NCBI GenBank assembly: GCA_003557765.1
Contig: PWNO01000192.1
Coordinates: 1 to 36,772 of the forward strand
Direction of reading: 5' to 3'
Length of the DNA: 36,772 nt
Source: Bacteroidales bacterium
GTDB lineage: Bacteria; Bacteroidota; Bacteroidia; Bacteroidales; UBA7960
This document shows, piece after piece, positions 1 to 36,772 of this stretch (positions are counted from its first letter, which is position 1; every line of letters starts with the position of its first letter). The notes below the pieces were generated by a model. It did no database searches. It saw nothing but the letters and a program-made list of their open reading frames with translations, and was not told the origin of the DNA. Both the position numbers and the translations under genes were made by a program.

Positions 1-21
1 CAAATCAGTAACACTTTAAAC

Positions 22-40
22 AAAAGGTGCTTCACCTTTT
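22..40 (+). promoter_or_regulatory. Hairpin in the rplJ leader
   Basis: AAAAGGTG (22-29) and CACCTTTT (33-40) form a perfect 8-bp stem with a 3-nt loop, ending 15 nt before the rplJ start. L10(L12)4 commonly autoregulates rplJL through a structured leader, and this could be the last stem of such a leader. The rest of the leader lies outside the window, so the assignment is an inference. A weak terminator is unlikely because the stem sits right at the start codon. Confidence 0.4.
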
Positions 41-55
41 AAAGATGTTTATTTT

Positions 56-589
56 ATGAAAAGTAGAGACGAAAAATATCAGATTATTGAATCGCTTACC
101 GAAAAACTCAAGGCCAGCGATGTCATTTATCTGACAGATACTTCCGACCTGAACGTGGAAACAATTAACAACCTGAGAAGGCTTTGTTTTCGCAGAAATG
201 TGCAGATGGAAGTGGTGAAAAACACCTTGTTGAAGAAGGCCATGGAGAAGAGTGAGAAAAACCTGGAACCTCTGTATGAGACCCTGGCCGGCCCCACTTC
301 CGTGATGCTTTCTGACACCGGCAACATTCCGGCAAAACTGATCAAGGAATTCCAGAAAGCCCGCAAACTTGAAAAACCAGTGATCAAGGGTGCCTATGTG
401 GAGGAATCTATCTACATTGGCGCAGATCAGCTGGATGTGCTTGTCAGGATCAAGTCGAAAGAAGAACTGATCGGCGATGTGATCGGACTGTTGCAATCAC
501 CAGCCACAAACGTGCTCTCTGCCCTGCAATCGGGCGGTAACACCTTGTCTGGCCTGGTCAAAACGCTTTCCGAAAAAGAAGAAAGCTGA
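56..589 (+). CDS. rplJ: 50S ribosomal protein L10
   Basis: This 177-residue protein matches L10 in length and order. The N-terminal rRNA-binding domain begins MKSRDEKYQIIESL and continues through a typical segment, VVKNTLLKKAME. A central GPTSVMLS stretch follows, and the helical C-terminal tail is the docking site for L7/L12 dimers. L10 forms the base of the ribosomal stalk that recruits translation GTPases. The ATG at 56 gives the usual N-terminus. rplL follows after 58 nt and then rpoB and rpoC, the standard bacterial order, so co-transcription is expected. A small hairpin just upstream may belong to an autoregulatory leader. Nothing in the protein looks unusual. Confidence 0.97.
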   Translation: MKSRDEKYQIIESLTEKLKASDVIYLTDTSDLNVETINNLRRLCFRRNVQMEVVKNTLLKKAMEKSEKNLEPLYETLAGPTSVMLSDTGNIPAKLIKEFQKARKLEKPVIKGAYVEESIYIGADQLDVLVRIKSKEELIGDVIGLLQSPATNVLSALQSGGNTLSGLVKTLSEKEES

Positions 590-647
590 ATTTAATCGTT
601 TATCATCAATTTTTGAAAAGTAAAACCCCAATTAAAACAATAAGAAA

Positions 648-1028
648 ATGGCAGATTTGAAAGATTTTGCAGAAAAGTTGGTTAACCTGACCGTGAAAGA
701 GGTTAGTGAGTTGGCAGAGATTTTAAAAGAAGAATATGGCATTGAGCCCGCAGCTGCTGCGCCTGTTGCTGTTGCAGCCGGTGGTGGTGAAGGCGGTGGC
801 GAAGCCGCTGAGGAAAAGACTGAATTTGATGTGATCCTCAAGGCTCCTGGTTCTTCAAAGCTGGCAGTGGTCAAGCTGGTGAAAGAATTGACCAGCCTCG
901 GACTGAAAGAGTCCAAGGAATTGGTAGACGGTGCGCCAAAACCCATCAAAGAAGGAGTTACAAAAGACGAAGCCGAGTCGCTGAAAAAACAGCTTGACGA
1001 AGCTGGAGCAGAGGTGGAGATAAAGTAA
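648..1028 (+). CDS. rplL: 50S ribosomal protein L7/L12
   Basis: The 126-residue acidic protein has the three-part L7/L12 build. Residues 1-32 are the helical dimerisation domain that binds L10. Residues about 33-56 are a flexible Ala/Gly hinge. Residues about 57-126 are the globular domain, with the conserved run [18 protein letters not shown] that contacts elongation factors. The ATG at 648 follows an A-rich stretch, not a clear Shine-Dalgarno site, as is normal in Bacteroidota. It lies between rplJ and rpoB, and a long hairpin in the following gap probably sets the ratio of stalk protein to RNA polymerase. Confidence 0.97.
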
Positions 1029-1046
1029 GTTTGCAATTACTACCCC

Positions 1047-1101
1047 ATAAAGATTAGACTTCTGCCGAATGCTATATTCGCTGTAGAAGTCTGATCTTTA
1101 T
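1047..1101 (+). promoter_or_regulatory. Long hairpin between rplL and rpoB (attenuator or processing site)
   Basis: Arms 1047-1063 and 1085-1101 form a 17-bp stem with a single G-U pair. A second 5-bp stem (CGAAT 1066-1070 with ATTCG 1076-1080) sits inside the loop. The only T-rich tract nearby (about 1118-1129) starts some 17 nt after the stem, so this is not a textbook intrinsic terminator. In E. coli the same gap carries an attenuator and an RNase III site that lower rpoBC expression relative to rplJL. By position and shape this hairpin is a good candidate for that role. Confidence 0.65.
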
Positions 1102-1158
1102 TACACGATATCCTGTTCTTCTTTTTTTTAGCTTTTAGTAACTTCAAACCTTCATACC

Positions 1159-4100
1159 TTGGCAGCAAAACAAAAACACGCAGAAAGGGTCAATTTCGGA
1201 ACAGTTACTGCCCATTTTGATTATCCCGATTTTCTCGAAATTCAGATAAAGTCCTTCCAGGACTTTTTCCAGTTAGAGACCACTCCCGAAAACCGGAAAA
1301 ACGAAGGGCTTTTCAAAGTGTTCAGTGAGAACTTTCCGATTTCCGATGCAAGAAACAATTTTGTCCTGGAGTTTCTTGATTATTTTATTGATCCACCGAA
1401 ATATTCCATCCAGGAGTGTATTGAAAGAGGACTCACTTACAGTGTCCCTTTAAAAGCAAAGTTGAAGCTTTATTGTACTGATCCCGAGCATGAGGATTTT
1501 GAAACCATCATACAGGATGTTTACCTGGGCACTATTCCCTATATGACACCACGGGGTACATTCCTGATCAATGGTGCTGAAAGGGTGGTGGTGTCACAGT
1601 TGCATCGTTCACCTGGAGTCTTCTTTGGCACCAGTGTTCACGCCAATGGTACCCAGCTGTACAGCGCCCGTATCATCCCCTTTAAAGGCTCCTGGATAGA
1701 GTTTGCAACCGATATCAACAGCGTGATGTACGCTTATATCGATCGCAAAAAAAAGTTGCCTGTTACAACCCTGTTGAGGGCAATCGGCTTTGAAACGGAT
1801 AAGGAGATCCTGGAAATCTTTGACCTTGCCGATGAGGTGAAAGTGACCAAAACAGGCCTAAAAAAGTATGTCGGAAGGAAGCTGGCAGCCCGGGTGCTCA
1901 GGTCATGGGTGGAGGATTTTGTGGATGAAGATACCGGTGAAGTGGTGTCCATCGAACGTACTGAGGTGATCATTGACAGGGAAACGGTACTTGAAAACGA
2001 GCACATTGAACAAATCCTGGATGCAGGTGTCAAAAATATTATCCTGCATAAGGAAGGACTGAATGTAAATGACTATATCCTTGTATATAACACCCTCCAG
2101 AAAGATACTACCAACTCCGAAAAGGAAGCGGTTGAGTTTATTTACCGCTTGCTGCGCAACGCCGATCCGCCTGATGATGAGACGGCGCGGAGTATGATCG
2201 AAAAGCTTTTCTTCTCGGATAAGCGCTACGATTTGGGTGATGTTGGTCGCTACCGAATTAACAGAAAGCTTAACCTGGACACCCCCATGGATGTGAAGGT
2301 GCTTACCAGGGAAGACATCATCCGCATCGTGAAGTATCTGATCGAACTGGTTAATGCCAAAGCCGATGTAGACGATATTGACCACTTGAGCAATAGACGT
2401 GTACGTACGGTTGGAGAACAGCTTTATGCGCAGTTCGGTGTAGGTCTTGCCCGTATGGCACGGACCATCCGTGAACGTATGAATGTGCGCGACAACGAAG
2501 TGTTTGCCCCCACCGACCTGATCAATGCAAAAACATTGTCGTCAGTAATCAACTCCTTCTTTGGCACCAACCAGCTGTCGCAATTTATGGATCAGACCAA
2601 CCCGCTTGCGGAGATTACTCATAAGCGGCGGATGTCAGCGCTTGGTCCAGGAGGACTCTCGCGGGAACGAGCTGGTTTTGAGGTACGCGACGTGCATTTT
2701 ACGCATTATGGAAGGCTTTGTACAATTGAAACACCCGAAGGGCCGAATATCGGACTGATCTCTTCGCTATGCGTTTATGCCAAAGTGAATGAACTGGGAT
2801 TTATTGAAACCCCATACTTTAAGGTCGACAATGGGAAGGTAAAACACGATGACGGACCTATGTATCTCTCTGCAGAAGAAGAAGAAACAGAGATCATCTC
2901 CCAGTCGAACGTACCTTTGAATAAAGATGGCTCTTTCGTAGAAGACCGCATTAAGGTGCGCTACCAGGCAGACTATCCGATCGTAGAGCCGGAACAAATC
3001 AACCTGATGGATGTGGGGCCTAACCAGATCGCCTCCATAGCTGCTTCTTTGATCCCCTTCCTGGAGCATGATGATGCCAACAGGGCGTTGATGGGAAGTA
3101 ACATGATGCGCCAGGCTGTTCCCTTGATCAAACCGGAAGTTCCCATCGTAGGCACCGGACTTGAAAAACGGGTGGCCAACGATTCCAGGGTGTTGCTGCA
3201 TGCTGAGGGCGAAGGCACCGTAGAATATGTGGATGCCGACTCCATCGTGATCAAATATGCACGGTCGGAAGAGGAACGACTGGTGAGCTTTGAAGATGAT
3301 GTCAAGACGTATGAGCTGACAAAATTTGCCAAGACCAACCAGAATACCTGTTTGAGCCTAAAGCCGATTGTCACAAAAGGGCAGCGGGTCAGTAAAGGAC
3401 AGTTGCTATGCGAAGGTTATGCCACACAGAATGGGGAGCTTGCTCTTGGACGAAACCTGAAAGTGGCTTTCATGCCCTGGAAAGGGTATAACTTTGAGGA
3501 TGCCATTGTGGTATCTGAAAAGATCGTCCATGACGACATGTTCACTTCCATTCACATCGAAGAATTTTCACTGGACGTACGTGACACCAAGCGTGGTGCG
3601 GAAGAGCTCACCAGCGACATTCCCAACGTCAGTGCCGATGCCATCAAAGATCTTGATGAGAATGGGTTGATCCGCATTGGTGCTGAAGTGAATGAGGGCG
3701 ATATACTTATCGGTAAGATCACCCCGAAGGGTGAAACTGACCCGACACCTGAAGAAAAACTGCTGCGTGCCATCTTTGGAGATAAGGCCGGCGATGTGAA
3801 AGATGCCTCCCTGAAGGCACCGCCCGCCACCAAAGGCGTGATCGTAGATAAAAAACTGTTTTCAAGGGTAATCAAAGACCGTAAGGCAAAAACAAAAGAG
3901 AAGGCATTTATCGAAAAACTTGATGAAGAGTTTAGCCAGAAAGCCGATGAACTGCGGTCGAAGCTGGTCGACAAGCTTATTGTACTTGTCTCCGGTAAGA
4001 CCTCACAGGGGGTGACAAACAGCTTGAAAGAATCTGTAGTTCCCAAGGGAACCAAGTTTACACAAAAGATTCTGCACGGCCTGGATTACAACACGATAAA

Positions 4101-4971
4101 TCCCAACAACTGGACAACCGATAAGAAGAAAAACCAGCTGATCAAAGAGCTGCTGCACAATTATTCCATTGAGTATAAAGATCTTCTGGGTAACCACAAT
4201 CGGCGCAAGTTTACTGCCAGTGTGGGAGATGAATTGCCAACCGGTATCGTACAGCTTGCCAAGGTATACATGGCCAAGAAACGCAAGTTGAAAGTAGGTG
4301 ACAAGATGGCAGGACGTCACGGCAATAAAGGCATTGTGGCGAAAATTGTTCGCCAGGAAGATATGCCCTTTTTGTCTGACGGTACACCGGTCGACATTGT
4401 CCTGAATCCGCTGGGTGTTCCATCCAGAATGAACCTCGGCCAGATTTATGAGACAGTGCTGGGATGGGCAGGTGAAAAGCTCGGCATGACATTCGCCACG
4501 CCAATTTTTGATGGTGCCAATATTGATCAGATCAATGGATACCTTAACGAGGCAGGGCTTCCGGAGAATGGAAAGGTGCACCTGTATGACGGAGGCACCG
4601 GAGAGCGTTTTGACCAGCCTGCCACAGTAGGTGTGATCTATATGCTTAAGTTGGGCCATATGGTGGATGACAAGATGCACGCACGGTCTATTGGGCCTTA
4701 TTCACTGATCACGCAGCAACCTCTTGGAGGTAAGGCACAGTTTGGTGGTCAGCGGTTTGGTGAGATGGAGGTGTGGGCCCTGGAAGCCTTTGGTGCTGCC
4801 AATGTCTTGCAGGAGATCCTTACGGTGAAATCCGATGATGTCATTGGAAGGGCCAAAACATATGAGTCCCTCGTGAAGGGAGAAAACATGCCCATCCCTG
4901 GCGTTCCTGAGTCTTTCAACGTGCTGGTACACGAGCTCAGAGGACTTGGTCTCAATATTACCTTCGACTGA
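1159..4971 (+). CDS. rpoB: DNA-directed RNA polymerase beta subunit (TTG start)
   Basis: The 1270-residue protein is a complete RpoB. The rifampicin-binding region is clear: [20 protein letters not shown] is followed by SALGPGG, with the wild-type D, H and S at the classical resistance positions. [11 protein letters not shown] follows, and the C-terminal clamp and switch segments include [14 protein letters not shown] and [20 protein letters not shown]. The start is TTG at 1159. An in-frame TAG lies at 1129-1131 and no ATG lies between it and the conserved N-terminus ([17 protein letters not shown]). Residue 522 is Thr where E. coli has Pro564. rpoC follows after 57 nt. The family call is certain; the start codon is inferred from the absence of alternatives. 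Confidence 0.98.
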
Positions 4972-5028
4972 TCTCAATGCGTCAGTCCTGAATTAAAATC
5001 AACTACGTTCTTTAACAAATAAGAATAT

Positions 5029-8000
5029 ATGGCTTTCAGAAAAGAATCCAATGTCAAAAGCAACTTCTCCAATATTACCATCAGCCTGGCTTCTCCTGAG
5101 TCAATCCTGGAACGGTCACACGGGGAGGTGCTGAAACCGGAGACCATAAACTATCGTACATACAAGCCTGAACGTGATGGGTTGTTTTGCGAACGAATTT
5201 TTGGTCCGGTGAAGGACTGGGAGTGTCATTGTGGCAAATATAAGCGCATTCGTTATAAAGGCATCGTTTGTGACCGGTGTGGTGTGGAAGTCACCGAAAA
5301 GAAGGTACGTCGTGAACGCATGGGGCATATCAAACTTGTGGTACCTGTAGCACACATCTGGTTTTTCCGCACCTTGCCCAACAAAATCGGCTATTTGCTG
5401 GGCTTGCCATCTAAGAAGCTGGATCAGATCATCTATTATGAGCGCTATGTGGTGATCAATCCCGGTGCCAAGGCTGACGAACTCAACTTCATGGATTTTC
5501 TTACCGAGGAAGAATATTTTAATGCCCTGGAATCCATTCCTATGGAAAACCAGATGCTTGAAGAAGATGATCCCAATAAGTTTGTGGCCAAGATGGGTGC
5601 TGATGCCCTGAAGGAATTGCTGATGAAGTTGGATCTTGATCAGCTTTCCTATGACCTTAGGCACAAAGCAAACACGGAGACATCCCAGCAGCGCAAAGCG
5701 GATGCACTCAAACGCCTGCAGGTGGTGGAGGCTTTCCGTGATGCGCAAAAAACGATTGAGAACCGTCCCGACTGGATGATTGTAGATGTGGTGCCTGTTA
5801 TTCCGCCGGAGCTGCGGCCGCTTGTGCCGTTGGATGGCGGCCGTTTTGCCACCAGTGACCTCAATGACCTTTATCGCCGTGTGATCATCCGTAACAACCG
5901 ACTCAAGCGGCTCATGGAGATCAAGGCCCCAGATGTCATCCTCCGTAATGAAAAGAGAATGTTGCAGGAAGCCGTAGACTCCCTTTTTGACAATTCGAGG
6001 AAGACCAATGCGGTAAAGACCGAGTCAAACAGGCCGTTGAAATCTCTTTCTGACAGCCTGAAAGGCAAGCAGGGACGTTTTCGTCAGAACCTGCTTGGTA
6101 AGCGCGTCGACTATTCTGCGCGATCAGTCATCGTGGTGGGTCCGGAATTGGGCTTGCATGAATGCGGTATTCCCAAAGAGATGGCCTCAGAGCTGTTTAA
6201 GCCCTTTATCATCAGGAAGATGCTGGAGCGAGGCATCGTCAAGACCGTAAAGTCTGCCAAAAAAATTGTTGACAGGAAGGATCCTGTAGTATGGGATATT
6301 CTGGAAAATGTGTTAAAAGGGCATCCTGTATTGTTAAACCGCGCTCCCACTTTGCACAGGCTGGGTATACAAGCATTCCAACCTAAGCTGATTGAGGGTA
6401 AGGCCATTCAGCTGCATCCCCTGGTCTGTACGGCGTTTAATGCCGACTTTGATGGAGACCAGATGGCTGTTCATTTGCCGCTGGGCAACGCCGCAATCCT
6501 GGAAGCCCAGCTCCTGATGCTGGCCTCTCACAACATCCTTAACCCGGCAAACGGTGCACCGATTGCCGTTCCTTCGCAAGACATGGTACTTGGCCTCTAC
6601 TATATGACCAAAGGCAGGAAGAGTACCAAAGCACATCCCGTCAAGGGAGAAGGGCTGACATTCTATGGCACGGAAGAGGTGATCATTGCGCACAACGAAG
6701 GGCGCGCAGACCTGCATGCCGTGATCAAAGTCAGGGTGCCTGTAAAAGAAAAGGGCAAGCTCGTTGATAAAATCGTGGAAACAACCGTGGGCCGTGTGCT
6801 TTTCAACACGGTGATTCCGGAAGACTATGGCTTTGTCAATAAATTGCTCACAAAGAAAGCCCTCCGTGATGTCATTGGCGGCATCATGAAAGAGACAGGC
6901 ATTTCCCGTACATCCAAATTCCTTGATGACATTAAGGACCTTGGTTTTGAGCTGGCATTTCGTGGTGGTCTTTCCTTTAACCTGGGCGACATTATTGTGC
7001 CTGAGGAGAAGCAGATCCTGATCAACCAGGCCGACACACAGGTTGAAGAGGTCCGGGGCAACTACAGCATGGGCTTTATCACCAACACCGAGCGGTATAA
7101 CCAGATCATTGACATCTGGACCCATACCAATGCGAAGCTGACTAAGGTGCTGATCGATAAAACCACTGCAGACAACCAAGGGTTTAATCCCGTATATATG
7201 ATGCTGGATTCTGGTGCCAGGGGATCCAAGGAACAGATCCGTCAGCTGTACGGTATGCGTGGTCTTATGGCAAAACCACAAAAGTCGGGGGCAAAAGGTG
7301 CCGAAATTATTGAAAACCCCATTCTTTCTAACTTCAAGGAAGGCCTTACCGTGCTTGAGTACTTCATTTCGACACACGGTGCACGTAAAGGTCTGGCGGA
7401 TACCGCCCTCAAGACCGCCGATGCCGGTTACCTTACCAGGCGTCTCGTGGATGTAGCGCAGGACGTGATCATCAACGAAAAGGATTGCGGCACCTTGCGT
7501 GGACTTACCGCTACGGCATTAAAGAACAATGAGGAGACGGTAGAAACACTTTATGACCGCATCCTTGGTCGTAACTCCCTGCATGATATCTACCATCCTA
7601 CTTCCGGCAACCTGATCGTCAAGGCCGGTGATGAGATCACGGAAGAAATCGCAGAGTTTGTTGAAGACTCACCCATTGAAGCAGTGGAAATCCGTTCGGT
7701 GCTGACCTGTGAATCGAAAACAGGGGTGTGTGCCAAATGTTATGGGCGCAACCTGGCCACCGGCCGCATGGTACAGAAGGGTGAATCTGTTGGTGTCATC
7801 GCTGCACAGTCTATTGGGGAGCCCGGAACCCAGCTTACACTGCGTACTTTCCACGTAGGTGGTACGGCATCCAACATCGCAACAGCGTCTAAAATCAATG
7901 CCAAATATGGCGGTGTGCTCGAAATCGACGAGCTCAGAGCTGTTCCCTTCACCAATGATGAAGGAAGGTCGTACCATGTTGTCATCGGACGCTCTGCTGA

Positions 8001-9333
8001 GATGCGCATCATAGACAAGAACACCCAGATGGTGCTTACCAGTCAGAACATCCCTTATGGGGCCAACTTGTATTATAAGGATGGTGATGAGGTGAAGAGT
8101 GGTGAGCTGATTTGTGAATGGGATCCTTACAACGCAGTTATCGTGACGGATAAACCCGGTAAGGTGGTATACAACAACATGAAAGAGGGAACCACTTACC
8201 GGACGGACTCTGATGAGCAGACGGGTTATTATGAAAAGGTTATCATTGACTCCAAGGATAAGTCGCGTAACCCTTCACTAAGCATTGTGAACAAGGAGGG
8301 CAAGGTGGAGCGTGTGTATGACATGCCGGTGGGTGCGCATGTGGTGATCAACGAAGAAAAGGAAGTGAAGCCAGGTAGAATCATTGCCAAGATTCCTCGT
8401 GCAGTAGGCAAATCTGGCGATATCACCGGTGGTTTACCGCGGATCACGGAGCTTTTTGAAGCCCGTAACCCATCTGATCCGGCTGTTGTTTCCGAGATTG
8501 ACGGTGTCGTCTCCTTTGGCAAAAAGATCAAGCGTGGAAACCGGGAGGTGATCATCACATCCAAGACAGGTGATGAAAAACGCTACCTGGTGCCATTAAC
8601 CAAGCAGATCCTGGCACAGGAAAACGACTTTGTGAAGGCGGGAACACCTCTGTCTGACGGTCCGATCACTCCTGCTGACATCCTGGCGATTAAGGGTCCC
8701 ACTGCCGTTCAGGAGTATATCGTGAACGAGGTTCAGGAGGTTTATCGCCTGCAGGGTGTAAAAATCAATGACAAGCATTTTGAGATTATCGTGCGCCAGA
8801 TGATGCGCAAGGTGGTGATTGAAGATCCGGGCGACACGCGTTTCCTTGAGAATGAGATCGTCAACAAGGTCGAATTCATGGAAGAGAATGACAGCCTCTT
8901 TGGCCAGAAAGTGGTTGAAGAGCCTGGTGATTCTTCACTCAAACCCGGTCAGATCATTACGGCCCGCAAGCTGCGCGACGAAAATTCAATGCTCCGTCGC
9001 AAGGATAAGAATCTTGTGGAGGCCCGGGATGCCAGGGGTGCTACAGCACGCCAGCAACTTCAGGGTATTACCAAGGCATCCCTGCAGACCAAGAGCTTTA
9101 TTTCGGCCGCCTCATTTCAGGAAACCACCAAGGTGCTCACGGATGCGGCTGTCAATGCCAAGACAGACAAACTGAATGGCTTGAAGGAAAATGTGATCGT
9201 TGGTCATCAGATCCCAGCAGGAACAGGGTTGCGTGAATATGACAAGATCATCGTAGGCTCCATGGAAGAATATGAATTGCTGATGGCATCCAAGGAAGAA
9301 GCCAAAAAAACAGTCCAGAAAGCGGAAGAGTAG
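5029..9333 (+). CDS. rpoC: DNA-directed RNA polymerase beta' subunit
   Basis: The 1434-residue protein is full length. Residues C66, C68, C81 and C84 form the N-terminal zinc site. The catalytic magnesium loop NADFDGDQM is at 471-479. The lid, rudder and bridge-helix regions follow, and the second zinc site includes the [12 protein letters not shown] stretch. The trigger-loop region contains [16 protein letters not shown], and the C-terminus is Lys/Glu-rich. It forms the polymerase active site together with RpoB. The ATG at 5029 gives the usual MAFRKES-type N-terminus. A 10-bp hairpin follows the gene, then the DUF3467 gene. No insertion or break is seen. Confidence 0.98.
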
Positions 9334-9360
9334 ATTGGCTGACAGATAATCGAATTGTAT

Positions 9361-9390
9361 CGGGGCATGACGCACGGCTGTCATGCCCCG
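9361..9390 (+). terminator. Hairpin after rpoC
   Basis: CGGGGCATGA (9361-9370) pairs perfectly with TCATGCCCCG (9381-9390), leaving a 10-nt loop. There is no T-run directly after it. It may be a partial terminator or an mRNA 3' end that allows some read-through into the DUF3467 gene 49 nt downstream. Confidence 0.5.
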
Positions 9391-9438
9391 TATGTTACTA
9401 ACACATTAATCTTACAAAAAAAAGGAAGGAAGTGTTTT

Positions 9439-9753
9439 ATGTCTGAACAAAAAAAAACAGATAAGCAGATCAACATTGAATTGGGAGAAGAAGTATCGGA
9501 AGGTATTTATGCCAACCTGGCCATCATCACCCACTCCAATACGGAGTTTGTGGTAGACTTCGCGCGCATGATGCCTGGGGTTCCCAAAGCCAAGGTAAAG
9601 TCACGCATTGTGCTTACCCCCCAGCACGCCAAGCGGCTGATGAATGCCCTCAGGGACAACATTAACAAGTTTGAATCCATCCATGGGCCCATAAAAGACA
9701 CCAAAGGACCCGGTTTGCCCATGAACCTGGGAGGTCCCGCGGCACAGGCCTGA
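9439..9753 (+). CDS. DUF3467 family protein
   Basis: This 104-residue protein starts at the ATG at 9439 (MSEQKKTDKQ), preceded by an AAGGAAGGAAG stretch that could act as a ribosome-binding site. The reading frame stays open upstream to 9355, but those codons cross the rpoC hairpin and are not protein-like. The body contains NLAIITHSNTEFVVDFARMMPG and a region rich in basic residues around RIVLTPQHAKRLMNAL. This matches DUF3467, a small family without known function that often sits next to rpoC in Bacteroidota. The tail is Gly/Pro-rich (GPGLPMNLGGPAAQA). A link with transcription is suggested only by position. A strong bidirectional terminator follows. Confidence 0.88.
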   Translation: MSEQKKTDKQINIELGEEVSEGIYANLAIITHSNTEFVVDFARMMPGVPKAKVKSRIVLTPQHAKRLMNALRDNINKFESIHGPIKDTKGPGLPMNLGGPAAQA

Positions 9754-9847
9754 GATAGCATTTGCTTTGATATCTGAATCCCCTGTCAATGCATGACATC
9801 TGTCTGTTGCTTATAAGGGGATTGCTGTGAATTATTCGAAACACAGC

Positions 9848-9892
9848 ATGCCCAAAGCGGGTTGCATCCTGGACGCAACCCGCTTTGGGCAT
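9848..9892. terminator. Strong bidirectional terminator between DUF3467 and dnaE2
   Basis: An 18-bp perfect inverted repeat (9848-9865 with 9875-9892) has a 9-nt loop and is followed by ATTATTTT. It lies between two convergent genes, so it probably ends the rpl-rpo transcript on the plus strand and the dinB-dnaE2 transcript on the minus strand. Confidence 0.85.
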
Positions 9893-9934
9893 ATTATTTT
9901 GCCGTGTAACCTGAAGCACCTGTGATCCTGGTAA

Positions 9935-12900
9935 TCAGGCAGGCTGCGCATGGTTGCCTGGTGCAATTTCCCTGGGATAGGGTTTGACAGGCAAGCGTGC
10001 CATTTTTTCCACTTCCAGCGATGGGTGGTTATATTCCATTGTAATGCTGCCTTTTAAGAGGTATATCCCGCTTCCGCGGAAAGGATGGTTGCGGATGCTT
10101 TGCGGGAAATGGACGGTATCAAAAAAATGGCCTTTATGGTCGAGAAAGCATCCAAAATACATGGTTTCCTGTTTGACGGTGCGTACGTACTTGGTGTTGA
10201 CCAGCCATCCGACCATCCGGATGCTTTTCCCTTTGTGTGTCGCCATGTGGCGTGCATCGGTATCGCCTCGAAAACGCGTTTGCAACAGATCAAAAGGGCT
10301 GATGCTCAGGGTGAACCCAAGCAGTTCCAGCTCGTCGTAGGCATCGGTCAGGTCGTTTCCTTCGGGCTCAGGCAACTGAAGCTGTTTTGTTGCGGGCTCA
10401 AAAAGCATGGGGTGGTTGTGGTTTCGGCGACCTGCCATAAGGTAGGCCTGCCAAAGCAGTTGTGCCTTAGGCGTTCCGGTAAAACGCAGGGCGTTGATGC
10501 GGATGAGGATTACGAGTTGTTCGGTGTCGATGGCCGTGCGGCGCATAAACTCTTCCAGGCTTTTAAAAGGACCATGCACTTGGCGCTCGGCAAAAAGCCT
10601 TTGACAGGTTTTGTGTTCGAGCTGTCTGATGTGTGCCAGTCCGGCAAAAAGGGTTTTCCCTTCAAGGTGGTTCAGGTAGCTGCTCCTGTTGACGCATGGA
10701 AGTTCGATTTTCGCCCCTGCCATGCGGGCCTCGTGAAAGTAGATCTCGCTCCGGTAAAAGCCGCCGAAGTTGTTGATCACGGCGGTGATGAACTCGAGCG
10801 GGTAATGGGCCTTCAGGTAGAGACTCTGATAGCTTTCCACGGCAAACGATGCAGAATGGGCCTTGGAGAAAGAGTAGCCTGCAAAAGATTCGATCTGTCG
10901 CCACACTTCGTGGGTAAGGCTTTCGGGATGTCCCTGGGAACGGCAGCTGTCAAAAAAGCGTTGTCTCAGTCGCTGCATCTCCTTTTCTGACCGGTATTTT
11001 CCGCTCATGGCACGGCGCAGCACATCGGCGTCGGCTAGTCCCAGGCCGGCAAAATGGTGGCATACTTTGATCACATCCTCCTGGTAGACCATCACTCCGT
11101 AAGTTTCTTTAAGTTGTGCCTCCATGGTGGGATGAAGATATTGGATCTCCTCCGGGTGATGACTGCGGCGAATGTACTCTTGCATCATCCCTGAGCGGGA
11201 TACGCCCGGCCGGATGATGGAGCTGGCAGCTACAAGCCCGCGGTAGTCACGGCAGTTGAGCTTCTTCAGCAGACTGCGCATGGCCGGACTCTCTACGTAA
11301 AAGCAGCCTATGGTGTCACCATGCTGCAAAAGCTCCCTGATCTTGTTGTCCTTTTTGATGATGTCCATGCGGTGTACATCCACATCTTTGCCCTGGTTTT
11401 CTCTGATCAGTTTCACGCTCTCGTTGATATGGCCGATGCCGCGTTGGCTGAGAATGTCTATCTTTTCAAAACCTAGCTCCTCGGCTGTATACATGTCCCA
11501 TTGTACGGTTGGCATCCCTTTGGGCGGCATGTCGAGGGCAGCGTAACAGCAGATGGGGTCTTCCGAGACCAACACCCCGCCCGCATGGATGCTGCGCAGG
11601 TTGGGAAAGCCGATAAGGCGCCCGGCCCAGTGCAACACCCTTGCAATTAAGGGGTCCCCATCCCCATTGCTGCTGCTGCAGTGCTTGCTCCTCAGGGTGC
11701 CTCCTGCTGCCAGCACATCGATCTCGCTTTTCGGCAGTCCGTAAACCTTGCCCAGCTCACGGATAGCTGACCGCCGGTGGAAGGTCGACAGTGTGCCCAG
11801 GAGGGCCGTATGTGTCTGCCCGTATCGCCTGAAAATATACTCAAGAACCTGGTCCCTGTCTTTCCAGCTGTAATCGATGTCGAAATCGGGGGGTGTGGAT
11901 CGTTTGGGGTTGATAAAACGTTCGAAATAGAGATCCAGTTCGATGGGGTCCACGTCGGTGATTTGCAGGCAATATGCCACGATGCTGTTGGCTCCGCTTC
12001 CCCGTCCTACATGGTAGAAGCCCCGCGACATCGAGTAGCGAATGATGTCCCAGGTGATCAGGAAGTAAGAAGAGAAGCCCAGCTTGTCGATGATGTCCAG
12101 CTCATTGTTGATTCGGCGCCGGGCTTCCTGGTGGGCTTTGCCATAGCGTTGCTCCAGGCCATCCTGGGCCAGTTTTTCCAGCAGGGCCTTGTCATCTGAG
12201 GGGTGGCCGGTAAAGGTTTTCTTGTTTTTGAGTTTGTTGAAATGGAAATCGATGCTGCAAGCTTCCAGCAGTTTTTGTGTGTTCCGGATGATGTGCGGAT
12301 GGCTGGCATAACGGCGTGCGATCATTTCCGGAGGCAGCATCACCTCGTCAGGTTGAGCCATATGTTGCGGCTGCAGCTTGCTTAGCACGATATTGTGGCC
12401 GATGGCTCGCAGGTGGCGGTGCAGGGTGTGGTCGTCCGGATGTCCCAGGGTGACCGGGCAGAGGGCCACGAGTCTGCCCGGGTGTTTTGCAAATGCCGAA
12501 CGCTGCAGCCGGTGCAGCTCTGCGGGTCGCACCCCGATATATTCATGGGGGTGTTGAAACAGCCTTTGCTCGGTGCCGGATATGGCTGATTTCTGTTGTA
12601 TTCTGTTGAATGAGGAGTGGCTTCCTGGTGGTTGGGAAACCGAAGATTGGCTGCACGGCGAAGAAACCCGGGTAACCCGGGAGGTCGAAGACAACCCGTG
12701 ATGCACCTTTGATGAAAGCTCCGGATTTGAACGCGGATTTGTCCGCTTGGCACGTGGGCCGTATGCCGAAAAGGGATAGACGGCAAAGGTATGGTCACAA
12801 ACCGGGAAACGGTAGGGCAGGGGGGATCCACTCATGGCATGCTGACTGTAAAAGGCGTTGATGCGCCGGAATCCCTCAGCATCACGAGCCAGTACGATGT

Positions 12901-13114
12901 ATAACAGGTGGTCACCCTTGCGGAACTCCATACCTGCCACTGGCCTGATGCTGCGTTGCCGGCATCGTTGTACAAACTCCGGAATGGCCGTTACGTTATG
13001 GATGTCGGTGAGCGCCAGCGCATTCACCCCAAGCCGGCCGGCTGTATGCACCAGCTGCTCCGGTGACAGGGTGCCGTAGCGGAGGCTGTAGAAGGTGTGG
13101 CAGTTCAGGTACAT
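9935..13114 (-). CDS. dnaE2: Error-prone DnaE2/ImuC-like DNA polymerase III alpha subunit
   Basis: The 1059-residue protein has the C-family polymerase layout. An N-terminal PHP domain spans residues 1 to about 115 and has degenerate metal motifs (CHTFYSL, ALTDIHN). The palm contains GRGSGANS (370-377) and the catalytic PDFDIDY (409-415). A fingers/HhH region follows, then an OB fold near the C-terminus (MVGWLVNTKYV). It is shorter than a replicative DnaE and lies 15 nt downstream of dinB, beside a LexA-like gene. This points to a translesion role like ImuC/DnaE2, not to chromosome replication. Residues about 117-186 are a Ser/Arg/Pro-rich insertion that I do not recall from relatives. ATG at 13114. 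Confidence 0.88.
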   Translation of the reverse strand: MYLNCHTFYSLRYGTLSPEQLVHTAGRLGVNALALTDIHNVTAIPEFVQRCRQRSIRPVAGMEFRKGDHLLYIVLARDAEGFRRINAFYSQHAMSGSPLPYRFPVCDHTFAVYPFSAYGPRAKRTNPRSNPELSSKVHHGLSSTSRVTRVSSPCSQSSVSQPPGSHSSFNRIQQKSAISGTEQRLFQHPHEYIGVRPAELHRLQRSAFAKHPGRLVALCPVTLGHPDDHTLHRHLRAIGHNIVLSKLQPQHMAQPDEVMLPPEMIARRYASHPHIIRNTQKLLEACSIDFHFNKLKNKKTFTGHPSDDKALLEKLAQDGLEQRYGKAHQEARRRINNELDIIDKLGFSSYFLITWDIIRYSMSRGFYHVGRGSGANSIVAYCLQITDVDPIELDLYFERFINPKRSTPPDFDIDYSWKDRDQVLEYIFRRYGQTHTALLGTLSTFHRRSAIRELGKVYGLPKSEIDVLAAGGTLRSKHCSSSNGDGDPLIARVLHWAGRLIGFPNLRSIHAGGVLVSEDPICCYAALDMPPKGMPTVQWDMYTAEELGFEKIDILSQRGIGHINESVKLIRENQGKDVDVHRMDIIKKDNKIRELLQHGDTIGCFYVESPAMRSLLKKLNCRDYRGLVAASSIIRPGVSRSGMMQEYIRRSHHPEEIQYLHPTMEAQLKETYGVMVYQEDVIKVCHHFAGLGLADADVLRRAMSGKYRSEKEMQRLRQRFFDSCRSQGHPESLTHEVWRQIESFAGYSFSKAHSASFAVESYQSLYLKAHYPLEFITAVINNFGGFYRSEIYFHEARMAGAKIELPCVNRSSYLNHLEGKTLFAGLAHIRQLEHKTCQRLFAERQVHGPFKSLEEFMRRTAIDTEQLVILIRINALRFTGTPKAQLLWQAYLMAGRRNHNHPMLFEPATKQLQLPEPEGNDLTDAYDELELLGFTLSISPFDLLQTRFRGDTDARHMATHKGKSIRMVGWLVNTKYVRTVKQETMYFGCFLDHKGHFFDTVHFPQSIRNHPFRGSGIYLLKGSITMEYNHPSLEVEKMARLPVKPYPREIAPGNHAQPA

Positions 13115-13129
13115 TAGAATGGGTTTGTT

Positions 13130-14329
13130 TTATGTCTCGGATGAAATGGCACGCTGAACGATTTTGGGGCCGTGTTTGCGGCGCATCCGGTCTACGGCTT
13201 GGTATAGCCTGGCCATCTCCGGAGTGTCTTCAAACATGTTGAGTTGTTGCATGCCCCTGACCAGGCTGCTGAACTGTATGCCCACCAGCCTGATGCGCAT
13301 GCGCCGGCCATAAAGCCTTTCGAACAGACCCTTGCACGCCGGGATCAGCACATGGTCAAAAGCGGTGTAGGGAATGCGTTGCCTGAGCGTGTGGGTGTCA
13401 AAATTTGCATACCGTATCTTTACTGTGACACAGCCGGCGAGCTGCCGGTTTTTGCGCAACCGGAAGGCAAGTTGTTCACAGAGCCTGACCAGCACCTGCC
13501 GGATGTATGCGGTGGAGATGGTGTCGCGGTCGAAGGTGGTTTCGTTGCCCATGCTTTTCTGTTCGCTCCAGGCGACTACAGGGGTGTTGTCGACGCCGTT
13601 TGCCCGTTGCCATATCTCGCGTCCGTTCTTACCCATCATCTGTTCAAACATCTCTGCAGGAATGCTTCGCAGGGTCTTGATGGTGGCGATGCCCATGTTG
13701 CGCAGCTGATGGTAGGTTTTCGGACCTACCATAGGGATCTTGCGAATGGACAATGGATCCAGGAAGGGGTGGATTCGTGGGGGCTCCACGTGCCTTTCCC
13801 CGTTGGGTTTGGCTTCACCTGTGGCGATCTTGGCGATGGTCTTGTTGAGCGATAAGCCCATGGATATCGGAAGACCGGTCTCCTGCATGATGTGCTGCCG
13901 CAATGCAACAGCCCAGCGGTGACAACCAAAAAACCTGTCCATCCCGGTAAGATCCACATAATGTTCGTCGATAGATGACTTCTCAAAAAGCGGTGCCCGC
14001 TCAGCAATGATTTCTGTCACCATCCTGGAATACTGGCTGTAAAGCTCCATGTCGCCGCGTATATGCACAGCATCTCCACACAGCTGACGCGCCATCTTCA
14101 TGGGCATCGCTGAATGCACGCCATACTGCCGGGCCTCATAACTGCAACTGGCCACCACTCCCCGGTCGCCCATGCCGCCAATGATTACAGGTTTGCCCTG
14201 CAAACGGCTGTTGCGCAGACGTTCCACGGAAACAAAAAAAGTATCCTGGTCAAGATGCAGAATACTGCGCCCGCCGGGCCTGACATCCCCGGGATGATGC
14301 TGTGGTGACTGGTTGATGCTGTTTTGCAT
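13130..14329 (-). CDS. dinB: DNA polymerase IV (Y family, DinB)
   Basis: The 399-residue translesion polymerase has intact catalytic residues: D27 in LHLDQD, and D121/E122 in SSIDEHYVDLT. The second Phe of TFF (residue 32) is the likely steric gate. Little-finger sequences follow, and a clamp-binding motif QLNMF lies at 362-366. A 22-residue N-terminal extension precedes the usual HLDQD start, but the ATG at 14329 has a suitable leader. It is the first gene of a dinB-dnaE2 operon, divergent from a LexA-like repressor, so damage induction is expected. Unlike ImuB, which is catalytically dead in ImuABC-type cassettes, this Y-family partner looks active. Confidence 0.95.
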   Translation of the reverse strand: MQNSINQSPQHHPGDVRPGGRSILHLDQDTFFVSVERLRNSRLQGKPVIIGGMGDRGVVASCSYEARQYGVHSAMPMKMARQLCGDAVHIRGDMELYSQYSRMVTEIIAERAPLFEKSSIDEHYVDLTGMDRFFGCHRWAVALRQHIMQETGLPISMGLSLNKTIAKIATGEAKPNGERHVEPPRIHPFLDPLSIRKIPMVGPKTYHQLRNMGIATIKTLRSIPAEMFEQMMGKNGREIWQRANGVDNTPVVAWSEQKSMGNETTFDRDTISTAYIRQVLVRLCEQLAFRLRKNRQLAGCVTVKIRYANFDTHTLRQRIPYTAFDHVLIPACKGLFERLYGRRMRIRLVGIQFSSLVRGMQQLNMFEDTPEMARLYQAVDRMRRKHGPKIVQRAISSET

Positions 14330-14343
14330 GTGTTTGAATTAAT

Positions 14344-14367
14344 GTCAAAAAGTCAAAAGGTCGAAAA
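14344..14367 (-). repeat. Three 8-bp repeat units in the dinB leader
   Basis: Read on the dinB sense strand, three consecutive octamers fit nTTTyGAC (TTTTCGAC, CTTTTGAC, TTTTTGAC). They end 14 nt before the dinB ATG. They belong to the same family as the ten-unit array upstream of the divergent LexA-like gene and have the same sense orientation. Confidence 0.75.
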
Positions 14368-14372
14368 ATCTG

Positions 14373-14407
14373 CTATTGGCTTTTAGCTATTGGCTTTTGG
14401 CAAGTAG
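14373..14407 (-). repeat. Five 7-bp repeat units upstream of dinB
   Basis: On the plus strand the units are CTATTGG, CTTTTAG, CTATTGG, CTTTTGG and a decayed CAAGTAG, in exact 7-bp phase. On the dinB sense strand this becomes CCAAAAG/CCAATAG. The same family in the same sense orientation lies upstream of the methyltransferase gene at 29106-29154. A 10-bp palindrome, CCTCCGGAGG, follows at 14410-14419. Confidence 0.7.
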
Positions 14408-14453
14408 GGCCTCCGGAGGTTAAAGGGTTATCCGGTAAAAAACTTTGACTTTG

Positions 14454-14484
14454 TTGTGTGGTTACAAAAAAACATGTATCTTTG
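14454..14484 (+). promoter_or_regulatory. Promoter of the LexA-like gene
   Basis: TATCTTTG at 14477-14484 fits the Bacteroidota -7 consensus TAnnTTTG exactly, and TTG at 14454-14456 lies 20 nt upstream as a -33 element. Transcription would start near 14490, so the palindrome at 14493-14512 falls at the very start of the transcript. Confidence 0.6.
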
Positions 14485-14492
14485 ATTAAAAA

Positions 14493-14512
14493 ATAATCAG
14501 AAATCTGATTAT
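14493..14512. promoter_or_regulatory. Palindromic operator, probably for the LexA-like repressor
   Basis: ATAATCAG (14493-14500) and CTGATTAT (14505-14512) are perfect inverted 8-bp half-sites separated by AAAT. The site sits in the divergent region between dinB and the HTH/S24 gene, just downstream of the -7 box of the latter. That position suits autorepression. Control of dinB from the same site is possible but would be over a longer distance (about 165 nt). Confidence 0.6.
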
Positions 14513-14554
14513 AATATAAACAAAAAACAACAACCAGATGTCACATCTTGTGGC

Positions 14555-14634
14555 TTTTTGACGTTTCGACTTTTTGACATTTCGACGTTTCGTCCCTTTG
14601 TCTTTTCGTCTTTTTGTCCTTTCGTCTTTTTGTC
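14555..14634 (+). repeat. Ten-unit 8-bp tandem array in the leader of the LexA-like gene
   Basis: Ten consecutive octamers fit the consensus nTTTyGwC. The first four end in GAC and the last six in GTC, and position 5 largely alternates between C and T. The array ends 7 nt before the ATG at 14642. The reading frame of the gene stays open through it from a TTG at 14558, which could mislead gene callers into adding 28 residues. Related arrays lie at 14344-14367 (minus), 19826-19857 and 36298-36321. Confidence 0.85.
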
Positions 14635-14641
14635 TTTTACT

Positions 14642-15460
14642 ATGGAACATTTCGGATTAAACATCAAATTGTTACGGAAGCGCCGGGGGCGCACCCAGGA
14701 CGATGTGGCGCATGCCCTTGGCCTGAAGCGGTCGACGTTGAGTGGCTATGAAAACGGTGTGGCTCAGCCGGGCCTGGAAACCCTGGTCAGTTTTTCGCGC
14801 TATTTTAATGTGTCGATTGACACCCTGGTAAAAACGGATCTGGCCGCACTGCAGGAAAGCCAGCTGTCGCAGCTGGAGCGAGGCCATGATGTATACCTTA
14901 CCGGCGGTGAGTTGCGGGTGTTGGCAACCACGGTTGATCGCGACAATGAAGAGAATATTGAAATGGTGTCGGAAAAGGCCAGGGCTGGATACCGTGCAGG
15001 CTTTGCTGACCCTGAGTTCATCAAGGTATTGCCTGCTTTTCAGATGCCCTTTTTATCCAAACAAAAAAAGTATCGCAGCTTTCAGGTGTCCGGCGACAGC
15101 ATGCTGCCCATCCCTGAGGGTTCATGGGTGACTTGTGAATTCGTGCAGAACTGGCATTTGATCCGTGACCGTCATGCCTATGTAATCCACACCCTGGATG
15201 ATGGTGTGGTGTTTAAGGTGTTGGAAAACAAGATCAAAAAGGATGGCACCTTGCGTCTCTACTCCCTCAACCCCATTTATGAACCCTATGACGTGCATGT
15301 GAACGATGTCAGGGAGGTGTGGAAGTTTGTCAACTACATCAGCAGCGAGATGCCCGGCGAGGAATCTTCGCAGCAGGAGCTGGCCAGGCAGGTAAACAGG
15401 CTAAGGAGGGATGTGGATGAACTTCGGGGGGTAAGAAGAAAAATGAAGAGTGAAGAATGA
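14642..15460 (+). CDS. LexA-like HTH (XRE) / S24 peptidase transcriptional repressor
   Basis: From the ATG at 14642 the protein has 272 residues. An XRE-type helix-turn-helix covers about 5-60 (RTQDDVAHALGLKRSTLSGYENG). A linker contains possible Ala-Gly self-cleavage sites at 115-116 or 119-120 (KARAGYRAGF). The S24 domain covers about 130-240, with Ser153 in SGDSM as nucleophile and Lys192 in VFKVL as the expected general base. A coiled-coil tail ends in REE-type charged repeats. The plan is that of a self-cleaving repressor controlling a damage response. The divergent dinB-dnaE2 operon and the nearby palindrome support this. The last codons are made of a 7-bp repeat array. The upstream TTG at 14558 is rejected because it lies in the octamer array. 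Confidence 0.88.
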   Translation: MEHFGLNIKLLRKRRGRTQDDVAHALGLKRSTLSGYENGVAQPGLETLVSFSRYFNVSIDTLVKTDLAALQESQLSQLERGHDVYLTGGELRVLATTVDRDNEENIEMVSEKARAGYRAGFADPEFIKVLPAFQMPFLSKQKKYRSFQVSGDSMLPIPEGSWVTCEFVQNWHLIRDRHAYVIHTLDDGVVFKVLENKIKKDGTLRLYSLNPIYEPYDVHVNDVREVWKFVNYISSEMPGEESSQQELARQVNRLRRDVDELRGVRRKMKSEE

Positions 15461-15470
15461 AAAATGAAGA
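15436..15470 (+). repeat. Five 7-bp repeats spanning the end of the LexA-like gene
   Basis: Units AAGAAAA, ATGAAGA, GTGAAGA, ATGAAAA and ATGAAGA run in exact 7-bp phase from inside the coding region to beyond the stop codon at 15458-15460. They therefore encode the final residues (KMKSEE) of the repressor. Confidence 0.7.
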
Positions 15471-15493
15471 GCTCGAGGGTCAAGGAAACGCTA

Positions 15494-15624
15494 GCGCCCT
15501 TTCAGGGCGCCCCGTGTTTCAGCCATGTAAAATAGAGCATACATCAATGCATAATGGGTCTTTGCTGCTCAATGTGCACCCACTAACCCCGAACATCCAA
15601 ATGTGGACAGGTCAAGCCCTGTCC
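15494..15624. terminator. Two hairpins between convergent genes
   Basis: GCGCCCT (15494-15500) pairs with AGGGCGC (15504-15510) around a TTC loop. GGACAGG (15605-15611) pairs with CCTGTCC (15618-15624) around a 6-nt loop. They lie between the 3' ends of the LexA-like gene (plus) and the nucleoside phosphorylase gene (minus), and each probably terminates one of them. Neither has a strong T-tract. Confidence 0.5.
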
Positions 15625-15637
15625 CAGCTATTTTGAA

Positions 15638-16447
15638 TTACATCTGCCTGATCAACTCCTTAAAGACCAGGGTCATTTTGGAGGAGGCTGCGGCACCCTG
15701 CTTTTGTACCTCCTCGTGGCTTGTGGGTCCATCGACGGGTTCAGCCAGGTTGGTGATCACGGAGATGCCGAAGCATTTCATGCCGGCATGGCGCGCTACG
15801 ATTACTTCGGGTACGGTAGACATGCCCGTGGAGTCTGCACCCAGGATGCGGAACATCTTGTACTCTGCCGGTGTTTCCAGGGTGGGACCGGGGCTGCCAA
15901 TATATACACCGGTCTGGAACTTGATCTTATTGTCTGCAGCGATTTTCTTTGCTTTGGCAATCAGCTCGGGGCAGTAGGTCTCACTCATTTCCGGGAAACG
16001 TGGGCCAAGCTCATCCAGGTTGGGGCCACGAAGTGGATTATCCGGGAAGTTATTGATGTGATCGCGAATGATCATCAGGTCGCCTACTTCAAAAGCTTTG
16101 TTCAGTCCACCTGCAGCATTTGATACGAACAGCGTGCGAACGCCTATTAGATGCATCACCCGAATTGGAAATGTTACCTTGTGCAGGTCATATCCTTCAT
16201 AATAATGAAAGCGCCCTTGCATCGCCATGATCTTTTTTCCGCCCAGCGATCCAAAGATCAGGTTGCCGGAGTGCCCCTCCACGGTAGAAGACATAAAATT
16301 CGGGATGTCCTTGTATGGAATGCGGTGATCGACGTCGATCTCGTCAACCAACCCGCCTAGTCCGCTTCCCAATACAATTCCGATTTCAGGCGAATAACCT
16401 GTCTTTTCCTTTAAAAAACCCGCTGTTTCTTTCAATTGCTGCATCAT
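15638..16447 (-). CDS. Purine-nucleoside phosphorylase (class II, inosine/guanosine type)
   Basis: The 269-residue enzyme carries the class II (trimeric) PNP motifs: GSGLGG (27-32) and the phosphate-site GRFHYYEG (78-85), then SNAAGG, STGMSTVPEVIVARH and ITNLA. It splits inosine or guanosine with phosphate into the free base and ribose 1-phosphate, in the cytoplasm. Length and spacing match the family (punA/PNP). Translation could begin at either of two adjacent ATG codons (16447 or 16444). The gene stands alone on the minus strand, but purine deaminase genes follow within 3 kb. A -7-like TACCTTTA on its sense strand near 16500 is a weak promoter candidate. Confidence 0.95.
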   Translation of the reverse strand: MMQQLKETAGFLKEKTGYSPEIGIVLGSGLGGLVDEIDVDHRIPYKDIPNFMSSTVEGHSGNLIFGSLGGKKIMAMQGRFHYYEGYDLHKVTFPIRVMHLIGVRTLFVSNAAGGLNKAFEVGDLMIIRDHINNFPDNPLRGPNLDELGPRFPEMSETYCPELIAKAKKIAADNKIKFQTGVYIGSPGPTLETPAEYKMFRILGADSTGMSTVPEVIVARHAGMKCFGISVITNLAEPVDGPTSHEEVQKQGAAASSKMTLVFKELIRQM

Positions 16448-16863
16448 ATCGTGTAAGGTTTACGTTTATGGCGCTAAAATAATAAAAAGACAGTAAAGGT
16501 AACACCAGGTCATTCCAAAATCGTTGACAATTCACGTAATGATGAATGGACGACCAGTGTCTGGTATTCAGCATTTAGCGCACTGTGCTCAGCGCCCGGT
16601 GTTCATCGCTGGGCGCTTCCCAGCAGAGATATTACACAGATTGTCAAAACCTTGCAATAGGCATAGAGTTGGTCTGCCTTATACATGGTGTATTTTCATG
16701 AAAAAAATGCCGCGCATTGTTTGATACTGTATTGATCATGCAGGCTAGCCGGGTTTGCAACCTGTAAAGCCAACAAAATGTTTAATTTTGTTTGGTAAAC
16801 TTGTGTTATAATTTGCCACCTGAGGGATAATCCTTATTGGATTGAACAGCAAAACAAAACCAT
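16448..16863. other. 416-bp divergent intergenic region with a strong hairpin
   Basis: No convincing gene is seen; the 66-codon open frame at 16524-16724 is not protein-like. The main structure is an 11-bp stem (16591-16601 with 16607-16617, two G-U pairs, loop TTCAT) in GC-rich sequence otherwise rare here. TAATTTTG at 16783-16790 is a perfect -7 box for the downstream deaminase gene, though the nearest TTTG (16754-16757) is 25 nt upstream, longer than usual. Confidence 0.55.
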
Positions 16864-18213
16864 ATGACCTCACCCGGACAACCAAAAAATGCAGATATTC
16901 TTATTCACAATGCCATGGTGCTTACCATGGATGAAGAAAGACGATTTTTTAAAAACGGCAGTGTGGCTGTCTCAGGGGATAAGATCCTGGAAGTGGGACC
17001 CGCTGTAGAGTTGGAAGGAAAATATCAGGTCCGGCGCAAGATTGATGGCCGGAATAGGATCCTGATGCCGGGATTGGTCAATGTGCACACCCACGCGCCA
17101 ATGAACATTTACCGGGGTGCCGCCGATGATCTGCCCTTGCAGGAATGGCTTTATGACCACATCTTTCCGCTTGAAGCCGCTTTCTCTTCGAAAATAGATA
17201 ATCTCAAAACTGGCATGCGTCTGGCCATCGCAGAGATGTTGCTTTCAGGGACTACCATGTTTAAGGACATGTATTATTTTACTGATGAGTTGGCTGCCGT
17301 CGTGGCTGAAACCGGCATCCGGGCCATGCTCAGCGAGGCTGTTTTCGACAATGCGACGCCCAGTAATGGGGGTGGCAACAAAACGCTTGAGTATATTGAT
17401 ACAGCCATACGTAACTGGCAGCAACATCCCCTCGTGAAACAAGGCGTGGCTGCTCATGCTGCTTATACTGTGTCTCCCGAACTTATCGTGAAGACAAAAG
17501 AACTGGCCCGCAAGCACGATACCATGTTCAGCATTCACCTGTCAGAGAATCAGTGGGAAGTGGATACCATTCGTGAAATGTACGGTGCCACACCTGTTAA
17601 GCACCTGGAAAACCTGGGCGTACTTGACAGCCAAACACTTGCTGTTCATTGTGTCATGCTTAGTGATGAAGACATTAACATCCTGGCCAATACAAGCACA
17701 GGCGTGGCTCATAGTCCGCAATGCAACATGAAACTGGCCAATGGCGCAGCGCCCGTTCCCGATCTTCTCAAAAAAGGCGTGCATGTGGGAGTTGGCACAG
17801 ACGGCGTGGCAAGCAATAACGACCTGGATATGTTTGACGAGATCCGGTCCATGTCACTGCTTCATAAACTTACCAGCAATAGCACAACCGTGCTGAATGC
17901 CAGGGAAGCCATTGAAATGGCCACCATTACAGGTGCAAAAGCCATTGGGTATGATGACTGGATTGGGTCGCTTGAAAAAGGGAAAAAAGCGGACATGATT
18001 ATGCTGAACCTGGACAAACCCCATAGCAAGCCATTTTATAATGTATACTCCAGCCTGGTATACAGCTTGCGGAGTTCGGATGTGGAAACGGTGATTGTCA
18101 ATGGTGAGGTGCTGGTTGATCAGCGCCAGTTACAGCGGATGGATCTTTCCGCTGTCTATGAAGACATTGAAAGGATTGCACACGAGATATCCGCATATCA
18201 GCAACGGAAATAA
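16864..18213 (+). CDS. Amidohydrolase, MTA/SAH deaminase type
   Basis: The 449-residue protein is an amidohydrolase of the MtaD/TrzN-like group. The metal ligands H75 and H77 are in VNVHTHAPMN. They are followed by AHAAYTVSPEL, the HLSEN motif with the third His, AVHCV, and GTDGVASNNDLDMFDE with the catalytic Asp. The C-terminus returns to the small beta domain (KADMIMLNLDKP, VIVNGEVLV). Such enzymes deaminate S-adenosylhomocysteine, 5'-methylthioadenosine or adenosine. The exact substrate cannot be read from sequence. The position between purine phosphorylase and guanine deaminase fits a purine-salvage role. ATG at 16864, with a -7 box about 75 nt upstream. Confidence 0.9.
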   Translation: MTSPGQPKNADILIHNAMVLTMDEERRFFKNGSVAVSGDKILEVGPAVELEGKYQVRRKIDGRNRILMPGLVNVHTHAPMNIYRGAADDLPLQEWLYDHIFPLEAAFSSKIDNLKTGMRLAIAEMLLSGTTMFKDMYYFTDELAAVVAETGIRAMLSEAVFDNATPSNGGGNKTLEYIDTAIRNWQQHPLVKQGVAAHAAYTVSPELIVKTKELARKHDTMFSIHLSENQWEVDTIREMYGATPVKHLENLGVLDSQTLAVHCVMLSDEDINILANTSTGVAHSPQCNMKLANGAAPVPDLLKKGVHVGVGTDGVASNNDLDMFDEIRSMSLLHKLTSNSTTVLNAREAIEMATITGAKAIGYDDWIGSLEKGKKADMIMLNLDKPHSKPFYNVYSSLVYSLRSSDVETVIVNGEVLVDQRQLQRMDLSAVYEDIERIAHEISAYQQRK

Positions 18214-18214
18214 T

Positions 18215-18290
18215 CGCCTTGAGGCGTCATATGATCCTGCTTGCGCCGGCTTCCTGGCTTCCGCAGGCTATAATGTTGATTTTCATCAAC
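18215..18290. terminator. Hairpins between convergent deaminase genes
   Basis: CGCCT/AGGCG (18215-18226) forms a very tight hairpin. GTTGAT/ATCAAC (18275-18290, loop TTTC) forms another that overlaps the guaD stop codon. Together they probably separate the two convergent transcripts. Confidence 0.4.
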
Positions 18291-18772
18291 TAATATTCGA
18301 TTTTTTTTTCCATGCGGATCCACTCCCGGAAGGGTTTTGTGGCCTTGTCAGTATGCAGCTTTTCTGAGGGAATGCTTCGTTTATCCCTGGGCAGGTTAAT
18401 CTCCTTGTATATGAAAGAATCGTCGAAACCTGCCTCTGCTGCGTCGTTACTGTTGGCGGCAAAGTAGACCCTGGAGATCCTCGCCCAGTAAATGGCACTC
18501 AGACACATGGGACAAGGCTCGCAACTCGCATAAATCACTGCGCCTTCCAGCCTGAAGTTATTGGTGTTTTTGCAAGCATCCCGGATAGCCACTACCTCCG
18601 CATGTGCCGTGGGGTCATTGGTTGTGGTTACCTGGTTGGCGCCTTTGCCGATCACTTCGCCATCTTTGACGATGATGGCGCCAAAAGGGCCTCCGGAGAG
18701 TGTTTTCGCGTTATCCGCCGCCATTTCAATGGCTTTTTCAATATGCTCCTGGTGTTTTTTGCACATAAGCAT
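18290..18772 (-). CDS. guaD: Guanine deaminase
   Basis: The 160-residue protein is a small zinc cytidine-deaminase-fold enzyme. Zinc ligands are H57 in TAHAE, with catalytic E59, and C87 and C90 in CEPCPMC. The downstream segment AAEAGFDDSFIYKEI and the C-terminal KKIEY closely match Bacillus-type GuaD, whose C-terminus closes over the active site. This distinguishes it from TadA. The reaction is guanine to xanthine plus ammonia. Start is the ATG at 18772, or the second ATG at 18766. A -7 box lies 18 nt upstream. It sits with a PNP and another purine deaminase. Confidence 0.92.
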   Translation of the reverse strand: MLMCKKHQEHIEKAIEMAADNAKTLSGGPFGAIIVKDGEVIGKGANQVTTTNDPTAHAEVVAIRDACKNTNNFRLEGAVIYASCEPCPMCLSAIYWARISRVYFAANSNDAAEAGFDDSFIYKEINLPRDKRSIPSEKLHTDKATKPFREWIRMEKKIEY

Positions 18773-18789
18773 CTTTGTTGAGAACCATA

Positions 18790-18797
18790 CAAAATTA
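18790..18797 (-). promoter_or_regulatory. -7 box of the guaD promoter
   Basis: On the minus strand this reads TAATTTTG, a perfect TAnnTTTG box, 18 nt before the guaD ATG. No clear -33 TTTG is seen at the usual distance. The leader would be only about 10 nt. Confidence 0.45.
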
Positions 18798-18915
18798 ACA
18801 AATCGTGCAAGCCCGGATAGCTATTTCCATAAATATTTTTCAGTTTGGCGCGTTAATCAAAGATGATTCGGTAAATTAATTACTTGTCCGTTACTGAATG
18901 GCTTTGTGGTGATTT

Positions 18916-19686
18916 TCAGAATTTCTCAAAGATGCCCAGGCCGAAGAGGGCAAAATCGTATTTCACCGGGTCGTGTGGATCCATTTTTCGAAGGGCCGTA
19001 TCTAACTCCTTAAGTGCTTTCAGGTTATTCTGGCGGACAGTGATTAATCCCAGTTTTCTGGCTACATTGCCTGTGTGTAAGTCAAGCGGGCAAGACAGTT
19101 GAGCCGGACTTAGCTTGTTCCAGATGCCGAAATCGACGCCGCGCTTGTCATTTCTGACCATCCAGCGAAGAAACATATTTATCCGTTTGGCCGGAGAGCC
19201 TTTGGCAGGGTTGGATACATGTTTTCGTGTGCGCACCGGGTGTGAAATACTGAAGAATGTCTGATGAAAATGGATGATTCCCGGGATGACCGATTCAGCG
19301 GTTGCGGCACTGGAAAAAATCTCTTCCAGGCTCGCATGTCGTTGATATACCTTGCGAAGAGCCTTGATAAAAAATTTGGCATCGGCAGGCTGAAAGGTAC
19401 GATGTGCGAAGTTGTCAAGTTTTTTCAGGTCATCTGTGCGGTGGCTCATCACAAAGTCATAAGGGCTGTTTCCAAGGAGGCGCATCAAACGCCCTGCATT
19501 GCGGACAATCGTCTCTCTTTTGCCCCAGGCAAGGGTGGCAGCAAAGAAGCCTGCGATTTCAATATCTTCTTTTAGCGAATAGGCATGAGGGATGGAGATG
19601 GGATCCCCGTGAATGAAATCCGGCCGGTTGTAAAGCTCGGTCTTCTCCTCAAGGAATGCTTTTAACTCATCGTGGTGTAAATCCAT
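18916..19686 (-). CDS. TIGR02757 (DUF2400) family protein
   Basis: This 256-residue protein matches the TIGR02757/DUF2400 family, common in Bacteroidota and of unknown function. Recognisable blocks are IAGFFAATLAWGKRETIVRNAGRL, KRINMFLRWMVRND, VDFGIWN, CPLDLHTGNVARKLGL, and the C-terminal DPHDPVKYDFALFGLGIFE. No signal peptide or membrane segment is present, so it is probably cytoplasmic. The pattern of conserved Asp, His and Arg residues suggests an enzyme or nucleic-acid-binding protein, but I cannot assign one. Start is the ATG at 19686. It is divergent from the NAD(P)-binding gene, with a repeat-rich gap between them. Confidence 0.88.
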   Translation of the reverse strand: MDLHHDELKAFLEEKTELYNRPDFIHGDPISIPHAYSLKEDIEIAGFFAATLAWGKRETIVRNAGRLMRLLGNSPYDFVMSHRTDDLKKLDNFAHRTFQPADAKFFIKALRKVYQRHASLEEIFSSAATAESVIPGIIHFHQTFFSISHPVRTRKHVSNPAKGSPAKRINMFLRWMVRNDKRGVDFGIWNKLSPAQLSCPLDLHTGNVARKLGLITVRQNNLKALKELDTALRKMDPHDPVKYDFALFGLGIFEKF

Positions 19687-19766
19687 CTGTCATTGTGTAT
19701 CTTTGCAAAGATAGGGCAATTTCTTCCGGCCTCCTGTCAGTTGATTCATGGCCCAACTAGTGTTTT

Positions 19767-19861
19767 TAACCGTTAACCTCTTAACTCCATAACCCTTTAA
19801 ACCAGAAACCCCATAAATTCTTGATATTTCGACGTTTAGACATTTCGACATTTTGACAACA
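19767..19861 (+). repeat. 8-bp-phased repeat region upstream of the NAD(P)-binding gene
   Basis: Four clear octamers (nTTTyGAC-like) occupy 19826-19857 and end 13 nt before the ATG at 19871. The preceding sequence keeps almost the same period: TAAC, TAAA or AAAC words begin at 19767, 19774, 19782, 19790, 19798, 19806 and 19814, that is 7 bp once and then 8 bp. The whole stretch looks like one degenerate 8-bp array in two sub-families. Confidence 0.7.
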
Positions 19862-19870
19862 CTTATACAT

Positions 19871-20524
19871 ATGAAGCAAGCAATCATCATTGGTGCCACC
19901 GGGCTTGTCGGCTCGCATTTAATTGAACAGATACTTGAAGATGAACGCTTTTCGGGAGTCACCGTGCTGACCCGTCGCGACACCGGCATCAGTCACCCGA
20001 AGCTCACCGAACACATTGTGGATTTTGCTGATCCTGAAGGCTGGGAAACACTGGTCAAAGGTGATGTACTTTATCTTTGCCTGGGCACCACGCGTGCAAA
20101 AGCCGGAGGCAAGAAAGCGCAATATGCGGTAGATCACACCTATCAGTACAATGTGGCTAAAGCAGCCTCAGAGAATGGCATTCCTGCACTGGTCCTGGTT
20201 TCTTCATCCGGGGCTGATGCCAAATCGCGATTTTTTTATCTTCGTATGAAAGGAGAGCTGGAAAAAGACTTAAGGCAACTGGATTTCAGCAAGCGGGTTT
20301 TTATGCGTCCGGGGGCTCTTGACGGTCCGCGGGAAGAAAAAAGAACAATGGAACGCATGGGCATTGCCGGGTTAAAGACGATAAATAAAATAGGTCTTAT
20401 GCGTAACATGCGTCCCATTCATGCAGAAACTGTGGCCAGGGCGATGGTCAACGCCACATTCGCAGCTCCGGATGGCACCAGCATCTATGAGCTGGAGGAA
20501 GTCTTCAGGCTGGCACTGGTGTGA
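19871..20524 (+). CDS. NAD(P)-binding atypical short-chain dehydrogenase-like protein
   Basis: From the ATG at 19871 the protein has 217 residues. It opens with a dinucleotide-binding strand and loop, IIIGATGLVGSHLIEQIL. LYLCLGTTRAKAG and ALVLVSSSGAD follow, and YLRMKGELEKDL has the Tyr-x-x-x-Lys spacing of SDR catalytic pairs. It resembles the HTATIP2/TIP30-like NAD(P)H-binding group. Substrate and pathway are unknown. An open frame runs six codons further upstream to a TTG inside the octamer array, but the ATG start fits the family. trmD follows 99 nt later on the same strand. Confidence 0.85.
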   Translation: MKQAIIIGATGLVGSHLIEQILEDERFSGVTVLTRRDTGISHPKLTEHIVDFADPEGWETLVKGDVLYLCLGTTRAKAGGKKAQYAVDHTYQYNVAKAASENGIPALVLVSSSGADAKSRFFYLRMKGELEKDLRQLDFSKRVFMRPGALDGPREEKRTMERMGIAGLKTINKIGLMRNMRPIHAETVARAMVNATFAAPDGTSIYELEEVFRLALV

Positions 20525-20590
20525 GGTTTGTCACTCCGGGTGATTTTTTAACATACCGCTTTATTCCGAATCATCGCAAACACCTCTGGC

Positions 20591-20618
20591 AACCTCAAAT
20601 TTCAAACTTCAAACCCCA
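20591..20618 (+). repeat. 7-bp repeats directly upstream of trmD
   Basis: Units AACCTCA, AATTTCA, AACTTCA and AACCCCA are in exact 7-bp phase, and a decayed fifth unit (AGCTCAT) overlaps the trmD start codon at 20624. Similar words (AACTTCA, AACCTTC) occur at 1140-1153, just before the TTG start of rpoB. Confidence 0.65.
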
Positions 20619-20623
20619 AGCTC

Positions 20624-21214
20624 ATGCGCATCGACATCCTGACCATATTCCCGGCCATGTTTGACGGCCCTTTTTCCCACTCCATTATCAAAAGGGCGAT
20701 GGAGAAGGAGCTGGCAGAGATTCACCTTCATGACATCAGGGATTTTACAACTAACAAGCACCGTCGCGTGGATGACTATCCCTTCGGAGGCGGTGCAGGG
20801 ATGGTGATGATGGTGGAACCCGTTGAAAGATTGCTCAGCACATTGAAAGCGGAGCGCAATTACGATGAGGTCATCTATATGAGTCCGGATGGAGAGTTGC
20901 TGGACCAGCCCATGGCCAACAGAATGTCTGTGTTGAAAAACCTGGTGATCCTTTGTGGCCATTACAAGGGCATTGATGAACGCATCAGGGAGCACTTGGT
21001 TACGAAAGAGATTTCGGTGGGCGACTATGTGCTTTCCGGGGGCGAGCTGCCCGCAGCAATATTTTCGGATGCTGTCATCCGCCTGCTCCCAGGCGTGCTT
21101 GGTGACGAAACATCTGCATTGTCTGACTCTTTCCAGGATGGGTTGCTGTCACCACCGGTATATACCCGGCCAGCCGATTTTAAAGGTTGGAAAGTTCCGG
21201 AAATCCTCCTCTGA
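20624..21214 (+). CDS. trmD: tRNA (guanine-37-N1)-methyltransferase, truncated by an in-frame TGA
   Basis: TrmD makes m1G37 in tRNAs, which prevents +1 frameshifting. The N-terminal trefoil-knot (SPOUT) domain is intact: [33 protein letters not shown] (110-120), [12 protein letters not shown], and D149 as the likely catalytic Asp. The protein stops after VPEILL at residue 196. The normal sequence at this point is LLSGxH, and here codon 197 is TGA where serine is expected. The same frame then continues with a conserved TrmD tail to 21298. A TCA-to-TGA change would explain it. The truncated product would lack the C-terminal helices needed for tRNA recognition. rplS follows, the usual order. Confidence 0.93.
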
Positions 21215-21298
21215 GGCCATGACCGCAAGATTGCTGAGTGGCGGCACGAGCAGGCCGTCAAGCGCACGGAAGAGCGCCGCCCGGACCTGTTAAAGTGA
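21215..21298 (+). pseudogene. trmD: Severed C-terminal tail of trmD
   Basis: In frame after the TGA at 21212-21214, 27 codons read GHDRKIAEWRHEQAVKRTEE and then RRPDLLK, ending at a TGA at 21296-21298. This matches the conserved TrmD C-terminus (SGxH..I..WR..Q...RT..RRP.LL), so the ancestral gene was 20624-21298 (224 codons). No other damage is visible. The break is recent, is read through, or is a sequencing error. Confidence 0.85.
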
Positions 21299-21311
21299 TA
21301 AGGAAAAAGAT

Positions 21312-21349
21312 CAAGACTTGGGCAAGCTAAAGTAGGGGTGGGATGACAC
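21312..21349. repeat. Diverged dispersed repeat, copy 1
   Basis: The 24-nt stretch 21312-21335 matches 23789-23812 at 20 positions, and TGACAC follows at the same offset in both (21344 and 23821). Both copies lie just downstream of a gene end (trmD tail and ftcD). The role is unknown. Confidence 0.45.
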
Positions 21350-21383
21350 CAGACCTGGACTAAAAAATAATTCCCGGCAATGT

Positions 21384-21413
21384 TTTGTATTTGCGAATAA
21401 ATATCTAAATTTG
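21384..21413 (+). promoter_or_regulatory. Promoter of rplS
   Basis: TTTG (21384-21387), an 18-nt spacer and TAAATTTG (21406-21413) match the Bacteroidota -33/-7 consensus at the expected spacing. Transcription would start near 21420 and give a leader of about 160 nt that contains the structured element below. Confidence 0.7.
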
Positions 21414-21511
21414 CACTCCTTTTTACATTGGAACAGATAATCTTCAAAACCATATCGTGATGAAACGAGCCCTGCCAATATATTGACACACATGAGAATG
21501 ATTATGTCATG

Positions 21512-21582
21512 GCGAGTTTGGCTTCGCCGAGCTCGCAAGTGCTCGGTTCATATGACCGAAATATAAAAATTATAAACAGATG
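21512..21582 (+). promoter_or_regulatory. Structured rplS leader element
   Basis: First, an 11-bp stem (21512-21522 with 21526-21536, two G-U pairs, loop TTC). Second, CCGAG (21527-21531) can instead pair with CTCGG (21542-21546). Third, TCGGT (21543-21547) can pair with ACCGA (21555-21559). These pairings compete, as in an attenuator or autoregulatory leader. The segment from 21527 to the start codon recurs at 29218-29276 in front of another gene. L19 autoregulation is plausible but inferred. Confidence 0.6.
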
Positions 21583-21936
21583 AATCAGACGGAAATCATG
21601 AACTTTGTGCAGGATAGCCTGGTGGAAAAGAGGGAATGGCCCGCTTTTAGCGCAGGAGATAACATCACTGTACATTACAAGATCAAGGAAGGTAACAAGG
21701 AACGTATTCAGCCTTTTCAGGGTGTGGTTCTCCAGCGTCGTGGCAGCGGTGCCACAGAAACATTTACTGTGAGGAAGATATCAGGAAACATTGGCGTGGA
21801 GCGAATCTTTCCGGTTCATTCACCTTTTATTGATAAGATTGTTTTGAACCGCCGCGGTCTGGTAAGACGTGCACGCATTTTTTACCTGCGTAAGCTTCGT
21901 GGCAAAAGCGCCCGTATCAAAGAGCGCCGCTACTAG
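21580..21936 (+). CDS. rplS: 50S ribosomal protein L19
   Basis: The 118-residue protein matches L19: an N-terminal helix, then the SH3-like barrel with [40 protein letters not shown] and [21 protein letters not shown] basic tail follows ([20 protein letters not shown]). L19 sits at the 30S-50S interface near bridge B8. Start is the ATG at 21580, at the end of the repeated leader element. The gene has its own promoter and is followed by a strong terminator, so it can be expressed independently of trmD. Confidence 0.97.
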
Positions 21937-21965
21937 TATAGCAAAGGACAAATCGAATATCACTG

Positions 21966-21998
21966 AAAGCCCTTTCCCGATAAGGGCTTTTTTTTTAT
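21966..21998 (+). terminator. Intrinsic terminator of rplS
   Basis: AAAGCCCTT (21966-21974) pairs with AAGGGCTTT (21982-21990) around a 7-nt loop, followed by a run of T. This is a textbook rho-independent terminator 30 nt after the rplS stop. Confidence 0.92.
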
Positions 21999-22044
21999 TT
22001 TCGCAGTCAAGCAGTAGTGAAATCAATTCTAATACAGTATAGCT

Positions 22045-23736
22045 ATGAAAAAACTGATCGAGTGTGTACCGAATTTTAGTGAAGGAAATGATATGGCTGT
22101 GATCAACAGGATCACCCAGGAGATTGAACAGGTAGAGGGCGTTAAGCTGCTGGATGTGGATCCCGGCAAAGCGACAAACCGCACGGTCGTCACTTTTGTA
22201 GGGACACCGGACGAGGTGGTTGAAGCTGCTTTCAGGGCTGTTAAGAAGGCTTCAGAACTGATTGACATGCGCAAGCATCAGGGCGCACATCCACGCATGG
22301 GCGCTACCGATGTATGTCCGCTTGTGCCTGTTTCTAACATCTCCATGGATGAGGTGGTAGCGTATGCCCACAAGCTGGCTAAGCGAATAGGAGATGAGCT
22401 TGGCATTTCTGTGTATTGCTATGAAAATGCTGCCATGAAACCTGAACGCAAAAACCTGGCAAATTGTCGCAGTGGCGAATATGAAGGAATGGCTGAAAAA
22501 GTCACCACCGCTGAATGGAAGCCAGATTTCGGACCTGCCAGGCTGAATCCTTCAGCCGGCGTCACAGCTGTGGGTGCACGTGATTTCCTTGTAGCTTATA
22601 ACATCAACCTGAATACGACCTCCACCCGTCGTGCCAATGCGGTAGCCTTTGATGTGCGCGAGAAAGGACGTGTAAAGCGGGAAGGGCATCCCCTGACCGG
22701 TAAGATCGTAAAAGATGAGAAGGGTGACGCCGTATACATACCTGGCACACTGAAGGAGGTAAAAGCTATTGGCTGGTTTATTGAAGAGTACGGCATTGCG
22801 CAGATCTCCATGAACCTTACAAATATTAGCGTAACCCCTGTACATAAAGCATTTGATGAAGTAAGTGATAAGGCCACAAAGCGCGGACTGCGGGTCACCG
22901 GATCAGAACTGGTAGGCCTGGTGCCGCTGAAAGCCATGCTGGATGCAGGCAAATACTTTCTCGCGAAACAGAAAAGAAGCCTGGGTGTATCGGAATCAGA
23001 GCTGATCAAGATCGCTGTGAAATCCATGGGCCTGGATGAGCTGAAACCATTCAACCCTAAGGAAAAGATTATTGAATATATGATCGCGGGTGATGATGAA
23101 AAACAACTGGCCAACATGAGTATTGAACAGTTTGCAGATGAGACAGCCAGTGAATCGCCTGCCCCCGGTGGCGGATCAGTATCTGCTTATGTGGGTGCGC
23201 TGGGCGTATCACTTGGCACCATGGTAGCCAATCTGTCGTCACACAAACGTGGTTGGGATGAGCGTTGGGAAGAATACAGTAAATGGGCGGAAAAAGGACA
23301 GGCGCTAAAAGAAGAATTGCTCTTCCTGGTTGACGAGGATACCCGTTCGTTCAATCGCATCATGGACGCTTTTAAACTTCCTAAGAAAACTGCAGAAGAC
23401 AAGAAAGCCAGACAACATGCCATTCAGGATGCTACGAAATATGCCATTGAGGTGCCTTTCCGTGTGATGAAGAAGGCCTACGAATCTATGGAAGTCATGG
23501 AGCTCATGGCCGAGAAAGGATTGCAAAGCTCGGCGTCCGATGCAGCCGTTGGCGCACTCTGTGCAAGAATGGCAATACGCGGTGCTTTCCTTAACGTGAA
23601 GATCAATGCGGCAGACCTTGAGGACAAGGATTTCTTTGAAAAGATCTATAAAGAAGGTATCGAACTGGAAGAGATGGCGCTTAAGAAAGAAGAAACCATC
23701 GTGCGGATGGTGGAAAAAACGATAGCGAAGAGCTAG
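22045..23736 (+). CDS. ftcD: Glutamate formimidoyltransferase / formimidoyltetrahydrofolate cyclodeaminase (fused)
   Basis: The 563-residue protein is a two-domain folate enzyme. Residues 1 to about 325 are the formiminotransferase: ECVPNFSEG near the N-terminus, and HQGAHPRMGATDVCPLVPV with the catalytic His at position 82. Residues about 355-563 are the cyclodeaminase, with ESPAPGGGSVSAYVGALG and SSASDAAVGA. The first moves the formimino group from formiminoglutamate (histidine breakdown) to tetrahydrofolate. The second releases ammonia to give methenyl-THF. The fusion is normal in animals and Bacteroidota. No other hut genes are adjacent. ATG at 22045. Confidence 0.95.
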   Translation: MKKLIECVPNFSEGNDMAVINRITQEIEQVEGVKLLDVDPGKATNRTVVTFVGTPDEVVEAAFRAVKKASELIDMRKHQGAHPRMGATDVCPLVPVSNISMDEVVAYAHKLAKRIGDELGISVYCYENAAMKPERKNLANCRSGEYEGMAEKVTTAEWKPDFGPARLNPSAGVTAVGARDFLVAYNINLNTTSTRRANAVAFDVREKGRVKREGHPLTGKIVKDEKGDAVYIPGTLKEVKAIGWFIEEYGIAQISMNLTNISVTPVHKAFDEVSDKATKRGLRVTGSELVGLVPLKAMLDAGKYFLAKQKRSLGVSESELIKIAVKSMGLDELKPFNPKEKIIEYMIAGDDEKQLANMSIEQFADETASESPAPGGGSVSAYVGALGVSLGTMVANLSSHKRGWDERWEEYSKWAEKGQALKEELLFLVDEDTRSFNRIMDAFKLPKKTAEDKKARQHAIQDATKYAIEVPFRVMKKAYESMEVMELMAEKGLQSSASDAAVGALCARMAIRGAFLNVKINAADLEDKDFFEKIYKEGIELEEMALKKEETIVRMVEKTIAKS

Positions 23737-23788
23737 TGTCGTGTGAATGTTACTGTGGTCGGTTAAGTCGCAGAGATGAGGGGAAAAA

Positions 23789-23826
23789 CAAGACTTGGGC
23801 CGGCTGCAGTAGCGTCATCATGACAC
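23789..23826. repeat. Diverged dispersed repeat, copy 2
   Basis: Partner of 21312-21349: 20 of 24 positions match in the core, and TGACAC lies at the same offset. It lies 52 nt after the ftcD stop codon, in a 198-nt gap that otherwise holds only a hairpin. Confidence 0.45.
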
Positions 23827-23866
23827 TCGTTAGTCAGCTACTAAATAAAGAAGCTTGCGACAGCGC

Positions 23867-23895
23867 AGCTATCTCGTTAATAGGGATAGCTTTTG
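23867..23895 (+). terminator. Probable terminator of ftcD
   Basis: AGCTATCTC (23867-23875) pairs with GGGATAGCT (23883-23891), with one G-U pair and loop GTTAATA. TTTT overlaps and follows the 3' arm. Confidence 0.55.
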
Positions 23896-23934
23896 AGGGT
23901 TTAGTTGGCGGTTTAGGGTTGTGATTGACAATAA

Positions 23935-25599
23935 TTATTGCTTCCGGCCAACAACTTCACGTGCCCGCTCCAGCGATGCTTCGATGTTTTTACAGATGTT
24001 CTCTTCACCGATCTCATCATAAAGCCCCTCATTCTTCATGGCCTCACGCGCTTTTTCTGTGGGGCCGGATAAAATTATTCGCGTGTGATGTTTTTGTGAT
24101 CTTTCAACAAAGCTACGCAGATTTTTTAGCCCCGTACTGTCAATAAAGGGAACCCGACGCATCCGCAAGATCCGCACTTTGGGAATTTCTCGGATTTGCT
24201 GCTCAGCTTCGTCAAACTTGTTGGCGATACCAAAGAAGAAAGGCCCTTTGATTTGAAAAACTTCCACACCTTCAGGAATTTCGAGGGTTTCAAAACCTTC
24301 TGTGAGGTGCGATTTTTCATCTTCCACCTCGTGTCTTAACACTTCAATATCTGATGTTTCCATGACCCTGTTCACAAAAAGGATCATGGCGAGGATGATG
24401 CCGAAAGGCAGGGCAAAGTTGAGTCCCAGGATTACAGTGAGCAGGAAAGTAGTCAGCAGGACCGAAGCCTCTCCCCGGGAGCTTTTCAGGATGTTTCTGA
24501 AGGATCGCCACTCACTCATGTTGTATGCCACTACGATGAGGATTCCTGAAAGTGCTGTGAGGGGTATCATCATAGCGAGCTTGCCAAGAAACAGCATGAA
24601 TGCCAGGAGAATCAGTGCATGAAACATGCCTGCCAATGGAGTTTTTCCCCCGTTTCTTATATTCGCCATGGTTTTTGCAAGTGCACCTGATCCGGCCATA
24701 CCTCCTGCAAGTGGCGACAAGATGTTTGCCACTCCTTGTGCCATCAATTCGGTGTTGGGGCGATGCCGGTATCCTGTGGCACCGTCAGCCACAATGGCTG
24801 AGAGCAGGGATTCGATTGATCCCAGCACGGCCAGGGTGAATGCAGGCACTACAAGCTCCTGGATGAGTGCGAAATCCACATCTATAAAAACCGGAAATGC
24901 AAACGAAGCTGAAAACTGCCCGAACTTGCTGCCAATGGTTTCCACTTCGATGTTGGCAAATTGGACAACGGCTGTGATGATTACGATGGAGACCAATGAG
25001 CCGGGTATCTTTCTATGAATACGTGGCCATAGCGCGGTAATGGCGATGGCAAGCAGGCCCAATGCCCCTGCCAGGTAGTTGATTTCCCGGATGTGGCTCA
25101 CATAATAACCCCATTTGCCCAAAGGATCTGGTGGGACACCATTGCCAGGCAAACCAAAGAACTCCTGGATTTGCGTGGTGAAAATGATCAGGGCAATGCC
25201 GCTGGTAAAACCCACTATGATGGGATAGGGCATGAATTGGATCACAGTTCCCGCACGTATAAGGCCCATGATCACCAGCATCAAGCCTGCCATGATCGAG
25301 GCAATGATCACCCCCTGCAGGCCAAATTGCTGCATGATGCCGTATATGACTACGATAAATGCACCCGAGGGTCCACCAATTTGTACGCGTGATCCGCCAA
25401 GGAAAGACACGAAAAAACCAATAATTACTGCGGTAATCAGCCCCATTTCAGGCGGTACGCCCGAGGCTATGGCAAAAGCTATGGCAAGCGGAAGCGCCAC
25501 AATCCCTACAATCAGTCCTGCCGAAAGATCAGAGAGAAAAAACTTCTTTTTGTAGTTTTTTATAATGGAGAAAAAAACCGGACGAAACAATCCCTTCAT
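23935..25599 (-). CDS. SulP family inorganic anion transporter with STAS domain
   Basis: The 554-residue inner-membrane protein has the SulP layout. Residues about 25-400 hold many hydrophobic helices with the early motif AGLIVGIVALPLAIAFAIAS and FVSFLGGSRVQIGGPSGAF. A cytoplasmic STAS domain covers about 440-550, with IDSTG at 486-490, where the Ser/Thr position is the regulatory phosphorylation site in related STAS domains. Members move sulfate, bicarbonate or other anions. The substrate is not readable here, and no sulfate-assimilation or carbonic anhydrase gene is adjacent. ATG at 25599. It is divergent from the acyl-CoA synthetase gene across a 205-nt gap. Confidence 0.93.
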   Translation of the reverse strand: MKGLFRPVFFSIIKNYKKKFFLSDLSAGLIVGIVALPLAIAFAIASGVPPEMGLITAVIIGFFVSFLGGSRVQIGGPSGAFIVVIYGIMQQFGLQGVIIASIMAGLMLVIMGLIRAGTVIQFMPYPIIVGFTSGIALIIFTTQIQEFFGLPGNGVPPDPLGKWGYYVSHIREINYLAGALGLLAIAITALWPRIHRKIPGSLVSIVIITAVVQFANIEVETIGSKFGQFSASFAFPVFIDVDFALIQELVVPAFTLAVLGSIESLLSAIVADGATGYRHRPNTELMAQGVANILSPLAGGMAGSGALAKTMANIRNGGKTPLAGMFHALILLAFMLFLGKLAMMIPLTALSGILIVVAYNMSEWRSFRNILKSSRGEASVLLTTFLLTVILGLNFALPFGIILAMILFVNRVMETSDIEVLRHEVEDEKSHLTEGFETLEIPEGVEVFQIKGPFFFGIANKFDEAEQQIREIPKVRILRMRRVPFIDSTGLKNLRSFVERSQKHHTRIILSGPTEKAREAMKNEGLYDEIGEENICKNIEASLERAREVVGRKQ

Positions 25600-25625
25600 A
25601 ACCTTATTCTATTCGAACCATTATT

Positions 25626-25658
25626 AAGCAATGGGTAATCTATGGATGACCATTGCTT
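25626..25658. promoter_or_regulatory. Inverted repeat between the SulP and acyl-CoA synthetase genes
   Basis: AAGCAATGG (25626-25634) and CCATTGCTT (25650-25658) are a perfect 9-bp inverted repeat with a 15-nt spacer, 27 nt upstream of the SulP start. It could be an operator or a leader hairpin of the SulP mRNA. Confidence 0.4.
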
Positions 25659-25804
25659 TACCAATATCGCTTAGCTGGACAGTGGCTAGCGAGAAAATCC
25701 TTGGTAAACACAGGCAAATTTAGTTTATTTGCGGATATTTACGGCATATTTCGTTTAAGCACCTTTTGTTGGACGATAATCGCTATAAACCATAGATATG
25801 ATAT

Positions 25805-27754
25805 ATGAAGCATTCCAGTTTACCTCACCTCTTTGAACATAGTGTGAACATATTCCCCGGCAGGGTTTTATTGTGGGAAAAAAAGCAGACAGCCTATGAG
25901 GGGATGACTTATGCGAGGACTTATGATGCGGTCAGGCGCACTGCACGGGGACTGGTGAAGCTTGGCATAACGAAGGGGGATCGTGTGGCTCTGATCGCTG
26001 AAGGCCGTAATGACTGGGTTATCAGTGAGCTTGCTGTGCTATTCTGTGGTGGGATATGCGTGCCGCTCTCGGTGAAGATCGAAGAAGCTTCGGACCTGCA
26101 TTTCCGGCTTGAACATGCAGGCTGCAAGGCGGCTATTGTATCCGGTCATCATCAGCACAAACTCTTTGCCCTCATTGACCGCTTACCAGAGCTTGAGACA
26201 GTCATCTTACTTGATCCGCCTGACGAAGAGACGCAGCTTATCCGGGATAAAACGTCAAAACAGGTGATTTTTCTGGAAGAGCTCAGGCATCAGGGTGATC
26301 AGCAAAAGGATGCACTGGAGCAGGAGGTTGAAAATGTACTGAATACCTTGAAACCCGATGATTGCGCCAATATTTGCTACACATCCGGAACAACTGCTGA
26401 CCCCAAAGGGATCATGCTGAGCCATAAAAACTACCTCCATAATGTGGAGCAGGCCTCTGCCATCTTTGAAGTCCCGAGTGACTACACCTCTCTTCACATT
26501 CTGCCCTGGGACCATTCTTTTGCGCATACAGTAGGCATATATGCGTTGATTCGTAACGGTGCCAGCCTGGCATCTCTGAAACTTGGCAAGACACTAAATG
26601 AAACCATCCGGAACATCCCGATTTGCATTAAGGAGGTCCGGCCACATTTCCTTCTAAGCGTACCCGCGCTGGCCAAAAATTTCCGTACAAACATTGAAAG
26701 AGGCGTTCAGGAAAAAGGACCCATAGCCAAAGCCTTTTTCCGGGCGGGCCTCGCCATTGCATATGCCTATAACAAGGAAGGTCACAATAAGGGCAGTGGA
26801 GCCGGTAAAGCGCTTGGGGTGCTTTACCGGCTTTTTGATAACATCTTGTTCGCTAAAATCAGAAAGGGTTTTGGTGGGCGATTGAAGTTCTTTGTTGGGG
26901 GAGGTGCTTTGCTGGATATTGAACTGCAACGCTTTTTTTATGCCCTGGGCATGCCCATGTATCAAGGGTATGGCCTCACAGAGGCATCCCCGATCATTTC
27001 ATCAAACACCCCTGACTATCATAAAATGGGATCATCCGGGAAGGTGGTTCCATGGCTTGATCTGAAGATATGCAGAGAGGATGGAACAGAAAAGCCCATT
27101 GGTCAACAAGGAGAAATCCTGGTGCGGGGCGATAATGTGATGATGGGATACTGGAAAAATGAAAAAGCCACTATGGAAACCATCCGGGATGGTTGGTTAC
27201 ATACAGGAGACCTCGGTTATCTTGATAATGAAGGCTATCTTTATGTGCTTGGCCGTACTAAAAGCTTGTTGATTGGAAGCGATGGTGAAAAATATAGTCC
27301 CGAAGGTATTGAGGAGGCCATGGTAGAGAAATCACCTTTCTTTGATCAGGTGATGCTATATAATAACCAAAACGCTTATACGGTCGGGCTCATCGTGATC
27401 AATAAAGCCATCCTGGCCGACCTCATTCGCAAAAAATCGCTGGATGTGACCACAAGCGAGGGCCTGCAGGCTGTTTTGCTAAAACTGAAAGAAGAAATTG
27501 ATCGCTTCTTTCCCGGTGGCGAGTTTGCCGGGATGTTTCCGCCCAGGTGGCTGCCTGCTGCAGTTGCTTTCCTGTCTGAGCCCTTTTCTGAAGCAAATGG
27601 CTTGATGAACAGTACAATGAAGATCGTGAGACCAGCCATTCACGACCATTACAAAGAAACCATTGACAAACTTTACACCCCTGAAGGAAAGGATATCGTG
27701 AATCCTTTCAACAAAAGTGCAGTGCATTCCCTGGCTTCCAAAGAGCAATCCTGA
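25805..27754 (+). CDS. Long-chain acyl-CoA synthetase (AMP-binding, FadD15-like)
   Basis: The 649-residue adenylate-forming enzyme has all core motifs: the phosphate-binding loop YTSGTTADPKG (192-202), QGYGLTEASPII, and GWLHTGDLGYLDNEGYLYVLGRTK with the hinge Asp. The C-terminal domain starts at SDGEKYSPEGIEEAM. The length and the insert after the first motifs fit the long-chain (eukaryote-like/FadD15) branch. It activates fatty acids to acyl-CoA by way of acyl-AMP, at the membrane surface. The usual C-terminal Lys is not obvious because the C-terminal region is divergent. queA follows after 21 nt, so they may be co-transcribed. Confidence 0.9.
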   Translation: MKHSSLPHLFEHSVNIFPGRVLLWEKKQTAYEGMTYARTYDAVRRTARGLVKLGITKGDRVALIAEGRNDWVISELAVLFCGGICVPLSVKIEEASDLHFRLEHAGCKAAIVSGHHQHKLFALIDRLPELETVILLDPPDEETQLIRDKTSKQVIFLEELRHQGDQQKDALEQEVENVLNTLKPDDCANICYTSGTTADPKGIMLSHKNYLHNVEQASAIFEVPSDYTSLHILPWDHSFAHTVGIYALIRNGASLASLKLGKTLNETIRNIPICIKEVRPHFLLSVPALAKNFRTNIERGVQEKGPIAKAFFRAGLAIAYAYNKEGHNKGSGAGKALGVLYRLFDNILFAKIRKGFGGRLKFFVGGGALLDIELQRFFYALGMPMYQGYGLTEASPIISSNTPDYHKMGSSGKVVPWLDLKICREDGTEKPIGQQGEILVRGDNVMMGYWKNEKATMETIRDGWLHTGDLGYLDNEGYLYVLGRTKSLLIGSDGEKYSPEGIEEAMVEKSPFFDQVMLYNNQNAYTVGLIVINKAILADLIRKKSLDVTTSEGLQAVLLKLKEEIDRFFPGGEFAGMFPPRWLPAAVAFLSEPFSEANGLMNSTMKIVRPAIHDHYKETIDKLYTPEGKDIVNPFNKSAVHSLASKEQS

Positions 27755-27775
27755 TTTTTATGCCATTACCAACAC

Positions 27776-29011
27776 GTGAGCGCGAATAACCATATACCAA
27801 AAGTAAAAGAGCTTAAGGCTTCTGAGTACACCTATGAACTGCCGGCGGATCGGATTGCTTCCTATCCCTTGCCCGATCGTGATGCATCCAGACTTCTTGT
27901 TTACAAGGATAAAAAGATACAGGATGCAAAGTTTAAAGATATAGCCCGCTTTCTCGATCCAGAAACCCTGATGGTCTTCAACAATACCCGAGTGGTACAG
28001 GCCCGGCTGGAGTTCTTTAAGGATACCGGTGCCCGTGTCGAGATCTTTTGTCTTCACCCTGTTGGTGCGCGTCGTGATGTCGGCCTTGCACTCTCCGGAG
28101 GTTCGCCATCCCGATGGTTTTGTCTTGTAGGTAATGCAAAAAAGTGGAAGGCAGGGCCGCTGGTCATCCAGCATCCCGGCAGCAAATTCTGTCTTCAAGC
28201 ACATAAAGTGCAAGCTTCAGGAGAAGGATACCTGATCGATTTCAGCTGGAGTCCGGCAAATCTTAGTTTTGCAGAAGTGCTTGAGCTGACTGGGAAAACG
28301 CCACTTCCCCCTTATATCGCAAGGCCTGCAGAGCAAAAGGATAAAGCCACATATCAAACCATCTTTGCCCGAAAGGATGGCTCTGTGGCTGCTCCTACGG
28401 CGGGATTGCATTTCACAGATCGTGTGCTGAAATCGCTTAATAAAAAAGGTGTTTTACAGGATTTCGTCACCCTGCATGTGGGCGCAGGGACATTTAAACC
28501 GGTTACCGCAGATCATATTGGTGAACACCGCATGCATGGTGAGCAGTTTTCCGTTACCAGGGCCTTTATTCAAAAGCTCGCTGTGCATCAGCATCCTATC
28601 GTGCCAGTTGGCACTACTTGTATGCGTACGCTGGAAAGCTTATATTGGATCGGCGCAATCCTGGATGCCGGTGTTGCTGCGGACGAGGATAGCCTCTATC
28701 TCCCGCAGTGGGCGCCATATGCATTTTCTGGTGAAAAACCTGACAGATCAACAGCTATGCGGGCACTGCTCGACCATATGGACAGACACGACAAAGATAC
28801 CATGGAAGGTGAAACTGCGCTCATCATCGTTCCGGGTTATCGATTTGCCATGACAGACGCGCTAGTGACAAACTTTCATCAGCCAGGAAGCACCCTGCTT
28901 TTGCTTGTGGCTGCCTTTACGGGTGCTGCCTGGCAACAAATATATCATCACGCACTGCAGCATCCCTATCGCTTTTTAAGTTATGGAGATGCATGTTTGC
29001 TTTTCCCTTAA
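27776..29011 (+). CDS. queA: S-adenosylmethionine:tRNA ribosyltransferase-isomerase (GTG start)
   Basis: QueA transfers the ribose of SAM onto preQ1-modified tRNA to form epoxyqueuosine at position 34. The 411-residue protein shows YELPADRIASYPLPDRDASRLL, VFNNTRVVQARL, the core APTAGLHFTDRVL, TLHVGAGTFKPV, HRMHGEQF, PVGTTCMRTLES, and the C-terminal TNFHQPGSTLLLLVAAFTG. The start is GTG at 27776. The ATG at 27760 is out of frame and no in-frame ATG precedes the conserved N-terminus. Other queuosine genes are not in the window. It probably shares a transcript with the upstream acyl-CoA synthetase. Confidence 0.95.
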   Translation: MSANNHIPKVKELKASEYTYELPADRIASYPLPDRDASRLLVYKDKKIQDAKFKDIARFLDPETLMVFNNTRVVQARLEFFKDTGARVEIFCLHPVGARRDVGLALSGGSPSRWFCLVGNAKKWKAGPLVIQHPGSKFCLQAHKVQASGEGYLIDFSWSPANLSFAEVLELTGKTPLPPYIARPAEQKDKATYQTIFARKDGSVAAPTAGLHFTDRVLKSLNKKGVLQDFVTLHVGAGTFKPVTADHIGEHRMHGEQFSVTRAFIQKLAVHQHPIVPVGTTCMRTLESLYWIGAILDAGVAADEDSLYLPQWAPYAFSGEKPDRSTAMRALLDHMDRHDKDTMEGETALIIVPGYRFAMTDALVTNFHQPGSTLLLLVAAFTGAAWQQIYHHALQHPYRFLSYGDACLLFP

Positions 29012-29105
29012 ACACAGGATCCGGGGCATACGTGAAATTACCATGATGGGATTATTGACTTACAGAGGGATGATTATTGTCAATTGGGCGTTCAGACTAA
29101 GTAGG

Positions 29106-29154
29106 CTATTGGCCATTGGCAAGAAAGCCAAAAGCTAAAAGCCAACAGCCAATA
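29106..29154 (+). repeat. Seven 7-bp repeat units upstream of the methyltransferase gene
   Basis: Units CTATTGG, CCATTGG, CAAGAAA, GCCAAAA, GCTAAAA, GCCAACA and GCCAATA run in unbroken 7-bp phase. The first two are inverted relative to the last four, so GCTATTGGC (29105-29113) and GCCAATAGC (29148-29156) can form a 9-bp stem. The downstream half matches, in sense orientation, the repeats in the dinB leader. Confidence 0.7.
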
Positions 29155-29217
29155 GCAGTCTTGTTGAAAATTCAAACATCAGATAACCAATAAGTTGAAA
29201 AAACGCAAACAGATGAA

Positions 29218-29276
29218 CCGAGCTCGCAGAGTGTTCGGTTCATGTGACCGAAACATAATAATTATAAACGGATGAA
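29218..29276 (+). repeat. Copy of the rplS leader element in front of the methyltransferase gene
   Basis: Aligned with 21527-21584, 53 of 59 columns are identical with one 1-nt indel. The copy contains CGAGCTCG, both alternative stems (GAACCGA 29215-29221 with TCGGTTC 29235-29241; TTCGGT with ACCGAA), and the AATTATAAAC-nG-ATGAA start region. A shorter direct repeat of AAACnGATGAA flanks it (about 29207-29217 and 29266-29276). The copied ATG at 29272 is out of frame with the real gene. Confidence 0.8.
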
Positions 29277-29337
29277 AGCATGGATATTTTTGGCAGTGCT
29301 TTTCAGGATTACCTATCCGGTGAAAAAAACGGAATAA
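29272..29337 (+). CDS. Possible 21-codon upstream ORF made by the copied start codon
   Basis: The ATG of the copied leader opens a 21-codon frame (MKAWIFLAVLFRITYPVKKT...) that overlaps the methyltransferase start at 29280 in another frame and ends with TAA at 29335-29337. If translated it would compete with initiation at 29280. There is no evidence of a functional peptide; it may be incidental. Confidence 0.25.
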   Translation: MKAWIFLAVLFRITYPVKKTE

Positions 29338-29990
29338 TTAAGGTATATTCAGATGTCGCCGGCCCTGAAGAGCTCCCGGTGTCCTATTTTTTCCGCTCAT
29401 GGGAAGAGATGCCGAAGTATGAACAACTGATGCTCAGTCATTCAGAAGGTCATGTGCTGGACGTAGGTGCAGGTGCAGGCAGCCATGCGCTGGAGTTGCA
29501 AAAACAAGGCTTTGCTGTGGATGCAGTTGACATATCGCCAGGAGCTGTTGATGTTATGCGTAAGCGTGGCGTGAAAGGGGCATGGTGTGGTGATTTTTTT
29601 GATATGGTCAAAAGGGAATACGAAACAATTCTTTTTATGATGAATGGGGTCGGGATCGCAGGCTCCCTTCCTGGGCTTTTTAAAATGCTCAGACATGCTG
29701 ACACATTATTGGCACCAACAGGACGTATCCTTATAGAATCAACTGACTTGATTTATTTATATGAAGAGGAGGACGGCTCATACAGGATTCCTATGGGCGA
29801 AAAATATTACGGGGAATTGCAGTACCACCTTGTCTATAAAGACTTAAAAACCAATCCTTTCCCCTGGCTTTTTGCTGACTTTGACAGTTTAAAACATGCC
29901 GCCAGTACCTGTGGATATAAAACCCGTATCCTGTATGCTGGTGAAAAACATAATTATGTGGCGGAACTTAGAAAAGATTCAGGCTGCTAA
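29280..29990 (+). CDS. Class I SAM-dependent methyltransferase
   Basis: The 236-residue protein has a Rossmann-type methyltransferase core. Motif I is VLDVGAGAGSHALELQ (about 60-75), followed by VDAVDISPGAVDVMRKRG with the acidic residue that binds the SAM ribose, and then a YETILFMMNGVGIAG motif IV region. An N-terminal segment, LPVSYFFRSWEEMPKYEQ, is typical of a Bacteroidota group annotated only as class I methyltransferases. The substrate is unknown. The start at 29280 fits this N-terminus. The leader carries a 7-bp repeat array and a copy of the rplS leader, both unusual. Confidence 0.85.
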   Translation: MDIFGSAFQDYLSGEKNGIIKVYSDVAGPEELPVSYFFRSWEEMPKYEQLMLSHSEGHVLDVGAGAGSHALELQKQGFAVDAVDISPGAVDVMRKRGVKGAWCGDFFDMVKREYETILFMMNGVGIAGSLPGLFKMLRHADTLLAPTGRILIESTDLIYLYEEEDGSYRIPMGEKYYGELQYHLVYKDLKTNPFPWLFADFDSLKHAASTCGYKTRILYAGEKHNYVAELRKDSGC

Positions 29991-30194
29991 AGATTTTGCT
30001 GCAGCTGCCCTGTCAGATTTTCAACATGTATGGTCACCTGGCTGCAATGCCCTTCTTCTGGTATGGCTTGGTTCACCGCGTTCAATTTATTTGTCAGTGA
30101 AGTTCGGGGCCTGTCACGAGATGTCCTGAATAAGGCAGTGCTCCGAAATGCGAAACATTTTCCTTTCCGGAAAGTACATGATGCACAAGGCAGC

Positions 30195-31115
30195 CTATAG
30201 CTGGACGATGACTGATACGGCAATAAGCAAGTCGGTAGCCAATACGGTGATTACATTCATTCCCTGAGCGGGCATAAGTTTGGCATTGTCCGCTCCATGT
30301 TTCAAGGCAATTTGGGAGGCCTTGAGCCCCAGCGGAAAAGGCAGCAATGCCAGGTAGAGCCAGTAAGATGATATCCCTGCAAGGGGAAGGATCAGGATCA
30401 CTGCATAGGTAAGCAGGATGCCGGCCAGATAGATCCTTGCAGCCGTCTTTTTCCCAAACTTAATCACCAGGTGTTTGCGCCCACCTGCACGGTCTGCCTC
30501 CGTGTCAGGAAATTCGTTGAGCAGCAGAAGCAGAAAGGTCAGGATCCCCGGTGGAATGGAAATGAGCCAGACTTCCAGGGGTACAATGTTTGAGACGGCC
30601 TGCACGGGGGTGGCATTCATGGCGATATATGCACCGATGACCACCAGCGAGCCAAGGGCCAGCCCTGCAAAAAACTCGCCCAGTAGCATGCGTGCAAGGT
30701 GACTGGTATAATAGACAATGGCAATGGCCCCTATGAAGGCAATGATCAGAATGCTCCAGTGTGCGATGATGATAAAAAATAGCCCGATTACCACCGATAT
30801 CAGCAGGGTGCCAATGGCTGCCGCACGAACCTGTCCGGGTTTGGTCTTGCCGCTTGTGAGCATGCCGCTGCCACCGCTGAATGGTGTTCTTTTGGTCTGA
30901 AAGTCAATTTTTGTCTTGTAATCTGATAATTCATTGAAGAGGTTGACGGATATGTGTGCCGAGATAGTTCCCACCAGGATGAGTATCGCTATGGGCCAGT
31001 AAAAAGTTTCTGGTTGATGGAGCGCGGCATAAGCCAGGCCGATCGCCACAAGAAAAACTGCAAGAAGGAGAAAATTGGCACGTGATTGTGCAAGCCAGCT
31101 TTTTATAGTTGCCAT
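30195..31115 (-). CDS. UbiA-family prenyltransferase (MenA-like)
   Basis: The 306-residue membrane protein has about eight hydrophobic helices. Its two Asp-rich motifs are typical of UbiA enzymes: NLFNELSDYKTKID (about residues 58-71) and NEFPDTEADRAGGRKHL. These bind the magnesium-prenyl diphosphate. A role like MenA (1,4-dihydroxy-2-naphthoate polyprenyltransferase in menaquinone synthesis) is the most likely, because Bacteroidota use menaquinone, but other aromatic acceptors cannot be excluded. No men genes are adjacent. ATG at 31115; divergent from mnmD. Confidence 0.88.
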   Translation of the reverse strand: MATIKSWLAQSRANFLLLAVFLVAIGLAYAALHQPETFYWPIAILILVGTISAHISVNLFNELSDYKTKIDFQTKRTPFSGGSGMLTSGKTKPGQVRAAAIGTLLISVVIGLFFIIIAHWSILIIAFIGAIAIVYYTSHLARMLLGEFFAGLALGSLVVIGAYIAMNATPVQAVSNIVPLEVWLISIPPGILTFLLLLLNEFPDTEADRAGGRKHLVIKFGKKTAARIYLAGILLTYAVILILPLAGISSYWLYLALLPFPLGLKASQIALKHGADNAKLMPAQGMNVITVLATDLLIAVSVIVQL

Positions 31116-31197
31116 GATGTTTGATTTTTATGTGAATTGCTGATAAGGATTGTTTATATGATGATAGCTATATAATGACTGTGCACTGTAATTTGTT

Positions 31198-31205
31198 TAA
31201 TTTTG
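31198..31205 (+). promoter_or_regulatory. -7 box of the mnmD promoter
   Basis: TAATTTTG fits TAnnTTTG exactly. Transcription would start about 31211, only some ten bases before the TTG start codon, so the mRNA would be nearly leaderless. No clear -33 TTTG is seen at the usual distance. Confidence 0.45.
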
Positions 31206-31221
31206 AAGAAAAAATTCTTTT

Positions 31222-31920
31222 TTGACAACATATTATAAAAGACACACCACCATCACGGGCGATGGTTCACATACCCTCTATATGCGCGAGCTTGGAGAGC
31301 ACTATCATTCAACACATGGTGCACTGCAGGAATCGCGGCATGTATTCTTACAAGCATGCTTTGACCATGTCGCTTTACAGGCTAGGTTGCTACGGGTGCT
31401 TGAAGTGGGATTTGGCACCGGACTCAATGCACTGCTCACACTGGCAAGGGCAGTGGAGGAGAATCTTGAGGTGGCTTATGAAACACTGGAACCTTTTCCA
31501 TTGTCGCAGGCGGAGTGGTCTGAGCTGAACCTGCCGAAGCTTATAGATAATGGTCGCTTTACTGATGCCTTTGCCAGAATGCATCAGGCTGAAGATCAAG
31601 TGATAACTAAGATTTACGATGGGTTTAGCTTCCAAAGGTATCTGAGCACCATACAGGAGGTTGCGCTGCCTGGCAACCGTTACCATGCCGTGTATTATGA
31701 TGCCTTTGCCCCCCAGTATCAGCCGGAAATGTGGACCCTGGAGGTGTTTGAAAAGTTATACGCAGCCATGTTGCCCGGAGCCGTGTTAACCACCTATTGC
31801 ACTAAAGGCAGCGTGAAAAGGGCGATGAAGGCAGCCGGATTCGTGCTTTCGCATCCGGAGGGGCCGCCGGGGAAGAGGGAAATGACTGTGGCTGTAAGGG
31901 AAGTAGGAAGTAAGAAGTAA
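31222..31920 (+). CDS. mnmD: tRNA 5-(aminomethyl)-2-thiouridine methyltransferase (TTG start)
   Basis: The 232-residue protein matches MnmD, the stand-alone form of the methyltransferase half of MnmC, which completes mnm5(s2)U34 in tRNA. Motifs are TGDGSHTLYMRELGEHYHSTHGA, the SAM loop EVGFGTGLNA (61-70), VYYDAFAPQYQPEMWT, and TTYCTKGSVKRAMKAAGF. The start is TTG at 31222. An in-frame TGA lies at 31204-31206, and the first ATG would remove the conserved GDGSHTL. The last codons (EVGSKK) and the stop lie in a 7-bp repeat array that runs up to the NUDIX gene start. Confidence 0.92.
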   Translation: MTTYYKRHTTITGDGSHTLYMRELGEHYHSTHGALQESRHVFLQACFDHVALQARLLRVLEVGFGTGLNALLTLARAVEENLEVAYETLEPFPLSQAEWSELNLPKLIDNGRFTDAFARMHQAEDQVITKIYDGFSFQRYLSTIQEVALPGNRYHAVYYDAFAPQYQPEMWTLEVFEKLYAAMLPGAVLTTYCTKGSVKRAMKAAGFVLSHPEGPPGKREMTVAVREVGSKK

Positions 31921-31935
31921 GAAGAAGGAAGAAGT
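31894..31935 (+). repeat. Six 7-bp repeats joining mnmD and the NUDIX gene
   Basis: Units GTAAGGG, AAGTAGG, AAGTAAG (twice), AAGAAGG and AAGAAGT are in exact phase. They encode the last residues of MnmD, supply its TAA stop (31918-31920), and end one base before the NUDIX ATG. The purine-rich AAGAAGG/AAGAAG near that ATG could also help ribosome binding. Confidence 0.75.
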
Positions 31936-31936
31936 C

Positions 31937-32401
31937 ATGACATTAAGACAACAACCGTTTATTATCAGGGTCTATGGCATTGCCATTCATGATGGCCATT
32001 TGCTGGTTTGTGATGAATACTGGTTTGACACCTTGATGACAAAATTGCCGGGTGGCGGCATGGAGTATGGTGAAGGTACCAGGGCTTGTTTGCAGCGTGA
32101 ATGCATGGAAGAACTTGGTCAGCATGTCGATGTGCTGGATCATGTGTACACGACCGATTTTTTCCAGGAGGCCCGCTTTGTAAAAGGGCGTCAGCTGATC
32201 AGCATATATTACAGGATAACCTTGAAGGCACCCGATGCCCTGGACGTATCCGAGCGTCCATATGACTTCAGTGAAAAAAAAGAAGGGGCCATGCGTTGCC
32301 GCTGGGTCCCCTTGCAAGAGGTTTCAGAAGATGTATTTACCTTCCCGATTGATAAAAAGGTAGCCGGAATGTTGTCTGCCCTGGACATTAGCGGACGTTG
32401 A
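31937..32401 (+). CDS. NUDIX hydrolase
   Basis: The 154-residue protein has a full Nudix box, GGMEYGEG followed by x6, then RECMEELGQ, with all metal-binding Glu residues of GX5EX7REUXEEXGU. An aromatic segment YWFDTLMTKLPGGG precedes it. The family cleaves nucleoside diphosphates linked to another group; the substrate is unknown. Start at the ATG at 31937, 16 nt after mnmD, so the two genes are probably co-transcribed. Confidence 0.92.
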   Translation: MTLRQQPFIIRVYGIAIHDGHLLVCDEYWFDTLMTKLPGGGMEYGEGTRACLQRECMEELGQHVDVLDHVYTTDFFQEARFVKGRQLISIYYRITLKAPDALDVSERPYDFSEKKEGAMRCRWVPLQEVSEDVFTFPIDKKVAGMLSALDISGR

Positions 32402-32421
32402 TCGAAAAAACCCAACACTTT

Positions 32422-32461
32422 TTGGGGCAAAACTGCCTTATGCATAATACAGTCACCCCAA
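32422..32461. terminator. Hairpin between the NUDIX and DPP III-like genes
   Basis: TTGGGG (32422-32427) pairs with CCCCAA (32456-32461), and ACTG (32432-32435) with CAGT (32450-32453), giving a two-part stem. An alternative is CCCAA (32411-32415) with TTGGG (32422-32426). It lies between convergent genes. Confidence 0.4.
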
Positions 32462-32497
32462 ATGCCATCCATCCAGGATCTTTGTATAATTCATGCT

Positions 32498-32702
32498 TTA
32501 ATTCAGGTGCAGTTGGTCGAGTCCCTGTCTGAAAAAGACATCCACCGGGATATCCTCACGATTGATGCGGTCAATGTCGCCTTGCAGGGTTTCGCTCATG
32601 CTACCATACCGCCGGATCATCTCCCGGGCTGCCTGATAGTCGCCGTCCCCCTGGAGGACAACCAATTTTTCAACCATTTTTGCTACTGCGGCATGTATGT
32701 TT
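32498..32702 (-). pseudogene. Frameshifted C-terminal part of the DPP III-like gene
   Basis: On the minus strand, the frame one base off from the upstream gene reads ENIHAAVAKMVEKLVVLQGD and continues GDYQAAREMIRRYG to QGLDQLHLN, ending with TAA at 32498-32500. The LQGDGDY and IPVDxxFxQGLD blocks are, as I recall, the normal C-terminus of this family. With one T fewer in the T5 run at 32705-32709 (A5 on the plus strand) the two parts join as YKVDF-ENIHAAV into a protein of about 545 residues. Confidence 0.85.
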
Positions 32703-34139
32703 TCAAAAATCCACCTTATAGGTATTGGTATCCGGATCACGCTTGAAGGCTTCTTCCCTGGCAAAGAAATTGAAGCGCATCATTCCAGCTGTGCCGTGGG
32801 CGCCGGCATCTCCAAAACGGCTTGAGCGTAAAATGCTGGCAAAGGAAGTAACGTATGCCTCTTTCATTTGCTGTTCGGTAAACTCACCCATCTCATACAA
32901 CTGATTGATCATGTAGAGTGCCATCAGGTCGGTGCTGGTGGCATCAATCACACCGTAATATTCACGGAGTGCATCCCTGACAGAGCCTTCCCCGTCAACG
33001 GTACGGGAGATACCCAGGCCGCCCGCGATTTCATGAAAGGCAGTCAGGTGGAAGAAAGCGTCAAAACTGACGTATTCACGCTGGTCCTCATGGATGATCA
33101 TGTCGGCAATGGGCTCCAGGATACTTTCATATTTGGCCTCCATGACGTTTCTTAGCTGCATGCTACGCGTGCCGGTTTCTTCGGTCACATCCGGGTTGTG
33201 GGGGAGGTGCAGGGCTATGATTTTTGGACCGGCATTGCAGTGCCCGCCATAATAAATGGCATCGTATACAAAGATCTCCGAGTCATCTCCGGGGCTCTCC
33301 TGCCTGTATTGTGCTGGCACTGGTAGTCTTTGTTGAAGCTCAGGGATCAGGTCCGCGAAATGCTCGAGCTTGCTGCTCCATTCATGATCCTTGATGACCA
33401 GGTAAGCACTGTGCGCTTTCTTGTGGCCAAACTTGCGATCTTCGCCTGTATCGAATGGGCGAGCGATGAAATCAATGTTGTTGTCTTTCATCTCCATCCA
33501 GGCCCTGTCAGCCTCCCGGTAGTCATCGTTTTTCAGTGCGTGCCCGAGGAGGTGCAGGTACCTTTTAAACCCTTCGTTTTCTGCGTAACCTGCGGCCAGC
33601 TGAAGCATGCGGTCGATTTCTTCATTCTGCTCAGCGAAAGCATCGGCATAAGGGATGGATACCAGGTTGCCATCACCTGTACGGCGGATCATCGTAAACG
33701 GGCTGCGTTTATCGGGGTCATCCCATTCATTGAATTCCTCCCTTTCCATGTCGACAGGATAAAAGTTGGCACCAAACGGCTTATCGTCAAAACCATGATA
33801 GAAAGCTGTGTGCCCCTCCAGCCGGCCCCATGGACCATAGTTGATCAGGGCATATTCCCAGGCATAAGGGTCATCCATGTAATCCTTCAGTTGTTCCTTG
33901 TCCCCATAAGACTGGATCCAGAAGATCTCGTCTATCACTTCGGCTGCGGAGATGAGTATGGGAATCATTTCCTTTTCCTGGTCACTTAGCCAGGTCAGGT
34001 CCGTGGTCAGGACCACTTCTTCATATTGGTCAAGGCGCTCCTGGATTTGTTCCTGGTATTCCCTGTCCACTTGCTGGCAGGCAGCCAGGACACCCAAAAC
34101 AAACACAACGGCAATAACATGTGCACGAAAAAATTTCAT
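32703..34139 (-). CDS. DPP III-like (M49-related) lipoprotein, frameshifted, with a degenerate metal site
   Basis: The 478-residue product starts with a lipoprotein signal peptide (VLGVLAAC, lipid Cys21), so it would sit in the outer membrane or periplasm. The body matches the DPP III-like family of about 550 residues: PYAWEYALINYGPWGRLEG, YYGGHCNAGPK, and SAHG-like RFGDAGAHGTAGMMRFNFF. The catalytic region reads FHEIAGGLG (residues 368-376), where I expect HExxH: the second His is Gly373. The second-ligand segment, usually EEAKAD-like, reads IDATSTD (398-404). Both changes should abolish zinc binding. The frame breaks at a homopolymer after VDF. It may be a decaying gene or a non-catalytic binder. 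Confidence 0.8.
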   Translation of the reverse strand: MKFFRAHVIAVVFVLGVLAACQQVDREYQEQIQERLDQYEEVVLTTDLTWLSDQEKEMIPILISAAEVIDEIFWIQSYGDKEQLKDYMDDPYAWEYALINYGPWGRLEGHTAFYHGFDDKPFGANFYPVDMEREEFNEWDDPDKRSPFTMIRRTGDGNLVSIPYADAFAEQNEEIDRMLQLAAGYAENEGFKRYLHLLGHALKNDDYREADRAWMEMKDNNIDFIARPFDTGEDRKFGHKKAHSAYLVIKDHEWSSKLEHFADLIPELQQRLPVPAQYRQESPGDDSEIFVYDAIYYGGHCNAGPKIIALHLPHNPDVTEETGTRSMQLRNVMEAKYESILEPIADMIIHEDQREYVSFDAFFHLTAFHEIAGGLGISRTVDGEGSVRDALREYYGVIDATSTDLMALYMINQLYEMGEFTEQQMKEAYVTSFASILRSSRFGDAGAHGTAGMMRFNFFAREEAFKRDPDTNTYKVDF

Positions 34140-34256
34140 AAGCTTTGTTTTATAAGGTTAAAAGTATTGGTTAAATTCACCATCTTATTCTTTGGGTCTG
34201 ATAAAGTATCATGCTGATTATAAACAATCCACATATTGATAGCGATCACTATGACA

Positions 34257-34264
34257 CAAAAATA
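34257..34264 (-). promoter_or_regulatory. -7 box upstream of the DPP III-like gene
   Basis: On the minus strand this reads TATTTTTG, fitting TAnnTTTG, 117 nt before the ATG at 34139. There is no clear -33 element, so it is weak. The rest of the 265-nt gap (34140-34404) is AT-rich, with no gene or strong hairpin seen. Confidence 0.35.
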
Positions 34265-34404
34265 TTACTGTAATGCAAAAAACGGCTTTTGTAAGCATAC
34301 CACTACGCTTCTAATAAATATACAAATATATGGAATTGGGGGATATGTCAACAACAGGTATCGTTAAATTTATTTAAACCAAGAAGATGAAACCCGGACC
34401 TGCC

Positions 34405-36138
34405 TCATTTGTTACTGGTTGCTTGCGGATTTGCTGGTAAAATAATTGTAAACGTGGTCCCCGCTCCAGGTGTCGATTCGATTTGGATTTTTCCGCCTAA
34501 GTGTTTCATGATCTCCTGGCTAATAGACAACCCCAGTCCGGTGCCCTGCTGCTTACTTTTCTCTTTTCCGAGATCAAGCTGAACAAATCGTTCATAGATT
34601 TTTTCCTGGTCTTCTTTGGCAATGCCCGGGCCGGTGTCTGAAACAAAAAAGCGTATATCTGCATCATCAGAAAACCTGTATCCCAGGGTTACCTTGCCGG
34701 ATTCGGTAAACTTAATGGCGTTTGATAAGAGATTGGAGAGTACCTGGTGCAGCCGGAGCCGGTCGGTGGTTATTTCATTTTCAGCATGTTTCGAATCAAT
34801 GTCAAGCAATAATTTGAGGTCTTTTTGGGAAACCAGGGGAGATTTGCGGTATGCGGAAAACAACTCGAGCATCAGTTGATGTACATCAAATTTTTCTTTT
34901 TTGATGGTCATGTTGCCTGAATCGATTTTTGCAAGATCAATGAGGTCATCAATGAGCAACAGCAAAAACTGACCGTTCGCATAGATGACGTCCAGGTATT
35001 CTTTTTGCTCTTCCCTGCTGAGGGTTTCATCGCTTTTCAGGAGCTCTGAGAAGCCCATTACACCAGTCATGGGCGTGCGAATTTCGTGACTGACATTAGC
35101 CAGAAATGCTGTCTTTAACCTGTTGGCTTCCTCGGCCTTTTCTTTCTGCTCCTTCAAATCTTCTTTTTGCTGGATGAAGGTTTCTGTCAATTCGCCGATC
35201 ATGGCAAATTCCTTGCTGGCATTTTTCAGCTTGGGGATGTGTTCCTTCGAATTGTTTTTGATGGTCCGGGCAACCAGCTGCAGGGGTTTGTTTACCCATT
35301 GGTGCAAGGCTGCCAATAAGGCGACAAAGGCAATGATGGTGAATGACAGGAGGATGATCAATGTGTTTCTTGACTTTTCCTGAAGAAGGTCTGCAAAGTC
35401 AACCCTTTTCTGAAATATAAAAAATGCAGCATCTTCTCCTTCTTTTCCCCTGAAAGCGACCTTCATGGTTCTTTCTTCATGCATGTATTGTGCTGTTCCC
35501 TGTTCAGCACTCACAGCCGCAACGTCGCTCCCTGTCATGGCTTTGAGCAGCTCAATAGGTTCTCCGCTCCAGCATTTGGCAAAGAACATATATCCCTGCG
35601 GTTCACCCTCGCGATCAACGTCCTCCGTATGATGAATGGTTGCTCCCTGAATCAGCACCAGGGTGCCTTCGACAACCCTGTAATATTGTATCAGGGTTGC
35701 TTCGTGCAACTGTGCTTTCGGAGCGGATGAAAAATATGCAGGGGGAAGGTGCTCTGCACAAAGTTGCTTATTCTCGTAAACCAAGTCGCCATAAAGATTA
35801 AATATCCAAACGCCATCAATCTCATACCAGGGTTGTAGACTGTCAAGATAGGCTTCCACCTGGTTATCATGCAGTGCGGCTGGATCTGCTGCATATTCCA
35901 CCATCTCATCCCATGTACTGAAGTCGTATATGACCCAATAGAGGTAGTTCTCCCAGATGTCTGCAATGGCATTCGATGCATCACTTGCCTGCTGTTGGCT
36001 GTATACCCTGTAGGCCTTTTGCTGACGGTTGGAGTGGGTCATGAAGTAAGCCAGAAAAACCAGGGAAAACAGCGAAAGGCCAGCGATAACGGCACCAATT
36101 TTGGTTCTTGTGCTTAATATTTCTATTCTGAAAAACAT
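34405..36138 (-). CDS. Membrane sensor histidine kinase with CHASE4 domain
   Basis: The 577-residue kinase has a first membrane helix (about 14-34), an extracytoplasmic CHASE4-like sensor (about 45-250, with YDFSTWDEMVEYAADP), and a second helix (about 258-280). A HAMP-like linker and a coiled coil rich in Lys/Glu (about 320-342) follow. The HisKA dimerisation domain has the phospho-acceptor H351 in VSHEIRTP, and the ATPase domain has HQVLSNLLSNAIKFT, DTGPGI and GTGLGLSI. No response regulator is adjacent, so it is an orphan sensor with unknown ligand. ATG at 36138; a -7-type box lies about 60 nt upstream. Confidence 0.93.
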   Translation of the reverse strand: MFFRIEILSTRTKIGAVIAGLSLFSLVFLAYFMTHSNRQQKAYRVYSQQQASDASNAIADIWENYLYWVIYDFSTWDEMVEYAADPAALHDNQVEAYLDSLQPWYEIDGVWIFNLYGDLVYENKQLCAEHLPPAYFSSAPKAQLHEATLIQYYRVVEGTLVLIQGATIHHTEDVDREGEPQGYMFFAKCWSGEPIELLKAMTGSDVAAVSAEQGTAQYMHEERTMKVAFRGKEGEDAAFFIFQKRVDFADLLQEKSRNTLIILLSFTIIAFVALLAALHQWVNKPLQLVARTIKNNSKEHIPKLKNASKEFAMIGELTETFIQQKEDLKEQKEKAEEANRLKTAFLANVSHEIRTPMTGVMGFSELLKSDETLSREEQKEYLDVIYANGQFLLLLIDDLIDLAKIDSGNMTIKKEKFDVHQLMLELFSAYRKSPLVSQKDLKLLLDIDSKHAENEITTDRLRLHQVLSNLLSNAIKFTESGKVTLGYRFSDDADIRFFVSDTGPGIAKEDQEKIYERFVQLDLGKEKSKQQGTGLGLSISQEIMKHLGGKIQIESTPGAGTTFTIILPANPQATSNK

Positions 36139-36198
36139 TCTTCGGATAATATAATGGTTCTCTTAGCCAGCCATTGCTTTCGGCAGGTCCAGGCGTTT

Positions 36199-36206
36199 CA
36201 AAGATA
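36199..36206 (-). promoter_or_regulatory. -7 box of the histidine kinase promoter
   Basis: On the minus strand TATCTTTG, a perfect TAnnTTTG box, lies 61 nt before the kinase ATG. A plus-strand box TATCTTTA (36256-36263, one mismatch) could serve the divergent gene. Confidence 0.45.
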
Positions 36207-36297
36207 ATGATCTTTTCATTTGTTAGAGTGGGTTAATTTGATAGGCTAAAAACTTTATCTTTAAAATACTATTTTAGCGGACAGCAATGCGGCTGGC

Positions 36298-36321
36298 ATT
36301 TCGACTATTTGTCCTTTTGTC
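36298..36321 (+). repeat. Three 8-bp repeat units upstream of the last gene
   Basis: ATTTCGAC, TATTTGTC and CTTTTGTC in 8-bp phase, ending 37 nt before the ATG at 36359. They are the same family and sense orientation as the arrays before the LexA-like, dinB and NAD(P)-binding genes. Confidence 0.7.
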
Positions 36322-36358
36322 CTGTAAATTTATTCATGCAACGAAATTTCCATATATC

Positions 36359-36772
36359 ATGAAGCACATGCTATTACTTGTTTTCTTAAATCTATTGCTC
36401 ACACCTGCATTTGCCCAGCAAACCCCGGCTTCGGTTTCCGATGGATTTGACCCTTTTCATTTTCGCAATGAGTTCCTGATGACTTCGCCGGGTGCCATGG
36501 GTTTTGGTTTATATGGCCACGCCAACCCTGCCATCCTGAATTATGTCACCCATCCTGACATCACTTTTGCCTGGTCTGACAACGACATGGGGTTTACGCG
36601 TTATAGCCGTTGGGGCGTATTTGTTGGTATGCCGAATGCTGGTCTTGCCGTTAACCGGTTCAGCCTCGAAGGGAATGCGGTAATGGATTACCGGATTTCC
36701 ACTGCATTTGGTAACAAACGTTTTGCCTCCGGTTTAAGCGTGAACTGGTCGGGTGGCGAGACCGATTTTTTC
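36359..36772 (+). CDS. Exported protein, probably an outer-membrane beta-barrel region (partial)
   Basis: The frame is open from the ATG at 36359 to the window edge (138 codons seen, 3' end missing). It begins with a signal peptide (MKHMLLLVFLNLLLTPAFAQ, cleavage after AFA). The rest has alternating aromatic and small residues, with SPGAMGFGLYGHANPAILNY, WGVFVGMPNAGLAVNRF and FASGLSVNWSGGETDFF. This resembles beta-hairpins of FadL/PorV-like barrels, or the barrel-like N-terminus found on some large Bacteroidota SppA-type proteases. I cannot choose between these without the missing C-terminus. Confidence 0.65.
   Translation, partial: MKHMLLLVFLNLLLTPAFAQQTPASVSDGFDPFHFRNEFLMTSPGAMGFGLYGHANPAILNYVTHPDITFAWSDNDMGFTRYSRWGVFVGMPNAGLAVNRFSLEGNAVMDYRISTAFGNKRFASGLSVNWSGGETDFF

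Follow-up and report, generated by a model that had tools for sequence, protein, structure and literature searches.

A small dispersed element in a Bacteroidales bacterium and its relatives that very probably inserts at (A/G)TGAA, often exactly on a start codon

The 36,772-nt stretch of Bacteroidales DNA analysed here in its entirety (the window) carries two copies of what is very probably a small, gene-less mobile element with a median length of 120 bp, which inserts at (A/G)TGAA and often comes to lie exactly on a start codon. Its dispersal, its near-identical copies between unrelated flanks and its empty insertion sites are evident from genome comparison, which also places it exactly on three predicted start codons, those of rplS, ftsA and purE, with ATGNA on both sides and the sites empty in relatives. 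A more tentative and on balance doubtful proposal is that it typifies a class of mobile elements able to recognise start codons, in which an internal CAT pairs with both the target ATG and the ATG at the element's own right end. The interest of the element lies in this exact placement in essential genes, and in the want of an Rfam match at gathering score or of a description in the literature searched, which lay largely outside subscription journals.

The original prediction had identified a repeat shared by 21527-21584 and 29218-29276, and self-BLAST of the window reproduced it as real, with 53 of 59 columns identical and one indel (89.8%, E 8.8e-15). Allowing up to 3 mismatches, the 19-nt core TCGGTTCATNTGACCGAAA occurs twice in the window, compared with a mean of 0.02 occurrences in shuffled sequence, where none of 100 shuffles held two. 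The two alternative stems that had been described, and the G-C versus G-U difference between them, are likewise present in both window copies; arms 1:2 read CCGAGC/GCTCGG and CCGAGC/GTTCGG, the GCTCGG and GTTCGG arms accounting for the differing pair, and arms 2:3 read TCGGT/ACCGA in each. Arm 2:3 is no feature of the wider family, since simple string matching detects it in 14 of the 18 copies that hold an extra hairpin and in 1 of the 37 that do not. The 59-nt repeat is the right-hand portion of a larger dispersed element, the features of which are collected for both loci in Table 1.

Table 1. Features at the rplS and methyltransferase loci, in window coordinates.
Feature	Position	Strand	Basis or remark
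TTG upstream of promoter-like box TAAATTTG	21385-21387	+	sequence
Promoter-like box TAAATTTG, native rplS leader	21406..21413	+	sequence; equivalent directly before rplS in element-free L001
Left flank ATGAA, likely original rplS start	21460..21464	+	sequence; L001 reads GCGATGAATCAG uninterrupted
Copy 1 of the element, 115 nt	21465..21579	+	G035 copies; model match 21472-21584, E 1.7e-7
Optional 30-nt hairpin insert TGGCTTCGCCGAGCTCGCAAGTGCTCGGTT	21519..21548	+	comparison of copies with and without insert; missing from shorter copies
CATATG 'anti-start' arm (CATSTG in most copies)	21549..21554	+	could pair with left ATG or right CANATG
Right ATGAA, current rplS ORF start	21580..21584	+	ORF 21580-21936
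rplS, ribosomal protein L19	21580..21936	+	PF01245, E 5.7e-45
Decayed longer relative, in tandem before copy 2	29032..29212	+	left flank GTGAA 29032-29036; filler inverted repeats GCTATTGG/CCAATAGC
Left ATGAA of copy 2	29213..29217	+	sequence; direct repeat AAACAGATGAA/AAACGGATGAA, spacing 59
Copy 2	29218..29271	+	model match 29213-29276, E 7.2e-7
Right ATGAA of copy 2	29272..29276	+	opens 21-codon frame, out of frame with methyltransferase
Methyltransferase-domain gene	29280..29990	+	Methyltransf_25, _23 and _11 above cut-offs

The closest L19 relative found is that of a Bacteroidales MAG (L001; L19 92% identical), the rplS leader of which starts like that of the window and then reads GCGATGAATCAG. 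The leader in the window runs up to GTGATGAA (21460-21464), is followed by 115 additional nt and only then reaches a second ATGAATCAG (21580). Because the L001 leader is uninterrupted and ATGAA stands on both flanks in the window, the element appears to have been placed on the rplS start codon. The box TAAATTTG in the native leader is promoter-like, the Bacteroidota consensus being TAnnTTTG. A sister genome (G035; L140) carries the same insertion, with leaders 91.9% identical over 221 bp to that of the window, and elsewhere in that genome, for instance at L129, there are copies that match copy 1 with identities of up to 96% over 125 bp; the rplS copy is thus, on the aligned leaders, an insertion common to the two genomes. 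The old rplS start (21460-21486) opens an 8-codon frame, MKRALPIY, which recurs as MKRAMPIY in copies of G035. The optional hairpin GGCTTCGCCGAGCTCGCAAGTGCTCGG (21519-21548) also occurs inverted beside other copies in L099 and L136, in the manner of another small mobile palindrome lodged within the element.

The second copy lies near, not on, the start of the methyltransferase gene, since its ATG at 29272 stands 8 nt upstream of, and out of frame with, the long ORF that begins at 29280. In the sister genome a full copy precedes the same gene (L238), and copy 2 resembles that copy without the part lying between two CCGAG repeats; it probably arose by a deletion that removed the first hairpin and that would have proceeded via these repeats. 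Directly upstream, window positions 29053-29223 match the upstream element of another locus (L132) with 78% identity over 185 bp (E 7e-41), and that locus carries two elements in the same order as the decayed relative and copy 2. The family model (R1) gives no match to the decayed relative at 29032-29212. Part of the filler of this relative (29127-29158) has a 32-bp inverted match at 14370-14401 (87.5%), so the filler is itself a repeat. Elsewhere in the window, the 45 bp at 9848-9892 are 93% identical to their own reverse complement.

Beyond the window, the element is dispersed among related genomes, most of those surveyed being drafts. A right-end pattern (up to 3 mismatches) was found in 16 of 98 relatives of G003, with 22 occurrences in G035. 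Among 98 relatives of G035, 22 carry an exact left-end pattern. Reversed-pattern controls gave no occurrence in either of these 98-relative searches. Exact left ends number 21 in G019, 20 in G035 and 17 each in G003 and G010, and another left-end pattern, with 3 mismatches, matches G019 at 36 places, G038 at 22 and G259 at 12, those in the last genome, among the matches listed, all falling on one 4.81-Mb contig. Of 393 genomes sampled from the order of G035, 9 contain the left-end pattern; of 395 sampled from the phylum, G035 itself is the one that does. Six copies in G259 are mutually 92-98% identical (gap columns excluded), and their 80-bp flanks are 27-28% identical in ungapped comparison. 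Tandem copies exist. Viral contigs contain two exact pattern matches of identical sequence and no model match, and a search of plasmids for the element returned no match. The genes downstream of copies include ftsA, purE, rpiB, metH and those for macro-domain and MoxR proteins, among others, and a scan of ten downstream proteins assigned them to families with no relation to one another: transglycosylase, RpiB, MoxR, macro domain, ketopantoate reductase, MetH, alginate export, glycosyltransferase, GFO/IDH/MocA oxidoreductase and prephenate dehydrogenase.

The anatomy of the element, as drawn from 54 right-end-matched copies and 22 insert-free copies (alignment A2), follows the order ATGAA, hairpin, CATSTGACC, A/T-rich stretch and CASATGAA. 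The first hairpin is formed by AACGAGCCATG.../...CATGGCGAGTT, or by AACCTCCAT.../...ATGGAGGTT in another subfamily, and leads into a conserved stretch, TTGACACACACG..ATGATTAT, that precedes CATSTGACC; the A/T-rich stretch terminates in TATAAACAS, after which ATGAA follows. An extra 30-nt hairpin is present in some copies, including that at rplS, and other fillers in others, and copies of G259 (L361, L363) carry a different hairpin, of the CCCGATTGGTATCGGG type, just past the CAT of the putative guide. Counted from ATG to ATG in 101 parsed copies, the unit spans 88-279 bp (median 120), with 82 copies within 80-160 bp. The left flank of these copies is ATGAA in 83, GTGAA in 3 and another sequence in 15; the right flank, where the parse required ATG, is ATGAA in 100 and ATGCA in 1.

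Both hairpins display apparent covariation. The two helices comprise 18 pairs, and over 22 sequences the paired share of cells is 80.5%, against 74.3 +/- 0.9 in shuffled alignments, and 18 cells carry double changes, against 8.9 +/- 2.0, neither value being reached in 500 shuffles; slid partners are 17-37% paired. Two weaker measures are the number of pairs with double changes (6 versus 3.8 +/- 1.0, reached by 17 of 500 shuffles) and of further pair types (9 versus 7.4 +/- 1.4, reached by 101 of 500). The structure was derived from the same sequences on which it was tested and the shuffles ignore kinship, so that the covariation constitutes support rather than proof. On the right side, the fourth base of CATSTG covaries with the one that precedes the ATG: in 78 out of 101 parsed copies the two form C-G (41), G-C (20), A-T (3) or no pair (14). 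In the rplS copy these bases are A and G and hence unpaired; the left partner of CATSTG is nearly always ATG, for which reason no covariation signal arises on that side. Where the extra hairpin is missing, most copies are predicted to fold the right AUG with CATSTG in a 6-bp stem, whereas in both window copies (copy 1 folded from 21461) the left ATGAA region is predicted to pair with GGTTCAT and to leave the right ATG free. The same CAT may therefore face either ATG and, at the RNA level, could hide either start codon. Folding z-scores range from -2.8 to -3.2 for the window copies but only from -1.2 to -2.2 for two other copies.

Filled and empty sites can be compared at three loci. In G035, the ftsA copy is bounded by GGAG-ATGCA and ATGCACTCTTCT, with ATGCA on both sides; this is the only one of 30 ftsA loci with a model match, and L242-L267 display the end of ftsQ, a short spacer and the native ATG. 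In the ftsA locus of G038 (L261), a short hairpin and then AAAATATAAACAT-ATG stand just ahead of the start in the manner of a right end, without a model match, and perhaps represent a further subfamily. At purE, G047 (L291) carries a clear copy and G021 (L308; E 0.005 and 0.015) a decayed one, and the model found no match at the purE start in the other 28 of 30 loci; these include the truncated L316, and L309, where a copy stands away from the start. At rplS the site is filled in the window and in G035, and the model has no match there in any of 80 fetched L19 loci.

How far start codons are favoured was gauged from 134 distinct copies found by their left ends, of which 14 with less than 500 nt downstream were dropped. 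Among the remaining 120, the first right-end ATG opens an ORF of at least 80 codons in 58 (48%) when the right end is allowed up to 2 mismatches, a count that becomes 52 at up to 1 mismatch and 55 at up to 4. In the rest, a later right-end ATG does so in 2, another copy comes next in 16, no such ORF follows in 29 and no right end was found in 15. In 97 control loci of L19, ftsA and purE, 109 ATGAA ORF starts stand against 153 intergenic ATGAA (271 RTGAA), and with first-ATG ORF calls only, the share of start codons expected from available target sites is 42% for ATGAA and 29% for RTGAA. The observed 48% is modestly above this range, so that an RTGAA target together with survival may explain most of the start-codon placement. 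Orientation provides the clearer signal: with tandem copies counted apart, the next gene is co-oriented for 87 of the 120 copies and opposite for 19, the remainder comprising 10 left ends within an ORF call and 4 without a gene inside 700 nt, and at control sites the corresponding numbers are 144 and 120.

The search for a mobilising enzyme found none. Y1 transposase genes (PF01797, E <= 0.001, a search that a divergent TnpA may escape) occur in 17 of 28 element-bearing genomes, G020 being counted as bearing on a model match, and in 4 of 7 others; 51 fetched Y1 loci examined with pattern and model have no element ends around the gene and only one copy, 1.2 kb away. BLAST matches near Y1 genes are mainly filler repeats in two loci. 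With no association and no flanking copy across these genomes and loci, Y1 transposase was rejected as the partner. An autonomous long version was looked for in 20 left-end stretches of G259, G035 and G019, with right ends sought over 3 kb, and none was found; the first right end lies at most 340 nt from the left end, which leaves no space for a transposase gene, and two stretches that ended at a contig edge had none.

Among other routes of mobility, the element might be the remnant of a MITE-type DNA transposon mobilised by a DDE transposase with a 5-bp target duplication, as ATGCA on both sides at ftsA and ATGAA on both sides in most parsed copies would suggest. The ftsA case does speak for a perfect target duplication, but three copies with GTGAA on the left and ATGAA on the right (L108, L114, L131) speak against it, and 15 of 101 left flanks are neither ATGAA nor GTGAA. 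The ends ATGAAACGAGCC... and ...AAACACATGAA do not form an inverted-repeat pair in alignment A2, and a strict target sequence is unusual for DDE-type transposons. This origin is thus unlikely. Copying of an RNA element by a reverse transcriptase in trans would accord with an element that is structured and mostly in sense orientation relative to the next gene, but RVT_1 (E <= 0.001) was detected in only 3 of 14 element-bearing genomes, 2 of them above the cut-off, and is missing from the copy-rich G019, G038, G003 and G010, all counted on drafts, which makes such a route very unlikely.

The original prediction had also raised a cis-regulatory RNA, for example an L19-responsive leader. Such an RNA would be inherited with its genes and would hide or free the start codon by means of alternative stems. 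The double changes in two hairpins, the right AUG predicted within a 6-bp stem in most copies without the extra hairpin, and the window copies predicted with the right AUG free and the left AUG region paired are all features that such an RNA might possess. However, the covariance model (E <= 0.1) gave no match at rplS in the 80 L19 loci, including that with the 92%-identical L19, although many of these loci are distant and a decayed copy could escape the model; the sole match among them (L003) lies elsewhere than at rplS. Comparison with Rfam, proposed at the outset with known L19 leader motifs in mind, returned nothing at gathering score in the window and three other loci, and at E up to 5 three loci gave nine sub-gathering matches, mostly of miRNA type. 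Inspection of neighbouring genes confirmed that copies precede many genes, but these lack a common function, and tandem copies, gene-less copies and the empty sites at ftsA and purE also argue against inheritance with genes. The expectation of further copies with covariation was borne out, but about half of these copies are not at gene starts. Absent at rplS in 80 loci and present before unrelated genes, the L19-responsive leader was rejected, and regulation by such an RNA in general is most improbable. The alternative put forward from the start, a small mobile or duplicated repeat bearing a start codon, is the one that dispersal, empty sites and tandem copies favour; the window feature is a real small mobile repeat and the regulatory reading is unnecessary. 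That the family model matches the 36.8-kb window clearly at only two places might suit a chance or one-off duplication within this genome, but the many copies with covariation in other genomes reduce this to a negligible prospect.

In the preferred reading, a small mobile element would insert at an (A/G)TGAA target, and since genes of this group often begin with ATGAA, many insertions would coincide precisely with a start codon. On the left the original ATGAA would be kept and ATGAA would occur again at the right end, behind the A/T-rich stretch, such that the gene would start from the right-hand ATG and the old start would open only a short frame; the right ATG and its A/T-rich leader would presumably support translation. 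The least certain part of this scheme is that the element may move as single-stranded DNA through an enzyme acting in trans. Its internal CATSTG would then pair on the left with the ATG of the target and on the right with CASATG, and a single guide would set both ends.

Mobile elements that insert in essential genes normally kill them. An element that lands on start codons and gives the gene a ready translation start could, if the reading is true, spread through essential genes such as rplS, ftsA and purE at little cost and might later switch between two starts. To occupy the starts of essential genes with an in-frame ATG behind would be a distinct lifestyle for selfish DNA in compact genomes. 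The element would also alter the 5' ends of mRNAs at numerous loci, give rise to small upstream frames and lead the annotation of gene starts astray. Should the guide model hold, it would exemplify how simple base pairing can direct an element to start codons, and would suggest a mobilising enzyme not yet known.

Several known systems share features with the element. Like members of IS200/IS605 and the REP sequences of TnpA-REP, it is short, has no inverted-repeat ends, bears hairpins near both ends and uses a short fixed target, and some of its internal bases could pair with the target and with the end, in the way that guide and cleavage tetranucleotides pair in IS200/IS605 (PMC6006769). It differs from them in having one common guide, not two, and an ATG at its right end; none of the 51 fetched Y1 loci has a Y1 gene flanked by its ends. 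The GT[AG]G foot that defines REP (TnpA-REP), subclass 2.6 being exempt according to PMC6006769, is absent from the hairpin foot of the element in alignment A2. The element may be related to these systems. The (A/G)TGAA target also recalls HEARO/IscB elements (RF02033), which insert after ATGA/GTGA, but the present element is shorter and has no space for an endonuclease gene. Identity with HEARO was rejected, as RF02033 has no match in 46 genomes of relatives (E <= 1, stricter filters); 1 of 14 control genomes matched, below the cut-off. With ribosomal protein leaders (L19) it has in common one copy ahead of rplS, but it is not conserved there and stands before unrelated genes. The BrickBuilt MITE of Porphyromonas gingivalis is likewise a dispersed non-coding repeat of the same phylum, and short tandem fillers also occur in certain copies of the present element. 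According to PMC4596501, one genome holds 19 copies of BrickBuilt; the core is a 23-nt tandem repeat, the terminal inverted repeats measure 12 bp, the target duplications read GAAA/AAAA, and the distance to coding sequences is 49-591 nt. Set against that description, the present element is without inverted ends, and 58 of its 120 copies reach a start codon.
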